Origin: Conexibacter arvalis
GTDB lineage: Bacteria > Actinomycetota > Thermoleophilia > Solirubrobacterales > Solirubrobacteraceae
Length of the DNA stretch: 64,000 nt
Assembly (NCBI RefSeq): GCF_014199525.1
Contig: NZ_JACHNU010000001.1
Location: forward strand, 1,590,182-1,654,181
Direction: 5' to 3'
Below the pieces are notes generated by a model. It was not told the DNA's origin, did not search any database, and saw only the letters and a list, made by a program, of their open reading frames with translations. The translations under genes and the position numbers were made by a program. Shown in pieces: positions 1 to 64,000 of this stretch (position 1 is its first letter; each line of letters starts with the position of its first letter).

Positions 1-1
1 C

Positions 2-784
2 TACTCCGAGCGGATCGTCGACAGCTGCGGCGAGCAGCTCAGCGGCGAGCGCGCCTCGCTCGTCGGCGCCCGCGTCTTCGACGCCGACGACCCGCAAGAG
101 GTCCGCACGGTCGTCAACGGCGTCGCCGGCCCGGCGCTCAGAGCGGTGTCGCTCGAGGCCCGCGGCAGAGCCCGTGAGCTCCCGATCGGCCCCGGCGGCA
201 CCTTCCTCGCCGCCCTCGCCGGCTATCCGGAGGACAGCGGCGTCGAGGTCGAGCTGCGCTTTGCGAGCGGCCACGTCGAGCGTCATGCGTTCGGGCGCTC
301 GGATCGAGTCGTGCTCGACCCGGACGGCGGCCAGGCGTGGAAGACGTGGGCGCTCGGGATCGGCAACGACCGGCGCACCTGCGTCAGCTTCTCGCTCGCC
401 CGGATCAGCGACGAGAACATCATCAGTCCGCGCGCCTGCGGGGTGCTGCGGCGCGAGGGCCGCGAGCGCCGCGGCCATTTCTTCGCCGTCCGCCGGCTGG
501 TTCCCGGAACGCCGGCGGAGCCGCCCGGTCAGGGCTGGCGCGACCATCCGCCGCGGACGGCCGTCTGGGGAGCGGTCGGCGATGAGGTCGACGCCGTCGA
601 GGTCTCCGGCCCCGGCGGGCTCGAAGCGCGACCGGCGATCGGCGACTCGCGCGCCTTCCTCGCCGTCTTCGGCGGCGACGTCGACCCGGCGTCGCTGGCC
701 GTCACGCTCCGCTACGACGACGGGCGCGTCGTCCGCAGCAGAGGGAGCGTCAACCTCGTCGACAGAAGGATGCCGTTGAGATGA
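2..784 (+). CDS. Repeat-module protein, 5' end outside window
   Basis: I do not recognise a characterised family. The reading frame is open from base 2, so the start lies upstream of the window; about 260 codons are visible. It contains two copies of a beta-rich module: the first ends in a segment like VEVELRFASGHVERHAF and the second in LAVTLRYDDGRVVR, each followed by a small-residue turn. A central stretch has the pattern DPDGG..W......R..C, which recurs twice in the next gene. The TGA stop overlaps the next ATG (ATGA), so the two are translationally coupled. Two isolated Cys residues could form disulfides outside the cell, but no signal peptide is visible because the N-terminus is missing. 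An envelope role is inference. Confidence 0.75.
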   Translation, partial: YSERIVDSCGEQLSGERASLVGARVFDADDPQEVRTVVNGVAGPALRAVSLEARGRARELPIGPGGTFLAALAGYPEDSGVEVELRFASGHVERHAFGRSDRVVLDPDGGQAWKTWALGIGNDRRTCVSFSLARISDENIISPRACGVLRREGRERRGHFFAVRRLVPGTPAEPPGQGWRDHPPRTAVWGAVGDEVDAVEVSGPGGLEARPAIGDSRAFLAVFGGDVDPASLAVTLRYDDGRVVRSRGSVNLVDRRMPLR

Positions 785-2163
785 CCCGCCGCCCGCTGCT
801 CGTGCTGTCGTTCGTCGCCGCGCTCGCCGGCCTGCTCGTCGCGATCGCGCTGGCGCTGGCGATCCCGTCGACGCGCGACGCCGCCGCGGTCGCGGCCGGG
901 CAAGGCGATCCGCTGGCGCCCATTCCCCCGCGGTCCGTCGCCGCGGCCGACCCGGCCGACCCTGTCGTCGCGCCGGCGTTGCGCGAGCCGCCCGAGCTCG
1001 ACCTCGTGGTCCTGAGACCGGTCGCGCCGCCGCGCGTCGAGGCGACAGCGGCCGATCCGCTCGGCGGGCCGCGCTGGGCGGTGCGGACCTTCACCGCCGA
1101 CCGCTTCTCGCGGCGGCCGAACGGGCGCGGGCTGTATCGGATCGGCAAGCCGACGCTGTGTGCGCAGCTCGGCCGCGTGCTCGGCGGCAGATTCGGCTGG
1201 GTCGACGCCGCCAACCGCTGGCGGCCGGTCGCCTTCAGCTTCATCGCGGCTCCGATCGCCTGCATGCGCAGGGGCCAGGATCCGAGAGTCGAGCTGACGA
1301 CCCGCATCAGCGATCCTGCCGCGGGCTCCGCACGTCCGCTCAACACGGTCGTCTGGGGGATGGCGGGCGAGCCGGCGCGCGCCGTCGCGACGATCGGCGG
1401 CCGCCGTCTCCAGGCGGCCGAGACGGCGCACGGCGTCGTGCTGGCGGTCTCGCCGGCGAGCGAGCGCCATCCGGAAGGAGAGATCGAGCTGCGCTACCGC
1501 GACGGCCGCCGCAAGCTCGTCGGCGTCTCGCCGTTCGCGGAGGCCGTGCGGCACTACCGCCGCTCGACCGGCCGCGACGACGGCGGCGCGCGGCTGCTCG
1601 CCGATCCGAGCGACCCGTTCGCGGTCGACTACCGCATGCCCGACCCCGACGGCGGGCTGCCGTGGGGGATCGCCGTCGCGCGCAGACGCGACGGCGGCTG
1701 GTGCCGCGTCGGGATGGGCCGGATCGTCGGCGGCCGCGTCGGCGTCGTCGACCTGCGGCTCGGCACCTTCGGCGACACCTGGCCGGAGGCCGACTGCATC
1801 CGCTACCCGCACCCGCTGCCGGTTCCGACGGAGCGCAGGCCGCTGCGGGTCATGTACGGCGCCGGCTGGGGCGGCGGCCCTGCCGAGCCGGTGGAGGAGC
1901 GCATGTCGGCGTCGGAGGATCCGGCGCGGGTCGCGCGCCGGACGCTCGAGGGCCGCACGGTCGTCTCCGGCGTCGCCCATCCCGACGTCGTCTCGGTGAC
2001 GATCGCGACGCCGCGCGACGTCCGCACGATCACGCCGTCGAGACGGGCGCGCCTCTTCGCCGTGATCTACGACGGCGACTTCCCGACCGGCGAGATAGCG
2101 GTCAGCGCGCGGATGCGCGACGGCAGCGTCCACAGAGAGCCGCCGCTCCGAAGCTGGTTCTGA
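781..2163 (+). CDS. Membrane-anchored repeat-module protein
   Basis: A 460-aa protein of unknown function. Residues about 6-28 form a single hydrophobic segment after an Arg pair, so it is probably an N-terminally anchored extracellular protein. The rest repeats the module seen in the upstream gene: two copies of a G-x-PW...R...C....GRI.GGR.G stretch (near residues 95-145 and 290-330), each followed by a VxWG or VxYG turn and a V-rich beta module ending in a pattern like ELRYRDGRR or SARMRDGSV. The start is fixed by the ATGA overlap with the gene before. Paired Cys residues in the repeated stretches suggest disulfides. The two genes look like products of internal and tandem duplication; partner and substrate are unknown. 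Confidence 0.75.
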   Translation: MTRRPLLVLSFVAALAGLLVAIALALAIPSTRDAAAVAAGQGDPLAPIPPRSVAAADPADPVVAPALREPPELDLVVLRPVAPPRVEATAADPLGGPRWAVRTFTADRFSRRPNGRGLYRIGKPTLCAQLGRVLGGRFGWVDAANRWRPVAFSFIAAPIACMRRGQDPRVELTTRISDPAAGSARPLNTVVWGMAGEPARAVATIGGRRLQAAETAHGVVLAVSPASERHPEGEIELRYRDGRRKLVGVSPFAEAVRHYRRSTGRDDGGARLLADPSDPFAVDYRMPDPDGGLPWGIAVARRRDGGWCRVGMGRIVGGRVGVVDLRLGTFGDTWPEADCIRYPHPLPVPTERRPLRVMYGAGWGGGPAEPVEERMSASEDPARVARRTLEGRTVVSGVAHPDVVSVTIATPRDVRTITPSRRARLFAVIYDGDFPTGEIAVSARMRDGSVHREPPLRSWF

Positions 2164-2234
2164 GCGAGCGTTCCGGCCGCGCCGAAGCGCGCGCCTCACC
2201 GCCGCCCCGGCGGATGCCCGACCGGCGCGCGGGG

Positions 2235-2250
2235 TAGCGTCGGCGACATG
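2235..2250 (+). promoter_or_regulatory. Leaderless-type -10 box before permease gene
   Basis: TAGCGT at 2235-2240 is followed by 7 nt and then the ATG at 2248, with no Shine-Dalgarno sequence. This fits a -10 element that starts transcription at or next to the A of the start codon. The same spacing recurs at other genes in the window. Confidence 0.5.
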
Positions 2251-3687
2251 GGAGCGTTCAGGAGAGTGGTGCGCGCTCGCGCCGGGGCGCCGCGGCCGCC
2301 TCACGCCGGCGGGACGGCCGGAGTCGAGGCGGAGGTGCAGCAGCGCAGAGAGGCCGGGCTGAAGAAGGCGATCGGCCGCAACATGCTGCTGTTCTTCGTC
2401 GTCGGCGACGTGCTCGGCGCCGGCATCTACGCGCTGGTCGGCGAGGTCGGCGGCCGCGTCGGCGGCGCGATCTGGACCGCCTTCGGCGTCGCGCTCCTGC
2501 TCGCCTTCCTGACCGCCTTCGCCTACGCGGAGCTGGTGACGAAGTACCCGCGCGCGGCCGGCGCGGCGCTGTACGTCAACAAGGCCTTCCGGATGCCGTT
2601 CCTGACCTTCCTCGTCGCCTTCGCGGTGATGGCGTCGGGGATCACCTCGGCGGCGACGCTGTCGACCGCGTTCGGCGGCGACTACCTGAAGGAGTTCGTC
2701 TCGCTGCCCGGGGTGCTCGCCTCGCTGATCTTCATCGTCGTCGTCGCGCTCGTGAACTTCCGCGGCATCTCGGAGTCGGTCAAGGTCAACATCGCGCTGA
2801 CGTGCATCGAGCTGGCCGGCCTGCTGCTGATCGCCGTGATCGCCGCCGCGGCGGTCTTCAACGGCGACGGCGACACCGGGCGCGCGTTCGAGTTCAAGTC
2901 GGGCGAGACGGTCCCGATCGCGATCCTCGCCGGCGCCGCGCTCGCCTTCTACGCGCTGATCGGCTTCGAGGACTCGGTCAACGTCGCCGAGGAGACCGAG
3001 CATCCGCAGCGCGACTACCCGCGCGCGCTGTTCGGCGGCCTGCTCGCGGCCGGCGCGATCTACCTCGTCGTGACGGTGCTCGCCTCGATGGCGGTGCCGA
3101 CCGACCGGCTCGCCGGCTCCAGCGGCCCGCTGCTGGAGGTGGCGCAGGTCGGGCCGCTGTCGATCGACACGAAGATCTTCGCGCTGATCGCGCTGTTCGC
3201 GGTCGCCAACGGCGCGCTGATCAACATGATCATGGCCTCGCGGCTCGTCTATGGGATGAGCCGGGAGGGGATCGTGCCGCGCTTCTTCGGCGGGGTCCAC
3301 AGCGAGCGCCGGACGCCCCTGGCGGCAATCGTCTTCACGACCGCGCTCTGCATGGTCCTGATCGCGATCGGGACGCTCGAGAAGCTCGCCGACACGACCG
3401 TGACGCTCCTGCTGTGCGTCTTCATCCTCGTCAACGTCTCCGTGCTCGTCCTGCGCAGAGACCGCGTCGAGCACGACCACTTCCACGCGCCCGCCGTCAT
3501 CCCGGTGGTCGGCGCGATCATCTGCGCGACGCTGCTGACCCAGCAGCCGACCTCGACCTTCCCCTTCGCCGGCGGGCTGATGCTGCTCGGCGTCGTCCTC
3601 TACTTCGTCAGCCGCGCCGCGACCGGCCCGGTCTCCGTCGACACCGCAGTGCTGGAGAAGGTCGAGGCGCCGGGGGAGGAGCGGTAG
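2248..3687 (+). CDS. APC-family amino acid permease
   Basis: A 479-aa integral membrane transporter of the amino acid-polyamine-organocation superfamily, predicted to import amino acids with a cation. The N-terminal 45 residues are cytoplasmic and basic. Transmembrane helix 1 begins near residue 46 and carries the family motif region GDVLGAGIYAL; about 12 hydrophobic segments follow, and helix 6-8 carries the conserved IGFEDSVNVAEE stretch typical of cationic amino acid transporter-like members. The ATG at 2248 is chosen because a TAGCGT box lies 7 nt upstream; there is no clear ribosome binding site. It converges on the sigma factor gene with a 15-nt gap. The substrate cannot be assigned from sequence. 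Confidence 0.88.
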   Translation: MGAFRRVVRARAGAPRPPHAGGTAGVEAEVQQRREAGLKKAIGRNMLLFFVVGDVLGAGIYALVGEVGGRVGGAIWTAFGVALLLAFLTAFAYAELVTKYPRAAGAALYVNKAFRMPFLTFLVAFAVMASGITSAATLSTAFGGDYLKEFVSLPGVLASLIFIVVVALVNFRGISESVKVNIALTCIELAGLLLIAVIAAAAVFNGDGDTGRAFEFKSGETVPIAILAGAALAFYALIGFEDSVNVAEETEHPQRDYPRALFGGLLAAGAIYLVVTVLASMAVPTDRLAGSSGPLLEVAQVGPLSIDTKIFALIALFAVANGALINMIMASRLVYGMSREGIVPRFFGGVHSERRTPLAAIVFTTALCMVLIAIGTLEKLADTTVTLLLCVFILVNVSVLVLRRDRVEHDHFHAPAVIPVVGAIICATLLTQQPTSTFPFAGGLMLLGVVLYFVSRAATGPVSVDTAVLEKVEAPGEER

Positions 3688-3702
3688 CGGGGGCGCCGCC
3701 GC

Positions 3703-5337
3703 TCAGCGTCCCCGCGCCAGCTCCCCGCGCCGCGCGGCGAGATGGGCGCGCACCGCCTCGTTGCGGGAGAGCGCGAGCGCGCGGTCGTAGGCGGCGAGCG
3801 CCTCCTCCTCGCGCGCCAGCGCGCGCAGCAGCTCGGCGCGCGCGAGGTGAGGCTGAGGGCTGTGCGGCAGCGCCTGCTCGACCCCGTCGAGCAGCGGCAG
3901 CGCGGCGGCGGGCCCGTCGGCCTCGCTGACCGCGACCGCGCGCGCCAGCCGCACCGCCGGCGTCGGCTTGACCGCCTCCAGCTGCCCGTACAGCGCCGCG
4001 ATCGCCGGCCAGTCGGTCGCCGCCGCGGTCGCGGCGCGGTCGTGCTCGGCCGCGATCCGCGCCTCCAGCAGGTAGGGGCCGGGAGCGGCCGCATCCGCCG
4101 CCGCGCCGGCGCCGCGTGCCGCCGCACGCGCGCCGCGTGCCGCCGCGCCCGCGCCGCGTGCCGCCGCGCCCGCGCCGCGTGCCGCCGCGCCCGCGCCGCG
4201 TGCCGCCGCGCCCGCGATGCTCGCTGCCGCGACCGCTTCCAGCTCCGCCGCGCGCAGCAGCGCGAGGCCCTCCGCGATCTCGTCGCGCCGCCACCGCGTC
4301 CGGTCCTGGTCGGGCAGGCGCACGAGCCGGCCGCGGGCGTCGACGCGGGCGTCGCGGCGGGCGTGCTGGAGGACGGTCAGCGCGAGCAGCGCGGTCGCCT
4401 CCGGCTCGCCGGGGAGCAGCTCGCGCAGCAGCCGCGCCAGTCCGATCGCCTCGGCGCACAGCTCCGCCCGCACGACGCGCGGACCGCTCGACGGCAGATG
4501 CCCCTCGGTGAACAGCAGGTAGACGACGGCGAGGACGCTGCCGAGGCGCGCCGGCAGCTCGTCGCCGACCGGGACGCGGTAGGGGATCCCGCTGGCGGCG
4601 ATCTTGCGCTTGGCGCGCGTGAGGCGGGCGGCCATCGTCGCCTCGGAGACGAGCAGCAGCCGGGCGACGGCGCGTGTCGGCAGGCCGGCGACGTAGCGCA
4701 GTGTCAGCGCGAGGCGGGCCTCCGGGGCGAGCGCCGGGTGGCAGCTGGTGAAGATCAGCCGCAGCCGCTCGTCGGGAATCGCCTCCTGCTCCTCCTCGAC
4801 CTGTTCGCCGAGCCCGCTCACGCCAGGTGGCGGCGCGCCGGCGGCGCCCGCGACACCTGGCGCGGAGCCGGCAGCCGCTGCGGCCGCCGCGCCGCCGTCC
4901 TCGTCGACGATCAGCAACGGCAGCGTCCGCGCCTCGGTCCCGGCCCGCCGCAGCCGGTCGCGCGCACGCCGGCGCGCGACCGTCAGCAGCCAGCCGGCCG
5001 GGTTGGCCGGGCGGCCGTCGCGCGGCCACTGCCGCAACGCCGCCTCCCACGCCTCCTGCAGCGCCTCCTCGGCGAGCCCGAAGTCGCGCAGCTCGCGCAC
5101 GAGCAGCGCCAGCAGCCGCGCCGCGTGCTCGCGGTAGAGCGCGTCGAGCGGCGGCGACGGAGCCGCGCCCGCGCCACCGCCCGCGCTCGCGCCGCGGCCC
5201 GCGCTCGCGCCGCGGCCCGCGCCCGCGCCGCGGCCCGCGCCCGCGCCCGCGCCGCCGCCGGCGCCCGCGCTCGCGCCGCCCCCGCGCTCGCGGCCGTCAC
5301 CGGAGCCGCGGCTGCCGGTGTCGGCCGCCGGGCTCAC
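3703..5337 (-). CDS. ECF42-type RNA polymerase sigma factor with TPR-like tail
   Basis: A 544-aa sigma-70 family factor. Residues 1-60 are a Gly/Ala/Arg low-complexity tail, sigma region 2 starts near residue 63 (LDALYREHAARLLALLVREL) and region 4 carries a helix-turn-helix (LPTRAVARLLLVSEATMAARL). A long C-terminal extension with TPR-like helices (WPAIAALYGQLEAVKPTPA, LARAELLRALAREEEALAAYDRAL) is the hallmark of the ECF42 group, which is coupled to DGPF/YCII proteins instead of an anti-sigma factor. The GTG start at 5337 overlaps the stop of the YCII gene (GTGA), giving translational coupling. A five-copy 21-bp minisatellite sits between the sigma domain and the TPR tail. It probably transcribes its own operon from the box at 5761-5787. 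Confidence 0.85.
   Translation of the reverse strand: MSPAADTGSRGSGDGRERGGGASAGAGGGAGAGAGRGAGAGRGASAGRGASAGGGAGAAPSPPLDALYREHAARLLALLVRELRDFGLAEEALQEAWEAALRQWPRDGRPANPAGWLLTVARRRARDRLRRAGTEARTLPLLIVDEDGGAAAAAAAGSAPGVAGAAGAPPPGVSGLGEQVEEEQEAIPDERLRLIFTSCHPALAPEARLALTLRYVAGLPTRAVARLLLVSEATMAARLTRAKRKIAASGIPYRVPVGDELPARLGSVLAVVYLLFTEGHLPSSGPRVVRAELCAEAIGLARLLRELLPGEPEATALLALTVLQHARRDARVDARGRLVRLPDQDRTRWRRDEIAEGLALLRAAELEAVAAASIAGAAARGAGAAARGAGAAARGAGAAARGARAAARGAGAAADAAAPGPYLLEARIAAEHDRAATAAATDWPAIAALYGQLEAVKPTPAVRLARAVAVSEADGPAAALPLLDGVEQALPHSPQPHLARAELLRALAREEEALAAYDRALALSRNEAVRAHLAARRGELARGR
4111..4215 (-). repeat. Five-copy 21-bp coding minisatellite in sigma factor
   Basis: Five head-to-tail 21-bp units (starting at 4111, 4132, 4153, 4174 and 4195), four of them identical or nearly so, encode a seven-residue repeat of the AAARGAG type inside the sigma factor. 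The unit length is a multiple of three, so copy-number change keeps the frame. The repeat lies in the linker between the sigma-4 domain and the C-terminal TPR-like region. Confidence 0.85.
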
Positions 5338-5705
5338 TCCGCGCGCTGGTCGTCGGTGATGATCGCCCGCACCTCGACCGTTCTCACCGGCAGCGCCTTG
5401 GCGTACTCGAGCGCCTCGTCGAGGTCGCGCGCCTCGACGATGTAGAAGCCGCCGAGATGCTCGGCCAGCTCGGCGAACGGCCCGTCGGTGACGACCCCGT
5501 CGGCGGCGGTGTCGTCGGCCTTGCGCACGGTCGTCGCGGTCGCCGCCAGCGCGAGCTCGTGCCCGCCGCGCTCGGCACCGCGCGACTCGAGCAGCGTGCT
5601 GAAGTCGCCGTGCTGGCGGTAGACCGCGGCTCTCTCGGCGTCGCTCGCCCGCTCCCACTGCGTGTCGAAGTCGGCGTCCTGGTACATCAGCAGCGCGTAC
5701 AGCAT
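5334..5705 (-). CDS. YCII-related (DGPF) protein, sigma factor partner
   Basis: A 123-aa protein of the YCII/DGPF family. The defining motif is present as TDGPFAELAEHLGGFYIVE around residues 70-90, and the start MLYALLMYQ is typical of the family. Biochemical function is unsettled for the family; members are almost always encoded next to an ECF42 sigma factor, as here, and are its main known targets. A ribosome binding site (GAGAGGAG) precedes the ATG at 5705, and the stop overlaps the GTG start of the sigma gene. An ECF42-like promoter lies about 55-80 nt upstream of the ATG. Confidence 0.88.
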   Translation of the reverse strand: MLYALLMYQDADFDTQWERASDAERAAVYRQHGDFSTLLESRGAERGGHELALAATATTVRKADDTAADGVVTDGPFAELAEHLGGFYIVEARDLDEALEYAKALPVRTVEVRAIITDDQRAE

Positions 5706-5760
5706 GGTGCTCCTCTCGAACCGTCTCGTCGTCGCTCGTGCGACGACCGTACGCGATGGT

Positions 5761-5787
5761 GTCGCGCGAGCGGGCGGGAAATCGACA
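5761..5787 (-). promoter_or_regulatory. Candidate ECF42 promoter (TGTCGA-N17-CGAC)
   Basis: Read on the minus strand, TGTCGA (5787-5782) is separated by 17 nt from CGAC (5764-5761), directly upstream of the YCII-sigma operon. From memory, ECF42 promoters have a TGTCGA -35 region and a short CGA/TC -10 region. The match suggests the sigma factor drives its own operon. A 5' leader of roughly 50 nt would remain before the ATG. Confidence 0.55.
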
Positions 5788-5850
5788 GCGCGACCGAGCG
5801 CAGACGCGCCAGGTTCGCACCGTGGCCCCTGCGCCGGCCGGCCCCGTCGC

Positions 5851-7485
5851 CTACGCGTAGACGTCGGGCAGGTCGTTCTCGAACAGGATCACGTCGCCGG
5901 CGCGGGTCAGCTCGGCGAGCTTCGCGTGGGCGGCGGGGCCGTCGGGGAGGGTGAGGATCCGCTCGTCGGGGGCGCCGGCGGCGCGCATCCCGGCGGCGAC
6001 GTCGGCGCCGCGCGGGCCGATCAGGATCGCGACGTCGGCGACCTCGGCGGCGAGCGCGCCGAGTCGGCGGTTCTCCTCCTGCTCGCGCTCGCCCAGCTCG
6101 ACCATGCCCGGGGTGACGAGCAGCCGCCGCGCGGCGGGGTGGTCGCGCAGGACGCCGAGCGCGGCGGCGGCGCCCTCGGGGTTGGCGTTGTAGGAGTCGT
6201 CGATCACGACGACGCCGGCCGCTCTGTTGACGATCGGCGCGAGGCGGTGGTCGGGCGGCGCGACGCGGCCGAGCGCGCGGGCGACGTCGTTCAGCGCCAG
6301 CCCCTCGCCGACGCCGACCGCCGCGGCCGCGAGCAGGTTGGCGACGTTGTGCTCGCCGAGCAGTCTCGCGCGCACCTCGGCGCGCCCCTCCTCCGAGCCG
6401 GCGACGCCCGCTCTGACGACGAGCGCAAAGCGGGTGCGGCCCTCCTCCATCCGCACGTCCTCGGCCCACAGGTCGGCCTCGGGGTGGGGGGCGGGGGCGA
6501 ACAGCAGCACGCGGCCGGCGGCGCGGGTGCGGGCGACCCGCAGCGTCCGCTCGTCGTCGGCGCGCGTGACGAACAGCCCGCCGTCGGCGGGGATCGCGTC
6601 GGCCAGCTCGCCCTTCGCCTGCTCGGTCACGTCGAGCGAGCCGAACCGCTCCAGGTGGGCGGGGCCGATCGCCGTCAGCACGCCGACGCGCGGGTGGACC
6701 AGCTCGCACAGCTCGCGCACGTCGCCGGTGCGGTAGGCGCCCATCTCGACGACGAACGACTGGTGCTGCGGCAGCAGCCCCTCGTTGATCGCGCGGACGA
6801 CGCCGAGCGTGCTGTTGAACGACGCCGGCGTCGGGTACGACGGGCCGAGCAGGTCGAGCACGGCCGTGACGCACGCCTTCGTCGTCGTCTTGCCGTAGGA
6901 GCCGGTGATGCCGACGACCAGCGGTCTGACGTCGCGCAGCCGCTGCTGCGCTCTGTTGAGGAAGCGCTGGTTGTCGGCCTTCTGGACCGGTCTCAGCAGC
7001 GTGTTCGCGACGCCGGCGAGCAGCCACGGCGCCAGCAGCAGCTCGAGCGCCCCGACCGCGCCGACGACGCCCGGCGCCCAGATCCCGTCGCCGCCGAGCG
7101 CGACGACGAGCGCGAGCGGGATCGCGGCGAGCGCCAGCTGCAGGCCGAACAGCCGTCTCGCGCGCGGCGTGAAGACGAGCGGCTTGATCTGCTCGCGGCT
7201 CCACACCATCCGCGCGGCGCGGGCGGCGAGCGCGAGCAGCGTGACGGCGAGCACGACGCCGAGCGCGCCGTTGGCGTCGGCGGCCAGCGCGCTCGCGATG
7301 CTGGCGACGAGCACGAGGCCGGCCTCCGGCAGCGCGAGCCGCACGCCGTATGCCTGCGACACCCACAGGTAGAGCCGTCTCGGCTCGTAGTGCTCCTGCT
7401 GGAAGACGTGCAGCAGCACGTGGCTGGCGCCGGCCATCGCGACGAGCGCCGCGACCGCGACGATCGCGGAGGTGAGCACGGTCAC
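5851..7485 (-). CDS. Membrane-anchored MurF-like Mur ligase
   Basis: A 544-aa protein joining an N-terminal membrane region to a complete Mur ligase. Residues 1-165 hold about five hydrophobic segments. The ATP-binding loop is GITGSYGKTTT at 192-202, the central domain carries IGPAHLERFGS, and the C-terminal domain carries VVIDDSYNANPEG, a MurF signature. MurF proper is soluble, about 450 aa, and adds D-Ala-D-Ala to UDP-MurNAc-tripeptide. Here the membrane region suggests action on a lipid-linked or membrane-proximal substrate. Its GTG start overlaps the stop of the upstream hydrolase gene, and two Ddl homologues are divergent, so a cell-wall ligase role is likely. The exact substrate is inference. 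Confidence 0.82.
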   Translation of the reverse strand: MTVLTSAIVAVAALVAMAGASHVLLHVFQQEHYEPRRLYLWVSQAYGVRLALPEAGLVLVASIASALAADANGALGVVLAVTLLALAARAARMVWSREQIKPLVFTPRARRLFGLQLALAAIPLALVVALGGDGIWAPGVVGAVGALELLLAPWLLAGVANTLLRPVQKADNQRFLNRAQQRLRDVRPLVVGITGSYGKTTTKACVTAVLDLLGPSYPTPASFNSTLGVVRAINEGLLPQHQSFVVEMGAYRTGDVRELCELVHPRVGVLTAIGPAHLERFGSLDVTEQAKGELADAIPADGGLFVTRADDERTLRVARTRAAGRVLLFAPAPHPEADLWAEDVRMEEGRTRFALVVRAGVAGSEEGRAEVRARLLGEHNVANLLAAAAVGVGEGLALNDVARALGRVAPPDHRLAPIVNRAAGVVVIDDSYNANPEGAAAALGVLRDHPAARRLLVTPGMVELGEREQEENRRLGALAAEVADVAILIGPRGADVAAGMRAAGAPDERILTLPDGPAAHAKLAELTRAGDVILFENDLPDVYA

Positions 7486-8348
7486 GGCCGCGCGCCCGCT
7501 CTCGCGTCCGCGTCAGCGCCGCCGACGGCTGCGCCGCCGCGTCTGCCGCCCTGCGTCAGGAAGTGCGCCGCGACGACGTTGAACTGGCCGGCCTGCTCGG
7601 CGTAGGCGTAGTGGCCGCCGCCTCTCAGCACGACGAGGCCGGCGCCCGGGATCTCGCGCTCCATCTTCTCCGCCATCCACATCGGCGTGTCGTCGTCTCT
7701 GTCGCCCCACATCAGCAGCGTCGGCGCCGAGACCTGCGGCAGGCGGGGCGAGAGGTCCTCGGCGAGCACGTTGCGCAGCGTGCCGCGCAGCGCCTCGGGG
7801 GCGGCGAGCCAGTCGGCCGAGGCGACTCTGCCGCGGATGCTCTCCTGCAGCTTCCTGCCGGGCGCGCCGCCGACCTTGGCCGCGGCCTTGCCGACCTTCG
7901 CCATCCCGACCTTGCCGTAGTAGGCGGCTCTCCGTCTCGGCTTGATGCCGGCGGCGCCGGTGAAGACCATCCGCTCGACGCGGTCGCGGCTGTCGGGCTC
8001 GGTCGCGAGCACGAGCGCGATCGCGGCGCCGCGCGAATGGCCGATCAGCGCGAAGCGGCCGATCCCCAGCGCGTCGGCCAGCTTGACGACGAAGCGGGCG
8101 TAGTCGGCGTTGGTCCACGCGCCCGGGACCATGTCCGATCTGCCGTGGCCGGGGAGATCGGGCGCGATCAGCTCGACCTGGTCGCGGAGGCCGGCGAGGA
8201 TCGAACCGAGCGCCTCGATGTGCGCGCCCCAGCCGTGCAGCACGATCACGACCGGGGGATCGGCGATCCCGGCCGGTCTGGTGCGCGCGACGCGCACGCG
8301 GAGGCCGTCGACGGTGACGGTGGAGGTCGTCTCGGAGGGTGCCGGCAC
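7482..8348 (-). CDS. Alpha/beta hydrolase
   Basis: A 288-aa alpha/beta-fold hydrolase. The oxyanion segment HGWG is at residues 38-41, the nucleophile elbow GHSRG at 103-107 (Ser105), the acid lies in the WGDRDDDTP segment and the catalytic His in GGGHYAYAEQ near the C-terminus. I chose the GTG at 8348 because an upstream in-frame extension would run through the intergenic region and overlap the start of the divergent ligase. It is coupled to the MurF-like gene by a GTGA overlap. The substrate is unknown; the setting suggests an ester or amide in cell-envelope metabolism, which is inference only. Confidence 0.82.
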   Translation of the reverse strand: MPAPSETTSTVTVDGLRVRVARTRPAGIADPPVVIVLHGWGAHIEALGSILAGLRDQVELIAPDLPGHGRSDMVPGAWTNADYARFVVKLADALGIGRFALIGHSRGAAIALVLATEPDSRDRVERMVFTGAAGIKPRRRAAYYGKVGMAKVGKAAAKVGGAPGRKLQESIRGRVASADWLAAPEALRGTLRNVLAEDLSPRLPQVSAPTLLMWGDRDDDTPMWMAEKMEREIPGAGLVVLRGGGHYAYAEQAGQFNVVAAHFLTQGGRRGGAAVGGADADARAGARP

Positions 8349-8438
8349 GACGGCCAAATGTAACCAACCCAACTGGTAGGCAACATTTTCCGACGCGACG
8401 GCGCAGCCGACGGGCCGCGTGCCGGCGGGGCCACCGAC

Positions 8439-8455
8439 TACCCTTCCGCCCCATG
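8439..8455 (+). promoter_or_regulatory. Leaderless-type -10 box before first ddl homologue
   Basis: TACCCT at 8439-8444 is followed by 8 nt and the ATG at 8453, with no Shine-Dalgarno sequence. A locally AT-richer stretch at about 8355-8395 lies between this start and the divergent hydrolase start and probably holds upstream promoter elements for both genes. Confidence 0.4.
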
Positions 8456-9724
8456 CCACTCCCCTCCGGACAGACCGTCGGCGTCGTCTTCGGCGGCCCC
8501 TCGGTCGAGCACGACGTCTCGATCATCACCGCGCAGCAGGCGATGGCGGTGCTCTCCGAGCGCCACGCCGTGATCCCGCTGTACGTCGGCAAGGACGGCC
8601 GCTGGTGGACGGGGGCGGAGCTGCGCGAGGTGTCGGCGTTCACCCAGTCGCCGCCGCGCGGTGGCCGTCCGGTCCAGCTGCGGCTCGGCTCCCCGGACGC
8701 TCCGTTCGTCGAGCCGTCGACGTCGCGCCTGCGCGGCGACAGAGCGCTGCCGATCGGCGTCGTGCTGAACGCGATCCACGGCACCGGCGGCGAGGACGGC
8801 GCGCTGCTCGGCGCGCTGGAGCTGTCGGGGCTCCCGCACGCCGGGCGCGGCGTCGCGGCGTTCGCGGTCGGGATGGACAAGCACCTCGCCAAGACGGTGC
8901 TGAAGGAGGCCGGGATCGACGTGCTGCCGCACCGCCGCGTCGAGCGCGGCGAGTGGGAGGGCGACCGCGCCGCCGTGCTGAGCGCGCTCGCGAGCGACTT
9001 CCCGCCGCCGGTCGTCGTCAAGCCGGCGACGCTCGGCTCGTCGATCGGCGTCGCCCGCTGCGACAGCGCCGCCGAGGTCGAGGAGGCGCTGGAGCTGGCC
9101 TTCGAGCTCGACCGCCAGGCGGTCGTCGAGCCGTTCGCGACCGGCGCGATCGAGCTCAACTGCGCCGTGCTGGGCCGCCCCGGCGGCGAGCTGCGGGTCT
9201 CGGAGGTCGAGCGGCCGCTCGGCAGCGCCGACGGGCTGACCTTCGAGGACAAGTACCTCAGCGCCGGCGGCGCGAAGGGCGGCTCCGGCGGGGCGAAGGG
9301 CGTCGAGGGCGCCGCGTCCGGCACGAAGGGCACGACCGCCGGCGGGACGAAGGGCGGCGGCGCCGGCTCGGGCATGGCCTCGGCAGACCGGATCATCCCC
9401 GCCGACGTCGCGCCGGAGCTGCGCGAGCGGGTGCGCGAGGAGGCCGCGAAGGCCCACCGCGCGCTGCGGGTCGCGGGCGTCGTCCGCTACGACTTCTTCG
9501 TGATGGGCGCCGACGACCCGGCCAGCGCGCGGATCGTCGTCAACGAGCCGAACACCGTTCCCGGCTCGTTCGCCTTCTACCTGTTCGAGCCGACCGGCCT
9601 GCCGTTCGCCGACCTGCTCGACGAGCTGCTCGCGATCGGGCTGGCGGAGGCGCGCGAGGAGCGCTCGACGACGCGCACCTTCGCCTCCGCGCTGATCGAC
9701 CGCCACGCGAGATCGGCGGCCTGA
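8453..9724 (+). CDS. ddl: D-alanine-D-alanine ligase homologue 1
   Basis: A 423-aa ATP-grasp ligase, longer than the usual 310-370 aa. The N-terminal GGPSVEHDVS motif, the nucleotide-binding VVKPATLGSSIGVA motif and the C-terminal metal-binding NEPNTVPGS motif are all present. The omega-loop reads FEDKYLS, close to the classical YEAKY. Directly after it comes an insertion of about 35 Gly/Ala/Lys/Thr-rich residues (bases about 9263-9372) before the family sequence resumes. It would join two D-alanines for the peptidoglycan stem. The ATG at 8453 is supported by a -10-like box 8 nt upstream. The reading is continuous through the insertion, so this is not a frameshift. Confidence 0.85.
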   Translation: MPLPSGQTVGVVFGGPSVEHDVSIITAQQAMAVLSERHAVIPLYVGKDGRWWTGAELREVSAFTQSPPRGGRPVQLRLGSPDAPFVEPSTSRLRGDRALPIGVVLNAIHGTGGEDGALLGALELSGLPHAGRGVAAFAVGMDKHLAKTVLKEAGIDVLPHRRVERGEWEGDRAAVLSALASDFPPPVVVKPATLGSSIGVARCDSAAEVEEALELAFELDRQAVVEPFATGAIELNCAVLGRPGGELRVSEVERPLGSADGLTFEDKYLSAGGAKGGSGGAKGVEGAASGTKGTTAGGTKGGGAGSGMASADRIIPADVAPELRERVREEAAKAHRALRVAGVVRYDFFVMGADDPASARIVVNEPNTVPGSFAFYLFEPTGLPFADLLDELLAIGLAEAREERSTTRTFASALIDRHARSAA

Positions 9725-9810
9725 TGGGCGGCCTGCGCCCAGAGGGCTTGGTCGCCTTGCGAGCGCTCGCCAGAGGCTCGCTCTCGCGCGGGCTGGAGGG
9801 ATCGCGGTGA
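9724..9810 (+). CDS. 28-aa relay ORF between the two ddl homologues
   Basis: A very short ORF whose ATG at 9724 overlaps the stop of the first ligase (TGATG) and whose TGA at 9808-9810 overlaps the GTG start of the second ligase (GTGA). The peptide (MGGLRPEGLVALRALARG...) has no recognisable domain. The exact double overlap suggests that terminating ribosomes are handed on to the second ligase; a functional peptide is possible but unsupported. It could also be coincidence in an 82-nt spacer. Confidence 0.35.
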   Translation: MGGLRPEGLVALRALARGSLSRGLEGSR

Positions 9811-10742
9811 GCAAGGCGCTCGTCGCCTACGGCGGACGGTCGCTGGAGCGCGAGGTCAGCACCCGCTCCGGCCAGCAGGCGGCGAAGGCGCTCAAGCAGC
9901 TGGGGCACGCGGTCGAGCTGGTCGACGTCGGCGCCGACTTCGTCGACGTCGTGCAGCGGGCCGAGCCCGACTTCGTCTTCATCGCCCTGCACGGCGTCGG
10001 CGGCGAGGACGGCACCGTCCAGGACCTGCTGGAGATCCTCCGGGTCCCGTACACCGGCTCCGACGCGCTCGCCTCGGCGATCTGCCTCGACAAGCACACC
10101 TTCAAGAGCCTCTGCGAGCTGCGCGGCGTGCCGACGCCGCCGTGGCACTCGTTCACGAAGCAGGCGTTCGCCGACTACGGCGCCGGCAAGACGCTCGACG
10201 CGCTGTGGGAGCAGTTCGACGGCCGCATGGTCGTCAAGCCGGCGCGTCAGGGCTCGTCGTTCGGGTTGAGCGTCGTGCAGGAGCGCGCCCAGCTCGGCGG
10301 TGCGGTGCTCGGCGCGATGAGCTACGACGACCGCGTCCTGCTGGAGCGGTTCGTCCCCGGCCGCGAGCTGGCGGTGACGGTGCTCGGCCCGGCCGCCGCG
10401 CCCGAGCCGCTGCCGGTCGTCGAGATCGTGATGCACGAGGAGTACTACTCCTTCCAGGCCCACTACGAGATCGGCCAGTCGACCGTTCGGCTCGCCGGCC
10501 TGCCAGATGAGGTCGACGCCCGCGTCAGACGGGTCGCCGCCGACGCCTACGCGGCCGCCGGCTGCCGCGACTTCGCGCGCGTCGACATCCGCCTGGAGGA
10601 TGACACCCCCTACGTGCTGGAGATCAACACGATCCCCGGCCTGACCGAGACCGGCCCGACCCCGCTCGCCGCCGAGCACGCCGGCCTCACCTTCGCCCAG
10701 CTGATCGAGCGCATCGCCAGCCGCGTCGCGAACGGCGGCTGA
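9807..10742 (+). CDS. D-alanine-D-alanine ligase homologue 2 (divergent active site)
   Basis: A 311-aa ATP-grasp protein with typical Ddl length. It keeps the N-terminal SLEREVST motif, the VVKPARQGSSFGL nucleotide site and NTIPGLTETG at the C-terminal metal site. The omega-loop reads FQAHYEIG where D-Ala-D-Ala ligases read YEAKY, so the lysine is His while the tyrosine is kept. The segment after NTIPG is LTETGPTP where E. coli DdlB has MTSHSLVP, so the Ser-Leu pair that contacts the second D-Ala is Gly-Pro. It may therefore use a different second substrate. It starts with GTG in a GTGA overlap with the short ORF before it. Confidence 0.8.
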   Translation: MSKALVAYGGRSLEREVSTRSGQQAAKALKQLGHAVELVDVGADFVDVVQRAEPDFVFIALHGVGGEDGTVQDLLEILRVPYTGSDALASAICLDKHTFKSLCELRGVPTPPWHSFTKQAFADYGAGKTLDALWEQFDGRMVVKPARQGSSFGLSVVQERAQLGGAVLGAMSYDDRVLLERFVPGRELAVTVLGPAAAPEPLPVVEIVMHEEYYSFQAHYEIGQSTVRLAGLPDEVDARVRRVAADAYAAAGCRDFARVDIRLEDDTPYVLEINTIPGLTETGPTPLAAEHAGLTFAQLIERIASRVANGG

Positions 10743-10773
10743 GCTCGTCGGGCAGCGCGTCCGGTGCCGACGA

Positions 10774-11376
10774 TCAGTCGGCCGGCGGCTGCGTGGGGTC
10801 GGGGTGCTCCGCGGCCTTCTCGGCGGCCTTCTCCTCCGGCGTGAGGGGCCGGTGGATCGACAGCACGGGGACGTGGCTGCAGCGCAGCAGCCGGCGCTGG
10901 ACGCTCTCGATCGCGGCGGCGATCGGCCCGTGCTCGTGGGCGGCGAGCACGACCAGGTCGTGGTTGCCCTCGTCGGCCCGTCTCGCGATCAGGTGGGCGG
11001 CGTCGCCGTGCAGCAGCTGCGTCGTGACCGGGATGTCGGGCGGGATCGCGTCGGCCAGCTCGCGCAGCCACTCCTCGGCGACGCGCTCCGCGCTGCCGTC
11101 GACGGGCGTCGCGAACAAACCGACCTGCGTCCACGCCGGGGCGGGCACGACGACCGTCAGCAGCGTGAGCCGACCCCTCGTCTGCTGGACGATCTGGACC
11201 GCCATCCCGACCGCGTCCCACGCCTCCGGCGTCCCGTCGACGGCGACGAGCACGTTGCGGGCGGAGAAGGTCCGCAGCCGCGGACGCGGGTCCTCGGCCT
11301 CGGCGGCCGTACGGGCCGCGTCGCTGCGCGCGAGCTGCTCGTCTGCTGCTCCTCGCTCCACGTCAACACCCTCCAT
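10774..11376 (-). CDS. Universal stress protein (UspA) domain protein
   Basis: A 200-aa protein with one UspA domain, from NVLVAVDGTPEAWDAV (near residue 40) to VPVLSIHRP, followed by a charged Ala/Lys/Glu tail. In ATP-binding members the last helix is preceded by a G-2x-G-9x-G-S/T motif; here that region is HGPIAAAIESVQRRLLRCSHVPVL, so the glycine-rich motif is not intact and ATP binding is doubtful. The ATG at 11376 is chosen over longer in-frame extensions because the domain is complete from there and the sequence upstream is not conserved-looking. It converges on the second ligase with a 31-nt gap and is divergent from the small membrane peptide gene. Confidence 0.78.
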   Translation of the reverse strand: MEGVDVERGAADEQLARSDAARTAAEAEDPRPRLRTFSARNVLVAVDGTPEAWDAVGMAVQIVQQTRGRLTLLTVVVPAPAWTQVGLFATPVDGSAERVAEEWLRELADAIPPDIPVTTQLLHGDAAHLIARRADEGNHDLVVLAAHEHGPIAAAIESVQRRLLRCSHVPVLSIHRPLTPEEKAAEKAAEHPDPTQPPAD

Positions 11377-11533
11377 CTCCACATTCTGCCGCGGTGAAGG
11401 GCGGCTCAATCGGCACGATCGGCGACAGACAGGAAACGCCGGTCGCGGGACCATGGACGGGTCGGGTTCATCGCCTTCCGGGAGTCGTGAGCACGGGGTC
11501 GACTGGCGACTCCCATACGAGGAAGGGGGTGGG

Positions 11534-11608
11534 ATGAGCCGAGAGATCGGAATCATCCTGGCGTTCGCGCTGCTGCTGATGGTCATCGACCGGACGCGCA
11601 GCTCATAG
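11534..11608 (+). CDS. 24-aa single-span membrane peptide
   Basis: A 25-codon ORF with an excellent ribosome binding site (GAGGAAGGGGG just upstream). The product is a charged N-terminus MSRE, a 13-residue hydrophobic core IGIILAFALLLMV, then IDRTRSS. This is the layout of a small single-pass membrane protein. A perfect 11-bp inverted repeat follows 14 nt after the stop, so the ORF plus terminator looks like a discrete unit. A longer in-frame form beginning at the ATG at 11453 is possible but has a weaker start. No homologue comes to mind; function unknown. Confidence 0.5.
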   Translation: MSREIGIILAFALLLMVIDRTRSS

Positions 11609-11622
11609 CCAACCCAGTAGCA

Positions 11623-11658
11623 CCCCTGGCGGGGGTCGACCCCGATACCCGCCAGGGG
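11623..11658 (+). terminator. Hairpin terminator after small membrane peptide
   Basis: CCCCTGGCGGG (11623-11633) and CCCGCCAGGGG (11648-11658) are perfect 11-bp arms around a 14-nt loop. There is no T-run, which is common for terminators in very GC-rich actinobacteria. Confidence 0.6.
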
Positions 11659-11776
11659 CTGGCCAGGTGGACCAGATCTCTCGGCTCGCTGCCGAGGCTA
11701 GCCGCCTCCCCGCCACCGCGCAACCGCACGGATGTGGCGTGCGTGCGGTGGCACCGCATCGGCCGGCTGCGGCGCA

Positions 11777-11793
11777 TAGGGTCCAGGCTGATG
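11777..11793 (+). promoter_or_regulatory. Leaderless-type -10 box before GH3 gene
   Basis: TAGGGT at 11777-11782 is followed by 8 nt and the ATG at 11791. No Shine-Dalgarno sequence is visible. Confidence 0.45.
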
Positions 11794-13158
11794 CCGCACC
11801 GCCGCCGCTCCACCCACGGGCCGACCGCGATCCGCCGGAGGCAGATCGCGCTGGTGCTCGTCGCGCTGCTCGCGCTCGCCGCCGGCATCGCGATCGGAGC
11901 CGGCTCGGGCGGAGACGGCGACGGCCGCGCCGGCGGCTCCGCGGCGACGAGCGCGGGCGCGCCGGGCGCCTCCGGCGGCGGCCAAGGCGCAGGCGGCAGC
12001 CGCGACGAGGGCGCTCCGACCGGCGGCGACGACGCCGCGGGGACCGGCGAAGGCGGCGCGCCTGCCGACGACGAATCGGCCGGCGGCGGCGAAGGCGGCG
12101 CGCCGGCCGGCGAGGACGCTGCCGGCGGCGACGCAGCCGCCGCGGAGCGCGCGCGGGGGCGGGTCGAGCGGATGTCGCTCGAGCGCCAGGTCGGCGAGCT
12201 GCTGGTGATCTCCTTCTCGGGCACGACCCCGCCGCAGTACGTGCTCGACGCGCTGCGCGGGAGACGGGCCGCCGGCGTGATCCTGTTCGGCCCCAACGCA
12301 CCCTCCGCGGCGAGCGTCCGCGCGCTCAGCGCCCGCGTCCAGCGTGCGGCCGGCGGCGACGCGATCGTCTCGCTCGACCAGGAGGGCGGCGACATCCGCA
12401 CGCTGAAGTTCGCCCCGCCGCAGCGGGGCCAGGCGTCGCAGCCGGGGCCCGCCGCCGCGGCGGCCTCCGCCCGCGCCGCCGCCCGGGCGCTGCGCCAGGT
12501 CGGCGTCAACGTGACGCTCGGGCCGGTCGCCGACGTCGCGCTCGCCCCCGGCTCGTTCATGGCGTCGCGCGTCTACCGGGGCGGTCCCGAGGAGGTCGGG
12601 AGATCGGTCGCCGCGGCGGTCGGCGCCTATCGCCGGGCGGGGATCGAGACGACGCCAAAGCACTTCCCCGGCGTCGGCGCCGCCACGCAGAACACCGACT
12701 TCGGCAGCGCGGCGATCGACCGCACGCGCGCCCAGCTCCTCGCCGAGGAGCTGGTCCCGTTCCGCGCCGCGATCGACGCCGGCGCGCGGCTGGTGATGGT
12801 CGGACACGCGCGGATGACGGGGATCGACCCCGGCCGCATCGCGTCGCAGTCGCGCGCCGTCGTGCGCGGGCTGCTGCGCGACGAGCTCGGCTTCGACGGC
12901 GTCGTGATGACCGACTCGCTCGAGGCCGAGGCGGTCGACGCGGCGACGCCCGGAGACCGCGACGTCGGCGCCGCCGCCGTCCGCTCGCTCGCCGCCGGCT
13001 GCGACCTCCTGCTGCTGACCGGCGCCGGCTCCTTCCCGCTCGCGCGCGAGGCGCTGATCGCGGCCGCCCGCGCCGATCGCCGCATCCGCGCCCGCGTCGC
13101 CGAGTCGGCCGCGCGCGTCCTGCTGCTGCGCGAACGGCTCGCGCAGCGCGAAGGCTGA
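11791..13158 (+). CDS. Membrane-anchored GH3 beta-N-acetylhexosaminidase-like protein
   Basis: A 455-aa protein. After a basic N-terminus, residues about 18-37 form one membrane anchor, followed by roughly 80 residues of Gly/Ala/Glu/Asp-rich linker and then a glycoside hydrolase family 3 domain from RMSLERQVGELL to the end. Family features seen are DQEGG in the first third, KHFPGVGAATQNTD (the NagZ-type KHFPG-x-G loop) and the C-terminal VVMTDSLEAEAV with the candidate nucleophile Asp. NagZ enzymes release N-acetylglucosamine from peptidoglycan fragments; NagZ-like specificity is inferred. Being surface-tethered, it probably trims extracellular muropeptides. The ATG at 11791 is backed by the -10 box just upstream. 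Confidence 0.83.
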   Translation: MPHRRRSTHGPTAIRRRQIALVLVALLALAAGIAIGAGSGGDGDGRAGGSAATSAGAPGASGGGQGAGGSRDEGAPTGGDDAAGTGEGGAPADDESAGGGEGGAPAGEDAAGGDAAAAERARGRVERMSLERQVGELLVISFSGTTPPQYVLDALRGRRAAGVILFGPNAPSAASVRALSARVQRAAGGDAIVSLDQEGGDIRTLKFAPPQRGQASQPGPAAAAASARAAARALRQVGVNVTLGPVADVALAPGSFMASRVYRGGPEEVGRSVAAAVGAYRRAGIETTPKHFPGVGAATQNTDFGSAAIDRTRAQLLAEELVPFRAAIDAGARLVMVGHARMTGIDPGRIASQSRAVVRGLLRDELGFDGVVMTDSLEAEAVDAATPGDRDVGAAAVRSLAAGCDLLLLTGAGSFPLAREALIAAARADRRIRARVAESAARVLLLRERLAQREG

Positions 13159-13212
13159 TCGCCCGCCGGCCGCCACCAGCTGCGCGGCGCGGCTGAGCGT
13201 TCGCCGTCGCCG

Positions 13213-13239
13213 GCCGTTCGCTGCCGCCGGCCGAACGGC
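13213..13239 (+). terminator. Hairpin downstream of GH3 gene
   Basis: GCCGTTCG (13213-13220) and CGAACGGC (13232-13239) form a perfect 8-bp stem with an 11-nt loop, 55 nt after the GH3 stop. More G+C-rich partial dyads follow up to about 13300. Likely a terminator without a T-run. Confidence 0.4.
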
Positions 13240-13339
13240 GCGGCCGACCGCCGGTCGCGCCGGCCAGCCGCCGCCAGCCCCGCCGGCCCGCTCGCCCCGC
13301 ACCTCCACGCGCCCGACCCGGTGCGTCGACACCGCATCG

Positions 13340-13382
13340 ATTCCGCATCAAACTTGTTATGCCGACCAGAATGGTGCGGAAT
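13340..13382 (+). promoter_or_regulatory. Inverted repeat in sulfate operon leader
   Basis: ATTCCGCA (13340-13347) and TGCGGAAT (13375-13382) form perfect 8-bp arms separated by 27 nt, in one of the most AT-rich stretches of the window. TAATAT at 13386-13391 is a candidate -10 box. This looks like an operator-promoter region for the sulfate transporter, perhaps answering sulfur status; the regulator is not in the window. Confidence 0.45.
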
Positions 13383-13434
13383 GTGTAATATGCCGAATCC
13401 CTATCCGATTTCGTCCTTTTCTGGGAGGAAACCT

Positions 13435-14463
13435 GTGACATCACGCACGTCCGTCGTCCTCGCATTGGCCGCCGCGATCGTCGCCCTCGTGGTCGCCGGC
13501 TGCGGCGGATCGAGCGATGAAGCGGGTGGCGGCGACTCCGCCAACGACGACGCCGGCACGAAGCTGTCGCTCGTCGCGTACGCGGTTCCGAAGGTCGGCT
13601 TCGACAAGGTGATCCCGGCGTTCCAGGCGACGCCCAAGGGCAGAGGGATCGGCTTCAGCCAGTCCTACGGCGCCTCCGGCGATCAGTCGCGCAAGGTCGA
13701 GGCGGGCCTCTCGACCGACGTCGTCAACTTCTCGGTCGAGCCCGACATCACCCGCCTCGTCGACGCCGGGCTCGTCGACGACGACTGGAACGCCGGCGAG
13801 CACAGAGGGATCCCGTTCGGCTCGGTCGTCACGATCGTCGTTCGCAGAGGCAACCCGCTCGGCATCAGAGACTGGGACGACCTGTTGAGAGACGGCGTCG
13901 AGGTCGTCACTCCGAACCCGTTCAGCTCCGGCTCGGCGAAGTGGAACCTGCTCGCGCCGTACGCCGACAAGAGCGAGGGCGGCAGAGACCCGCAGGCCGG
14001 CCTCGACTACCTGCAGAAGCTGATCGGCGAGCACATCAGAGTCCAGCCGAGATCGGGCCGCGAGGCGACCGAGACCTTCCTCCAGGGCACCGGCGACGTC
14101 CTGCTCAGCTACGAGAACGAGGCCTACTTCATCGAGGAGCAGGGCGAGGAGGTCGAGCACATAAACCCGGCCGTCACGTTCAAGATCGAGAACCCGGTCG
14201 CGGTCGTCAACAGAACGAAGTTCCCCGACGAGACGCAGGCGTTCGTCGACTACCTCTACACGCCCGAGGCGCAGAGACTGTGGGCCGAGGCCGGCTTCCG
14301 CCCCGTCGACGCGACCGTCGCCGCCGAGTTCAGAGACAAGTTCCCGGAGCCTGCGACGCTGTGGACGATCGCCGACCTCGGCGGCTGGGGCAGAGTGAAC
14401 GACGAGCTGTTCGACGAGGAGAACGGCTCGGTCGCGAAGATCTACGACGAGGCGACCAGCTAG
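13435..14463 (+). CDS. Sulfate/thiosulfate ABC transporter binding lipoprotein
   Basis: A 342-aa extracytoplasmic solute-binding protein of the sulfate/thiosulfate (Sbp/CysP) family. The GTG start at 13435 is set by the GGGAGG site 6 nt upstream. A lipoprotein signal peptide ends in VVAGCGG (lipobox, Cys near residue 23), so it is tethered outside the cell. Family landmarks are LVAYAVPKVGFDKVIP, SYGASGDQSRKV, FSSGSAKW and VLLSYENEA. It delivers sulfate to CysTW. Codon use is odd: by my reading about two thirds of Arg codons are AGA despite the high GC content, unlike the permease genes downstream. Confidence 0.9.
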   Translation: MTSRTSVVLALAAAIVALVVAGCGGSSDEAGGGDSANDDAGTKLSLVAYAVPKVGFDKVIPAFQATPKGRGIGFSQSYGASGDQSRKVEAGLSTDVVNFSVEPDITRLVDAGLVDDDWNAGEHRGIPFGSVVTIVVRRGNPLGIRDWDDLLRDGVEVVTPNPFSSGSAKWNLLAPYADKSEGGRDPQAGLDYLQKLIGEHIRVQPRSGREATETFLQGTGDVLLSYENEAYFIEEQGEEVEHINPAVTFKIENPVAVVNRTKFPDETQAFVDYLYTPEAQRLWAEAGFRPVDATVAAEFRDKFPEPATLWTIADLGGWGRVNDELFDEENGSVAKIYDEATS

Positions 14464-14467
14464 GCGC

Positions 14468-15322
14468 ATGTCGACCGTCGTGCAGGCAAGACCGGAGGGC
14501 GGCGCTCGCAGGCGCGGGCGCCGCTCCCGTTCCTACGGCGGCGGCGTCGGTCCCCTCGGGATCGGCGTCGCCACGCTGTGGCTGAGCATCATCGTCCTGC
14601 TGCCGCTCGCGGCCGTCCTCGCGAAGTCGCTCGAGGGCGGCCCGGCCGGCCTGTGGGACGCGATCAACGCCCCGTCGGCGCGCGCCGCGCTGATCCTGAC
14701 CGTCGCGATCTCCGCGGTCGTCGCGTTGATCAACGTCGTCGTCGGCACCCTGATCGCGTGGGTGCTGGTGCGCGACGAGTTCCCCGGCAAGGGCTTCGTC
14801 AACGCGCTGATCGACCTCCCGTTCGCGCTGCCGACGATCGTCGCCTCGATCGTGCTGCTGTCGCTCTACGGGCCCAACAGCCCGATCGACCTCGACCTCT
14901 ACGCGACCAAGCCGGCGGTCGCGATCGCGCTGCTGTTCGTCACGCTTCCGTTCGTCGTCCGCTCGGTCCAGCCGGTGCTGATGGAGGTCGACAGAGAGGC
15001 CGAGCAGGCCGCGGCGTCGCTCGGCGCCGGCAACCTCACGATCTTCCGCCGCATCGTGCTGCCGGCGCTCGTGCCGGCGCTGCTCGGCGGCGCCGGCCTC
15101 GCCTTCGCCCGCGCGATCGGCGAGTTCGGCTCGGTCGTGCTGATCGGCGGCGGCATCCCGCGCGAGACCGAGGTCGCCTCGCAGTACATCGCCAAGCAGA
15201 TCGAGATCGACCGGCCCGAGAGCGCCGCGGCCGTCTCGGTCGCGCTGCTCGTGATCGCGTTCCTCGTCCTGTTCGTCCTGCGGCTCGCCGCGGCGCGGAC
15301 CCAACGCCACGAGAGAGGCTGA
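14468..15322 (+). CDS. cysT: Sulfate ABC transporter permease CysT
   Basis: A 284-aa inner-membrane permease with about six transmembrane helices after a basic N-terminal tail. The cytoplasmic coupling loop carries EAAASLGAG-type sequence ([23 protein letters not shown]), the site that docks to the ATPase. [23 protein letters not shown] is characteristic of CysT/CysU. It pairs with CysW to form the sulfate channel. It starts 4 nt after the binding-protein stop and ends 2 nt before cysW, so the genes are one operon. Confidence 0.92.
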
Positions 15323-15324
15323 CG

Positions 15325-16131
15325 ATGGTGATCTCACGCGCAACGCGCCTGTCGCTGCGGACGCTCGCGCTCGGCTACCTGTTCGTGCTCGTGATGGTGC
15401 CGCTGGGGCTGATCCTCTTCCGCACCTTCGAGAACGGCCTCGGCGCCTTCTGGGACCAGGTCACGACGCCGGCGTCGATCTCGGCGATCCAGATGTCGCT
15501 GCTGATCGTCGCGATCGTCGTGCCGCTCAACGTCGTCTTCGGCCTCGTCACGGCGATCGCGCTCGCGCGCGGGCGGTTCCCGGGGCGCGGCCTGCTGCAG
15601 GCGGTCGTCGACCTGCCGTTCGCGGTCTCGCCGGTCGTCGTCGGCGTCTCGCTGATCCTCCTGTGGGGCGTCAGAGGGTGGTTCGGCGGCCTCGCCGAGG
15701 CCGGCATCCAGATCATCTTCTCGCTGCCGGGGATGGTGCTGGCGACGATCTTCGTGACGCTGCCGTTCGTCGTGCGCGAGGTCGAGCCGGTCCTGCACGA
15801 GATCGGCGACGACCAGGAGGAGGCGGCCGCGACGCTCGGCGCGAAGCGGTGGCAGACCTTCTGGCGCATCACGCTCCCGTCGATCCGCTGGGGGCTCGCG
15901 TACGGCGTCGTGCTGACGGTGGCGCGCGCGCTCGGCGAGTTCGGCGCCGTGCTGGTCGTCTCCGGCAACGTGCCGGGCGAGTCGCAGACGCTGACGCTGC
16001 TCGTCCACGCGCGCTACATCGACGACCACAACGTCTTCGGCGCCTACGCGGCCTCGACCGTCCTGATGTTCCTGGCGCTCGTGGCGCTGTTCCTGATGAC
16101 CATCCTCAACCGCAAGCGGGAGGACGCATGA
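15325..16131 (+). CDS. cysW: Sulfate ABC transporter permease CysW
   Basis: A 268-aa permease, the second half of the sulfate channel. It has six predicted helices, the coupling-loop sequence [23 protein letters not shown], and [17 protein letters not shown] near the C-terminus, typical of CysW. The start at 15325 is preferred over longer upstream in-frame options because it follows the cysT stop by 2 nt and begins just before the first helix. Its stop overlaps the ATG of cysA (ATGA). Confidence 0.92.
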
Positions 16132-17084
16132 TCTCCGTGCAGGGCGTGTCCAAGCAGTTCGGCGACTACGTCGCGCTCGACGACGTCTCGCTGGAGATCA
16201 GGGACGGCTCGCTGACCGCGCTGCTGGGCCCGAGCGGCTCCGGCAAGTCGACGCTGCTGCGCATCATCGGCGGGCTCGAGACGCCCGACAGCGGCCGCAT
16301 CGTGATCCACGGCGACGACGCGACGAACGTCCCGCCGCAGAAGCGCGAGATCGGCTTCGTCTTCCAGCACTACGCGGCGTTCAAGCACATGACGGTGCGC
16401 GACAACGTGGCGTTCGGCCTGACGATCCGCAGACAGCCGAAGGAGAAGGTCGCCGAGCGGGTCGACGAGCTGCTGAAGATCGTCGGCCTCGCCGGCTACC
16501 AGAAGCGCTACCCGAGCCAGCTCTCCGGCGGCCAGCGCCAGCGGATGGCGCTCGCCCGCGCGCTCGCGGTCGAGCCAAGGGTGCTGCTGCTCGACGAGCC
16601 GTTCGGCGCGCTCGACGCGAAGGTCCGCACCGAGCTGCGCGAGTGGCTGCGGCGGCTCCACGACGAGGTCCACGTGACGACCCTGCTCGTCACGCACGAC
16701 CAGGAGGAGGCGATGTCGATCGCCGACGACATCGCCGTGATGGACAACGCGAGGATCGAGCAGGTCGGCCACCCGCGCGAGCTGTACGACAACCCGTCGA
16801 ACCCGTTCGTGATGGGCTTCCTGGGAGAGGTCTCGCAGCTCGCCGGCAGGCTCGTGCGCCCGCACGACATCGCGATCGCCGCCGAGTCGGTCGCGGGCGC
16901 GCACGAGGCGATGGTCTCGCGCGTGATCCACCTCGGCTTCGAGGTCCGCGTCGAGCTGATGCTGACCAGCGGCGAGGCGGTCTCGGCGCAGATCACCCGG
17001 ACCGAGGCCGACGAGCTGGAGATCGGCTCGGGCGACATCGTCTGGCTGCGCGCCGCGGGCAACAGCACGCTGGAGGCGATCTGA
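16128..17084 (+). CDS. cysA: Sulfate ABC transporter ATPase CysA
   Basis: A 318-aa ABC ATPase. Walker A is GPSGSGKST near residues 34-42, the Q-loop follows in [14 protein letters not shown], the signature is [15 protein letters not shown], Walker B is [16 protein letters not shown] and the switch His is in [22 protein letters not shown]-like sequence is diagnostic of CysA. The C-terminal regulatory TOBE-like portion ([12 protein letters not shown]...) is shorter than in enteric CysA (about 360 aa). It powers uptake through CysTW. The ATGA overlap with cysW couples translation. No sulfate-reduction genes follow. Confidence 0.92.
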
Positions 17085-17086
17085 CG

Positions 17087-17102
17087 TAGCGTTCGCCGCA
17101 TG
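17087..17102 (+). promoter_or_regulatory. Leaderless-type -10 box before YciI gene
   Basis: TAGCGT at 17087-17092 lies 7 nt before the ATG at 17100, so the YciI gene can be transcribed independently although it sits only 15 nt after cysA. Confidence 0.5.
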
Positions 17103-17387
17103 CCCGAGACGCTCTTCCTGCTGCACTACGACTACGTGCCCGACATCCTCGAGAAGCGGGGGCCGCACCGCGAGGGCCACCTCGCCGCGATCGCCCGCTT
17201 CCACGAGGCCGGCAAGATCGTGCTCGCCGGCGCCGCCGGCGATCCCGTCCACGGCGGCCTGCTCGTCTTCCGCGACGCGGCCGACATCGAGGGCTACCTC
17301 GCCGAGGACCCCTACGTCGACGCCGGCCTCGTCACCGCCCACCGCGTCGAGCCGTGGACGGTCGTGACGCCGCTGCCGGGCGGCTAG
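17100..17387 (+). CDS. YciI family protein
   Basis: A 95-aa protein of the YciI fold (ferredoxin-like, small acid-base enzyme family). It begins [14 protein letters not shown] and contains [26 protein letters not shown], matching the family pattern in which a His and an Asp line the pocket, and ends with a FxDPYV-like [10 protein letters not shown]. YciI relatives may act as dehalogenase- or decarboxylase-like enzymes, but no reaction can be assigned. Its stop overlaps that of the convergent thioesterase gene (shared CTAG). Confidence 0.85.
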
Positions 17388-17830
17388 AGGTCGTCGTCGG
17401 GTCGCTCGACGAGCAGCCGCTCGAGCGCGGCCCGCATCCGCTGCGGGATCTCGGTCGGGCGGCGCTGCTCGCGGTCGACGAAGACGTGGACGAACTCGCC
17501 GAGCGCGGCCGGGTGGTCCATCCCCGCCTTGAACAGCCCGATCTCGTAGCGGACGCTCGATCTGCCGAGATGGCCGACCCGCAGCGCCCCTTCGACGACC
17601 TCCGGGAAGGAGAAGGAGGCGTAGTAGCGGCAGCTCGACTCGGCGCAGACGCCGATCGTCTCCCCGCCGTGGATGTCGAGCCCGCCCTCGGCGATCAGCC
17701 ACGTGTTGATGAGCGTGTCGAAGTAGGCGTAGTACTCGACGTTGTTGACGTGGCCGTAGATGTCGTTGTCGGCCCAGCGCGTCGGGATCGGCAGCAGCTG
17801 GGCGTAGTCGCCGCGGCGTTCGTCGCTCAT
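17384..17830 (-). CDS. 4-hydroxybenzoyl-CoA-type thioesterase
   Basis: A 148-aa hot-dog-fold acyl-CoA thioesterase. The active-site signature [13 protein letters not shown] is at residues 18-30, with Asp23 as the likely catalytic residue by comparison with 4-hydroxybenzoyl-CoA thioesterase. Length and the [13 protein letters not shown] segment are typical of the YbgC/FcbC group. It hydrolyses a short or aromatic acyl-CoA; the substrate cannot be set from sequence. The ATG at 17830 has a TAGCGT box 8 nt upstream, so it is probably expressed from a leaderless mRNA. Confidence 0.85.
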
Positions 17831-17844
17831 CGCGCGGCACGCTA
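17828..17844 (-). promoter_or_regulatory. Leaderless-type -10 box before thioesterase gene
   Basis: On the minus strand TAGCGT (17844-17839) is followed by 8 nt and the ATG at 17830. Confidence 0.5.
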
Positions 17845-17955
17845 GCAGCGGGCTGCGGTGATCGAGCCGTCACCGGGGGGACGCCGCTCTCATCCGACGA
17901 GCCGCGTGGCGCGAAGCATGACCGCGTGCGGCGCGCGGAGCGGCTGGCCGGCCGC

Positions 17956-18921
17956 CTACGGCAGCCGGCCGCTGGTGCGGACGGAGGCGGCGCCGGCGGC
18001 GAGCAGCAGCAGGAGGCCGCCGACGGCGAAGGCGGCGGTCACCTCGCGCTGCTCGTCTCTCGTGCCCAGGCGCGAGCCGAGCGCCTCGTAGATCTCCGAC
18101 AGCTGCTGGTCGTCCTGCGCCTGGAAGGCGCGGCCGCCGGAGGCGTCGGCGATCGCCTGGAGCGTCTCCGGGTCGGGCGCGACCGACAGCAGCGGCGGGC
18201 CGAAGCCCGGGTTCGGCACGGTCGCGTCTCTCGTCCCGAGCGCGACGGTGTAGACCGGGACTCTCGCCTCGCCGGCGGCATGGGCGACGCCGACGGGATC
18301 GCGGCCCGTCGTCGTCGCGCCGTCGGAGAGCAGCACGATCGCGGCGGGGATCCGCAGGCCGTCCTGCTGCTCGCGCTGGAGCGTGTCGAGCGCGACCTGC
18401 AGCGCGTCGCCGGTCGCCGTGCCGCCGTCGGCGACCTGGCGCTCGATCGTCCGCCGCACCAGCTCGTGGTCGGTGCTCGGGGTCTGCGTCCCGTCGGGCA
18501 CGTCGGAGTAGGTCGTGACGCCGACGCGGATGGTCCTCGGCAGCCTGTCGAGGAAGCGGCCGGCCGCTCTCTTCGCCGCCGTCAGCCGATCGGGCTCGAC
18601 GTCCTCGGCCATCATCGAGCGCGAGTGGTCGGTGACGAGCATGATCGACGCCCGCTCGATCGGCACCGCGACCGTCCGCTGCGGCTTGGCGAGCGCCAGC
18701 GCGAGCGCGGCCAGCGCCGCCAGCAGCAGCGCCGCCGGCAGATGGCGCCGCCACGCCGGCACGGTCGCGGCCGCCTCCTTCAGCGCCGCGACGCCGGTGA
18801 AGCGGACGGCGTATCTGCGCCCGCGCCGCCGGCTCGCCGCCATCACGGCGATCATCGCCGGGACGGCCAGCAGCGCCAAAAGCCAGATCGGCGACGCGAA
18901 GCTGAGCGCAAGGACCGTCAT
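17956..18921 (-). CDS. VWA-domain membrane protein (BatA/B-like) 2
   Basis: A 321-aa membrane protein. Two N-terminal hydrophobic segments (near residues 8-28 and 62-80) frame an Arg-rich loop, then a von Willebrand factor A domain begins at IERASIMLVTDHSRSM, where DHSRS supplies the MIDAS D-x-S-x-S metal site; a last helix lies at the C-terminus. It is a paralogue of the VWA protein at 20984-21946. Such proteins work with MoxR AAA+ chaperones to mature or assemble envelope or metal-dependent complexes. The ATG overlaps the stop of the DUF58 gene (ATGA). It is the last gene of the five-gene minus-strand operon. Confidence 0.85.
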   Translation of the reverse strand: MTVLALSFASPIWLLALLAVPAMIAVMAASRRRGRRYAVRFTGVAALKEAAATVPAWRRHLPAALLLAALAALALALAKPQRTVAVPIERASIMLVTDHSRSMMAEDVEPDRLTAAKRAAGRFLDRLPRTIRVGVTTYSDVPDGTQTPSTDHELVRRTIERQVADGGTATGDALQVALDTLQREQQDGLRIPAAIVLLSDGATTTGRDPVGVAHAAGEARVPVYTVALGTRDATVPNPGFGPPLLSVAPDPETLQAIADASGGRAFQAQDDQQLSEIYEALGSRLGTRDEQREVTAAFAVGGLLLLLAAGAASVRTSGRLP

Positions 18922-19826
18922 GACAGCCGCCGTCCGAGGTCGGCGAGCCAGTCGCCGTCGGTGCTCAGCACGACGTGCTCGACCGCCAGCCGGCGCAGCT
19001 CGCGCCCGACTCTCTCGCGCCGCTCGCGCTCGATCTGCGCGAAGCGCTCGCGGACCGACGCGCGCGAGGTGTCGACCTCGATCCGCTCGCCGGTCTCGGG
19101 GTCGACCAGCGCCAGCCGGCCGACCGCCGGCACCTCGGCCTCGCGCGGGTCGCGGATCTCGATCGCGAGCACCGAGTGGCGCTGGGCGAGCGCGCCGAGC
19201 GCACGCGTCCAGTCGTCCTCGTCGCGCCAGTCGGAGATCACGACGACGAGGCCGGGCTGCGTCGCGACGCGGCCGATCCGCCGCAGCGCGTTGCGCAGCG
19301 CGCCGGGCTCGTGGTGGCCGTCGGGCGCGACGCCCTCCGCCAGCGCCCGCTGGAGCGCGACGACGCCGGGCTTGGAGGCGCGCGGCGGCAGCAGCCGCGG
19401 GGTCCCGGCGCCGAAGGTCATCAGCGCGACGCGCCCGGCGCGCCGCACCGCGAGGCGGCCGATCACCATCGTCGCGCCCTCGGCGACGTCGGACTTCAGC
19501 CGCCGCGTCGTGCCGAACGCCATCGACGGCGACAGGTCGAGCGCGATCCAGGTCGTCAGCGTCCGCTCCGGCACGTGCAGCCGCACGTGCGGCGTGCCGG
19601 TGCGGGCGGTCGCGGCGGCGTCGATCTGGCGTACGTCGTCGCCGACCTCGTACGGCCGCAGCTGCGCCAGCTCGGTGCCGGAGCCGAGGCCGGCGGCGCG
19701 GCGGTCGCCCGGCAGCGCGCCGGAGGCCCTGCGCGCGACGATCAGGTCGAGCGACTCCAGCAGCCCGTGCGGTATGCGGCCCGGGCCCTGGCGTCCGACC
19801 GGTCGTGTGAGGCGCGGCGGGGTCAT
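18918..19826 (-). CDS. DUF58 domain protein
   Basis: A 302-aa protein of the DUF58 family, a VWA-like fold found beside MoxR ATPases. The conserved family stretch LRPYEVGDDVRQIDAAATARTG is at about residues 55-77 and the VWA-like core begins WIALDLSPSMAFG, with D-x-S-x-S. No membrane segments are seen, so it is probably cytoplasmic and a partner of the MoxR protein encoded just upstream. The start gives the full family N-terminus (MTPPRLTRPVGRQGPG). Confidence 0.87.
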   Translation of the reverse strand: MTPPRLTRPVGRQGPGRIPHGLLESLDLIVARRASGALPGDRRAAGLGSGTELAQLRPYEVGDDVRQIDAAATARTGTPHVRLHVPERTLTTWIALDLSPSMAFGTTRRLKSDVAEGATMVIGRLAVRRAGRVALMTFGAGTPRLLPPRASKPGVVALQRALAEGVAPDGHHEPGALRNALRRIGRVATQPGLVVVISDWRDEDDWTRALGALAQRHSVLAIEIRDPREAEVPAVGRLALVDPETGERIEVDTSRASVRERFAQIERERRERVGRELRRLAVEHVVLSTDGDWLADLGRRLS

Positions 19827-19911
19827 CGAAGCGACCTCGGGAGGAGGCCCGCGAGTTCCCGCTGACGCGGAGAGTGGCTGCGCGCCGCCGTGGAACTCGC
19901 AAGCGTAGGCA

Positions 19912-20946
19912 CTACGCCGCCGCCTCCGGGCGGCGGAGGTGGTCGGCCGGCGGCTCGTCGACGACGGTGAAGACGCGCGCGAGCACGTCGTCGGCGGAGA
20001 CGTTCTCGGTCAGCGCGTCGTAGGAGAGGACGATCCGGTGGCGCAGCACGTCGGGCGCCAGGTCGCGCACGTCGGCGACGGCGACGTAGCCGCGGCCGCG
20101 CAGCATCGCCAGCGCCCGCGCCGCCTGCACCAGCCCGATCGGCCCGCGCGGCGAGGCGCCGTACTCGATGAACGGGGCGACGTCGTCGAGGCCGTACCTC
20201 TCCGGCCGGCGGGTCGCGTCGGCGAGCGTGACGGCGTACTGGATCACCTCGCGGTCGACGAGCACTCTCTCCTTCGCCGCCGCGAAGCGGTCGAGCGCCT
20301 CGATCGTCAGTCGCTCGCGCGGCTGCGCGGGGGCGCCGAGCGAGCGGTCGACGACCGCCGCCTCCTCGCCGAGCGTCGGGTAGTCGACCAGCACCTTCAT
20401 CAGGAAGCGGTCGACCTGCGCCTCGGGGAGGGGATAGGTGCCCTCCGACTCGATCGGGTTCTGCGTCGCGAGGACGAGGAACGGCCGCGGCATCTGGAAG
20501 CTCTCGCCGCCGATCGTCACCTGCTGCTCCTGCATGACCTCCAGCAGCGCCGACTGGACCTTCGCGGGGGCGCGGTTGATCTCGTCGGCGAGCAGGAAGT
20601 TGCCGAAGACGGGGCCGAGCTCGGTCTCGAATCTGCCGGTGTCGGGCCTGTAGACGCGCGTGCCGACGAGGTCGGCCGGCACGAGGTCGGGCGTGAACTG
20701 GATGCGGCTGAAGGAGCCGCCGAGCACCTGGGCGAGCGTCTTGACCGTGAGCGTCTTCGCGAGGCCGGGGACGCCCTCCAGCAGCACGTGGCCGCCGGCG
20801 AGCAGGGCGACGAGCAGCCGCTCCAGCATCGCGTCCTGCCCGACGATCACGCGCTTGATCTCGTGCAGCGCCTCCTCGAGCGCGTCGCGCGGCTCATCCC
20901 TGCGCGGGAAGCGGTCCTCTGGCGGTTGGGGATGGTCGAACGTCAC
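19912..20946 (-). CDS. MoxR family AAA+ ATPase
   Basis: A 344-aa AAA+ ATPase. Walker A is GVPGLAKT near residue 58, Walker B is LLADEINRAP, sensor 1 is LATQNPIE and the C-terminal lid follows. MoxR proteins are chaperones that act with DUF58 and VWA partners, all present in this operon. The GTG start at 20946 has a GGAGC site upstream. Spacing is 37 nt from the VWA gene before it and 85 nt to the DUF58 gene after it. Confidence 0.93.
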   Translation of the reverse strand: MTFDHPQPPEDRFPRRDEPRDALEEALHEIKRVIVGQDAMLERLLVALLAGGHVLLEGVPGLAKTLTVKTLAQVLGGSFSRIQFTPDLVPADLVGTRVYRPDTGRFETELGPVFGNFLLADEINRAPAKVQSALLEVMQEQQVTIGGESFQMPRPFLVLATQNPIESEGTYPLPEAQVDRFLMKVLVDYPTLGEEAAVVDRSLGAPAQPRERLTIEALDRFAAAKERVLVDREVIQYAVTLADATRRPERYGLDDVAPFIEYGASPRGPIGLVQAARALAMLRGRGYVAVADVRDLAPDVLRHRIVLSYDALTENVSADDVLARVFTVVDEPPADHLRRPEAAA

Positions 20947-20983
20947 GGTCGGGTTGCTCCTTGGTGTCGGGGTGGGAAGCGGG

Positions 20984-21946
20984 TCAGACGGGGCGGCCGA
21001 ACCAGCGCAGCGAGAGCCCGGCGCCGAGCAGCAGCAGCACGATCCCGCCGGCCGCGAAGGCGGAGGTGATCTGGCGCTCCTCGTCTCTGCTGCCGAGCTG
21101 CGAGCCGAGTCTCTCGTAGACGGACTTGAGCCCTTCGGCGGTCTCGGCGGTGAACGACTCGCCGCCGGTCGCTCTGGCGATCTGCTGCAGGGAGGCGGCG
21201 TCGGGCGGCACGCGCTCGACTCTCGACTCGCCGGTTCTGGGGTCGGGGGTGGTGATCGTCCCGTGGTCGGTGCCGAACGCGACCGTGTAGATCGGGATCT
21301 CGGCTCTCGCCGCCTCGGCGGCGGCGGCGAGCGGGTCGCGGCCGTTGGTCGAGGCGCCGTCGGAGATCAGCACGATCGCCGAGGGCGGCCGTCTGCCGCC
21401 CTCGCCCGGCTGCGCCTTCAGCGCGTCGACGGCGGTCGCGATCGCCTCGCCGGTGGCGGTGCCGCCGCTGACCGAGAGGCGGTCGATCGCGAGGTAGGCG
21501 GCGTCGCGGTCGCGGGTCGGGCTCTGCAGGACGGTCGCGGTGTTGTTGAACGCCATCACGCCGACGTTGACGCCTCTGGGCACCTCCTCGACGAAGCGGC
21601 GGGCGGCGCGCTTGATCGCGATCATGCGGTTGGGCTGCACGTCGGTCGCGAGCATCGAGCCGGAGACGTCGGTCGCGAGCATGATCGAGGCGCGCTCGAC
21701 GGGGACGGCGACCGTCCGCTGCGGCCGCGCCGCCGCCAGCACGAGCGCCGCGAGCGCCAGCAGGAAGACGAGCATCGGGACGTGGCGGCGCCAGCCCGGC
21801 CGCCGCGGCGCGACCGCCGGCTGCATGACGGGTGCCGCGAAGGCGGTGGCGGCGGCTCGCCGCTGGCGCTGCTGGAGCAGGTACCAGACGGCCAGCAGCG
21901 GCAGCGCGAGCAGCGCCAGCAGGACGAGCGGCGCCGCGAAGCTCAC
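20984..21946 (-). CDS. VWA-domain membrane protein (BatA/B-like) 1
   Basis: A 320-aa membrane protein with two N-terminal hydrophobic segments (near residues 5-24 and 57-75), a VWA domain starting RASIMLATDVSGSML with an intact MIDAS DVSGS, and one C-terminal helix. It is a paralogue of the VWA protein three genes downstream, and the two share order of segments and the KPQRTVAVP/ARPQRTVAVP junction. It lies between the HtrA protease and MoxR genes; its ATG overlaps the protease stop (ATGA). The likely role is a membrane adaptor for MoxR. Confidence 0.88.
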   Translation of the reverse strand: MSFAAPLVLLALLALPLLAVWYLLQQRQRRAAATAFAAPVMQPAVAPRRPGWRRHVPMLVFLLALAALVLAAARPQRTVAVPVERASIMLATDVSGSMLATDVQPNRMIAIKRAARRFVEEVPRGVNVGVMAFNNTATVLQSPTRDRDAAYLAIDRLSVSGGTATGEAIATAVDALKAQPGEGGRRPPSAIVLISDGASTNGRDPLAAAAEAARAEIPIYTVAFGTDHGTITTPDPRTGESRVERVPPDAASLQQIARATGGESFTAETAEGLKSVYERLGSQLGSRDEERQITSAFAAGGIVLLLLGAGLSLRWFGRPV

Positions 21947-23142
21947 GGCATTCTGGCCGGGCGCGTGCCCAGCTCGACGGTGATGGTCCGCTCTCTGCCG
22001 CCGCGCTCGACCTCCACCTCCACCTCGTCGCCCGGCTGGCGTCTGGAGACCGCCTCGACGACGTCCTCGGGGGTGTCGACGGTGCGCCCGTCGATCGCGG
22101 TGATGACGTCGTCGACGCGCAGGCCGGCTCGCGCGGCCGGGCCGCCGTCGTACAGTCTCGTGACTCTCGCGCCGGTCGACGAGGTGACGGCGGTCGGCGA
22201 GGTCTGCACGCCGAGATAGGGTCGCGCGATCGTTCTGCCCTGCGCCAGCTGCGGCACGATCTCGCGCGCGGTGTTGGAGGGGACGGCGAAGCCGATGCCG
22301 ACGTTGCCCTGCGACAGGCCGCCGGTCACGATCTGCGAGTTGACGCCGATCACGCGGCCGCCGCTGTCGAGCAGCGGCCCGCCGGAGTTGCCCGGGTTGA
22401 TCGGCGCGTCGGTCTGGATCACCTCGTCGATCTGGAAGCCGTTGGGGGCGCTGATCGAGCGGCCGAGGCCGGAGACGATGCCCTCGGTGGCGGTGCGGTC
22501 GAGGCCGAACGGGTTGCCGATCGCGATCGCGAAGTCGCCGACCTGGACGTTGCGCGAGTCGGCGAATCTGAGCGGTCTGACCCCTCTCGGGATGCGGTCG
22601 GGCTCGATGCTGACGACGGCGAGGTCGGTCGACTCGTCGGTGCCGAGCACGTCGCCGTCGATCGAGACGCCGTCCTGCCCGAACTTCACGACCACGTGCG
22701 AGGAGCTGCCGACGACGTGCTGGTTGGAGACGATCGTGCCGTCGTCGTCGATCAGGAAGCCGGTGCCCTGGCCGGTGCTCGTGCGGACCGAGACGACCGC
22801 GGGGCTCGCGGCGGCGTAGATCGCGCCGGCGCGCGTCTGTCCCGCGGACGGTCTGATCGGTCTGCTGGAGACGGCCGGCAGCGGGTCGGTGCCGCCGCCG
22901 TCGCCGCCGTCGAGCAGCATGCCCGCGGCGAAGGCGCCGGCCGCGATCGCGAGCGCCACGACGAGGAGGCCGACGACCAGCCCGGCGCGGCGGCGCGGTG
23001 GGCCGGAGGGCGGGGGAGGCGCCTGCGCGTCGTCGGCAGGGCGCGGAGGTGGCGTGCGGTCGAAGGCGCTGGCGCCCTCGTCACGTGCCTGGTCGGACTC
23101 GGCGCGCCACTCGCCGGTCCACAGATGTCTCGGTGACCCCAT
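21943..23142 (-). CDS. HtrA/DegP-like membrane-anchored serine protease
   Basis: A 399-aa trypsin-fold protease. A Pro-rich cytoplasmic tail leads to a membrane helix at about 53-77; the extracytoplasmic protease domain has the triad His142 (NQHVVG), Asp173 (STDLAVV) and Ser253 (PGNSGGP), and a PDZ domain completes the C-terminus (GLRVDDVITAIDGRTVDTPEDV). HtrA enzymes degrade or rescue misfolded envelope proteins. I chose ATG 23142 because the in-frame extension upstream runs into the intergenic region. It is the first gene of the HtrA-VWA-MoxR-DUF58-VWA operon, which suggests joint control of envelope protein quality. Confidence 0.88.
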   Translation of the reverse strand: MGSPRHLWTGEWRAESDQARDEGASAFDRTPPPRPADDAQAPPPPSGPPRRRAGLVVGLLVVALAIAAGAFAAGMLLDGGDGGGTDPLPAVSSRPIRPSAGQTRAGAIYAAASPAVVSVRTSTGQGTGFLIDDDGTIVSNQHVVGSSSHVVVKFGQDGVSIDGDVLGTDESTDLAVVSIEPDRIPRGVRPLRFADSRNVQVGDFAIAIGNPFGLDRTATEGIVSGLGRSISAPNGFQIDEVIQTDAPINPGNSGGPLLDSGGRVIGVNSQIVTGGLSQGNVGIGFAVPSNTAREIVPQLAQGRTIARPYLGVQTSPTAVTSSTGARVTRLYDGGPAARAGLRVDDVITAIDGRTVDTPEDVVEAVSRRQPGDEVEVEVERGGRERTITVELGTRPARMP

Positions 23143-23272
23143 CGGTAGAGACGAGGCTACCCAGCGACCCAAAGGGCTGATTAAGAGTTTCCGAGCGGAC
23201 GCTGAGGGCGTTTTCGGGCGCTGCGGCGGCGTCCGGAGCCGAGCGCGGCCGAGGCGTCGCGACCGCTGCGGG

Positions 23273-23287
23273 TACGATCGCCGCATG
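23273..23287 (+). promoter_or_regulatory. Leaderless-type -10 box before ytoQ
   Basis: TACGAT at 23273-23278 is followed by 6 nt and the ATG at 23285. No Shine-Dalgarno sequence is present. Confidence 0.5.
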
Positions 23288-23743
23288 TCCTGGCATGTCT
23301 ACCTCTCCGGCGAGATCCACACCGGTTGGCGCGCGCGCATCGCCAACGGCCTGATGGAGGAGGAGCTCGACGTCGAGCTCAGCGCCCCCGTCATCGACCA
23401 CGGCGCCAGCGACGACGTCGGCGTCGCGATCCTTGGCGCCGAGCAGCGCGACTTCTGGAAGGACCACAAGGGCGCGGGGATCAACGCGATCCGCACGCGC
23501 ACGCTGATCGAGCAGTCCGACGTGGTCGTCGTGCGCTTCGGCGACGAGTACCGGCAGTGGAACGCCGCCTTCGACGCCGGCTACGCCGCCGCGCTCGGAA
23601 AGCCGCTGATCACGCTCCATCCCGAGCAGCACGATCACGCGCTGAAGGAGGTCGATCGCGCCGCACTCGCCGTCGCGCGCGAGCCCGAGCAGGTGGTCGA
23701 CATCCTCCGCTACGTGCTCAACGGGCGCCTGCCCCGTCGCTGA
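23285..23743 (+). CDS. ytoQ: YtoQ family protein
   Basis: A 152-aa protein of the YtoQ family, starting WHVYLSGEIHTGWR and containing LGAEQRDFWKDHKGAGINAIRTR and VVVRFGDEYRQWNAAFDAGYAAALGK, all strongly conserved in the family. The fold resembles nucleoside 2-deoxyribosyltransferases, but the reaction is not established. It stands alone: divergent from the protease operon and followed by a terminator-like hairpin. Confidence 0.9.
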   Translation: MSWHVYLSGEIHTGWRARIANGLMEEELDVELSAPVIDHGASDDVGVAILGAEQRDFWKDHKGAGINAIRTRTLIEQSDVVVVRFGDEYRQWNAAFDAGYAAALGKPLITLHPEQHDHALKEVDRAALAVAREPEQVVDILRYVLNGRLPRR

Positions 23744-23752
23744 GGGGGAATC

Positions 23753-23776
23753 GGGGCCGGCCGGACCGCCGGCCCC
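23753..23776 (+). terminator. Hairpin terminator after ytoQ
   Basis: GGGGCCGGC (23753-23761) and GCCGGCCCC (23768-23776) form a perfect 9-bp stem with a 6-nt loop, 10 nt after the ytoQ stop. There is no T-run. Confidence 0.6.
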
Positions 23777-24052
23777 GCCGACGCGCCACTCTGTGACGGT
23801 GCGCACATGTCTCCGCAATTGAGAGTTTTTTCAGGTTACGTCCGGCCGCTCGACGGCTAGGCCGCAGGCTTCACCCCGATACGAGGGTCGCGCCGCTTGC
23901 GCCTGCCGGAGCGCGCCGCGGCCCGCTTCGCCGCCGCCCGCCGCCGTCGCCGTCGTGCCCCTCGCGACGACGGCACCCGGGCGCGCCGGCGTCGCGGATG
24001 CGCCTCGTCCGCATCCGACTGTCCCGACGCATCGCCTGCGAAGGAGGTCCCG
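23777..24052 (+). other. Leader region of the exopolysaccharide operon
   Basis: This non-coding stretch contains an AT-rich patch (about 23816-23838, with TTGAGAG followed by a T-run) that is the best promoter candidate for the operon, and then a long Arg-rich reading frame in phase with the first glycosyltransferase. That frame encodes mostly Arg and Ala with no conserved motif, so I treat it as untranslated. Confidence 0.35.
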
Positions 24053-25012
24053 TTGCGGCTCGACATCGTCATCCCCGCGTACAACGAGGAGCGCCGGATC
24101 GAACGGACGCTGAGGAGCTATCGCCGCGTCCTCGACGATCCGGGCGTGCGCTTCCTCGTCGCGCTCGACCAGTGCACGGACCGCACGTGCGAGATCGTCG
24201 CCCGGCATGCCCGGCGCGACGGGCGGGTGCGGTTGTTCGAGTATCCGAAGCTGGGCAAGGGCGGCGTCATCATCGAGACGTTCGACCGCTCCGACGCCGA
24301 GCTGGTCGGCTTCGTCGACGCCGACTGCGCGACGCCGCCGCGCGAGCTGCTGCGGCTGGCGGAGGTCGCCCGCCGTACCGGCGGGGCGATCGCGACCCGC
24401 CGCCACGCCGCCTCGGTGCTGCCGGTGCGGCGGCCGCTGCGCCGCCGGATCGCGAGCGCCGGCTTCTCCGGCGGCGTGCGGACGCTGATGCGGCTGCCGT
24501 ACGCCGACACGCAGTGCGGCGCGAAGGTGCTGCGCGGCGAGCTCGCGCGCGCCGCGCTGCCGCGCCTGACCGCCCGCGGCCTGCTGTTCGACGTCGACCT
24601 GCTGCTGGCCGTCCGGGACCTCGGCGTCGAGCTGACCGAGGTGCCGACCGTCTGGGTCGACCGCGACGGATCGCGCGTCGACGCGGTCGCCGACAGCCGC
24701 CGCATGGGCGGCGCGCTGCTGGCCCTGTGGCTGCGGCGGCGTCGTGGGGGCGGGGCGGCGGCCGACGCCGCCGTGGAGGTCGCGGCCGCGCCGTCGGCGC
24801 GTGGCGCGTCCACGCGTGCGGCTCGCGGCGCTCGGGCCGGCGGTGCGGCGAGCGACGCGTCCCCCGGCGCCGCGCCCGGCGGTCGCGGCGGAGCGGGCGC
24901 GCTCGTGCTGCGGCCGCTGACCGGCGTCGGCGGACGCGGTCGCGCGCCCGACCCGCTCACGCTCGCCGGCGCCCGCAAGTCGGCGCGCACCGGGGCGGTG
25001 CTGCATGCCTGA
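24053..25012 (+). CDS. Family 2 glycosyltransferase
   Basis: A 319-aa GT-A fold glycosyltransferase resembling dolichol-phosphate glucosyl/mannosyl transferases. It opens with RLDIVIPAYNEERRI, has the metal-binding DADCATPP (D-x-D region) near residue 85, a YADTQCGAKVL acceptor loop and VPTVWVDRDGSRV. The start is a TTG at 24053, chosen because AAGGAGG sits 5 nt upstream and the family begins right there; upstream ATGs would add an Arg-rich stretch. The last 80 residues are Ala/Gly-rich and probably disordered. It is the first gene of a six-gene exopolysaccharide operon and overlaps the next by 8 nt. Confidence 0.83.
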   Translation: MRLDIVIPAYNEERRIERTLRSYRRVLDDPGVRFLVALDQCTDRTCEIVARHARRDGRVRLFEYPKLGKGGVIIETFDRSDAELVGFVDADCATPPRELLRLAEVARRTGGAIATRRHAASVLPVRRPLRRRIASAGFSGGVRTLMRLPYADTQCGAKVLRGELARAALPRLTARGLLFDVDLLLAVRDLGVELTEVPTVWVDRDGSRVDAVADSRRMGGALLALWLRRRRGGGAAADAAVEVAAAPSARGASTRAARGARAGGAASDASPGAAPGGRGGAGALVLRPLTGVGGRGRAPDPLTLAGARKSARTGAVLHA

Positions 25013-26192
25013 CGTCGCGCTGATCAGCCCGTACCCGTCGCCGCGCGAGCGGCACGGCGGCCGCAGCGGCGTCGCCGCCTACGGCGCCGCGCTCGCGCAG
25101 GCGCTCAGCCGCCGCGGCGCGGAGGTGACCGTGATCGCGCCGCAGGAGACGGACGCGCCCGAGCGCGCTCGCGACGGCGCCGTGACGGTCGTGCGCCCGT
25201 ATCGGCGCGGGCCCGGCGCGCTGCTGCGTGCGGCGCGGGCGGCGCGCGCGACCGGGGCGCCGGTCACCCATGTCCAGCACGAGCTGTTCCTCTACGGCGG
25301 CCCGTCGTCGGTGCCGGCGCTGCCGGCCGCGCTGCACGCGCTCGGCGACCCCGTCGTGACGATGCACCACGTCGTCGACCCCGCGTCGGTCGACGACGAC
25401 TTCGTCCGCCTCCACCGTGTGCGCGCACCGCGGCTGGTCGCGCGCGGCGGGCTCGCGGCCGTCCAGCGCGCGATCCGCCGGCGCGCCGGCGCGGTGATCG
25501 TCCACGAGCCGGCCTTCGCCGAGATCGTCCCCGACGCCGCCGTGGTGCCGCACGGGATGCCGCCGCAGCGCCCGGCGACCGGGACCGAGCGGGCCGCCGC
25601 GCGCGCCGAGCTGAGCCTCGACGACCGCCTCGTCGTGCTCTGCTTCGGCTTCCTCGCGCCGTACAAGGGGCTCGAGCTGGCGCTGGAGGCGGCGGCGCTC
25701 GCCGGCCCGGAGGTGCAGCTGGTCGTCGCCGGCGGCGAGCATCCGCGCCTCGCCGAGGCCGGCGACGGCTACGCCCGCGAGCTGCGCGCCCGCGGCCCGC
25801 ACGCCCGCTTCACCGGCCGCGTGCCGGAGGCGCAGGTGGCGAGCTGGTTCGCCGCCGCCGACGTGGCGATGTTCCCCTATCCGCGCCCGTTCGCCTCCAG
25901 CGGGCCGCTCGCGCTGGCGCTCGGCCACGGGACGCCGGTGCTGCTGTCGCAGGCGCTCGCGCGCTGCACGGCCGCGCCGCTGGCGCTGACCGCCCCGCCG
26001 ACCGCGCCGGAGCTGGCCGAGCGGCTGCGCGCGCTCGCCGCCGACCGCGACGGGCTCGAGCCGCTGCGCGCGCGGGCCGCCGACTTCGCCGCCGGCCGCG
26101 CCTGGCCGGCGGTCGCCGACCGACATCTCGAGCTCTACGAGGAGGTGCGACGTGCCGAGCGTCCTGCTCGCCGGCGCCTTCGGGCAGCGTAA
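25005..26192 (+). CDS. Family 4 (GT1-type) glycosyltransferase
   Basis: A 395-aa GT-B fold glycosyltransferase. The N-terminal domain starts VALISPYPSPRERHGGRSGVAAY and the C-terminal Rossmann domain carries LCFGFLAPYKGLELAL and FTGRVPEAQVASWFAAADVAMFPY, typical of GT4 enzymes. The usual ExxGxxxxE nucleotide-sugar site is altered: ASSGPLALALGHGTPVL replaces it, lacking the first Glu. It would add one sugar to the repeat unit of the exopolysaccharide. It overlaps the next gene by 41 nt. Confidence 0.82.
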   Translation: MPDVALISPYPSPRERHGGRSGVAAYGAALAQALSRRGAEVTVIAPQETDAPERARDGAVTVVRPYRRGPGALLRAARAARATGAPVTHVQHELFLYGGPSSVPALPAALHALGDPVVTMHHVVDPASVDDDFVRLHRVRAPRLVARGGLAAVQRAIRRRAGAVIVHEPAFAEIVPDAAVVPHGMPPQRPATGTERAAARAELSLDDRLVVLCFGFLAPYKGLELALEAAALAGPEVQLVVAGGEHPRLAEAGDGYARELRARGPHARFTGRVPEAQVASWFAAADVAMFPYPRPFASSGPLALALGHGTPVLLSQALARCTAAPLALTAPPTAPELAERLRALAADRDGLEPLRARAADFAAGRAWPAVADRHLELYEEVRRAERPARRRLRAA

Positions 26193-27426
26193 TCCGGGCG
26201 ACGACGCCCTGCTCGACGCCTTCGTGCGCGAGCTGAGCGGCTGGCGCTGCGTCGCGACCAGCCGCGAGCCGGCCCGGACGGCGGCGCGCCACGGCGTCGC
26301 GGCCGTCCAGGCGCGCGACCCCCGTCGGGTCGCCGGCGCGCTGCGCGGTGCCGACGCGCTCGTCCTCGCCGGCGGGACCGTCTTCAAGACGCTCGGGGGC
26401 GGAGCACCCGCCGAGCCGCCCGGCGGGCGCCATCCGCACGCCCTGCTGCGCAACGCGCTCGTGCTGGCCGCGACGGCGCGGCTGCTCGGCCGCCGCGTCG
26501 CGCTGCTCGGCGTCGGCGCCGGGCGGTTGGACGACCCGATCGCGCGGCGGCTGGCGCGCCTGCTCGTGCGGACCGCCGACCTGCTCGTGCTGCGCGACGA
26601 GGAGTCGGCGGCGACGCTCGCCGAGATCGGCGCGCCGACGCCGTTCCGCATCGGCGCCGACGCCGCCTGGCCGCTGCTCGGCGCGCCGCTGACGCCGATC
26701 CCCGCCGCCGCCCGCCGCGACGGCGCGATCGTCGTCGCGCTCGGTCGGCACGGGGGCGAGGCGGCGCTCGCCGGCCGGCTGGCCGAGGCGATCGCGGGCG
26801 CCGTCGGCGGCGGTGACGCCGGGGCCGCGCCCCGTCCTGGCGCGCTCGGGCCGTCGGCGGGTGGCGATGCCGGCGCGGTTGGCGCTGCCGGGGCCGGAGC
26901 GGCGAGGGGTGCGCCGACGCTCGTGCGCATTCAGCCGTGGCAGGTCGGCGACACGCTCGAGGATGCCGCCGGGCTCGACGACGAGAGCCACGCCCACCTG
27001 CTCGCGACGGCGCTGCGACGCCGCGGCGTCGGGGCGGAGGTCGTCCCGCCGCCGGCGACGCTGCGCGACGCGCGCGATCTCGTCGCGGGCGCGCGGCTGG
27101 TCGTCGCGACCCGCTTCCACGCGACGGTCGCGGCGGCCGCCGCCGGGACGCCGTTCCTCGCGATCGCCCACGAGCAGAAGCTGGCGGGACTGGCGCGGCG
27201 GCTCGGGCAGCCGTCGGTCGCCGCCGACGCGCCGGCGCCCACGCTCGCCGCGGCGCTCGCCGGCGCGCTTGCGCATCCGCCGGCGCCGCGGGCGGCGGTC
27301 GAGGAGCAGGTCGCCGCCGCGCGCGACGGCTTCCGCCTGCTGCGGCTGCTGCTGACCGGCGGGGCCGCCGACGAGGGCGACGACATCGGCGCCCTCCCGC
27401 TCGCGCCCGCGAGGTGGGCGGCATGA
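26152..27426 (+). CDS. Polysaccharide pyruvyl transferase family protein
   Basis: A 424-aa member of the polysaccharide pyruvyl transferase family (CsaB-like), which transfers pyruvate from phosphoenolpyruvate as a ketal onto a sugar. Seen motifs: LLAGAFGQRNPGDDALLDAF at the N-terminus, LAGGTVFKTLGG, LLGVGAGRLDDPIARR, and late VATRFHATVAAAAAGTPFLAIAHEQKLAGLARRLGQ, a strongly conserved family block. A Gly/Ala/Pro insertion occupies about residues 220-260. The GTG at 26152 is chosen to give the full N-terminal motif; it overlaps the upstream gene by 41 nt and the next gene by 4 (ATGA). It implies an acidic, pyruvylated polymer. Confidence 0.84.
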   Translation: MPSVLLAGAFGQRNPGDDALLDAFVRELSGWRCVATSREPARTAARHGVAAVQARDPRRVAGALRGADALVLAGGTVFKTLGGGAPAEPPGGRHPHALLRNALVLAATARLLGRRVALLGVGAGRLDDPIARRLARLLVRTADLLVLRDEESAATLAEIGAPTPFRIGADAAWPLLGAPLTPIPAAARRDGAIVVALGRHGGEAALAGRLAEAIAGAVGGGDAGAAPRPGALGPSAGGDAGAVGAAGAGAARGAPTLVRIQPWQVGDTLEDAAGLDDESHAHLLATALRRRGVGAEVVPPPATLRDARDLVAGARLVVATRFHATVAAAAAGTPFLAIAHEQKLAGLARRLGQPSVAADAPAPTLAAALAGALAHPPAPRAAVEEQVAAARDGFRLLRLLLTGGAADEGDDIGALPLAPARWAA

Positions 27427-30400
27427 GCGCCACGACGACGCGCGCCCCGGCCGAAGAGAGCAGGTCTCGGGGCGCTGAGCGACCTCAGACCTGCACAGCT
27501 GCCGGCGCACGCCGCTCGGCGGTCCGCGCGCTGGCGGGCGAGCAGCTCGGCGTCGCCGCCGGGCAGCTCGCCGCGGGCGCGGGCAACCTCGCCTTCTCGC
27601 TGCTTGCTGCGCGGCTGCTGGCGCCCGGCGCCTTCGCGGAGCTGGCCGCCTTCCTCGCGCTCTATCTGCTGCTGCACATGCCGCTCGCGAGCCTCAGCGC
27701 CGGCGGCGCGCTCGCACCCGACGCCGCGGCCGCCGCACGCCGGCGGCTGTGGAGGATCGGCGCGCTCGCCGGGCTGGCGATCGCGATTGCGTCGCCGCTG
27801 CTGAGCGCGGCGCTGAAGCTGCCGCCAGCGATCGTGCTCGCGCTCGCCGCCGCGGCGCCGGCCGCAGGCCCGATCGCGCTCGAGCGCGGCCGGCTGTACG
27901 GGCTGGGTCGCGGCCGCGGCGTCGTCGCGAGCCTGCTCGCCGAGCCGGCGGTGCGGCTGACGCTCGGCGTCGTCCTCGCCGCCCCGCTCGGCGCGACCGG
28001 CGGCGCCCTCGGCGTCGCCGCCGCCGGCTGGGCCGGCCTGCTCGTCGCGTGGTGGACCGGCCGCGCCGGCAGCGCGCCGAGCGCTCCAGCCCCCGCGCCG
28101 CCTGCCGCCGCGCCGCACGCCGGGGCCGCGCCGGCCACGCGCGCGTCGGGGGCGGGGGCGCCGGCCGACGCGCGGCGGGCGTGGTCGGCCGTCTCCGCGT
28201 TTCTGCTGCTCGCCGTGGTGCAGAGCCAGGACGTGCTGTTCGCGCAGGCGCTGCTGCCAGGTGGGGAGGCCGGACGGTTCGCGGTCGTCTCCGCGCTCGG
28301 CGGGATCGCGGCGTTCGCGACGACGACCGTGCCGCTGATGCTGCTGCCACGCGCCGCCGCCGGCGACCGCCGGGCGCTGCCGGTCGCGCTCGGAGTCGCA
28401 GCGCTGCTCGGCGCCGGCGCGACCGCAGTCGCCGCGCTCGCGCCGCCAGCTCTGCTCGACGCCGCCTTCGGCGACGACTACATCGGCATCGACGCGCTCG
28501 TCGGCCCGTACGTCGGGGCGATGGCGCTGCTGGGCGTCGCGCGCGTGCTCGTCGCCGACGCCTGCGCGCGCGGCCGCGGCCGAACGCTGCTCGCGCCGAT
28601 CGGCGCTGCGGTCGCGCTGCAGGCGCTGCTGCTGGCGACGACCGCCGACGACGCCGCCGGGATCGCGCGGGCGACCGTCACGACCGCCGCGCTGCTGACC
28701 GCCGCCCTGGCCGCCTCCGCGCTGCCGGGAGCCCGCCGCCGCACGCCCGCGACGGCGGCGGCCGCCGGGCCCACGGCGACGGTGGCGGCCGCCGCCGCGG
28801 GCGCGGTCACGCGGCTGCCGGGCGTCGCGGGCGCCGGCGCGGCCGCGGGCGCGCGCGGCGCCGGTCGCCGTGTCGCCTCCCGCGCCCGCGATCCGATCGT
28901 GCTGGCGCTTGCGACCGCGACGGCGGTCGCGCTGGGGCTGCGGCTGCTGGCGCTGCGCGGCATCTGGCTCGACGAGGCGACCTCGATCCATCAGGCCCAG
29001 ATGGGCCTCGGCGAGATGCTCGCCCAGCTCCGCGCGACCGACGTCCACCCGCCGCTGCACCACGTCACGCTGTGGGCGACGGTGCGCGTGATCGGCACCG
29101 GCGAGCTGGCGGTGCGGGTCCCGTCGCTGCTCGCCGGCACCGCGCTCGTGCCGCTGCTCTACCTGACCGCGCGCGACCTCTGGGATCGCCGCGCCGGCCT
29201 CGCCGCCGCGGCGCTGGGCGCGGTCGCGCCGTTCGCCGTCTGGTACTCGGCCGAGGCGCGGATGTACGCCTTCTTCATGCTGCTCGCGCTGCTCGCCGTG
29301 TGGGCGCAGGCGCGAATCCTGCGCGACCGCGACGCTCACGCTGCAGCCGCGGGCGACCGCGATGCACACGCCGCAGCCCGGGGCGACCGCGACCGCGGCG
29401 ACGCCGCCGGCGCGCCCGGCCGCCTGCGCGACTGGGCGCTCTACGCGCTCGCGACGATCCTGCTCCTGTACGACCAGTACTTCGCGGCGCTCGTCGTCGG
29501 CGTCCAGCAGGCCGCCTTCGCGCTCGCGCTGTGGAGCCGGCGCCGCGATCGCGCCGCCGCGCGCGCCTTCGCGATCCGCTGGCTCGGCAGCGCCGCGCTG
29601 ATCGTCGTCGCGCTGATCCCGCTGATCGGCTTCGCCCACGCCCAGTTCGCCGCCAACGAGGCGGCCGGCCGCGGCTTCGACTCGCCGGCGCAGGCCGGCG
29701 CCGGGGTCGCGCAGGGCGGGGCGGCGCAGCAGCCGTCGGTCTACGGCGCGATCACGAACCTGGTGTGGGCGATCTGGGGCTACCACTCCGACTCGGCGAT
29801 GGCCGCGCTGTCGGCGCTGTGGCCGTTCGGGATGCTGCTGGCGCTGCTGCTGCTCGGTCGCGGCCGCGCGCCGCGCACGCTGCTGATCGCCGCGGTCGCG
29901 GTCGTCCCGGCCGCCGCGCTGTTCGCGATCGGCATGCTGAAGCCGGCGCTGTTCGAGGTGCGCTACTTCATCGCCGCCGTCCCGATGCTGCTGCTGCTCG
30001 TCGCGCGTGCGCTGACGAGCTGGGCGACCGGCCGCGCCGCGACCGTCCTGCTCGTCGGCGCCTTCGCGGCGACGCTCGGCGCCGGCCTGCTCGACCAGCA
30101 GGTCAACGGCGCCAACCCGCGCCTCTACGACTTCCGCGGCGCGCTCGAAGCGGTCGAGCGCCGCGCGGGGCCGCACGACGTGTTGATCTACAACCCCGAC
30201 TACCTGACGGACGTGATCGGCTACTACGCGCCCGAGCTGAACGCGCAGCCGATGGGTCGCGACCTGCCGCAGCGCAGGGACGCGACCGTCTTCGTCCTCG
30301 GCAGCTTCCTCGACAAGCCGACGTTCGCCGCCTCCACCGGCGGCCTCGTCGCGAGCTTGAGACGGACGCGCAGACTGGTGCGCACGTGGGAGCTGGCGCA

Positions 30401-30431
30401 GGTGCGGGTGTGGGAGTTCCGCCGCAGATGA
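27423..30431 (+). CDS. Fusion of polysaccharide flippase-like and GT39 glycosyltransferase
   Basis: A 1002-aa protein in one uninterrupted frame. Residues about 30-440 resemble a Wzx/MATE-like oligosaccharide flippase: repeated paired hydrophobic helices, the FGDDYIGIDALVGPYVGAMALLGVARV region and no soluble domain. An Ala/Arg-rich linker (about 440-490) follows. Residues about 490-1002 are a GT39/PMT_2-type membrane glycosyltransferase with the catalytic IWLDEATSI loop, TDVHPPLHH and WYSAEARMYAFF. GT39-type enzymes use polyprenyl-phosphate sugars on the outer face of the membrane. The fusion would couple lipid-linked sugar export to transfer. The ATGA overlaps on both sides place it firmly in the operon. 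Confidence 0.85.
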   Translation: MSATTTRAPAEESRSRGAERPQTCTAAGARRSAVRALAGEQLGVAAGQLAAGAGNLAFSLLAARLLAPGAFAELAAFLALYLLLHMPLASLSAGGALAPDAAAAARRRLWRIGALAGLAIAIASPLLSAALKLPPAIVLALAAAAPAAGPIALERGRLYGLGRGRGVVASLLAEPAVRLTLGVVLAAPLGATGGALGVAAAGWAGLLVAWWTGRAGSAPSAPAPAPPAAAPHAGAAPATRASGAGAPADARRAWSAVSAFLLLAVVQSQDVLFAQALLPGGEAGRFAVVSALGGIAAFATTTVPLMLLPRAAAGDRRALPVALGVAALLGAGATAVAALAPPALLDAAFGDDYIGIDALVGPYVGAMALLGVARVLVADACARGRGRTLLAPIGAAVALQALLLATTADDAAGIARATVTTAALLTAALAASALPGARRRTPATAAAAGPTATVAAAAAGAVTRLPGVAGAGAAAGARGAGRRVASRARDPIVLALATATAVALGLRLLALRGIWLDEATSIHQAQMGLGEMLAQLRATDVHPPLHHVTLWATVRVIGTGELAVRVPSLLAGTALVPLLYLTARDLWDRRAGLAAAALGAVAPFAVWYSAEARMYAFFMLLALLAVWAQARILRDRDAHAAAAGDRDAHAAARGDRDRGDAAGAPGRLRDWALYALATILLLYDQYFAALVVGVQQAAFALALWSRRRDRAAARAFAIRWLGSAALIVVALIPLIGFAHAQFAANEAAGRGFDSPAQAGAGVAQGGAAQQPSVYGAITNLVWAIWGYHSDSAMAALSALWPFGMLLALLLLGRGRAPRTLLIAAVAVVPAAALFAIGMLKPALFEVRYFIAAVPMLLLLVARALTSWATGRAATVLLVGAFAATLGAGLLDQQVNGANPRLYDFRGALEAVERRAGPHDVLIYNPDYLTDVIGYYAPELNAQPMGRDLPQRRDATVFVLGSFLDKPTFAASTGGLVASLRRTRRLVRTWELAQVRVWEFRRR

Positions 30432-32050
30432 CGAGCAAGCCGACGAGACCCGCCGCGCCCGCCGGTCGCGCGGCGCCGCCCGCGGCGCCCGCCGCCGACC
30501 CGCGCCTGAACCCGCCGCCGTGGGAGGCCGCGCCGCCGCGCGCCCGCCATCGCCTGCGCGTGCGGCTGCTGATCGCGCTCGCGATCCCGCTGACGCTCTT
30601 CTACTTCACGTGGCTGCTGGCGCCGGAGCGGATCGGCAGCCCCGTGCTGTACGCGATCCTCGTCGCCGCGGAGCTGTTCAACGTCGCGCAGGCGGTCGGC
30701 TTCTGGTGGACCTGCTCGCGTGAGCGAGACCGGCAGCCGTGCGCCTGGAGCGGCCCGGCGAGACCGCAGGTCGACCTGCTCGTGCCGGTCTACGGCGAGC
30801 CGGTCGCGGTCGTCGAGCCGACGATCGCCGCCGCGGTCTCCCTGCCCGGCGCCGAGGTGCGCGTCCACCTGCTCGACGACGGCGGCGACGACGAGATGCG
30901 CGCGCTGGCGCAGCGCCACGGCGCCCGCTACGTGCGCCGCCCCCGCTCGACCGGCGCGAAGGCCGGCAACGTCAACGACGCGCTGCGCGACCTCGACGCG
31001 CCGTTCGTCGTCGTGCTCGACTGCGACCACGTTCCGCGGCGCGACTTCCTGACCGCGACGCTCGGCCACCTCCAGCGCGACCGACGCCTGGCCTTCGTGC
31101 AGACGCCGCAGCACTACGCCAACGCCGGCCGCGGCGGCGTCGCGGCCGCGGCGTGGAGCCAGCAGGCGCTCTTCTTCGGCGCGATCGCGCGCGGCAAGGA
31201 CGGCCACGACGCGATGTTCTGCTGCGGCACCAACGTCGTCTTCCGCCGCGCCGCGCTCGACGACGCCGGCGGCTTCCCCGAGGAGTCGCTGACGGAGGAC
31301 TTCGAGCTGTCGGTCCACCTGCACGAGCGCGGGTGGAGAACGGCCTACCTGCCGCGCGTGCTCGCCGACGGCCTCGGCCCCGAGGACATGGCCGCCTACG
31401 TCGGCCAGCAGTACCGCTGGGCGCGCGGCTGCCTCGGCGGGATCGCGACGGCGCTGCGGGCGAAGCTGCCGTGGCGACAGCGCGCCCACTACCTGCTGTC
31501 GGGGATGTACTTCCTGTCGGGCTGGACGCTGCTGGCGTACATGGCCTTCCCGGTCGTGCGGATCGCGACCGGCGCGCAGCCGCTCGCCGGCGCGACCGCC
31601 GACCTCTTCCTGCTCCACTTCGGCCCGTACTTCGGCCTGGCGCTGTGGATGGTCGCGCTCGCCGGCGGCGGCTCGTACCGCTTCTCGGCGTATGCGCTGC
31701 AGGCGGCGAGCGCGTGGATCCACGTCCACGCCTCGCTGGCCGCGCTGACGCGCCGGCGCGGCAGCTTCAAGGTGACGCCGAAGGAGGGCGACGGCGGCCG
31801 CCAGCCGCGCGCGGTCGCGATCCCGCTCGCGGTCGTCGCCGTCCTGCTCGGCGCCGCGCTGCTCGGCCTCGCGCGCGACCAGGGCCCGGCGACGCTCAAC
31901 AACGTCGCGTTCGCGCTGCTGCACGTCTGCGTGCTGATGAGCGGCGTCTGGCCGGCGCTGCGCGGCAGCGCCGCCGTCGCAGCGCGCGACGAGCGGCGCT
32001 CCGCCCCCGTCGCCGGCCACGCCGAGGAGGAAGCGAGGGCGGCGGCGTGA
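30428..32050 (+). CDS. Cellulose synthase-like membrane GT2
   Basis: A 540-aa processive-type family 2 glycosyltransferase. Two N-terminal helices (about 43-64 and 70-90) precede the cytoplasmic GT domain, which has D,D,D,QxxRW: DDGGD, DCDH, TEDFE and QQYRW. About five helices follow. There is no PilZ domain, so unlike bacterial BcsA it is not predicted to need cyclic di-GMP. It would polymerise and extrude a beta-glycan. It overlaps both neighbours by 4 nt, and the GH8 gene next to it copies the bcsA-bcsZ pairing. Confidence 0.87.
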   Translation: MTSKPTRPAAPAGRAAPPAAPAADPRLNPPPWEAAPPRARHRLRVRLLIALAIPLTLFYFTWLLAPERIGSPVLYAILVAAELFNVAQAVGFWWTCSRERDRQPCAWSGPARPQVDLLVPVYGEPVAVVEPTIAAAVSLPGAEVRVHLLDDGGDDEMRALAQRHGARYVRRPRSTGAKAGNVNDALRDLDAPFVVVLDCDHVPRRDFLTATLGHLQRDRRLAFVQTPQHYANAGRGGVAAAAWSQQALFFGAIARGKDGHDAMFCCGTNVVFRRAALDDAGGFPEESLTEDFELSVHLHERGWRTAYLPRVLADGLGPEDMAAYVGQQYRWARGCLGGIATALRAKLPWRQRAHYLLSGMYFLSGWTLLAYMAFPVVRIATGAQPLAGATADLFLLHFGPYFGLALWMVALAGGGSYRFSAYALQAASAWIHVHASLAALTRRRGSFKVTPKEGDGGRQPRAVAIPLAVVAVLLGAALLGLARDQGPATLNNVAFALLHVCVLMSGVWPALRGSAAVAARDERRSAPVAGHAEEEARAAA

Positions 32051-33375
32051 GGCGCGCGCTGCTCGCGATCGTCGCCGGGCTCGCCTTCGCGGCCGGCGTC
32101 GACGTCGGCGCCGGCGGCGGCCGTGAGCCGGGCGCGACGGGACCGCCTGTCCCGCCGCAGGTCCGCACCGCGGTCGAGCGCTTCTTCGACGGCTACGTGC
32201 GCGACGACGGCCGGGTCGTCCGCCGCGACCAGGGCGGCGACACCGTCAGCGAGGGGCAGGCGTACGCGCTGCTGCTCGCCGTCGCGGTCGGCGACGAGGA
32301 GCGTTTCGCGCGCGTCTGGCGCTGGACCCGCGACCACCTCCAGCGCTCCGACGGCACGCTCGCGTGGCGCTGGGAGCCGCCCGCGCGGCGGAGCGGCGCG
32401 GACGGCAGGAGAGACGCGGCCGGCGGGAGCGGCGCGGCGGGCGGGAGCGGCGCGGCCGACGGGAGCGGTGCCGCCGGCAGGAGCGGCGCGGCCGGCGGGA
32501 GCGGCGTGGCCGGCGAGAGCGGTGCCGCCGGCAGGAGCGGCGCGGCGGGCGGGAGCAGCGCGGCCGCCGCGCAGCGGGACCGCGAGCTGCCCGGCCCGGC
32601 CGCCGACGCCGACCTCGACGCGGCGCGGGCGCTCGCGCTCGCCGCGCGGCGCTTCGACGAGCCCGCGTACGGCCGCGCCGCCCGCGCGATCGGCCGGGCC
32701 GTGCTCACGCGCCAGACGGCGCGCGCGGTCGGCACGCGCGTGCTGGTCGCCGGCCCGTGGGCGCGGCGCGACGTCGTCGTCAACCCCTCCTACTTCTCCC
32801 CGCGCGCCTACTCCGCGCTCTTCGCGCTCGACGGCGACCGGCGCTGGAAGGCGCTGCGCGACTCCAGCGCGCGGATCGCTCGGCGCGTCCTCGACGGCCC
32901 CGCCGGCCTGCCGCCCGACTGGGCGAAGGTGCTGCCGTGGGGCGTCGTCCCGGTCGCTGCGCCGGCGACCGCCGCGGCCGCCGGCGCCGACTCCGCCGCC
33001 GCCGTGCCCTCCTACGGCTACGACGCGGTCCGCCTCCCGGTCCGCTACGCCGAGGCGTGCACCCCCGACCAGCGCGCGCTCGCGGCGCGGCCGTGGCCGG
33101 CGCTGCACGCCCACGCGGTCGCGACCGGCGGCGCCGTCCCTGCCGTCCAGGGCCTGGACGCGACGCCGCGCGCCGCCGGCTCCCACCCGGCCGCGCTCGT
33201 CGGCGCCGCGGCCGCCGCGCGCGCCGCCGGCGACGTCGGCGCCGGCGACCGCCTGCTCGACCGCGCCGACGCCGTCGCCGCCCGCGAGCCGACCTACTAC
33301 GGCGCCGCGTGGGCGGCGCTCGGCCGCGTGATGCTCGCGACGAGACTGCTCGGCCGCTGCGCCGGCTCCGGCTGA
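32047..33375 (+). CDS. Glycoside hydrolase family 8 (BcsZ-like endoglucanase)
   Basis: A 442-aa secreted or anchored endoglucanase. The GTG start at 32047 overlaps the synthase stop and gives a short signal-like N-terminus (RRALLAIVAGLAFAAGVDV). Family 8 landmarks: DTVSEGQAYALLLAV with the catalytic acid Glu, DADLDAARALALAARRFD with the conserved Asp, VVVNPSYFSPRAYSALFALDG, and TYYGAAWAALGRVML at the end. Just before the DADLDAA motif sits a Gly/Ser/Ala repeat of eight 18-bp units. In cellulose systems this hydrolase trims or unblocks the nascent chain; the same role is likely here. Confidence 0.85.
   Translation: MRRALLAIVAGLAFAAGVDVGAGGGREPGATGPPVPPQVRTAVERFFDGYVRDDGRVVRRDQGGDTVSEGQAYALLLAVAVGDEERFARVWRWTRDHLQRSDGTLAWRWEPPARRSGADGRRDAAGGSGAAGGSGAADGSGAAGRSGAAGGSGVAGESGAAGRSGAAGGSSAAAAQRDRELPGPAADADLDAARALALAARRFDEPAYGRAARAIGRAVLTRQTARAVGTRVLVAGPWARRDVVVNPSYFSPRAYSALFALDGDRRWKALRDSSARIARRVLDGPAGLPPDWAKVLPWGVVPVAAPATAAAAGADSAAAVPSYGYDAVRLPVRYAEACTPDQRALAARPWPALHAHAVATGGAVPAVQGLDATPRAAGSHPAALVGAAAAARAAGDVGAGDRLLDRADAVAAREPTYYGAAWAALGRVMLATRLLGRCAGSG
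32422..32565 (+). repeat. Eight-copy 18-bp coding minisatellite in GH8 gene
   Basis: Eight imperfect 18-bp units encode a six-residue repeat of the form G-G-S-G-A-A with single substitutions (D, R, E, V). It interrupts the GH8 domain between the catalytic Glu segment and the DADLDAA segment. Unit length keeps the frame. Confidence 0.85.
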
Positions 33376-33394
33376 CGCGCCGCCGTCGCGGCGC

Positions 33395-33496
33395 GCCCGC
33401 CCGCGGCCGCCCTCCGCGACTGCGCCGTCCCGACTCGCCCGCCCGCGGCCGCCCTCCGCGACTGCGCCGTCCCGACTCGCCCGCCCGCGGCCGCCC
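33395..33496. repeat. 42-bp tandem direct repeats after exopolysaccharide operon
   Basis: Two identical 42-bp units (33395-33436 and 33437-33478) and a partial third lie between the GH8 stop and the next transporter gene. They are extremely GC-rich. No start codon or conserved product is associated on either strand. The rest of this 220-nt gap shows nothing else apart from the ribosome binding site near 33581. Confidence 0.85.
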
Positions 33497-33595
33497 GCCG
33501 CGGCAGCGCCGCCCCGCCGCCGCCCGGCCGGCTCCGGCGCTGGGTTGACCGCTCGGCTCGCGGGTACACCTCGCATGAACGAGGAGGAGGTCCCC

Positions 33596-34924
33596 ATGTA
33601 CGCAGGAACGCGGAGCCGGTGGCTGCTGGCCGTCGGCGTGAGCGCGGTCGTCCTCGGCGTCGCCGGCTGCGGCAGCGACGACGATGAGGGGGGAGGGGGC
33701 GGGACCGCGACGACGGGCACGGGCGCCGCGGCCGAGGCACCGGCCGACACGTCTTTCGACCAGACGATCGGCGTGCTGCTCCCGCTCACCGGCGACCTGT
33801 CGCCGTTCGGCGCGCCCGGCAGAAAGGCGGCCGATCTCGCGGTCGCGCAGGTCGAGCAGGCGACGAGAGCCGGCGGTGTCGAGACGACCGTCTCGACCAC
33901 GTCGGCCGACACCGAGTCGAGCCCGCAGGCGGCGGTCCAGGCGGCGCGGCAGCTGATCTCCGGCGGCGCGACCTGCCTCGCCGGCCCGTGGGCGTCGTCG
34001 GAGACGCTCGCGGTCGCCGAGTCGGTCGCCTCGCGGCAGAGAACGCCGATCGTGTCGCCGTCGTCGACCGACGCGGCGATCACCGACCTCGACGACGACG
34101 GCTTCGTCTGGCGCACGGCCCCGTCGGACAACCTGCAGTCGAGAGCGCTCGCCGACACGGTCGAGCAGGAGCTGGGCGGCACCGACTTCACGATCTCGCT
34201 CGCCGCCCGCAACGACGCCTACGGCCAGGGCTTCATCGAGAAGTTCAGAGAGGCGTGGGAGGCGAAGGGCGGCAGAACGACCGGCCCGGTCCTCTACGAC
34301 CCGGAGCAGCCGAACTACAACTCCGAGGCGGCCGAGATCGTCCAGGGCAGACCGGACGCCTACGTCATCATCGACTTCTTCGAGACGTACGGGAAGATGG
34401 GAGCCTCGCTGGTCCGCACCGGCGAGTTCGACGCCGGCAGACTGTTCACCGCCGACGGCCTGGCGTCGGACAGAATCCCCGACACGATCCCGGCGAGAGC
34501 GCTGATCGGCGCCCGCGGCACGCGGCCGGGCACGCCCGAGTCCGGCGCCGTCGTCGAGGAGTTCGCGCGGATCTACAGAGAGGCCGGCGGCGCGCCACGC
34601 CAGACCTTCGACGCGCAGAACTTCGACGCGACGATGCTCTGCTACCTGGCGGCGCTGGCGGCCGGCTCGACCGACGGCACCGACATCTCCGAGCAGCTGC
34701 AGGCGGTCTCCGCGCCGCCCGGCAGAAAGTTCACCTTCATGGAGCTGGCCGACGGGATCAGAATGATCGCCGCCGGCGAGGAGGTCGACTTCGACGGCGT
34801 CACCGGCCCGATCGACTTCGACGCGAACGGCGACCCGACCGCCGCGACCTACGAGGTCTACAGATACGGCCCCGACGGCGTCCTCAGAGTCGAGCGCCAG
34901 TTCGAGGCGAGAGCGGCGGAGTAG
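33596..34924 (+). CDS. Branched-chain amino acid ABC transporter binding lipoprotein
   Basis: A 442-aa LivJ/LivK-type solute-binding protein. The ATG at 33596 follows a GAGGAGGAGG site; an in-frame ATG at 33575 is an alternative with a TACACC box 4 nt upstream. The signal peptide ends in LGVAGCGS (lipobox), followed by an acidic/Gly linker. The binding domain starts IGVLLPLTGDLSPFG and contains IVSPSSTDAAITD and LAARNDAYGQGF, classic family blocks. Arg is encoded mainly by AGA, as in the sulfate binding protein. It hands ligand to the permease pair encoded next. Ligand identity (Leu/Ile/Val, amide or urea) is open. Confidence 0.9.
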   Translation: MYAGTRSRWLLAVGVSAVVLGVAGCGSDDDEGGGGGTATTGTGAAAEAPADTSFDQTIGVLLPLTGDLSPFGAPGRKAADLAVAQVEQATRAGGVETTVSTTSADTESSPQAAVQAARQLISGGATCLAGPWASSETLAVAESVASRQRTPIVSPSSTDAAITDLDDDGFVWRTAPSDNLQSRALADTVEQELGGTDFTISLAARNDAYGQGFIEKFREAWEAKGGRTTGPVLYDPEQPNYNSEAAEIVQGRPDAYVIIDFFETYGKMGASLVRTGEFDAGRLFTADGLASDRIPDTIPARALIGARGTRPGTPESGAVVEEFARIYREAGGAPRQTFDAQNFDATMLCYLAALAAGSTDGTDISEQLQAVSAPPGRKFTFMELADGIRMIAAGEEVDFDGVTGPIDFDANGDPTAATYEVYRYGPDGVLRVERQFEARAAE

Positions 34925-34929
34925 CGGCG

Positions 34930-35967
34930 GTGGCCGGAGCGGCCGACACCGCGGTCGAGCCGGCGCCCCGGGACGAGCCCCGGGGCGCCGCGCCGGCCCT
35001 CGCCGGCCTCTCCGGCGGGCGCGGCCCGCTGCTGGTGACGGTCGCGATCGTCGCGGCGATCGCGCTCGTCCTGATCGTCGCCTACGGCATCCACGACGTC
35101 GCCCAGCGCGGCGTCAACGGGCTGGTCTCCGGCAGCTACTTCGCGCTCGGGGCGGTCGGGCTGACGCTCGTCTACGGGACGCTGCGGCTCGTCAACTTCG
35201 CCCACGGCGACCTGCTCACCTTCGGCGCCTACATGGCGTTCCTCGCGAACGTCACGTGGGGCGTGCCGATCGTGCTCGCCACGCTGTTCGCGGTCGTCGC
35301 GACGGCCGCGCTCGGCGTCCTGAGCGAGCGCGTGATGTGGCGGCCGATGCGCGGCAGAGGCGCCGGGATGCTGCAGCTGCTGCTGATGACGCTCGGGCTG
35401 GCGTTCGTGATCCGCTACGGGATCCAGATGATCTGGGGGACCTTCCCCCGCCGGCTCGAGGTCGACGTGACCGATTCGATCTCGTTCCTCGGCCTGCGGA
35501 TCGGCCGCACCGAGCTGATCGTCGTGATCGTCGGCTTCGTCGTGCTGCTGGCGGTCGGGCTGATGCTCCGGCGCACCTCGCTGGGCCGCCAGATGCGCGC
35601 GCTCTCCGACGACATGGGCCTGGCCGAGGTGACCGGGATCGACACCGACCGCGTCGTGATCGCGACGTGGATCTTCGCCGCCGGGCTGGCCGGCCTCGCC
35701 GGCGTCCTCTACACCGCGGCGATCGGCACGATGACGCCCAACCTCGGCTTCTTCCTGCTGCTGAGCCTGTTCGCGGCGGTGATCCTTGGCGGCATCGGCA
35801 ACGCCTTCGGCGCACTCGCCGGCGGGCTGCTGCTCGGCCTCGCGCAGGAGTGGTCGACGTTGGTGATCGACCCGCGCTGGAAGGTCGCGGTCGGCTTCGG
35901 GATCCTGATCCTGGTGCTGTTCGTGCGGCCGCAGGGACTGTTCGGACGCAAGGAGCGCACGCTGTGA
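34930..35967 (+). CDS. livH: Branched-chain amino acid ABC permease LivH
   Basis: A 345-aa permease with about eight helices. The N-terminal 35 residues are hydrophilic; then LVSGSYFALGAVGLTLVYGTLRLVNFAHGDLLTFGAYMA is the LivH signature. It ends LFVRPQGLFGRKE. The GTG at 34930 is 5 nt after the binding-protein stop and is the only start before the first helix that fits the operon. Its stop overlaps the GTG of livM (GTGA). Confidence 0.92.
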   Translation: MAGAADTAVEPAPRDEPRGAAPALAGLSGGRGPLLVTVAIVAAIALVLIVAYGIHDVAQRGVNGLVSGSYFALGAVGLTLVYGTLRLVNFAHGDLLTFGAYMAFLANVTWGVPIVLATLFAVVATAALGVLSERVMWRPMRGRGAGMLQLLLMTLGLAFVIRYGIQMIWGTFPRRLEVDVTDSISFLGLRIGRTELIVVIVGFVVLLAVGLMLRRTSLGRQMRALSDDMGLAEVTGIDTDRVVIATWIFAAGLAGLAGVLYTAAIGTMTPNLGFFLLLSLFAAVILGGIGNAFGALAGGLLLGLAQEWSTLVIDPRWKVAVGFGILILVLFVRPQGLFGRKERTL

Positions 35968-36926
35968 CCCCCGTCTTCGCCGTCAGCCTCGACGCGCTCA
36001 CCTCGGCCGACTTCTGGATCGGCGTCGGCGTGCTCGCCGGCACGTACACGATCTTCACGCTCGGCCTCCAGCTGAACGTCGGCTTCACCGGCATCATCAA
36101 CTTCGGCCAGGCCGGCTTCATGGCGATCGGCGCCTACTCGATGGGCATCCTCGTGGTCAGAGCCGGGTGGTCGCTGTGGGCGGCGCTGCCGGCGGCGACC
36201 GCGATCGCGATGGCAGCCGGCGTGCTGATCGGGCTGCCGTCGCTGCGATTGCGCGCCGACTACTTCGCGATCGTGACGATCGCCTTCGCCGAGATCGTCC
36301 GCTACGTGGCGCAGAACGCGCGCGGGCTGACCGGCGGCAACCAGGGCCTGCTCGGCTTCGACGACCAGTGGCTCGACGTCTCCGACACGATCCTTGGCTG
36401 GCTGCCGGCGTCGATGCAGGACCAGTTCCTGCTGCCGCTGCTGATCGTCGTGTGGGTCACCGTCGCGATCCTCACCGGCCTGCTCATGCTGCTGCAGCGC
36501 AGCCCGTGGGGCCGGGTCCTGCGCGCGATCCGCGAGGACGAGGACGCCGCCCGCGCGCTCGGCAAGAACGTGCTCGCGTACAAGCTCCAGTCGATCGCGC
36601 TGGCGGCGGCGCTGGGCGCGATCGCCGGCTACTTCCTCGCGCTCAACCTCAGCTTCCTCAGCCCCGAGTCGTTCGAGCCGCAGTTCACCTTCATCGGCTT
36701 CACGATCCTGATCCTTGGCGGCCTGGCCAACTACGTCGGCGTCGCGCTCGGCTCGCTGATCATGTGGACCCTGCTGGAGGCGACCCGCTTCATCGACCTG
36801 CCGCTGGCGGCGGAGAAGGTCGCGGCGCTGCGGTTCGTGATCGTCGGCGTGGCGTTGATCCTGCTGGTCGCCTTCCGGCCGCAGGGACTGCTCGGCAAGC
36901 GACAGGAGATGGTGCTGCGTGACTGA
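35964..36926 (+). CDS. livM: Branched-chain amino acid ABC permease LivM
   Basis: A 320-aa permease. LivM hallmarks are LQLNVGFTGIINFGQAGFMAIGAYSMG, IGLPSLRLRADYFAIVTIAFAEIVRY, LTGGNQGLLGF and the coupling-loop sequence PWGRVLRAIREDEDAARALGKN. It heterodimerises with LivH. The GTG start overlaps livH and its stop overlaps the livG start, so all permease and ATPase genes are coupled. Confidence 0.92.
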   Translation: MTPVFAVSLDALTSADFWIGVGVLAGTYTIFTLGLQLNVGFTGIINFGQAGFMAIGAYSMGILVVRAGWSLWAALPAATAIAMAAGVLIGLPSLRLRADYFAIVTIAFAEIVRYVAQNARGLTGGNQGLLGFDDQWLDVSDTILGWLPASMQDQFLLPLLIVVWVTVAILTGLLMLLQRSPWGRVLRAIREDEDAARALGKNVLAYKLQSIALAAALGAIAGYFLALNLSFLSPESFEPQFTFIGFTILILGGLANYVGVALGSLIMWTLLEATRFIDLPLAAEKVAALRFVIVGVALILLVAFRPQGLLGKRQEMVLRD

Positions 36927-37688
36927 CGAGCTGCTGCGCGTCGAGGAGGTCGTCAAGCGCTTCGGCGGCGTCCACGCCGTCGACGGCGCGACCTTCGCGG
37001 TCAGAGGCGGGTCGATCACGGCGCTGATCGGCCCCAACGGCGCCGGCAAGACGACGCTCTTCAACGTCGTCACGGGCTTCCAGCGGGCCGACCGCGGCGA
37101 GGTCGTCTACGACGGCCGCACCGTCGGCGGCAGACCGGCCCACGCGATCGCGCGCTGCGGGATGGTGCGGACCTTCCAGATCACGAAGGCGCTCGCGGCG
37201 ATGCCGGTGATCGACAACATGACGCTCGCCGCCCCGCGCCAGCCGGGCGAGCACCTCGCCGGCGTGATCGCGCGCCCGTACGCCGCGCGCAAGCGCGAGA
37301 AGGCGGTGCGCGAGCGGGCGCGGGAGCTGCTGGCGAGATACGGCCTGGAGCAGAAGGCCGACGACTACGCCGGGACGCTGTCGGGCGGCCAGCGCAAGCT
37401 GCTGGAGCTGGCGCGCGTGCTGATGGTCGAGCCGCGGATGGTGCTGCTCGACGAGCCGATGGCCGGCGTCAACCCGACGCTCGGCGGCAAGCTGCTCGAG
37501 CACGTCCACGCGCTGCGCGAGCAGGAGGGGACGACCTTCCTGCTGATCGAGCACGACATGGAGGTCGTGATGGGCCACTCCGACCGCGTCATCTGCATGG
37601 CGCAGGGGCGGGTGATCGCCGACGGCGAGCCGGAGGCGGTCCGCAGCGATCCGCGCGTGATCGACGCCTACCTCGGCGGGGCGGCGAG

Positions 37689-37692
<4 letters not shown>
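36919..37692 (+). CDS. livG: Branched-chain amino acid ABC ATPase LivG
   Basis: A 257-aa ABC ATPase. Walker A is GPNGAGKT, followed by the LivG-type VRTFQITKALAAMPVIDNM segment, the signature LSGGQRKLLELARVLM, Walker B VLLDEPMAGVNP and the switch His in LLIEHDMEVVM. It starts with GTG inside the last codons of livM and its stop overlaps livF. Confidence 0.93.
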
Positions 37693-38531
<839 letters not shown>

Positions 38532-38534
<3 letters not shown>

Positions 38535-38546
38535 CATCGGGCGATG
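38532..38546 (+). promoter_or_regulatory. Leaderless-type -10 box before LOG-NUDIX gene
   Basis: TAGCAT at 38532-38537 is followed by 6 nt and the ATG at 38544. It begins at the livF stop region, so the gene can be transcribed apart from the liv operon. Confidence 0.5.
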
Positions 38547-39818
38547 GCGTTGCGACGTGTCTGCGTCTACTCCGGGTCGAGCCCCGGCGGCGACCCCGCC
38601 TACGCGGCGGCGGCCGCCCGGCTGGGGAGCGAGCTGGCCGAACGCGGCATCGGGATCGTCTACGGCGGCGGCCGCGCCGGGCTGATGGGCGCCGTCGCCG
38701 ACGCGGCGCTGGCCGCCGGCGGCGAGGTGATCGGCGTGCTGCCGCGACTGCTGGAGGAGCGCGAGATCGGCCATCGCGGCCTGACGGAGCTGCGGGTCGT
38801 CGACTCGATGCACGCGCGCAAGGCCGAGATGGCGACGCTCGCCGACGCCTTCGTCGCGCTCCCCGGCGGCCTCGGCACGCTCGAGGAGCTGGTCGAGGCG
38901 GCGACGTGGACGCAGCTGCGGATCCACGCCAAGCCGGTCGGCCTGCTCGACGTCGCGCGCTACTGGCAGGAGCTGGAGGCGCTGCTCGACCACGCCGTTC
39001 GCGAAGGCTTCCTGCGGCCGCAGAACCGCGGCCTGATCGTCCGCAGCGGCGACCCCGGACTGCTGCTCGACGAGCTGGCGACGTGGCGGCCGCCCCCGCC
39101 GGCGCCGCTGTCCGATCGCGCCGACGCCGCCGTCGGCCCCGCCGCGACGCTCGGCGCCGACGCGCCGGCGGTCGCCGCGCCGAGCGCCGGGGACGCCGCC
39201 TTGGGCGCCGCGGAGCCGCGCGCCGGCGACCGGCTGAGCGACGGCCGCCGGCTGCGCGCCGTCGAGGAGTCCGTCGACCCACCGGCCGAGCGGCGGACGG
39301 CCGACATCGGCGACCCGGCGAGCGCGGCGGCGGCCGGGCCGCCCCATCCGCCGGCGCGGCCGCTCGCGCGCGGGGCGCCTGCCGCGGCGGGCGGCGCCCC
39401 GATCCCGACGATCCGCCCGCCCGCGGTCGGCGTCAGCGCGCTCGTCGTGCGCGACGGCACGATCCTGCTCGGCCTCCGCCAAGGCGCCCACGGCGCCGGC
39501 ACCTGGGCGCCGCCGGGCGGCGCCGTCGACGGCGGCGAGGAGCCGGCCGCGACGGCGCTGCGCGAGCTGGAGGAGGAGACCGGCCTGCGCGGCGCCGCCG
39601 CCCGTCCGCTGGTTTTCACCAGCGACCTCTTCCCGGCCGACCGCCAGCAGTGGGTGACGCTCCACCACCTCGTCGACGGCGCGGCCGGCGAGCCCGAGCT
39701 GCGCGAGCCGCGCAGCTGCGCGCGGTGGGAGTGGTTCCCGCTCGACGCGCTCCCGTCGCCGCTGTTCGGCCCGATGGCCTCCCTCGTCGCCTCCGACGCC
39801 TGGCCGCCCCGCGCCTGA
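38544..39818 (+). CDS. Fusion of LOG phosphoribohydrolase and NUDIX hydrolase
   Basis: A 424-aa two-domain protein. Residues 1-180 are a LOG/TIGR00730 domain ([40 protein letters not shown], and the active-site motif PGGLGTLEE near residue 112), a family that cleaves nucleoside 5'-monophosphates to base plus ribose 5-phosphate. A 110-residue Ala/Pro linker follows. Residues about 290-424 are a NUDIX domain whose box fits GX5EX7REUXEEXGU (from GGAVDGGEE to EETGL). The pairing suggests joint clean-up of nucleotides: pyrophosphate removal, then base release. The frame is continuous, so the fusion is real unless an unseen internal start makes two products. Confidence 0.85.
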
Positions 39819-39835
39819 GCGGCCTGAGCGGTGGG

Positions 39836-39853
39836 CCCCGGACATGCCCGGGG
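39836..39853. terminator. Hairpin between convergent LOG-NUDIX and TetR genes
   Basis: CCCCGG (39836-39841) and CCGGGG (39848-39853) form a 6-bp stem with a 6-nt loop within the 55-nt convergent gap. It is a modest candidate for a bidirectional terminator. Confidence 0.35.
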
Positions 39854-39873
39854 GAGGCCCGGACCGCCGCTGG

Positions 39874-40509
39874 TCACCCGCTCGACGCCGCGCTGCCGAG
39901 GTAGGCCTCCAGCAGCGCGACCGTCTCGGCGGCCCAGCGGTCGGGGGAGCGGTCGGGGTCGGCGTGGATGACGAGGTTGTGGGTGACCGACTCGGTCACC
40001 TGCACGACCAGCCGGGCGGCCAGCTTGGGATCGGCGACGCGGACCTCCGGCACGGCGCGCAGCCAGTCGGCGACCGCGGCCGTCGCGGCCGTCGCCAGCG
40101 CGTCGAGCCTGCGGCGCAGCGCCGGCGGCCGCGGCGCCTCCTCGAACAGCACGCGGTGGAGCGCCGGGCGCTCGGCGTGGAGCGCGACCATCGCGGCGAC
40201 GATCCGCTCCAGCCCCGCGCGCAGCGGCGGCCGCTCGTCGCGCAGCGCGGCGAGGAGCGGCCCCAGCCGCTCCGCTCCCTCGGCGACGTGACGCTCGACG
40301 ATCGCGAGCAGCAGCGCGTCCTTGTTCGGGAAGTACTGGTAGAGCGAGCCGATCGAGACGCCGGCGCGCTCGGCGATGCGGTTGGTCGTGCCGGCGGCGT
40401 AGCCGTGGCGCTCGAAGACCTGAGCAGCGGCCTCGAGCAGCGCCTCGACCGTCTCGCGCGAACGCGCCTGGCGCGGGTGCTTGCGGGCTCTCAGGCTGGT
40501 TCTCGGCAC
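39874..40509 (-). CDS. TetR family transcriptional regulator
   Basis: A 211-aa TetR repressor. The N-terminal helix-turn-helix runs from RSRETVEALLEAAAQVFERHGYAAGTTNRIAERAGVSIGSLYQYFPNKDALL, the canonical form; the C-terminal ligand domain is of the TetR_C type. The GTG at 40509 is chosen over upstream starts because it is just before the domain and the upstream frame runs through the operator region. It is divergent from an SRPBCC protein gene, with repeats in the 51-nt gap that could be its operator. Confidence 0.87.
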   Translation of the reverse strand: MPRTSLRARKHPRQARSRETVEALLEAAAQVFERHGYAAGTTNRIAERAGVSIGSLYQYFPNKDALLLAIVERHVAEGAERLGPLLAALRDERPPLRAGLERIVAAMVALHAERPALHRVLFEEAPRPPALRRRLDALATAATAAVADWLRAVPEVRVADPKLAARLVVQVTESVTHNLVIHADPDRSPDRWAAETVALLEAYLGSAASSG

Positions 40510-40520
40510 GGAAGCGAAAT

Positions 40521-40550
40521 GCGAGTGGCAGAACGCGAGTGATTGCTCAC
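40521..40550. promoter_or_regulatory. Candidate TetR operator
   Basis: The divergent gap holds GCGAGT twice (40521-40526 and 40535-40540, 14 bp apart), and the second copy runs into GTGATTGCTCAC (40539-40550), a GTGA-N4-TCAC dyad. TetR regulators usually bind such sites between themselves and a divergent target. Confidence 0.45.
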
Positions 40551-40560
40551 AATACTCCCC

Positions 40561-41070
40561 ATGCCCGTCGTCAGCGTCTCGACCGACCTCCCGCTCCCCG
40601 CCGAGCGGGCCTGCGAGCTGGCCGCCAGGCCGGCGCTGTTCGCCTTCGTCGTCCGCCCGTTCCTGCGCGTCGGCGGCCTGCCGGAGCGGTTCCCCGAACC
40701 GCCGGCCGCCGCGCCCGACGCGCCTGCCGCCGCCGAGGCCGCCGCGCCGCCCGCCGCCGCCGCGCTGGCGCGCAGCGGCGAGGCGGTCGGCGGCCGGCTG
40801 TGGTGGTTGGGCGTCGTGCCGGCGTGGACCCACCGGCTCCGCGTCGTCTCCGCGACGGCGACCGAGCTGCGCACCGAGGAGGGCGGCGGGCCGGTGCGCC
40901 GCTGGGCTCACACGCTCGTCTTCGAGCCCCGCGGCGCGTCAGCCTGCCGCTACACCGACCGGGTCGAGCTCGACGCCGGCCTGCTGACGCCGCTGGTCTG
41001 GTGCTTCGCGCAGCTGCTGTTCCGCTGGCGCCAGGCGCGCTGGCGGGCGCTCGCGCGCGTCATCGCCTGA
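40561..41070 (+). CDS. SRPBCC-like ligand-binding protein
   Basis: A 169-aa-range protein (163 aa from the ATG at 40561 to the stop at 41068-41070) resembling the SRPBCC/START-like fold: it starts with a beta strand VVSVSTDLPLPAERACELA, has the mid-protein WTHRLRVVSATATELRTEE strand pair and CRYTDRVELDAGLL, ending in a long amphipathic helix. An Ala/Pro-rich insert lies at about residues 45-75. Such proteins bind hydrophobic ligands. It is probably controlled by the divergent TetR repressor. Its end overlaps the end of the convergent MMPL gene by 11 nt. Confidence 0.7.
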   Translation: MPVVSVSTDLPLPAERACELAARPALFAFVVRPFLRVGGLPERFPEPPAAAPDAPAAAEAAAPPAAAALARSGEAVGGRLWWLGVVPAWTHRLRVVSATATELRTEEGGGPVRRWAHTLVFEPRGASACRYTDRVELDAGLLTPLVWCFAQLLFRWRQARWRALARVIA

Positions 41071-43264
41071 TCTCCTCGCGCTCGATCGCGACGTGCGGCA
41101 GCAGGCGGTCGAGCCAGCGCGGCAACCACCACGCGGCGCGGCCGAGCAGCGACATGATCGCCGGCACGAGCAGGCAGCGGATCACGACCGCGTCGATCAG
41201 GATCGCGACCGCCAGGCCGAGGCCGAACGTCTTGATCATGCGGTCGTCCATCGCGATGAACGAGGCGAAGACGACGACCATGATCGCCGCCGCGGCGGTG
41301 ATGACGCGGCCGGTGCTCGCCAGCCCGCGCCGCACCGCCGCCTGCTCGTCGCCGCTGCGCGTCCACTCCTCGTGCACGCGCGAGAGCAGGAAGACCTCGT
41401 AGTCCATCGAGAGCCCGAAGACGATCGCGAACATCATCACCGGGATGAACGCCTCGATCGGGCCCTCGCCGGCGCCGATCAGGTCGCCGCCGACGCCCTC
41501 CTGGATCACGAGTGTGACGATCCCGAGCGCGGCGCCGATGCTGAGCAGGTTGAGCGCCGCGGCCTTCAGCGGGATCAGCACCGAGCGGAAGACCGTCATC
41601 AGCAGCAGCGCCGACAGCCCGACGACGATCGCGACGAACAGCGGCATCTTCGCCGCGATCTCGTCGGCGAAGTCGGCGCCGGCCGCCTCGCGACCGCCGA
41701 CGTCGACGCGCGTGCCGGCCTCGGCGGCCAGCGGCGGCACGACCTCCTCCCGCACCCGCTCCAGCAGCTCGGCGGTCTCGGCGTCCTGCGGCGCCGATCT
41801 GGGGATCACGATCAGCGTCGCGACCGCGCCGTCGTCGGAGACGGTCGCCGGCGCGACGGTCGCCACGCCCTCCGTCCCCGCGAGCCGGTCGGCGAGCCCG
41901 TCGGTCAGCTCGCGCGCGGCGGCCTCCCCGGAGGGCAGCTCGGCGACGACGAGCAGCGGCCCCGCCGTGCCCGGGCCGAAGCCCTTGGCGAGCAGGTCGT
42001 ACGCCTGGCGCGTCGTCTTGCCCTCCGACTGCGTGCCGGCGTCGGCGCAGCCGAGCCGCATGTCGAGCGCGGGCACGGCCAGCGCGAGCAGCAGCGCGAC
42101 GGTCGCGATCGCGACCGGCCACGGCCGGCGCTGGACGAAGGCGGCCCATGCCTCCCAGCGGTGGCCCTCGTGCCGCACGGGGGCGGCTGACCCGGCGCCG
42201 TCGCCGGCCGCCGCGGCGCGCCGGGCGCGGCGCGGTTCGATCCGTCTGCCGGCCCACGCCAGCAGCGACGGCAGCAGCGTGAGGCTGGCGACCATCGTGA
42301 CGAGCACCGCCGCGGCCGAGGCGACCGCCGGGCCGGTCATCGAGCCCATGTCGAGCGCGAGCAGGCCGAGCAGCGCGATGATCACGGTGCAGCCGGCGAA
42401 GAAGACGGTGCGGCCGGCGGTGTCGAGCGCCGTCTCGACCGCATCCTCGCGCGCGGCGCCGGCGTGCAGCTCGGAGCGGTAGCGCGACAGCACGAGCAGC
42501 GCGTAGTCGATCCCGACGCCGAGGCCGATCAGCGTCGCGATGATCGGCGAATAGTCGGCGACGTCGAGCACGTGCGAGAGCAGCGTCACGATCCCGGTCG
42601 AGATCCCGATCGCGAGCACGGCGGTGACGATCGGCGTCGCGGCGGCGAGCAGCGAGCCGAAGACCGCGAACAGCACGATCAGTGCCATCAGCACGCCGAT
42701 GCCCTCGGCGAAGCCGCCCTCCGACTCGGTCACGAGATCGGCCGGCGCGCCGCCGGCCTCGACGCGCAGCCCGTCGCCGTCGGCGTCGAGCGCGGTGTCG
42801 ACGATCGTCTCGATCTGCTCGCGCGGCATGTCCTCGGCGGTGCCGTCGAGCGCGACGGTCGCGTACGCGATCGTGCCCTCCTCCGAGACCGCTTCGGCGT
42901 GGTCGTAGGGCGAGCGCACGTCGGCGACGCCGTCGAGCCCGGAGAGCTCCTCCAGCAGCCCGTCGACGCGTGCGCGGACCGGCGGCGACTCGACGCCGTC
43001 AGGTGCCTCGAAGACGACCTGGACGGTGTCGCCGGCCTGCTGCGGGAAGTGCCGCTCGAGCGTGTCTGCGGCGCGCTGGGACTCGGTGCCCGGCAGCGCG
43101 AAGTCGTTGACCCAGCCGGAGCCGGCGGCGCTCGACAGCGCCGTCACGGCGACGAGCGCGACGACCCACAGGGCGAGCGCGCGGCCGCGGTGGCGAAACG
43201 ACCAGCGCGCGACCCGTGCGAACGGGCCGCGGCGTCGCGGTGGGCTTGCGGTCGATGGGTTCAT
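41060..43264 (-). CDS. MMPL family RND-type exporter
   Basis: A 734-aa membrane protein of the MMPL family. The N-terminal helix follows RRRGPFARVARWSFRHRGRALALW; two halves each carry a large extracytoplasmic loop and a cluster of about five helices. Conserved blocks are TLIGLGVGIDYALLVLSRYR in the first half and VFGLSMDYEVFLLSRVHEEW in the second; both contain the family Asp-Tyr pair used in proton relay. MMPL proteins export lipids, siderophores or drugs with proton entry. It is divergent from a two-component system across a palindrome-rich 214-nt region, so its expression is probably controlled by that system. The substrate is unknown. Confidence 0.9.
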   Translation of the reverse strand: MNPSTASPPRRRGPFARVARWSFRHRGRALALWVVALVAVTALSSAAGSGWVNDFALPGTESQRAADTLERHFPQQAGDTVQVVFEAPDGVESPPVRARVDGLLEELSGLDGVADVRSPYDHAEAVSEEGTIAYATVALDGTAEDMPREQIETIVDTALDADGDGLRVEAGGAPADLVTESEGGFAEGIGVLMALIVLFAVFGSLLAAATPIVTAVLAIGISTGIVTLLSHVLDVADYSPIIATLIGLGVGIDYALLVLSRYRSELHAGAAREDAVETALDTAGRTVFFAGCTVIIALLGLLALDMGSMTGPAVASAAAVLVTMVASLTLLPSLLAWAGRRIEPRRARRAAAAGDGAGSAAPVRHEGHRWEAWAAFVQRRPWPVAIATVALLLALAVPALDMRLGCADAGTQSEGKTTRQAYDLLAKGFGPGTAGPLLVVAELPSGEAAARELTDGLADRLAGTEGVATVAPATVSDDGAVATLIVIPRSAPQDAETAELLERVREEVVPPLAAEAGTRVDVGGREAAGADFADEIAAKMPLFVAIVVGLSALLLMTVFRSVLIPLKAAALNLLSIGAALGIVTLVIQEGVGGDLIGAGEGPIEAFIPVMMFAIVFGLSMDYEVFLLSRVHEEWTRSGDEQAAVRRGLASTGRVITAAAAIMVVVFASFIAMDDRMIKTFGLGLAVAILIDAVVIRCLLVPAIMSLLGRAAWWLPRWLDRLLPHVAIEREEIRR

Positions 43265-43352
43265 GGCGGGTCCTCTCGGAGCGTGGATCGGTCGCTCCCA
43301 AGCCTCCGGCGGGCGCGTGCTCGCGACAACGCCCGCTGGTGGTGTCGGGCGG

Positions 43353-43443
43353 TCCTCCGCCGGCGGGAGAGCTCCTCCCCCCGCGGGAGGAGGCCGAGCG
43401 GGCGCCCCGTACGGGGCGCCCCCGAGGTCCCCCCGCGGGAGGA
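43353..43443. promoter_or_regulatory. Palindrome-rich control region between MMPL and two-component genes
   Basis: A 16-bp direct repeat TCCCCCCGCGGGAGGA occurs at 43376-43391 and 43428-43443, exactly 52 bp apart (about five helical turns). A related imperfect copy starts near 43353. Between the two exact copies lies a perfect 22-bp palindrome, 43400-43421, with 11-bp arms meeting at CGT/ACG. The layout suggests operator sites for the NarL-type response regulator, controlling both directions. Confidence 0.6.
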
Positions 43444-43465
43444 TGCGGCGCTCCGGTGCGGTCGC

Positions 43466-43481
43466 TACGTTCAGGCGCATG
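43466..43481 (+). promoter_or_regulatory. Leaderless-type -10 box before histidine kinase gene
   Basis: TACGTT at 43466-43471 is followed by 7 nt and the ATG at 43479, immediately downstream of the second 16-bp repeat copy. Confidence 0.5.
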
Positions 43482-44699
43482 CCGTCCGCCGCCGCTCAGC
43501 TCTCCGCCTGGCTGCGCGCCCGTCCGCTGCTCGTCGACGTCGCGCTCGCGCTGCTCTCGTTCGGCGTCACGGTCGGGCTGATGGCCTCCGACGGCCTCGG
43601 AGCGCCCGACCCCGACAGCCGCTCGCTCGACGCGCTCGGCGTGCTGCTCGCGGCGCTCTCGTCGCTGCCGCTGCTCGCCCGCCGGCGCGCGCCGTACGCG
43701 GTCGTCGCGGTGACGGCCGCGGCGACGCTGGCGGCGTACGGGTTCGGCTACACCGCCGACGTCCAGATCGGCACGATGATCGCCCTCTACGGCATCGGCG
43801 TCTCGGCGCGCGACGCGACCGCGGTGCGCCACGGGCAGATCGCGCTCGCGCTCGTGATCGTGCTCGGCCTCGTCGGCGGGACGATCGCGCTCCACGGGAT
43901 GGCGGTGCCCGAGCTCTCCGCGCTCGCCGTCTTCTGGGGCGGCGCGTGGCTGCTCGGCGACCGCTCGCGCTTGCGGCGCGTCCAGATCGCCGAGCTGCGC
44001 GAGCGCGCGCAGCGGGCCGAGCGCGAGGCCGAGCGCGAGCGGCGGCTGGCGGCGGCCGAGGAGCGCACGCGGATCGCACGCGAGCTGCACGACTCGGCCG
44101 GGCACGCGATCAACGTGATCCTCGTGCAGGCCGGCGCGGCGCGGCTGCTGCGCGAGCGCGATCCGGAGGGCGCGGCGGCGGCGCTCGACACGGTCGAGCA
44201 GGTCGCGCGCACGACGATCGGCGAGATCGACCGGCTCGTCCACGCGCTGCGCGAGGGCGAGGGGGAGGCGCCGCTCGTCGTCGCCGGCCGCGGCCTCGAC
44301 GCGCTCGAACGGCTCGCCGCCCACCACCGCGACGGCGGCCTCCCCGTCGCACTCGACGCGTGCGGCGAGCCGCGGGCGCTGCCGGGCGAGGTCGACCGCG
44401 CGCTCTACCGGATCGTGCAGGAGGCGCTGACGAACGCCGCCCGTCACGGCGCCGGTCCCGCGACGGTCGCGCTCGACTACGCGCCCGACGCGCTGCGGGT
44501 GACGGTCGAGAACCCCGTCGCGCCGGAGGCGGACGGCGGCGGCGCCGACGGGCGCGGCGCGGACGGATCGGCGCCGGCGCGCCACGGCGGCGGCCACGGC
44601 CTCGTCGGGATGCGCGAGCGCGCCGCGCTGCTCGGCGGCGAGCTGGACGTCGAGCGCGCCGGCGGCGCGTTCCGGGTGCGGGCGCGGCTGCCGCTGTGA
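43479..44699 (+). CDS. NarL-family sensor histidine kinase
   Basis: A 406-aa membrane sensor kinase. Four to five N-terminal helices (residues about 15-165) form an intramembrane sensor with little extracellular loop. A coiled linker rich in Arg/Glu leads to the HisKA_3 motif RIARELHDSAGHAINV with phospho-acceptor His204. The HATPase domain has the N-box in QEALTNAARHG and the G-box in GGGHGLVGMRERAALLGG. It phosphorylates the response regulator encoded next (GTGA overlap). Intramembrane-sensing kinases of this type often answer cell-envelope stress or antibiotics, which suits the divergent exporter. Confidence 0.9.
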   Translation: MPSAAAQLSAWLRARPLLVDVALALLSFGVTVGLMASDGLGAPDPDSRSLDALGVLLAALSSLPLLARRRAPYAVVAVTAAATLAAYGFGYTADVQIGTMIALYGIGVSARDATAVRHGQIALALVIVLGLVGGTIALHGMAVPELSALAVFWGGAWLLGDRSRLRRVQIAELRERAQRAEREAERERRLAAAEERTRIARELHDSAGHAINVILVQAGAARLLRERDPEGAAAALDTVEQVARTTIGEIDRLVHALREGEGEAPLVVAGRGLDALERLAAHHRDGGLPVALDACGEPRALPGEVDRALYRIVQEALTNAARHGAGPATVALDYAPDALRVTVENPVAPEADGGGADGRGADGSAPARHGGGHGLVGMRERAALLGGELDVERAGGAFRVRARLPL

Positions 44700-45355
44700 T
44701 CACCGTCCTGCTGGTCGACGACGACGCGCTGATGCGCGCCGGGCTGCGGGCGGTGATCTCCAGCGACGACGGGCTGGAGGTCGTCGGCGAGGCGGCGGAC
44801 GGGCGCGAGGCGGTGGCGCGCGCGCCGAGGCTGGCGCCCGACGTCGTGCTGATGGACGTGCGGATGCCCGAGCTCGACGGGATCGCCGCGACACGCGAGC
44901 TGCTCGCGGTCGCCCCCCACGCGAAGGTGCTGGTGCTGACGACCTTCGAGGAGGACGAGTACGTCTTCGGCGCGCTCGCCGCCGGCGCCGCCGGCTTCGT
45001 GCTGAAGCGGACGCGGCCGGAGGACCTGCTCGCCGCGATCCGCACGGTCGCCGACGGCGACGCGCTGCTGTCGCCGGCGGTGACGCGGCGGGTCGTCGAG
45101 CGCGTCGTCGACCGCTCCGCCGGCGCGCCGCGCGACGACGGCGAGCGGCTCGCGCAGCTGACCCCGCGCGAGCGCGACGTGCTCGACCTCGTCGCCCGCG
45201 GCCTCACCAACAGGGAGGTCGCCGCCGCGCTCGTCGTCGAGGAGTCGACCGTCAAGACCCACGTCAAGCGCGTCCTCGCCAAGCTCGGCCTGCGCGACCG
45301 CGTGCAGGCGGTGATCTACGCCTACGAGCACGGCCTGGTGCGGCCGGGGGAGTAG
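44696..45355 (+). CDS. NarL/LuxR-family response regulator
   Basis: A 219-aa response regulator. The receiver domain holds the acidic pocket VDDD near residues 8-10, phospho-acceptor Asp54 in LMDVRMP, Thr in LTTFEEDEY and Lys in FVLKRTRPEDL. The output domain is a LuxR helix-turn-helix (LTPRERDVLDLVARGLTNREVA...VVEESTVKTHVKRVLAKLGLRDR). It is cotranscribed with the kinase and is the likely ligand of the repeated sites at 43353-43443. Confidence 0.93.
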   Translation: MITVLLVDDDALMRAGLRAVISSDDGLEVVGEAADGREAVARAPRLAPDVVLMDVRMPELDGIAATRELLAVAPHAKVLVLTTFEEDEYVFGALAAGAAGFVLKRTRPEDLLAAIRTVADGDALLSPAVTRRVVERVVDRSAGAPRDDGERLAQLTPRERDVLDLVARGLTNREVAAALVVEESTVKTHVKRVLAKLGLRDRVQAVIYAYEHGLVRPGE

Positions 45356-45357
45356 CG

Positions 45358-45723
45358 GTGCCGACGAACGACAGACAGACCGCCGCCGTCTTCGCCGCAG
45401 GGTCCGAGATCCTCCGCGACGCGACGAGCGAGATGCGGGCGATCGAGCCGCCAGCCGACGTGGCGGAGTCCTACGACCGCTTCGTCGTGCTGCTCGATCG
45501 GCAGGGCGACGGCATGGTCGCCATCCGCAGAACGACGCTGGCGGGCGATCAAGCCGGCGTGAGAGCCGCGCATGCGCGCATCGCCAGAGCCAACGAGGAG
45601 CAGGACCGGATCGCGCTCGACATCGGGCTCGAGGGATGCGCGGCGAGCGCGGAGGAGGAAGCGGAGGAGGCGCCGCCGCCGAGCGTCGCACCCGGTGGCG
45701 AGGCGCCCTTCGACATCGGCTGA
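45358..45723 (+). CDS. Hypothetical protein in two-component operon
   Basis: A 121-aa protein I do not recognise. It starts with GTG 2 nt after the response-regulator stop, so it is probably cotranscribed. The sequence is helical and charged with no membrane segment or signal peptide: DATSEMRAIEPPADVAESYDRFVVLLDRQGDGMVAIRRTTLAGD followed by an Ala/Glu/Pro-rich tail. Spacing of hydrophobics suggests a helical hairpin. About half of its Arg codons are AGA, unlike its neighbours in the operon. It might be an accessory factor for the kinase, which is inference. Confidence 0.6.
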   Translation: MPTNDRQTAAVFAAGSEILRDATSEMRAIEPPADVAESYDRFVVLLDRQGDGMVAIRRTTLAGDQAGVRAAHARIARANEEQDRIALDIGLEGCAASAEEEAEEAPPPSVAPGGEAPFDIG

Positions 45724-45728
45724 GGGAA

Positions 45729-45757
45729 CCGGGGCGCCGTCGCGGCCGACGCCCCGG
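45729..45757. terminator. Bidirectional hairpin between convergent genes
   Basis: CCGGGGCG (45729-45736) and CGCCCCGG (45750-45757) form a perfect 8-bp stem around 13 nt. It lies in the 67-nt gap between the hypothetical gene and the convergent acyl-CoA synthetase, so it can stop transcripts from both sides. Confidence 0.5.
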
Positions 45758-45790
45758 GCGGCGAGCGCGAGATCCGCCGAGCCGCGGCCC

Positions 45791-47365
45791 CTACCGCTCC
45801 AGCTCCCGCTGGCGCAGCTCGATGCGGCGGATCTTGCCGGTGAGGGTCTTCGGCAGGTCGGCGACGAACTCGAGCTTGCGCGGGTAGGCGTAGGCGGAGA
45901 GGCGGCCGCGGACGTGGGCTCTGATCGACGCCGCCAGCTCGTCGCTCGGCTCGTGGCCGTCGGCGAGCACGACGAACGCCTTCACGACGTTGCCCTTGAC
46001 CGGGTCCGGCGAGGCGACCGCGGCGGCCTCGCGCACGGCCGGGTGCTCGAGGCAGACCGATTCGACCTCGAACGGGCCGATGCGGTAGCCGGCGGCGATG
46101 ATGACGTCGTCGGCGCGGCCCTCGTACCAGTAGTAGCCGTCTTCGTCCTGGGAGGCGGCGTCCTTGGTGTGGAACCACTCGCCGCCGAACGCCTCTTCGC
46201 TCTCGCCAGGCCGGCGCCAGTAGCCGAGCGGGTAGTGCGGGTTGGAACGGGCGCGCAGGCAGATTTCGCCGCGCTCGCCCTGCGCCACCGGCCGCTCGTC
46301 CTCGTCGAGGATCGCGACCTCCCAGCCGGGCATCGGCTTGCCCATCGACCCCTCGCGGACCTCCATCCACGGGAAGTTGCCGACGAGCGGATACGACTCG
46401 GTGAGGCCGTAGTAGTCGAGCACGGTGACGCCGTACTGCTCGCGGAACCAGCGGATCGCCTCCGGGTTGAGCGGCTCGCCGGCGCTGCAGACCCGCCGGA
46501 ACCGCTGCGGGAAGCGACGGCCGGCGTCGCGCAGCGTCATCATCGCCCGCATCGCCGTCGGCGTCGTGAAGACGTTCGTGACCTCGTGGCGGGAGAGGAA
46601 GTCGAGCTGCTCGGCCGGGTCGAAGCCGCCGGCGCGCTGGTAGACGCACTGGGTCGCCCCGAGCCGCCATGGCCCGAGCAGCGGCGCGATCCCGGCCGCC
46701 CAGGCCCACTCGCCCATGCCGTGGAAGCGCTCGCCGGGCTGGACCTCGTGGCAGTAGCGGAACTCCTCGTGGCCGAGGATGTAGCGGTGGGCGTGGACGA
46801 TCCCCTTCGCCAGCCCGGTCGTGCCGGAGGTGTAGTAGAGCTGCGCCGGGTCATCGCACGAGGTGTCGGCGAGGACGGGAGCGGTCGGAGCGCCGGCGAG
46901 CAGGCCGTCGCCCTCGTCGACCACCAGCACCCGCCCGACGAGGCCGGCGTCGAAGCGGCCGACGTTGGCGGCGTCGGTGACGAGCACCGCCGGCTCGCTG
47001 TCGGCGAGGCGGTGGCGGATCCCCTCGTCGCCGTAGAGGACCGACATCGACAGCAGCACCGCGCCGAGCTTCCAGGTGCCGAGGAAGATCGCCGCGGTCT
47101 CCGGCGTCGGCGGCAGCACGACGGCGACGCGGTCGCCGCGGCCGACGCCGGCCGCGCGCAGCACGTGCGCCGCCTGGTTGGCGAGGTCCTGCAGCTCCCC
47201 CCAGGTCAAGTTGCGGCGCGCGCCGTCGTGGCGCTCCCAGAGCATCGCGAGGCCGTCGCGCGGATGCTTGTCGCAGACGTCCCAGGCGATGTTGTAGCGC
47301 TCCGGCACCTCCCAGCGGTGCTCGGCGCGGACCTGCTCGTACGTCGGTGCGGCGGTGGTGGCCAT
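45791..47365 (-). CDS. Medium-chain type acyl-CoA synthetase
   Basis: A 524-aa adenylate-forming enzyme. The AMP-binding P-loop is YYTSGTTGLAKG, the acyl pocket follows in YYGLTESYPL, the hinge is GRADDVIIAAGYRIGPFEVE and the catalytic Lys lies in TLTGKIRRIELR at the C-terminus. It activates a carboxylate with ATP and CoA. Sequence style resembles the MACS/acetyl-CoA synthetase-like group. The ATG at 47365 has GGAGTGACG upstream. It forms a two-gene unit with the membrane protein (29-nt gap) and is divergent from the diol dehydratase operon, so propionate or a hydroxy-acid made from the aldehyde is a plausible substrate. Confidence 0.85.
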   Translation of the reverse strand: MATTAAPTYEQVRAEHRWEVPERYNIAWDVCDKHPRDGLAMLWERHDGARRNLTWGELQDLANQAAHVLRAAGVGRGDRVAVVLPPTPETAAIFLGTWKLGAVLLSMSVLYGDEGIRHRLADSEPAVLVTDAANVGRFDAGLVGRVLVVDEGDGLLAGAPTAPVLADTSCDDPAQLYYTSGTTGLAKGIVHAHRYILGHEEFRYCHEVQPGERFHGMGEWAWAAGIAPLLGPWRLGATQCVYQRAGGFDPAEQLDFLSRHEVTNVFTTPTAMRAMMTLRDAGRRFPQRFRRVCSAGEPLNPEAIRWFREQYGVTVLDYYGLTESYPLVGNFPWMEVREGSMGKPMPGWEVAILDEDERPVAQGERGEICLRARSNPHYPLGYWRRPGESEEAFGGEWFHTKDAASQDEDGYYWYEGRADDVIIAAGYRIGPFEVESVCLEHPAVREAAAVASPDPVKGNVVKAFVVLADGHEPSDELAASIRAHVRGRLSAYAYPRKLEFVADLPKTLTGKIRRIELRQRELER

Positions 47366-47394
47366 CGTCACTCCTTCGGCGGCGCTCGCGCGGA

Positions 47395-48474
47395 TCACAG
47401 CGCCAGGTCGGTCAGCACGATCGCGGTCGTCATCAGCGCGATCGCGATCGCGGGCGGGTCGATGTGCGTGTCGCCGTGGATCAGGAAGACCCGCGCGCAG
47501 GCCTCGCCCAGCAGCGCGCCGAGCACGCCGCACAGCGCCCCGACGGCGATCGCCGCCAGCGCGGTGCCGCCGGCCGCGATCACGAAGCCGGCGGCGACGG
47601 CGGCCGGCAGCGTCATGTGGTGGGTGACCGGCACGCTCGCGCCGACGACCAGCAGCGCGAGCAGGCTGGCCGAGACGCCGAAGCCGACGAGCGTGCCGGC
47701 GCCGGCGTACGCCGCGTCGACCTCGGCGACCGTCGCCAGCGCCCACGCGGCGGCGACGCCGGAGACCAGGCCGAGCAGCGCCGCCTGGCTCCACGCTCTC
47801 TGCCACGGCACCCACTCTGCTGGTGCCTCGGCGCGACCGCGGACTCCGTCCACGGCGCCCCCGGCGTCGTCGATCGCTCGCGGGCTGGCGCCCGCCACGC
47901 GCTCTGCCTCCTCGGCAGCCACCCCGCTGCTCTCGTCAGCGAACGCGAGGTCGGCCTCCTGCGAGCCGCCGGCCATCGGCGGCCGCGCGCGGCGGGTTGG
48001 GCGGGCCCCGAGCAGGCCGGTCGAGCCGAACGCGAAGCGGGCGGCGAGCGCCGAGACGACGACCGCCAGCGCGACCGTGTCGGTGTAGGCGCCGGTGCCG
48101 TCGCTCTTGGCGAGCAGCTCGGCGAGCAGCTGCTGCACGGCGTAGCCGCCGACGCCGAAGAGGCCGCCGACGACGATCGGGTCGGGACGGCCGAGGCTCG
48201 CCAGCGGCGTCGCGATGTCGCGTCCGCTCTCGACGTATCCGCGGCGGGCGGCGTAGGCGACCGCGGCCACCGCGCCGGCGAAGGCGACGTGCGGCCCGAA
48301 GACCGGCCCGAACGCGACCGTCCCGAGCACGTCGACGTCGCCGCCCGCGAGCGCCACCCCGACGCCGAGCAGGACGATCGCGCCGGTCAGCGCGAAGGCG
48401 ATCAGCGCGCCGCAGAGCGCGCCCAGGCAGCCGCCCGCGAACGCGGCGAGCAGCACGGCAAGGCTGAAGTCCAT
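47395..48474 (-). CDS. Multi-span membrane protein of unknown function
   Basis: A 359-aa protein with about eight to nine predicted helices in two halves separated by a hydrophilic Ala/Glu/Arg-rich loop at about residues 160-220. The halves look related (both are Gly/Ala-rich with G-x-x-G-A-L-x-G packing motifs), as in inverted-repeat transporters. Its C-terminal end reads HGDTHIDPPAIAIALMTTAIV. A strong AGAGGAGAG site precedes the ATG at 48474. Position divergent from the diol dehydratase operon and before the acyl-CoA synthetase suggests uptake of a diol, glycerol or acid, but I cannot assign a family with certainty. Confidence 0.7.
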   Translation of the reverse strand: MDFSLAVLLAAFAGGCLGALCGALIAFALTGAIVLLGVGVALAGGDVDVLGTVAFGPVFGPHVAFAGAVAAVAYAARRGYVESGRDIATPLASLGRPDPIVVGGLFGVGGYAVQQLLAELLAKSDGTGAYTDTVALAVVVSALAARFAFGSTGLLGARPTRRARPPMAGGSQEADLAFADESSGVAAEEAERVAGASPRAIDDAGGAVDGVRGRAEAPAEWVPWQRAWSQAALLGLVSGVAAAWALATVAEVDAAYAGAGTLVGFGVSASLLALLVVGASVPVTHHMTLPAAVAAGFVIAAGGTALAAIAVGALCGVLGALLGEACARVFLIHGDTHIDPPAIAIALMTTAIVLTDLAL

Positions 48475-48535
48475 CGTTCACTCTCCTCTTTGACGGTGAG
48501 ACCGCCTCTCCGGAAAGCGACGCTACGACGCGCTG

Positions 48536-48579
48536 CGTTGCAGGACGGCTGCCCCGCCGAAACGTTGCGGCTTCGTTGC
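48536..48579 (+). promoter_or_regulatory. CGTTGC operator cluster upstream of diol dehydratase operon
   Basis: CGTTGC occurs three times in the divergent region (48536, 48563 and 48574). The last two are 11 bp apart, one helical turn. The same hexamer and its complement build the palindromes upstream of the aldehyde dehydrogenase at 57.54 kb. This is the best candidate binding site for the GAF regulator encoded at the end of the operon. Confidence 0.55.
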
Positions 48580-48670
48580 AATGACGCTTGCCGCCCGCAG
48601 ATTCCTCGGCAAGGATCGCAGCCAGTCGGTTTGGAGTGAATTTTCCAGGCGGCCGAGGAGAGAGAGTGAG

Positions 48671-50545
48671 ATGAGCCTGATCGTCGGTGTCGACATCGGG
48701 AACTCGACGACGGAGGCGTGCGTCGCGGAGGTGGAGGGAAGCGGGCGCGCCTACCTTGGGTCCGGGCTGGCCGCGACCACCGGCGTCAAGGGGACGGTCC
48801 CGAACGTGACCGGCGCCGCGCGGGCGATCGAGCGCGCGCTGCTGCGGGCCGGGCGGGCGCTCGAGGAGGTCGACGCGATCCTCCTCAACGAGGCGACCCC
48901 GGTGATCAGCGGCCTCGCGATGGAGACGATCACCGAGACGATCATCACCGAGTCGACGATGATCGGCCACAACCCGCAGACCCCCGGCGGCGAGGGGCTC
49001 GGGGTCGGCGTGACGGTCGCGTTCGAGCGGCTCGCCGCGCGGGCGCCCGGCGACGGGCCGGCGATCGTCGTGATCGCGGCGAGCGTCGACTTCGAGGAGG
49101 CCGCGGCGGCGCTGAACGCGGCCGCCGCGCGCGGCGTCGAGGTCGCCGGCGCGGTCGTCCAGCGCGACGACGCGCGGCTGATCGCCAACCGCCTCGACCG
49201 CCCGGTCCCGATCGTCGACGAGGTCACGCACGTCGAGCGCGTCCCGCTCGGGATGGCGGCCGCCGTCGAGGTCGCCGGCCCCGGCCGCGCCGTCCGCACG
49301 CTGTCGAACTCCTACGGCCTGGCGACCGTCTTCGACCTCACTCCGGAGGAGACGCGCGTCGTCGCGCCGGTCGCCCGCGCGCTGACCGGGACCCGCTCGG
49401 CGGTCGTCGTGCGCACCCCCGGCGGCGACGTGACCGACCGCCGCATCCCGGCCGGCACGCTCGAGCTGCACGGCGAGCGCGCCAAGCGGACGGTCGACGT
49501 CAACGGCGGCGCGGAGGAGATCATGGCGGCGCTGCGGCGCGTCCAGCCGCTGGCCGACGTCGTCGGCGAGGCCGGCTCGCACGTCGGCGGCATGCTCGCC
49601 GGGGTGCGAGAGACGATGGCCGACCTCACCGGCGACGCGATCGGCGACGTGCGGATCCGCGACGTGCTCGCCGCCGACACGTTCGTCCCGCGCGAGGTGC
49701 GCGGCGGCCTCGCCGGCGAGTTCGCGCTCGAGAACGCGGTCGCGCTGGCGGCGATGGTGCGCACCAGCCGCGGTCCGATCGAGCAGGTCGCGCGAGCGCT
49801 GGCGCAGGAGTCCGGCGTCGAGGTCGTCGTCGGCGGGGTCGAGGCCGAGATGGCCGTCCGCGGCGCGCTCACGACGCCCGGCACCGCGGCGCCCGTCGCC
49901 GTGCTCGACCTCGGCGGCGGCTCGACCGACGCCGCGCTCGCGCGCGGCGAGGAGCAGGTCGCGACCTACCACGCCGCCGGCGCCGGAGACCTCGTCACCA
50001 AGCTGATCGGCTCCGAGCTGGGGATCGACGACCGCGAGCTGGCCGAGCACGTCAAGACCTGCCCGCTGGCGAAGGTCGAATCGCTCTTCCACGTGCGGCT
50101 GGAGGACGGCACCGTCCAGTACTTCGACGCGCCGCTGCCGGCCGAGACGTTCGCCCGCGTCGTCGCGCTGACCGAGGAGGGCGGGATGGTGCCGATCCCG
50201 ACCCGCCACGGGCTCGACCGGATCCGCCGCGTCCGCCGCGACGCGAAGCGGCGGGTCTTCGCCGTCAACGCCCTGCGCGCGCTGCGCGAGGTCGCCGAGC
50301 ACGGCACCGTGCGGGGGATCGACTTCGTCGTGCTGATCGGCGGCTCGGCGCTCGACTTCGAGATCCCCGAGCTGGTCGCCGAGGCGCTCGCCGACCACGG
50401 CGTCGTCTGCGGCACCGGCAACGTCCGCGCCGTCGAGGGGCCGCGCAACGCGGTCGCGACCGGCCTGGTGGAGGCGTGGGGCCGCGAGCGCGGTCCCGCC
50501 GCCGCCGGCCGCTCGGCCGCGCCGGCCGCGGAGGCGCGCTCGTGA
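48671..50545 (+). CDS. ddrA: Diol/glycerol dehydratase reactivase large subunit
   Basis: A 624-aa molecular chaperone of the DdrA/GdrA (PduG) family, which swaps damaged cobalamin out of the dehydratase using ATP. It begins with the actin-like phosphate loop LIVGVDIGNSTTEACVAE, has NEATPVISGLAMETITETIITESTMIGHNP, a diagnostic family block, the second ATPase loop AVLDLGGGSTDAAL, and IDFVVLIGGSALDFEIPELV. Length matches the family (about 610). It starts the operon, with a GAGAGAGAG-type site before the ATG at 48671, and overlaps ddrB by 4 nt. Being first, ahead of the catalytic subunits, is unusual; enteric operons place it after them. Confidence 0.93.
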   Translation: MSLIVGVDIGNSTTEACVAEVEGSGRAYLGSGLAATTGVKGTVPNVTGAARAIERALLRAGRALEEVDAILLNEATPVISGLAMETITETIITESTMIGHNPQTPGGEGLGVGVTVAFERLAARAPGDGPAIVVIAASVDFEEAAAALNAAAARGVEVAGAVVQRDDARLIANRLDRPVPIVDEVTHVERVPLGMAAAVEVAGPGRAVRTLSNSYGLATVFDLTPEETRVVAPVARALTGTRSAVVVRTPGGDVTDRRIPAGTLELHGERAKRTVDVNGGAEEIMAALRRVQPLADVVGEAGSHVGGMLAGVRETMADLTGDAIGDVRIRDVLAADTFVPREVRGGLAGEFALENAVALAAMVRTSRGPIEQVARALAQESGVEVVVGGVEAEMAVRGALTTPGTAAPVAVLDLGGGSTDAALARGEEQVATYHAAGAGDLVTKLIGSELGIDDRELAEHVKTCPLAKVESLFHVRLEDGTVQYFDAPLPAETFARVVALTEEGGMVPIPTRHGLDRIRRVRRDAKRRVFAVNALRALREVAEHGTVRGIDFVVLIGGSALDFEIPELVAEALADHGVVCGTGNVRAVEGPRNAVATGLVEAWGRERGPAAAGRSAAPAAEARS

Positions 50546-50949
50546 GCGGCCCCGCCGTCTTCCTGCGCCTCGCCCCCGGCGAGGTCCCCGCCGCCGCCCT
50601 GCGCGAGCTGCGCGCCGGCCTGGAGGAGGAGGGCGTGCCCTGCCGCGTGCTCCCCTCCGGACCACCAGCGCCGGTCGCGGCGCCCGGCGCCGCCTCGCCC
50701 GTCTGCGAGGCGCCGGCGTCCGCACCGGCCGACGCCGCCCTGCTCGCCCACGCCGCCGCGTGCGCCTCGCCGGTCTCAGTCGGCCTCGGCCTCTCCGCCG
50801 ACGGCGCCTGCCTGCACCTCCCGCAGCTGCCGCCGGGCGCGCCGCTGCTGTCCGTCTCCCTCCACGACCCCGACCCGGAGCGCCTCCGCGCGCTCGGCCA
50901 CAACGCCGCCCGCCTCGTCGCGGGCGTGCCGCTGAAGGAGCTGCCATGA
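50542..50949 (+). CDS. ddrB: Diol/glycerol dehydratase reactivase small subunit
   Basis: A 135-aa partner of the large reactivase subunit. It mimics the beta-subunit fold of the dehydratase and displaces it during cofactor exchange. Family features are VFLRLAPGEVPAAALRELRAGLEEEGVP near the start, SVGLGLSADGACLHLPQLPPGAPLLSV, and the C-terminal NAARLVAGVPLKEL. GTG start and stop both overlap neighbouring genes. Confidence 0.85.
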   Translation: MSGPAVFLRLAPGEVPAAALRELRAGLEEEGVPCRVLPSGPPAPVAAPGAASPVCEAPASAPADAALLAHAAACASPVSVGLGLSADGACLHLPQLPPGAPLLSVSLHDPDPERLRALGHNAARLVAGVPLKELP

Positions 50950-51377
50950 GCGCCACACGATCCCGCACGAAGCCGACCACGGTCTCGCTCGCCGCCGCCG
51001 AGGCGGTGATCGCCGCCGCGAAGGAGAAGGCCGAGGAGATCGGCCAGCCGATGAACATCGCCGTCGTCGACGCCGGCGCCCGCCTCGTCGCCTTCGCCCG
51101 CATGGACGGCGCGATCATGGCCTCGATCGACATCAGCCAGCGCAAGGCGTTCACGGCGATGATGCTGAAGCTGCCGACCCACGCGCTCGCCGAGGTCACC
51201 CAGCCGGGCCAGCCGCTCTACGGCCTGGAGCACACCAACGGCGGCCTCGTCACCTTCGCCGGCGGCGTGCCGCTGATCGGGCGCGGCGGCGAGCCGGTCG
51301 GCGCGATCGGCGTCTCCGCCGGCAGCGTCGAGCAGGACCAGGAGGTCGCGGAGGCCGGCGCGGCCGCCTTCGGCTGA
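50946..51377 (+). CDS. HbpS/GlcG-like (DUF336, PduO C-terminal type) protein
   Basis: A 143-aa protein of the GlcG/HbpS family, also found as the C-terminal domain of PduO. Seen: LAAAEAVIAAAKEKAEEIGQPMNIAVVDAGARLVAFARMDGA, KAFTAM and GGVPLIGRGGEPVGAIGVSAGS, all family blocks. Members bind heme or cobalamin-like tetrapyrroles and often occur in B12-dependent diol dehydratase operons, where they may help cofactor handling. There is no adenosyltransferase domain here, so adenosylcobalamin must be made elsewhere. It overlaps ddrB by 4 nt. Confidence 0.87.
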   Translation: MSATRSRTKPTTVSLAAAEAVIAAAKEKAEEIGQPMNIAVVDAGARLVAFARMDGAIMASIDISQRKAFTAMMLKLPTHALAEVTQPGQPLYGLEHTNGGLVTFAGGVPLIGRGGEPVGAIGVSAGSVEQDQEVAEAGAAAFG

Positions 51378-51428
51378 TCCCGAGGCCGCCTGACCCGCTC
51401 CCGCGAACGCACGAGAGGAACGATCCCG

Positions 51429-51869
51429 ATGAGCCCCACGCACGACGGCGCCGCGACGGTCGCGGTCGCCGACTATCCGCTCTCCAGCCGCCGGCCGGAG
51501 CTGCTGCGGACCCCGAGCGGCAAGACGCTCGACGACATCACCCTGGAGGCGGTGCTGGAGAAGCGCGTCACCGCCGAGGACCTGCGCATCACACCCGAGA
51601 CGCTGGAGCTGCAGGCGCAGATCGCCGAGCAGACCGAGCGGCCGCAGATGGCGGCCAACCTCCGCCGCGCCGGCGAGCTGACGCGGGTGCCCGACGAGCG
51701 GCTGCTGGAGATCTACGCCGCGCTGCGGCCGGGCGCCTCGACCAAGGACCAGCTGCTGGCGATCGCGCGCGAGCTGGAGGAACGGCACGCCGCGCCGGTC
51801 AACGCCGCGCTCGTGCGCGAGGCCGCCGACGTCTACGAGCGCCGCGACTGCCTCGCGGCCGACGACTGA
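51429..51869 (+). CDS. pduE: Diol/glycerol dehydratase small (gamma) subunit
   Basis: A 146-aa small subunit. It has YPLSSRRPELLRTPSGKTLDDITLEAVLEKRVTAEDLRITPETLELQAQIAE, the conserved family core, and LLEIYAALRPGAST with the Leu/Arg-rich helix and C-terminal AADVYERRDCL. The N-terminal extension is short. A GAGAGGAACG site precedes the ATG. Placement of the small subunit gene before the large one differs from the enteric pduCDE and dhaBCE order. Confidence 0.92.
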   Translation: MSPTHDGAATVAVADYPLSSRRPELLRTPSGKTLDDITLEAVLEKRVTAEDLRITPETLELQAQIAEQTERPQMAANLRRAGELTRVPDERLLEIYAALRPGASTKDQLLAIARELEERHAAPVNAALVREAADVYERRDCLAADD

Positions 51870-51887
51870 CCACCGGGAGAAGATGCG

Positions 51888-53588
51888 ATGACCGCCCTGC
51901 GAGCACCCGATCCGCAGACCAAGGCCTCCAAGCGCACCGAGGCGCTGGAGGCGCGCCCGGTCAACCTCGACGGCTTCGTCGACGAGTGGCCCGAGGTCGG
52001 CCTCGTCGCGATGGACAGCCCCAACGACCCGGAGCCGAGCATCGGCGTCGAGGACGGCCGCGTCGTCGAGATGGACGGCCGCACGCGCGACCAGTTCGAC
52101 TTCCTCGACCAGTTCATCGCCGACACCGCGATCGACGCCGCGACCGCCGAGGCCTCGATGGCGATCGACGCCGGCGAGATCGCCCACATGCTGGTCGACC
52201 CGCGCACCCCGCGCACCGACGTGCTGCGGGTCGTCCGCGGCCTCACGCCGGCGAAGATCCTCGCCGTCGTCAAGACGATGAACGTCGTCGAGATGATGAT
52301 GGCGATGCAGAAGATGCGGGCCCGGCGCACCCCCTCCAACCAGGCCCACTGCACGAGCGCGCGCGACAACCCGCTGCAGGTCGCCGCCGACGCCGCCGAG
52401 GGCGCGCTGCGCGGCTTCGACGAGGTCGAGACGACGCTCGGCATCGTCCGCTATGCGCCGCTGGTCGCGCTCGGCCTCCAGGTCGGCGCCCAGGTCGGCC
52501 GCGGCGGCGTGCTGACGCAGTGCGCGCTGGAGGAGGCGACCGAGCTGCGGCTCGGCCTGCGCGGCCTCACCACCTACGCCGAGACGATCTCCGTCTACGG
52601 CACCGAGAAGGTCTTCATCGACGGCGACGACACGCCCTGGTCGAAGGCGTTCCTCGCCTCCGCCTACGCCAGCCGCGGCATCAAGATGCGCTTCACCTCG
52701 GGCACCGGCTCGGAGGTGCAGATGGGCAACGCCGAGGGCAAGTCGATGCTGTACCTGGAGATCCGCTGCATCCTGATGGCGAAGGGCGCCGGGGTGCAGG
52801 GGCTGCAGAACGGCTCGATCTCCTGCATCGGCGTGCCGGGCGCGGTGCCGGCCGGGATCCGCGCGGTGCTGGCCGAGAACCTCGTCGCGAGCATGGTCGA
52901 CCTGGAGGTCGCCTCCGGCAACGACCAGACCTTCTCGCACTCCGACATGCGCCGGACGGCGCGGCTGCTGATGCAGTTCCTGCCGGGCACCGACCTGATC
53001 TGCTCCGGCTACTCGGCCTGCCCCAACTACGACAACATGTTCGCCGGCTCCAACGTCGACTGCGAGGACTACGACGACTGGAACACGATCCAGCGCGACC
53101 TCCAGGTCGACGGCGGCCTGCGCCACGTCGACGAGCGCGAGATCCTCGCCGTCCGCGACAAGGCCGCCCGCGCGATGCAGGCCGTCTTCGAGCAGCTCGG
53201 GCTGCCGGCGATCACCGACGCCGAGGTCGAGGCCGTCACCTACGCCCACGGCTCCAACGACCTGCCGCCGCGCGACGTGCTGGAGGACCTCAAGGGCGCG
53301 CAGATGCTGATGGACGAGGGGATCACCGGCCTCGACGTCGTGCGCGCGCTGGAGGCCGGCGGCTTCCGCGACGTCGCCGAGTCGCTGCTGGCGCTGCTGC
53401 GCCAGCGGGTCGGCGGCGACCTGCTGCACACGGCCGCGATCGTCGGCCACGACGGCGAGGCGGTCAGCGCCGTCAACGCGCCCAACGACTACGCCGGGCC
53501 GGGGACGGGCTACCGCCCCGAGGGCGCGCGCTGGGAAGAGATGAAGCGGCTGCGGCACACCGTCAGCCCGAGCAACCCCGAAGCCTGA
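51888..53588 (+). CDS. pduC: B12-dependent diol/glycerol dehydratase large (alpha) subunit
   Basis: A 566-aa TIM-barrel subunit that holds adenosylcobalamin and the substrate and converts 1,2-propanediol to propionaldehyde or glycerol to 3-hydroxypropionaldehyde. It aligns by eye along its length with the Klebsiella enzyme: TPSNQAHCTS (His154), LTQCALEEATEL (Glu215/216), DGDDTPWSKAFLAS, GSISCIGVPG, GNDQTFSHSDMRRTARLLMQFLPGTD and YSACPNYDNMFAGSN. The Gln of NDQTF and the Ser of SISCIGVP, which shape substrate range, are kept. It is about 10 residues longer at the N-terminus. Start has a GGGAGAAG site. Confidence 0.95.
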   Translation: MTALRAPDPQTKASKRTEALEARPVNLDGFVDEWPEVGLVAMDSPNDPEPSIGVEDGRVVEMDGRTRDQFDFLDQFIADTAIDAATAEASMAIDAGEIAHMLVDPRTPRTDVLRVVRGLTPAKILAVVKTMNVVEMMMAMQKMRARRTPSNQAHCTSARDNPLQVAADAAEGALRGFDEVETTLGIVRYAPLVALGLQVGAQVGRGGVLTQCALEEATELRLGLRGLTTYAETISVYGTEKVFIDGDDTPWSKAFLASAYASRGIKMRFTSGTGSEVQMGNAEGKSMLYLEIRCILMAKGAGVQGLQNGSISCIGVPGAVPAGIRAVLAENLVASMVDLEVASGNDQTFSHSDMRRTARLLMQFLPGTDLICSGYSACPNYDNMFAGSNVDCEDYDDWNTIQRDLQVDGGLRHVDEREILAVRDKAARAMQAVFEQLGLPAITDAEVEAVTYAHGSNDLPPRDVLEDLKGAQMLMDEGITGLDVVRALEAGGFRDVAESLLALLRQRVGGDLLHTAAIVGHDGEAVSAVNAPNDYAGPGTGYRPEGARWEEMKRLRHTVSPSNPEA

Positions 53589-53609
53589 CCCGGGTCCAGG
53601 AGGAGATCG

Positions 53610-54191
53610 ATGACGATGACGACCACCGCACCGCCGCCGGCGCACGCGCTCGACGTGAGCGAGCGCGGTCCGGCCGCGCAGGGCTCGCGCCACGACGAGG
53701 TCGTCGTGGCGCTGTCGCCGGCCTTCGGCGGCTTCTTCACGAGAACGATCGTCGACGTGCCGCACGGCAGCGTGCTGCGCGAGCTGTTCGCCGGGATCGA
53801 GGAGGAGGGCGCGTCGCTGCGCGTGATCCGCGTGACGCACAGCGCCGATCTCGCGATCGTCGCGTTCGCCGGCGCCAAGCTGAGCGGCTCCGGGATCGGC
53901 GTCGGCGTGCTGTCGCGCGGCACGACGGTGATCCACCAGCGCGACCTGCCGCGGCTGTCGAACCTCGAGCTGTTCCCGCAGGCGCCGCTGCTCGACCTGG
54001 AGACCTTCCGGGCGATCGGGCGCAACGCGGCGCGCTACGCGAAGGGCGAGACGCCGCAGCCGGTCCCGGTCCGCAACGACTTCATGGCACGGCCCCGCTG
54101 GCAGGCGAAGGCGGCGTTGCTGCACAATAAGGAGATGGAGTTCGTACGGAGCGGGAAGCCCGTCGAGCTCGAGGTGGCGATCGGCCGGTAG
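53610..54191 (+). CDS. pduD: Diol/glycerol dehydratase medium (beta) subunit
   Basis: A 193-aa beta subunit that contacts the nucleotide loop of cobalamin. Core: [83 protein letters not shown] and [23 protein letters not shown]. It lacks much of the long N-terminal region of PduD (about 224 aa) that in enterics targets the enzyme to microcompartments, in keeping with the absence of shell genes here. Start follows AGGAGATCG. Confidence 0.93.
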
Positions 54192-54242
54192 GAGGATCCT
54201 GCCGGCCGTGCACGAGTCGAGGAGAGAGACGAGCCCATCCCG

Positions 54243-55769
54243 ATGCGGAACCCCTGGGTCGCGATCGAGTCGTCGGTCGAGCCGCACTCGCAGGCGCGCC
54301 TGATCGCCCGTGCGCGCGAGCACGTGCTGGAGGGCAACCCGCCGCCGCGGGTGCTGCGCCCGGTCGTGCTGGAGTCGTGGCAGCGCTCGGCGAAGGCCGG
54401 TGTCTACGCCGAGCGCGACGAGCTCCCGCCGCTGCTGACCACGGAGGAGCTGGAGGACCGCCGGGCGCGCCACCCGCTCGCGGCGGCGATGCCGCTGATC
54501 CGCTCGCTGCTCGTCGACGTCGCCGAGGACGCCCGCCACGTCGTCGCCGTCTGCGACGTCACCGGCCACCTGCTGTGGGTCGAGGGCAGCCGCGCGACGC
54601 AGCGGGCGGCCGAGGGGATCGGCTTCGTGCCCGGCTCGGACTGGAGCGAGGGGACGACCGGGACCAACGCCCCCGGCACGTCGCTGGAAGCCGACCACCC
54701 GATCCAGGTCTTCGCCGCCGAGCACTACAGCGCGACGCACGCGACGTGGATGTGCGCGGCGGCGCCGATCCACGACCCCGAGGACGGCTCGCTGCTGGGC
54801 GCCGTCGACCTGACCGGCTCGTTCGACACGGCGCATCCGTCGACGCTCGCGCTCGCGAACGCGACCGCCAGAGCGGTCGAGGCCCATCTCGCGGCGCTGT
54901 CGGCGTGGAGAGACGCGGCGGCGCTGGAGGCGGCGCGCGGGCACGTCGGCTCGGGCGCCGCCGTGACGGTCGTCTCGCCGGGCGGGCGGCTGCTCGGCGA
55001 CGACCTCGGCCGCCGCCGCGTGCCGCCGCCGACCGAGGCCGGCCGCCTGCGGATCGGCCGGACGGTCGTCGAGGCCGAGCGGCTGCCGGGCGCGCCGGGC
55101 TACTGGGTGCTGCACCCGCACAGCCGCCGGCGGGCGGCGCCGTCGATGCTGGAGGCCGGCGCGGGCGGCCGGCCGCAGGCGGCGAGCGCGACGCTCGACC
55201 TGCGCCTGCTCGGCACCCCCGCCGACGCGCTCGTCGCCGACGGCCGGCGGATGGCGGTGACGCCGCGCCAGCTGGAGATCTGCGCGCTGCTCGCGCTCCA
55301 TCCGGACGGGCTCGGCAGCGGCGAGCTGCGCGAGCTGCTCTACGGCGAGCAGGACGTCGCCGACGTCACGATCCGCTCGGAGCTGTCGCGCCTGCGCCGC
55401 ACGCTCGGCCCGGCGCTCGCCGCCCGCCCGTACCGCTTCGCCGCCCCGGTCTCGACCGACGTCGAGCACGTCGAGCGGCTGCTGCACGACGGCGACCTGC
55501 GCGCCGCCGTCCAGGCCTATGCCGGCCCGGTCCTGCCGGCCTCCCAGTCGCCCCGGATCGTCGACCTGCGCGACCAGCTCCACTACGAGCTGCGCGCCGC
55601 CCTGCTCGCCAGCGACGACGCCGACGCCCTCTTCCAGTGGATCCGCGCCCCCCACGGCGCCCGCGACGCCGCCGTCGCCCGCCGCCTCACCACCCTCATC
55701 TCCGCCCGCGACCCCCGCCGCGCGACCGCCGTCGCGGTCGTCGAGGCCGAGCTGTTCGCGCGGCGCTGA
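54243..55769 (+). CDS. GAF-domain transcriptional regulator of the dehydratase cluster
   Basis: A 508-aa regulator. Residues about 60-215 are a GAF domain of the kind in AcoR-like activators (SWQRSAKAGV, GSDWSEGTTGTNAPGTSL, VQVFAAEHYSATHATWMCAAAPIHDP). The C-terminal half has a winged-helix segment (VTPRQLEICALLALHPDGLGSGELRELLYGEQ...IRSELSRLRRTLG) followed by TPR/BTAD-like helices; there is no AAA+ domain and no Fis-type helix, so it is not a sigma-54 activator. Such actinobacterial proteins control diol, aldehyde or monooxygenase operons. It closes the dehydratase operon, 51 nt after pduD, and probably senses the diol or aldehyde. Confidence 0.82.
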   Translation: MRNPWVAIESSVEPHSQARLIARAREHVLEGNPPPRVLRPVVLESWQRSAKAGVYAERDELPPLLTTEELEDRRARHPLAAAMPLIRSLLVDVAEDARHVVAVCDVTGHLLWVEGSRATQRAAEGIGFVPGSDWSEGTTGTNAPGTSLEADHPIQVFAAEHYSATHATWMCAAAPIHDPEDGSLLGAVDLTGSFDTAHPSTLALANATARAVEAHLAALSAWRDAAALEAARGHVGSGAAVTVVSPGGRLLGDDLGRRRVPPPTEAGRLRIGRTVVEAERLPGAPGYWVLHPHSRRRAAPSMLEAGAGGRPQAASATLDLRLLGTPADALVADGRRMAVTPRQLEICALLALHPDGLGSGELRELLYGEQDVADVTIRSELSRLRRTLGPALAARPYRFAAPVSTDVEHVERLLHDGDLRAAVQAYAGPVLPASQSPRIVDLRDQLHYELRAALLASDDADALFQWIRAPHGARDAAVARRLTTLISARDPRRATAVAVVEAELFARR

Positions 55770-55786
55770 GCGTGGCTGGTCGGGCG

Positions 55787-57361
55787 TCACCGCGCGAGAA
55801 GACGCGTGACCGGGATGGCGTCCGGCGTGGCGAGGCGTTCGAGCTGCAGCTCCGCTCGAGCGGCGAGGCGGAGCGGGCGATCGCCGTCGACGAACCATGC
55901 GTGGGCGATGCGGTCCATCCCAGCGCCGACGAGCGGCGCAGCCGTTCGCAACGTGCTGCGAAGCGCGACGGCCTCCGTGCGTCCCGAGTGGAGCACCAGA
56001 TTGCGCTGACGGTACAGACGGCGAAGCGCGTCATCCGCACCGGCGCGCACCGTTTCGAGGCTTCGCGACGGATCTTCGAGGATCTTGCGCATCCGCTCGG
56101 CACCGGCGACATCCCGCGGATCGGTCACACCGCTCTGACCGGCCTGCACGAGACATGCCATGCGCTCGGTGCGCTCGAAGTTGGTTCGGAGGGCCTTCAG
56201 TTCAGCCGAGATCTCGTCTCTCACACCGCGGATCCGCCGCCACGTGAGGTCCGTGAGCTCGGAACGGCAGAACGAACCGGCGACGATCCGTGAGAGGCGC
56301 GGTGCGACATGATGGGCTCCGCCATCTCCAGGCGCTTTGAGCATGCTCTCGAGACCGGCCCATGCTCCGGCGGCTGCCGCTGCCGGGGTGCCGGCATCGA
56401 GCAAGGACACGAGTTGAAGGCCTGAGTCGACTTGCTCGTCGCGCTCGTCGGCGAACAGTTGCTGCTCGCGCGCGAGCACAGGGACGTCGACTCGTCGGCT
56501 GCTCGGCATCCGGATGGGACGGGTGGTGCCGCCGACCCATGCCTGGTCCATCGGGCTCCACGCTGAGGCGCGGTTGGCGACCGCGAGCCGCGCCGCATAG
56601 ATGTCGAGCAAATCGAGCGCGCGCTGCGCGGCGGCCCCCGCGTCACGCGCGCGAAACGACAGGCGCAGACCGCCGTCATATTGAGGCGGTGGCCGAAACC
56701 TGTGCGAATCGAACCATGCGCTGACGCCCTCGGCATCGAGCCAGCCGGGTGGACGGGAATCGAGCGCCGGAGACTCGTTGAACAGGATGACGACGTCGAA
56801 GTCGTCGTCGCGCGAGACGATGCTGGCTTCGGCCAGCTCGAGGAGGTCTGCCAAGGTGTGCGTCTCGTCCTCGTTGTACCTCGTGTGTCGCTCCCACCAG
56901 CGATACAAGTGCCCAGGGCTGCTGCCGCTGTCGAGCAGGTGAGACGCGATCAGACGGGCGATGCTCTCGGCGCCGAGACCGGTCTGCTCGCTGCGAAGCG
57001 CGACGCTCCACCGTGTCAGGTATCCGTCGTCGGACAACTTCACGAGCTCCTGGAGCTGCTCGTGCGCTGAGCCGTGAGCCGTGAGCGGAGCCGAGAGCAG
57101 TCCCGCGATGCGGCCGCGCTCCGGCGCCGCCGCGATGCCGGGATCCACCTTCGCGAGGTCACGTGCCGAGGCCTTGCACTCCTCCAGGCTGTGCTGGGCT
57201 GCGGGGACGGGGTCGAGCAGCTCGATCGCCTCGGCGGTCTCCTTGAGCCGCATCACCGTTCCCACGCTCCAGAGCCGCCGCTGCCAGGAGGTACGATCGC
57301 CGAAGAAGTCGAGCAGCCGGGCGGTCACGGCCTCGCCGAGGCAGTCGTTGTGATCGAGCAT
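55787..57361 (-). CDS. Large HEPN-domain protein, candidate defence or RNA-targeting protein
   Basis: A 524-aa protein without a close family I can name. The C-terminal third resembles Apea-like HEPN proteins: an AWAGLESMLKAPG helix near residue 350, and then RRLYRQRNLVLHSGR with Arg453-x4-His458, the R-x4-6-H motif of HEPN ribonucleases. The N-terminal 340 residues are mixed alpha/beta with a YRWWERHTRYNEDETHTLADLLELAEA stretch and no membrane segment. By eye the gene is less GC-rich and less codon-biased than both neighbours, and it splits the diol dehydratase cluster from its aldehyde dehydrogenase. I infer horizontal acquisition. HEPN proteins often act in phage defence or toxin systems; that role is not shown here. 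Confidence 0.6.
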   Translation of the reverse strand: MLDHNDCLGEAVTARLLDFFGDRTSWQRRLWSVGTVMRLKETAEAIELLDPVPAAQHSLEECKASARDLAKVDPGIAAAPERGRIAGLLSAPLTAHGSAHEQLQELVKLSDDGYLTRWSVALRSEQTGLGAESIARLIASHLLDSGSSPGHLYRWWERHTRYNEDETHTLADLLELAEASIVSRDDDFDVVILFNESPALDSRPPGWLDAEGVSAWFDSHRFRPPPQYDGGLRLSFRARDAGAAAQRALDLLDIYAARLAVANRASAWSPMDQAWVGGTTRPIRMPSSRRVDVPVLAREQQLFADERDEQVDSGLQLVSLLDAGTPAAAAAGAWAGLESMLKAPGDGGAHHVAPRLSRIVAGSFCRSELTDLTWRRIRGVRDEISAELKALRTNFERTERMACLVQAGQSGVTDPRDVAGAERMRKILEDPSRSLETVRAGADDALRRLYRQRNLVLHSGRTEAVALRSTLRTAAPLVGAGMDRIAHAWFVDGDRPLRLAARAELQLERLATPDAIPVTRLLAR

Positions 57362-57409
57362 CGCGCTCGCTAAGCTACTTGCAGGCCGGTTCGCCGGTCG
57401 CGATCTAAC

Positions 57410-57449
57410 AGAGGGGAGTTGTCCTCACGGACACTCCCCTCTTTCATTT
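57410..57449 (+). terminator. Strong intrinsic terminator-like hairpin without upstream gene
   Basis: AGAGGGGAG (57410-57418) pairs with CTCCCCTCT (57434-57442) and TGTCC (57420-57424) with GGACA (57429-57433), giving a 14-bp stem with a one-base bulge and a TCAC loop, then TTCATTT. As a plus-strand intrinsic terminator it is the strongest in the window, yet no plus-strand gene ends within 1.6 kb upstream. It lies between the divergent HEPN and aldehyde dehydrogenase genes. Confidence 0.6.
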
Positions 57450-57538
57450 GGGCCTCGGGTGGAGCCTCACGCCGGTTCGTGATCGATGCGCTCACGTCCT
57501 CGGTCGTCCTTCGATCACCGGTTGTCGCAGCGTCGCAC

Positions 57539-57569
57539 CGCAACGTTGCGACGCAACGGTTCTGCAACC
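57539..57569 (+). promoter_or_regulatory. Palindromic operator upstream of aldehyde dehydrogenase
   Basis: CGCAACGTTGCG (57539-57550) is a perfect 12-bp palindrome that overlaps a second one, CGTTGCG-A-CGCAACG (57544-57558); GGTTCTGCAACC (57558-57569) adds a third dyad. The half-site CGTTGC is the same as that repeated upstream of the diol dehydratase operon. Confidence 0.6.
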
Positions 57570-57658
57570 TGGCGCTGCGTATCGTCGCCTGCATGTCCGG
57601 GGGAGCGCTTCGCGCGGCTCGGCCGGACGCGAGGAGACCATCGTCGAAGGAGGCCGTC

Positions 57659-59155
57659 ATGGCTGTTGCCGTCCCCATGGGAGAGGCGACCCGTCGTTTC
57701 ACGTCCGCTCCGCGGAAGCTGCTCATCGACGGCGAGTGGCGCGAGTCCGCGAGCGGGAAGACGTTCGACACCTACGACCCGGCGACCGGCACCGTGCTGG
57801 CGAGCGTCGCGGAGGGCGACGCGCAGGACGTCGACCTGGCGGTCGGGGCGGCGCGCCGCGCGCTGGAGGACGGACCGTGGGCGCGGCTGACGCCGTCGGA
57901 GCGCGGCCGGATCGTCCATCGGGTCGGCGACCTGATCATGGAGCACGCCGACGAGCTGGCCGAGCTGGAGACGCTCGACAACGGCAAGCCGAAGGCCGTC
58001 GCGCTCGCCGCCGACGTGCCGCTCGCCGCCGACCTCTTCTGGTACATGGCCGGCTGGGCGACGAAGCTCAACGGCGGCACGATCAGCCCGTCGGTGCCGT
58101 ACATGCCGGGCGCCGAGTTCCACGCCTACACGCTGCGCGAGCCGGTCGGCGTCGTCGGCCAGATCATCCCGTGGAACTTCCCGCTGCTGATGGCGGCGTG
58201 GAAGCTCGGGCCGGCGCTCGCGACCGGCTGCACGGTCGTGCTGAAGCCGGCCGAGCAGACGCCGCTCTCCGCGCTCCGCCTCGGCGAGCTGCTGCTGGAG
58301 GCCGGCGTCCCGGCCGGCGTCGTCAACATCGTCCCCGGCTTCGGCGAGACGGCCGGCGCCGCGCTCGCCGGCCACGAGCGCGTCGACAAGGTCGCCTTCA
58401 CCGGCTCGACCGAGGTCGGCAAGCTGATCGCCCGCACCGCGACCGGGAACCTCAAGCGCGTCAGCCTCGAGCTCGGCGGCAAGTCGCCGAACATCGTCTT
58501 CTCCGACGCCGACGTCGACGCGGCGATCGCCGGCGCGGCGCAGGGGATCTTCTTCAACCAGGGCGAGGTCTGCTCGGCCGGCTCGCGCCTGTACGTGCAG
58601 GAGGACCAGTTCGACCGGGTGGTCGAAGGTCTCTCGGACGCGGCGAAGTCGATCAGGGTCGGCCACGGCCTCGATCCCGAGACCGAGATGGGACCGCTCG
58701 TCTCCCAGGAGCAGTTCGACCGCGTCACGAGATACCTCGCGATCGGCGAGCAGGAGGGCAACCGCGCGACCGTCGGCGGCGCGGCGGTCGACGGCGACGG
58801 CTGGTTCGTCCAGCCGACCGTGCTCGTCGACGCCGAGCCCGACCACACGATCGTGCGCGAGGAGATCTTCGGCCCGGTGATCGCGGCGATGCCGTTCAGC
58901 GACCTCGACGACCTCGCCCGTCAGGCCAACGACTCCCACTACGGCCTCGCCGCCGGCGTCTGGACGCGCGACATCTCCAAGGCGCACAAGCTCGCGAAGA
59001 AGATCAAGGCCGGCACCGTCCACGTCAACGCCTACCACGTCTTCAGCGCCGAGCTGCCGTTCGGCGGCTACAAGCAGTCCGGCTGGGGCCGCGAGATGGG
59101 CGAGGAGGTGCTCAGCAACTACCTCGAGACGAAGTCGGTGATCGTGGGGCTGTAG
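57659..59155 (+). CDS. NAD(P)-dependent aldehyde dehydrogenase
   Basis: A 498-aa member of the ALDH superfamily that oxidises an aldehyde to the acid. The cofactor region has PWNFPL and VLKPAEQTPLSAL, the general base is Glu271 (LELGGKSPN), the nucleophile is Cys305 (NQGEVCSAG) and EEIFGPVIAAMPF follows. Cys-x-x-GS context and length are those of CoA-independent ALDHs, not of the CoA-acylating PduP type. A GAAGGAGG site precedes the ATG at 57659. Shared CGTTGC sites suggest it is co-regulated with the diol dehydratase and removes its toxic aldehyde. Its end overlaps the LysR gene by 44 nt. Confidence 0.9.
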   Translation: MAVAVPMGEATRRFTSAPRKLLIDGEWRESASGKTFDTYDPATGTVLASVAEGDAQDVDLAVGAARRALEDGPWARLTPSERGRIVHRVGDLIMEHADELAELETLDNGKPKAVALAADVPLAADLFWYMAGWATKLNGGTISPSVPYMPGAEFHAYTLREPVGVVGQIIPWNFPLLMAAWKLGPALATGCTVVLKPAEQTPLSALRLGELLLEAGVPAGVVNIVPGFGETAGAALAGHERVDKVAFTGSTEVGKLIARTATGNLKRVSLELGGKSPNIVFSDADVDAAIAGAAQGIFFNQGEVCSAGSRLYVQEDQFDRVVEGLSDAAKSIRVGHGLDPETEMGPLVSQEQFDRVTRYLAIGEQEGNRATVGGAAVDGDGWFVQPTVLVDAEPDHTIVREEIFGPVIAAMPFSDLDDLARQANDSHYGLAAGVWTRDISKAHKLAKKIKAGTVHVNAYHVFSAELPFGGYKQSGWGREMGEEVLSNYLETKSVIVGL

Positions 59156-60098
59156 CCGCGCCCGCGGCCGCCGGCGCCGAGCCGCGTTCCTCCTCCTCCG
59201 CCCGCTCGCCGAGCCAGCGCCAGAAGCGCTCGGCGGGGCGGGGGAGGCGGCGGCGCGGGTCGCGGACGGCGCGCAGCGCGCGCCGCAGCGGCAGGTCGCG
59301 CAGCGGGACGGTGCGCAGCGTGCCGCCGCGCTCCTCGGTCTCGACGGCGAGTCTCGACAGCAGGCCGAAGCCGCCGGAGCCGAGCGCGCGCTTGACGCTC
59401 TCGGTGCTGGCCAGCTCCAGCCCCGGCCTCACCTCGACGCCGACGGCGGCGAGCGCCGCCGCCGCGACGATCCGCGTGCCCGAGCCGGCCTCGCGCGCGA
59501 CGTACGGCTCGCGCAGCAGCTCCGCGGCGCGCAGCGAGCGCCGTCTCGCCCAGCGGTGGCCGGCGGCGACGACGACGGCGACCTCGTCGTGGCGGACGGT
59601 GACGACGTCGAGCCCGTCGAGCGGGTCGAGCCCCTCGACGAAGCCGATCTCGGCTCTGCGCGCCCGCAGCGCCGCCAGCACCCCGGCCGAGTTGACGATC
59701 GCGACCTGCGCGTGGACGGTCGGCGCGGTCGCGCGGAAGCCGGCGAGCCAGCCGGGCAGCAGGTACTCGCCGATCGTGTGGCTCGCCGCCAGCGCCAGCG
59801 ACTCGCCGGCGTGGAGGCGATGGTCGGCGAGCGCCTCCTCGGCCTCGCGCAGCGCGGCGAGCGCCTGCTTCGCCTCCGGGTAGAGGACCCGGCCGGCCTC
59901 GGTCGGGCGCACGCCGAAGCGGCCGCGCTCGAGCAGCGCCACGCCCAGCCGCCGCTCCAGCGCCAGCACCCGCTTGGTGACCGCCGACTGCGTCAGGTCG
60001 AGCACGTCGGCGGCGCCGCGCATGCTCGACGCCTCGAAGGCCGCGACGAAGGCCGCGAGGTCGGAGCCGGAGAGGGGATTGGACTGCTGCACCCGCAC
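59112..60098 (-). CDS. LysR family transcriptional regulator
   Basis: A 328-aa LysR regulator. The N-terminal winged helix is LAAFVAAFEASSMRGAADVLDLTQSAVTKRVLALERRLGVALLERGRFGVRPTEAGRVL, followed by a substrate domain of the CysB/CbbR-like type (LALAASHTIGEYLLPGWLAGFR). I use the GTG at 60098; a GTG at 60092 (with GCGAGGA 7-8 nt upstream) or 60146 is also possible, but the last would place a perfect palindrome inside the gene. The C-terminal 20 residues are atypical and overlap the ALDH gene. It is divergent from a TDT transporter, its likely target. Confidence 0.85.
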   Translation of the reverse strand: MRVQQSNPLSGSDLAAFVAAFEASSMRGAADVLDLTQSAVTKRVLALERRLGVALLERGRFGVRPTEAGRVLYPEAKQALAALREAEEALADHRLHAGESLALAASHTIGEYLLPGWLAGFRATAPTVHAQVAIVNSAGVLAALRARRAEIGFVEGLDPLDGLDVVTVRHDEVAVVVAAGHRWARRRSLRAAELLREPYVAREAGSGTRIVAAAALAAVGVEVRPGLELASTESVKRALGSGGFGLLSRLAVETEERGGTLRTVPLRDLPLRRALRAVRDPRRRLPRPAERFWRWLGERAEEEERGSAPAAAGAATAPRSPTSSRGSC

Positions 60099-60119
60099 AT
60101 CCTCGCGGATCGCGCGCCA

Positions 60120-60144
60120 GATCGATTCCAGACCGGAATCGATC
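60120..60144. promoter_or_regulatory. Perfect palindrome in LysR/transporter divergent region
   Basis: GATCGATTCC (60120-60129) and GGAATCGATC (60135-60144) are perfect 10-bp arms around AGACC. It lies about 22 bp upstream of the LysR start and 52 bp upstream of the transporter start, a typical place for a LysR recognition site controlling both. Confidence 0.6.
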
Positions 60145-60196
60145 ACGGCCGGATCCGACTGGTTCGGGCGCCCATGAGGGGTGACGCTTTCCGGCG

Positions 60197-61270
60197 ATGC
60201 GGGTCGCGCCGAACTGGTTCACCGTCACGATGGGGACGGGCATCGTCGCCAACGCGGCGGCGCTGCTGCCGGTCGACCTCCCCGGCCTGCGGGCGCTCGC
60301 GCTCGCGGCATGGGTCGCCGCGGCGCTGCTGCTCGTGAGACTGGCGGCGGCGGCCGCGGAGCAGTGGCGGCGCGACCGCCGCGACGGCCGCGTCCGCGTG
60401 CCGCACGGCCTCGCGATGGTCCCCTTCTGGGGTGCGCCGCCGGCGGCGGTGCTGACGGTCGGCGCCGGCGCGCTGCTGGCCGGCAGGCACCTGCTCGGCG
60501 AGACGCCGGCGCTCGTCGTGGCGCTGACGCTGTGGGCGGTCGGGACGGCCGGCGGCCTCGCGTCGCTGGCAGCGATCCCGCTGCGGCTGATCTTCCATCC
60601 CGAGCGGCGGCTGGAGGCGATATTCGCCACCTGGCTGCTGCCGGTGATCCCGCCGATGGTGTCGGCGATGACCGGCGCGGCGATGCTGCTGGAGATGCCG
60701 GCCGGGGCGCCGCGGGTCGCGCTGCTGATCGCCTGCTGCGCGCAGTTCGCGCTCAGCCTCGCCGCCGTCATAGCGACGAAGGTCGCGCTCGGCCGCCGGC
60801 TGCTGGCGCACGGCGCCGGCCCGTCCCGGATGCTGCCGACGCTGTTCATCGTGCTCGGCCCGCTCGGCACCTCGATCGGCGCCGCTTGCCTGCTCGCCGC
60901 CGCCGCGCCGACGACCGTCGGCGGCCCGTTCGCGCACGGGCTGGAGACGCTGTCGCTCGCCTACGGGCTGCCGGTGTGGACGGCGGCGATGGCGTGGCTG
61001 GCGGTCGCCGCGACGCTCGTGCTGCGCGCCGCCGCCCGCGGCGAGCTGCCGTTCGCGGCGACATGGTGGAGCTTCATCTTCCCGATCGGCACCTGCGTGA
61101 TCGGGACCTCCGAGCTGGCGCTGCGGACCGGCGCCGCGCCGTTCCAGTGGGCCTCGGTCGCGCTGTTCGCGCTGCTGCTGACCGCCTTCGCGATCGTCTC
61201 GGGCGCGACCGCCCGCCACGCCGTCTGGCCGCGCGTGAGCGCCCGCCGCGCGCAGCGGGCGCTCGCCTGA
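60197..61270 (+). CDS. TDT family transporter (TehA/Mae1/SSU1/SLAC1-like)
   Basis: A 357-aa membrane protein with about ten helices. It begins NWFTVTMGTGIVANAAALLP, the strongly conserved TDT opening (xxWFxxxMGTG), has VPFWGAPPAAVLTVGAG, TWLLPVIPPMVSAM and late WWSFIFPIGTCVIGTSELA. Members move malate, tellurite or sulfite or act as anion channels. Sulfite or dicarboxylate export is possible; the sequence alone does not decide. It is divergent from a LysR regulator with a perfect palindrome between them. Confidence 0.85.
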   Translation: MRVAPNWFTVTMGTGIVANAAALLPVDLPGLRALALAAWVAAALLLVRLAAAAAEQWRRDRRDGRVRVPHGLAMVPFWGAPPAAVLTVGAGALLAGRHLLGETPALVVALTLWAVGTAGGLASLAAIPLRLIFHPERRLEAIFATWLLPVIPPMVSAMTGAAMLLEMPAGAPRVALLIACCAQFALSLAAVIATKVALGRRLLAHGAGPSRMLPTLFIVLGPLGTSIGAACLLAAAAPTTVGGPFAHGLETLSLAYGLPVWTAAMAWLAVAATLVLRAAARGELPFAATWWSFIFPIGTCVIGTSELALRTGAAPFQWASVALFALLLTAFAIVSGATARHAVWPRVSARRAQRALA

Positions 61271-61277
61271 GCCGCGG

Positions 61278-62231
61278 TCAGACCGCCTCTGAGGCGGCGG
61301 TCAGCTTCGCCAGCTCGTCCTCGGCCAGCCTCAGGCTGGCGACCGGCAGCAGGTCGGCGAGCTGCTCGGGCGTGCGCGCGCTGGCGATCGGCGCGGCGAT
61401 GCCGGGCTGCGCCAGCGTCCAGGCGAGCGCGACGGCGGCGACGGTCGTGTCGTGGGCGGCGGCGACCTCGTCGAGCGCGGCGAGGACGGCCTGGCCTCTC
61501 GCTGTCTGGAGGTAGGCGCCGGCGCTCTGGGCCCGCTGGCTCTCGACCTGCGCGCCGGGCCGGTACTTGCCGGCGAGGAAGCCCATCGCGAGGCTGAAGA
61601 AGGGGAAGACGGCGATCCCGCGCTCGACCGCGACCCGCTGCAGCGCGCCCTCGTACGGGATGTCGCCGTCGGTCGCCTTCGCCCGCTCCAGCAGGTTGTA
61701 GTAGGGCTGCAGCGCGACGTACGGAGCGAAGCCCTCGCGCTCCTGGATCGCGAGCGCCTCGGTCAGCCGCTCGGCGCCGTAGTTGGAGGCGGCGAGCGCG
61801 CGCACCTTGCCGGCGCGGACGAGCGCGTCGAGCGCCTCCAGTTGCTCCTCCAGCGGCACGTCGGGGTCGTCGTGGTGAGCGTAGTAGAGGTCGATGCGGT
61901 CGACCTGGAGGCGCCGCAGCGAGTCGTCCGCCCACTTCGCGATGTTGGCGGCGGTCAGTCTCCCGAATCTGCCGGCCTTCGTCGCGACGAGGATCCGGTC
62001 GCGGTTGCCGCGCGCCTTCATCCAGTCGCCGATGATCGTCTCCGACTCGCCGCCGCTGTTGCCCGGCACCCACGCCGAGTAGGAGTCGGCGGTGTCGACG
62101 TGGTTGCCGCCGGCCTCCGCGTAGGCGTCGAGCACGGCGAACGACTGCGCCGCGTCAGCCGTCCAGCCGAAGACGTTGCCGCCGAGCGCGAGCGGGAAGA
62201 GGTCCAGGTTCGTCCAAGGTGTGTTCGCCAT
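61278..62231 (-). CDS. Aldo/keto reductase
   Basis: A 317-aa NADPH-dependent aldo/keto reductase. It starts LFPLALGGNVFGWTADAAQSFAVLDAYAEAGGNHVDTADSYS; the catalytic tetrad is visible as Asp in HVDTADSY with Tyr, Lys in VATKAGRF and His in LYYAHHDDP. C-terminal SARTPEQLADLLPVASLRLAEDEL closes the barrel. It reduces a carbonyl compound; substrate open. The ATG at 62231 has a TAGGTT box 6 nt upstream. Confidence 0.9.
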   Translation of the reverse strand: MANTPWTNLDLFPLALGGNVFGWTADAAQSFAVLDAYAEAGGNHVDTADSYSAWVPGNSGGESETIIGDWMKARGNRDRILVATKAGRFGRLTAANIAKWADDSLRRLQVDRIDLYYAHHDDPDVPLEEQLEALDALVRAGKVRALAASNYGAERLTEALAIQEREGFAPYVALQPYYNLLERAKATDGDIPYEGALQRVAVERGIAVFPFFSLAMGFLAGKYRPGAQVESQRAQSAGAYLQTARGQAVLAALDEVAAAHDTTVAAVALAWTLAQPGIAAPIASARTPEQLADLLPVASLRLAEDELAKLTAASEAV

Positions 62232-62243
62232 CGATCGAACCTA
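62229..62243 (-). promoter_or_regulatory. Leaderless-type -10 box before aldo/keto reductase gene
   Basis: On the minus strand TAGGTT (62243-62238) is followed by 6 nt and the ATG at 62231. Confidence 0.5.
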
Positions 62244-62330
62244 GCATCGGTGGCGGGCGCGGCAGGGCGCGGCAGCGGCAGGCGCGGCTGCGTCGCGTCC
62301 TGACGGCCGCGCCGCACGGCCGCCGCGCCC

Positions 62331-63272
62331 TCAGCGGGACCGCAGCGCCGCGATCGCCCACTCGAACGCGGGCACCGTCGCGGGGACCGGCGGCCAGCCG
62401 TTGACGATCGCGAGCAGCTGCCAATAGCGCTCCGCGCGGCGGTCGGTCCCGACCGCGAGGCGGTCGGCGAGGAGCGCGCCGACGGCGCCGTCGCCGACCT
62501 GCGACCAGGCCGCCTCGATCGCCGCCACGTGCGCGGCCGCCTCTGGCGCGTCGGGGGCGACGCCGGCCGCGAGCGCCTTGCCGCCCTCCGTCGCGACGAC
62601 CTCCGCGGCGACGCGCATCGCCGCCGCGTCGGGCGCCGGCACCGCCCTCGCCGCCGCGCGCTGGGCGGCGCCGGCCTCGGCCATCTCGCGCGTGCGGCGG
62701 CGGAAGCCGTCGTCGCGCACGAGCTGCGCCAACTCGATCCAGGCGTCGACCTGCTCGGGGCTCGGGTCGTCGGGGAGGTCGGGGCGGGCGGCGCGCATCC
62801 GCTGCTCGATCGCCGGGTCGGCGTCGAGGTCGGCGAAGGTCGCGTCGAGGAAGTCGTCGATGATGCGGCGGCGCTCCTCGGCGCTCAGCGTGGCCAGCTC
62901 GTGCATGGTGCGGATCTCCTTCTCGTCGGGGTCGCGTCTCGCCGCCATCCGCATCACCGTGCGCTGCAGCCGCAGCGCGCGGATCTGCGCGTCGAGCGCG
63001 TCGGCGTGGGCGGCCGCGACCTCGGCCAGCGTCAGCTCGCGCGCCAGCACGCGCGCGATCGTGGCGAGGTCGACGTCCAGCTCGCGCAGCGTGCGCACGA
63101 GCTGGAGCCGCGCCAGCGCCGTCTCGTCGTAGAGGCGATAGCCGGCGGACGTGCGGTCGGTCGGCGGCACGATCCCGCGGTCGGAGTAGAAGCGGATCGC
63201 CTTGACCGTCAGGCCGGTACGGCGGGCGAGCTCGCCGATCGTGAGGAGGGTGTCGCCGTCCATGCGCTCCAT
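62331..63272 (-). CDS. MerR family transcriptional regulator
   Basis: A 313-aa MerR regulator. The DNA-binding domain is LTIGELARRTGLTVKAIRFYSDRGIVPPTDRTSAGYRLYDETALARLQLVRTLRELDVDLATI, followed by a coiled helix (LAEVAAAHADALDAQIRALRLQRTVMRMA) and a 190-residue helical C-terminal domain that resembles TipA-type drug-sensing tails in size and helix content. ATG 63272 has GGGAGA 7 nt upstream; ATG 63263 is an in-frame alternative. TCTCCC-N5-GGGAGA at 63280-63296 could be its own operator. Confidence 0.87.
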   Translation of the reverse strand: MERMDGDTLLTIGELARRTGLTVKAIRFYSDRGIVPPTDRTSAGYRLYDETALARLQLVRTLRELDVDLATIARVLARELTLAEVAAAHADALDAQIRALRLQRTVMRMAARRDPDEKEIRTMHELATLSAEERRRIIDDFLDATFADLDADPAIEQRMRAARPDLPDDPSPEQVDAWIELAQLVRDDGFRRRTREMAEAGAAQRAAARAVPAPDAAAMRVAAEVVATEGGKALAAGVAPDAPEAAAHVAAIEAAWSQVGDGAVGALLADRLAVGTDRRAERYWQLLAIVNGWPPVPATVPAFEWAIAALRSR

Positions 63273-63279
63273 GCTGCGG

Positions 63280-63296
63280 TCTCCCGTCGGGGGAGA
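63280..63296. promoter_or_regulatory. Inverted repeat upstream of MerR gene
   Basis: TCTCCC (63280-63285) and GGGAGA (63291-63296) are 6-bp arms around 5 nt, directly upstream of the MerR start and partly overlapping its ribosome binding site. It is a plausible autoregulatory site. Confidence 0.35.
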
Positions 63297-63407
63297 GTCA
63301 AGCGCACTTCGATGCGCTCGCGACGCTCGCGCGCGCGACCGGCGGCGCCCCGCTCGGCGGCCCCCGGCCGCTGCCGAGGCGGCCGAGGGGCCGAGCGCGG
63401 CGACGCG

Positions 63408-64000
63408 CTACGCCTGCGCGACGAGCGCCAGCTCGTTGCCGAACGGGTCGGTCGCGACGAGCGCGCCGTCGCGCTCGACGGCCGGCCTCTCGTCGGCGGC
63501 GAGCCGCTCGGCGACGGCGCGCACGGCGGCGGCGTCCGGGAGCGCGATCGTGTACCGGGCGAGGCCGCGGGTGCCGGGCGCGTTGTCGACGCCGCCGAGG
63601 CTCGCCCACGTGTTGAGGCCGAGGTGGTGGTGGTAGCCGCCGGCCGAGACGAACAGCGCGCCCGGATAGCCGCGCACGACCACGTCGAACCCGAGCACGC
63701 CGTGGTAGAAGGCCTCCGCCGCGTCGAGGTCGGAGACCTGCAGGTGGACGTGGCCCATCGCCGTGTCGTCGGGGATGCCGGGGTCGGGCGCGTCGTCGGC
63801 GAGGTCGCGCGGCAGCTCGGCGACGATCGCGTCGAGGTCGAGTGGGAGCGTCGCCATTCTGATCTGGCCGTCGGGCTCGAAGCCCCACTCCGAGCGCGGG
63901 CGGTCGCGGTAGAGCTCGATCCCGTTGCCCTCCGGGTCGGCGAGGTAGAGCGCCTCGGAGACGAGGTGGTCGGAGGCGCCCTGGAGCGGATGGCGGGCGA
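63408..64000 (-). CDS. VOC family (catechol 2,3-dioxygenase-like) protein, 5' end outside window
   Basis: The minus-strand frame is open to the window edge, so the N-terminal part of the protein is missing. The visible 196 residues begin inside a first VOC domain (DPEGNGIELYRDRP, metal-ligand Glu in GIELY), continue with a linker and a complete second VOC domain (GHVHLQVSDLDAAEAFYHGVLGFDVV, YHHHLGLNTWAS, DPFGNELALVA). Two-domain VOC proteins of this type are CatE-like dioxygenases or hydrolases. An ATG at 63857 would give only the second half and is not the real start, because conserved sequence continues upstream. Confidence 0.85.
   Translation of the reverse strand, partial: ARHPLQGASDHLVSEALYLADPEGNGIELYRDRPRSEWGFEPDGQIRMATLPLDLDAIVAELPRDLADDAPDPGIPDDTAMGHVHLQVSDLDAAEAFYHGVLGFDVVVRGYPGALFVSAGGYHHHLGLNTWASLGGVDNAPGTRGLARYTIALPDAAAVRAVAERLAADERPAVERDGALVATDPFGNELALVAQA

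What the first reader, a model, noticed from the sequence alone, without database searches (positions are those of the whole stretch)
8453..10742. Two tandem Ddl homologues with diverged substrate-binding loops
Copy 1 keeps a near-classical omega-loop but carries a 35-residue low-complexity insertion next to it. Copy 2 has AHY for AKY in the omega-loop and Gly-Pro for the Ser-Leu that binds the second D-Ala. With a divergent membrane-anchored MurF-like ligase, this looks like an alternative stem-peptide terminus or a second dipeptide.
Basis: partly seen in the sequence, partly recalled or inferred. Interest (0 to 1): 0.62.

Follow-up and report, generated by a model that had tools for sequence, protein, structure and literature searches.

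The report
Membrane-anchored MurF with paired Ddl ligases
Two neighbouring cell-wall ligases belong to a widespread gene set, with a membrane-embedded MurF-like enzyme and a hydrolase, that seems to have replaced the textbook enzymes completing the peptidoglycan building block, which suggests that this essential step may happen at the membrane in some bacteria.

Summary
In detail: two intact Ddl homologues lie at 8453-9724 and 9807-10742, with the loop changes described. They are not tandem duplicates. Copy 1 (Ddl1) belongs to a separate, multi-phylum Ddl clade; copy 2 (Ddl2) groups with the Thermoleophilia DdlB line. With a membrane MurF-like gene (5851-7485) and an alpha/beta hydrolase they form a module. 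Its hydrolase/TM-MurF/Ddl1 part recurs in Thermoleophilia, Poribacteria, Chloroflexi, Acidobacteria, Omnitrophota, Clostridia and Bacilli records; in Poribacteria it occupies the murF slot. I found no other MurF or Ddl in the window genome, so this looks like its main stem-peptide branch, not a second one.

TM-MurF keeps the Mur catalytic core, but about five hydrophobic helices replace the UDP-binding domain. Conexibacter woesei has the module plus a separate vanHAX-murF cluster and is reported teicoplanin-susceptible; this favours an ordinary D-Ala-D-Ala end, argues against D-Lac, and does not exclude D-Ser. Ddl2's changes (His for Lys/Arg215, Gly for Ser281) are fixed in 6 of 6 relatives and the gene is under purifying selection; its product is open. 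Boldest reading: D-Ala-D-Ala is added to a lipid-linked tripeptide, reversing textbook order. All function is inferred from sequence.

The parts
5851..7485 (-). TM-MurF: membrane-anchored MurF-like ligase, 544 aa (GTG start)
   Evidence: (Mur_ligase_M and _C; TIGR01143 209 bits, cut-off 288.6, profile positions 61-403 only)
6928..7485 (-). Residues 1-186 of TM-MurF: all-helical domain with five hydrophobic segments in place of the UDP-binding domain; Q29, Y33, T106, R108, R111 invariant in 85 rows (one locus counted twice)
5863..5880 (-). C-terminal signature E-N-D-L-P-D (residues 536-541) where E. coli MurF has V-K-G-S-R
7482..8348 (-). alpha/beta hydrolase; start codon uncertain (GTG 8348 proposed; GTG 8297, TTG 8357/8372 and GTG 8459 also in frame); stop overlaps TM-MurF start by 4 bases (GTGA)
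   Evidence: catalytic Ser, Asp, His in 81 of 81 rows (one locus counted twice)
8453..9724 (+). Ddl1 (copy 1), 423 aa
9251..9256 (+). Ddl1 omega-loop K267-Y268 (E. coli DdlB K215-Y216)
9266..9373 (+). Ddl1 low-complexity, predicted disordered stretch, residues 272-307
9563..9568 (+). Ddl1 G371-S372, aligned with DdlB G276 and S281 with the four residues between absent; a helix begins at 371
9807..10742 (+). Ddl2 (copy 2), 311 aa (GTG start)
   Evidence: (PRK01372 289.5 bits over cut-off 243; TIGR01205 256.3 over 245.65)
10461..10466 (+). Ddl2 H219-Y220 (DdlB K215-Y216)
10653..10658 (+). Ddl2 G283-P284 (DdlB S281-L282)

Best explanation
The locus is the organism's own and apparently only branch for finishing the peptidoglycan stem peptide. 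Ddl1 makes the terminal dipeptide, most likely D-Ala-D-Ala. TM-MurF, a Mur ligase whose UDP-binding domain has been exchanged for a membrane domain, couples that dipeptide to the tripeptide stem at the inner face of the membrane. The alpha/beta hydrolase is a near-constant partner of unknown task (editing or removal of wrong products is a guess). Ddl2 descends from the Thermoleophilia DdlB line, was kept beside the module and has changed acceptor positions. Shown: gene content, conservation, absence of other detectable MurF and Ddl, fold of the models, intact catalytic residues. Inferred: substrates, product, site of action.
For: Only Ddl pair and only MurF found in the window genome, with mraY present. 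Its cell-wall cluster has murE directly before mraY, with no murF. TM-MurF was the bait; of 84 locus rows (83 distinct, since L060 and L111 are one contig), a Ddl1 lies within 1.5 kb in 81 and the hydrolase within 0.5 kb in 81. In 5 of 5 Poribacteria loci the three genes sit between a Mur ligase in murE position and mraY. Of 22 module genomes from the scan, 14 show nothing above about 104 bits for MurF except TM-MurF, 3 show 109-146 bit matches (a true MurE gives 126 bits), 5 also have a canonical MurF; mraY is in 22 of 22. Ddl1 is the only Dala_Dala_lig_C match at E<=1e-12 in 10 of the 22. Nearest solved folds of TM-MurF are MurF chains (4qf5 Z 39.7, rmsd 2.8, 369 residues; 3zl8 Z 39.4). Catalytic residues invariant. 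C. woesei data.
Against: No biochemistry. Most loci outside Conexibacter are metagenome assemblies, so absence of canonical genes is weaker there. In G098, G204, G205, G207, G210 and G211 a canonical MurF coexists, so the module is not always the only branch. In L061 (G098) and L141 a VanX-type dipeptidase gene follows the module, which would fit an alternative terminus there. 12 of the 22 genomes have further Dala_Dala_lig_C matches, some of them clear second Ddls. TM-MurF scores below NCBI's MurF cut-off. Teicoplanin susceptibility does not exclude D-Ala-D-Ser (VanC-type strains; recalled).
Confidence: 0.7

Rival explanations
1. One reading: the module makes an alternative stem terminus or second dipeptide (for example ending in D-Ser or another D-amino acid).
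For: Ddl2 acceptor positions changed in 6 of 6; Ddl1 has a shortened acceptor loop; a VanX-type gene follows the module in L061 and L141; a MurF travels with the ligase.
Against: No other MurF or Ddl found in the window genome or in G158 and G199; no VanX-type gene at E<=1e-6 in G000, G158, G199 or G200; C. woesei keeps a separate vanHAX-murF set and is reported teicoplanin-susceptible. Ddl1 keeps Lys215, Tyr216 and Ser281 equivalents.
Confidence: 0.18
2. Same module and product, but TM-MurF still uses soluble UDP-MurNAc-tripeptide; the membrane part only tethers it near MraY.
For: Middle and C-terminal domains match MurF; nothing in the sequence shows the donor.
Against: The MurF profile match begins at position 44-74 in TM-MurF of the 5 Thermoleophilia and 22 other module genomes, so the UDP-binding domain is not recognisable; polar residues at helix ends are invariant in 85 rows, more than an anchor needs. 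Precedent: MurT lacks this domain and acts on lipid II (PMC6113224, passages).
Confidence: 0.35
3. Ddl2 is an inactive relic or a non-catalytic partner of Ddl1.
For: Loss of the Ser that contacts the second D-Ala (role recalled).
Against: The twelve other catalytic positions checked are kept in 6 of 6; dN/dS 0.23 against C. woesei, lower than Ddl1 (0.36) and TM-MurF (0.34).
Confidence: 0.15
4. The module serves another polymer or pathway than peptidoglycan.
For: Mur-type ligases also act in cyanophycin and F430 synthesis (weak matches).
Against: Position in the murF slot in Poribacteria; no other MurF found in many mraY-bearing module genomes.
Confidence: 0.05

Closest known systems
MurF (TIGR01143; UDP-MurNAc-tripeptide:D-Ala-D-Ala ligase)
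   Same: Mur middle and C-terminal domains, P-loop and other conserved residues; best structural matches are MurF chains; takes the murF slot in the cell-wall cluster of Poribacteria
   Different: N-terminal UDP-binding domain replaced by a hydrophobic helical domain; V-K-G-S-R replaced by E-N-D-L-P-D; score under the family cut-off
MurT of MurT/GatD (lipid II amidation)
   Same: Mur ligase without the UDP-binding domain (PMC6113224, passages); MurT chains match the TM-MurF profile weakly
   Different: In the passages seen, MurT has only a short flexible N-terminus, works with the glutaminase GatD and amidates; TM-MurF matches MurF far better. The window genome has a separate MurT-like gene
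D-Ala-D-Ala ligases DdlA/DdlB
   Same: Fold (Ddl1 model) and catalytic residues
   Different: Ddl1: own clade, four residues missing before Ser281, extended omega-loop region, linked to TM-MurF. Ddl2: His for Lys/Arg215, Gly for Ser281
vanHAX clusters, some with murF (PMC8698665, passages)
   Same: A Ddl-type ligase encoded beside a MurF
   Different: No VanH or VanX among the window genes read around the module, and no VanX-type gene in the genome; MurF is membrane-embedded; C. woesei carries a vanHAX-murF set as well

Membership tests
MurF (TIGR01143) | Score over NCBIfam cut-off (288.6 bits) | tested here: not met
   209.1 bits
MurF (TIGR01143) | N-terminal UDP-binding domain | tested here: not met
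   Match starts at profile position 61; residues 1-186 all-helical and hydrophobic
MurF (TIGR01143) | Mur middle and C-terminal catalytic domains with ATP P-loop | tested here: met
   PF08245, PF02875; GSxGKT invariant; fold
MurF (TIGR01143) | Adds D-Ala-D-Ala to the stem tripeptide | not testable with these tools
   Inferred from context only
Ddl (TIGR01205 / PRK01372) | Copy 2 over subfamily cut-off | tested here: met
   289.5 over 243 and 256.3 over 245.65
Ddl (TIGR01205 / PRK01372) | Copy 2 keeps Lys/Arg215 and Ser281 | tested here: not met
   His and Gly in 6 of 6
Ddl (TIGR01205 / PRK01966) | Copy 1 over a subfamily cut-off | tested here: not met
   233.5 under 262; 199.7 under 245.65
Ddl (TIGR01205 / PRK01966) | Copy 1 fold and catalytic residues | tested here: met
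   Both Pfam domains, fold, E15, H63, K97, K144, S150, E187, K215, Y216, R255, D257, E270, N272, G276, S281 equivalents in 25 of 25
VanA-type D-Ala-D-Lac / VanC-type D-Ala-D-Ser ligase | Over a Van model's cut-off | tested here: not met
   All Van models shown are far under cut-off for both copies; the C. woesei VanA-type ligase passes the D-Ala-D-Lac equivalog (598.3 over 550), so the test works
vanHAX cluster | VanX-type dipeptidase in the genome | tested here: not met
   No PF01427 at E<=1e-6 in G000
MurT/GatD | GatD glutaminase partner and DUF1727 C-terminal domain | not tested
   No GatD search was run; Pfam gave Mur_ligase_C, not DUF1727, for TM-MurF

The most novel reading that the evidence does not exclude
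In several phyla the last stem-peptide step is moved from the cytosol to the membrane: MraY (and perhaps MurG) uses the UDP-MurNAc-tripeptide, and an integral-membrane MurF then adds D-Ala-D-Ala to lipid-linked tripeptide, with a dedicated Ddl and a serine hydrolase as fixed partners. This would be a reordered peptidoglycan pathway.
Probability: 0.42. Interest if true: 0.85.

Novelty: new variant of a known kind. Interest (0 to 1): 0.63.

Why it matters
D-Ala-D-Ala addition is among the most conserved steps of peptidoglycan synthesis and an antibiotic target. A linked replacement module in several phyla means that annotation by canonical murF and ddl misjudges which bacteria can make a wall. 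If the membrane MurF acts on a lipid-linked tripeptide, the textbook order of the pathway is not universal. A cultured type strain (Conexibacter woesei) carries the module, so the question can be tested directly.

Tried and rejected
Rejected: tandem duplication (the two copies fall in different parts of the Ddl tree). Rejected: copy 1's insert as a functional domain (disordered in the model, length varies from a few to about 50 residues among the relatives shown). Rejected: Tyr376 as the Ser281 equivalent of copy 1; the gapped alignment and a helix beginning at 371 put S372 there; model coordinates were not inspected. Dropped: a plasmid-borne module (no plasmid match covers 80% of TM-MurF, the rows listed span its Mur core only, and one distant Ddl). 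The correlation of TM-MurF, Ddl1 and hydrolase distances over 79 rows (0.94-0.96) has no background control and is not used as proof of co-transfer. Literature: searches and 81 of the open PubMed Central library showed no paper that by its listing describes the module; subscription papers and preprints were not searched, and one search returned mostly muscle MuRF papers. Papers PMC6113224, PMC3035278, PMC8698665, PMC9689679 and PMC12786226 were seen as passages only; all others as search listings. The membrane domain was not folded alone, so whether it resembles a known membrane fold is untested.

Dropped or hidden rows: L060 and L111 are the same contig, so the 84 locus rows are 83 loci, and the 85-row TM-MurF and 81-row Ddl1 and hydrolase counts hold one locus twice. 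An overlap filter hid genes of L112, L058 and L059 (its table shows Ddl1 in 80 and hydrolase in 77; without the filter 81 and 81). Rows without Ddl1: L119, L133, L186; without hydrolase: L133, L168, L186. Structure alignments used 48 of 85 TM-MurF and 41 of 81 Ddl1 rows; the Ddl tree used 25 Ddl1 and 6 Ddl2; the MurF tree used 30 TM-MurF and only 3 of 10 class MurF loci, because of a motif filter in the script.

The gene between murC and ftsZ, which I read as ftsQ, matches no family.
Full report
WHAT IS THERE. The window lies in a 5.2 Mb genome, 99.16% complete, of high G+C content. One genome of the same genus, G159, has a contig of 6,359,369 bases, the exact length of the Conexibacter woesei chromosome (PMC3035278, passages), so I take the class to be Thermoleophilia and G159 to be C. 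woesei or its equal. Copy 1 (Ddl1, 8453-9724) and copy 2 (Ddl2, 9807-10742) are intact. Divergently, on the minus strand, lie an alpha/beta hydrolase (ending 7482) and a MurF-like gene (5851-7485) whose start overlaps the hydrolase stop by four bases.

THE TWO LIGASES HAVE DIFFERENT ORIGINS. In a tree of 86 Ddl rows, 25 Ddl1 proteins form one clade (100/99) on the DdlA/VanA side; 6 Ddl2 proteins form one clade (100/99) within a group of 26 Thermoleophilia DdlB-type enzymes plus Ddl2 (97/93) (the program warns of long branches, E. coli DdlB among them, and whether Ddl2 lies inside or beside the DdlB-type rows is not settled, 72/74). So Ddl1 belongs to a widespread separate line and Ddl2 to the local one.

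RESIDUES. With E. coli DdlB numbering (roles of these residues are recalled, not taken from a call): position 215 is Lys in Ddl1 25 of 25 and DdlA-type 24 of 24, Arg in DdlB-type 26 of 26, His in Ddl2 6 of 6; position 281 is Ser in Ddl1 25, DdlA-type 24, DdlB-type 26, VanA-type 3 and both E. coli rows, but Gly in Ddl2 6 of 6; position 282 is Pro in 4 and Ile in 2 Ddl2. Tyr216 and the other positions checked are kept in both. In Ddl1 the Gly and Ser are contiguous, so four residues are missing there, in 25 of 25 tree rows and 81 of 81 rows; in the model a helix starts at that point (mean pLDDT 86.8). Between the window and C. woesei, dN/dS by a Nei-Gojobori script is 0.36 (Ddl1), 0.23 (Ddl2) and 0.34 (TM-MurF): all three are under purifying selection.

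THE MURF-LIKE PROTEIN. Pfam finds the Mur middle and C-terminal domains. The MurF model matches only from position 61, 209 bits under a cut-off of 288.6. Residues 1-186 hold five hydrophobic segments in a simple Kyte-Doolittle scan (3 to 5 in 76 of 85 rows) and are all-helical in a confident model (mean pLDDT 93.7). The rest matches MurF best among solved structures (4qf5 Z 39.7, rmsd 2.8, 369 residues; 3zl8 Z 39.4). In 85 rows Q29, Y33, T106, R108 and R111 are invariant; in the model they lie at or near helix ends (helices 2-30, 35-71, 107-131), which by the order of helices would be the side of the catalytic domain (inference). The protein ends in a conserved E-N-D-L-P-D where E. coli MurF has V-K-G-S-R. 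30 TM-MurF rows form one clade (100/100) apart from the few canonical and van-type MurF rows used.

A MODULE FOUND IN MANY PHYLA. Record titles name Thermoleophilia, Poribacteria, Anaerolineae and other Chloroflexi, Acidobacteria, Omnitrophota (one record), Clostridia, Bacilli, and single records labelled Bacteroidales and Sphingomonadales (titles of metagenome assemblies may be wrong). Over these and four Thermoleophilia loci, 84 rows or 83 distinct loci, a Ddl1 lies within 1.5 kb of TM-MurF in 81 rows and the hydrolase within 0.5 kb in 81 rows (the filtered table shows 80 and 77). Catalytic Ser, Asp and His of the hydrolase are invariant in 81 of 81 rows. In 5 of 5 Poribacteria loci (L114-L117, L122) the order is mraW, a Mur ligase in murE position, hydrolase, TM-MurF, Ddl1, mraY, a Mur ligase in murD position, ftsW, murG, murC: the slot of murF in E. 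coli. Among the loci searched, Ddl2 was seen only in Thermoleophilia (the window, L058, L059, L060 = L111, L110, L112, L113), not in L061.

IT SEEMS TO REPLACE MURF AND DDL. In the window genome the Ddl C-terminal model finds the two copies and four weaker matches, which are three biotin-dependent carboxylases and the large subunit of carbamoyl-phosphate synthase. The MurF model finds TM-MurF; the other matches are MurE, MurD, MurC and a MurT-like protein. MurE lies next to mraY, with no murF between, and between murC and ftsZ there is no ddl. G158 and G199 likewise show TM-MurF only (E<=1e-25) and only the two Ddls (E<=1e-12). In the class sample, 175 of 200 genomes have a MurF over the cut-off; of the 25 others three are the module genomes G000, G158 and G199, five had no match at 1e-40, and 17 had weaker or split matches that I did not sort. 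The two remaining module genomes of that sample, G159 and G098, do have one: in G159 it is the van-type MurF, in G098 a canonical one. Of 22 genomes reached from the named loci, 14 have no MurF match above about 104 bits except TM-MurF; G214, G215 and G221 have further ones of 109-146 bits, the size that a MurE gives (126 bits); G204, G205, G207, G210 and G211 also have a canonical MurF (G207's in two pieces under the cut-off). In 10 of the 22 Ddl1 is the only Dala_Dala_lig_C match at E<=1e-12; in six more (G201, G202, G203, G209, G211, G216) the others are weak (about 1e-12 to 1e-14) or pieces of the same gene and were not examined; the remaining six (G200, G204, G205, G207, G210, G215) have a further Ddl-like match. 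As a control for incomplete assemblies, mraY was found in 27 of 27 module genomes, over the cut-off in 26.

WHAT IT MAKES. C. woesei carries the module and, elsewhere (L062), a histidine kinase, a response regulator, a VanH-type dehydrogenase (best VanH model 558 bits, under its exception cut-off), a D-Ala-D-Lac ligase (598.3 bits, over the equivalog cut-off 550), a VanX-type dipeptidase (191.8 bits), a soluble MurF (331 bits, over the cut-off) and a VanY-type carboxypeptidase. It has A1gamma meso-DAP peptidoglycan and is listed as susceptible to teicoplanin. A resistance cluster that swaps the terminus, and brings its own MurF, makes sense if the default is D-Ala-D-Ala. This argues against a D-Lac default but not against D-Ser, since VanC-type D-Ser strains stay teicoplanin-susceptible (recalled). 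No VanX-type gene was found in G000, G158, G199 or G200. In G098 a canonical MurF and a second Ddl coexist with the module and a VanX-type gene follows it; there an alternative terminus remains possible.

WHERE IT ACTS. MurT, which amidates lipid II, also lacks the UDP-binding domain; its structure paper argues that the domain would be unnecessary and would likely clash with the membrane (PMC6113224, passages). By the same logic TM-MurF may act on lipid-linked tripeptide. This is inference; a tethered enzyme using UDP-MurNAc-tripeptide is the main rival.

VERDICT. I did not find it described (searches; open-access library, listings only). It works like MurF plus Ddl; TM-MurF fails two membership features of MurF, so I call it MurF-like.

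Noticed in passing
window 11734-13158; L058 6519-7955: A glycoside hydrolase family 3 gene (PF00933 154 bits; beta-N-acetylhexosaminidase model 121 bits, under its cut-off 207) lies next to the module in the window genome; a similar gene by reading lies there in C. woesei. NagZ-type enzymes act in wall recycling (recalled).
   Followed up: partly
L062 5140-12536 (C. woesei), L070, L072: vanHAX-murF type clusters in three genomes of the family (domains checked for L062 only); in C. woesei this holds the only MurF over the cut-off.
   Followed up: partly
L061 11117-11794; L141 12746-13441: A VanX-type D-Ala-D-Ala dipeptidase gene downstream of the module (after a HEAT-repeat gene in L061).
   Followed up: partly
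L089 8877-10277 (window genome, contig C4): A MurT-like protein (273 bits for the lipid II isoglutaminyl synthase MurT model, under its cut-off 800), so the window genome may also modify lipid II.
   Followed up: no
L060 10787-11824: Ddl2 of G199 carries a proline/alanine/threonine-rich insert of about 24 residues, another sign that loops expand in these high-GC genomes.
   Followed up: no
L063/L064, L067/L068, L071/L073, L075/L076: In the 4 of 4 module-free Thermoleophilia examined for it (G174, G007, G120, G063) there are two unlike Ddls, a DdlA-type with Lys215 and a DdlB-type with Arg215; why two is unclear.
   Followed up: no
window 13321-15322: A solute-binding protein and an ABC permease, with further transporter-like genes to about 17084 by reading, follow the module; similar genes lie beside it in C. 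woesei (L058 3683-6352, by reading).
   Followed up: no
G207:C14:43605-45968: Two neighbouring Mur ligases before mraY in a Bacilli genome with the module; whether one is a divergent MurF was not decided.
   Followed up: no
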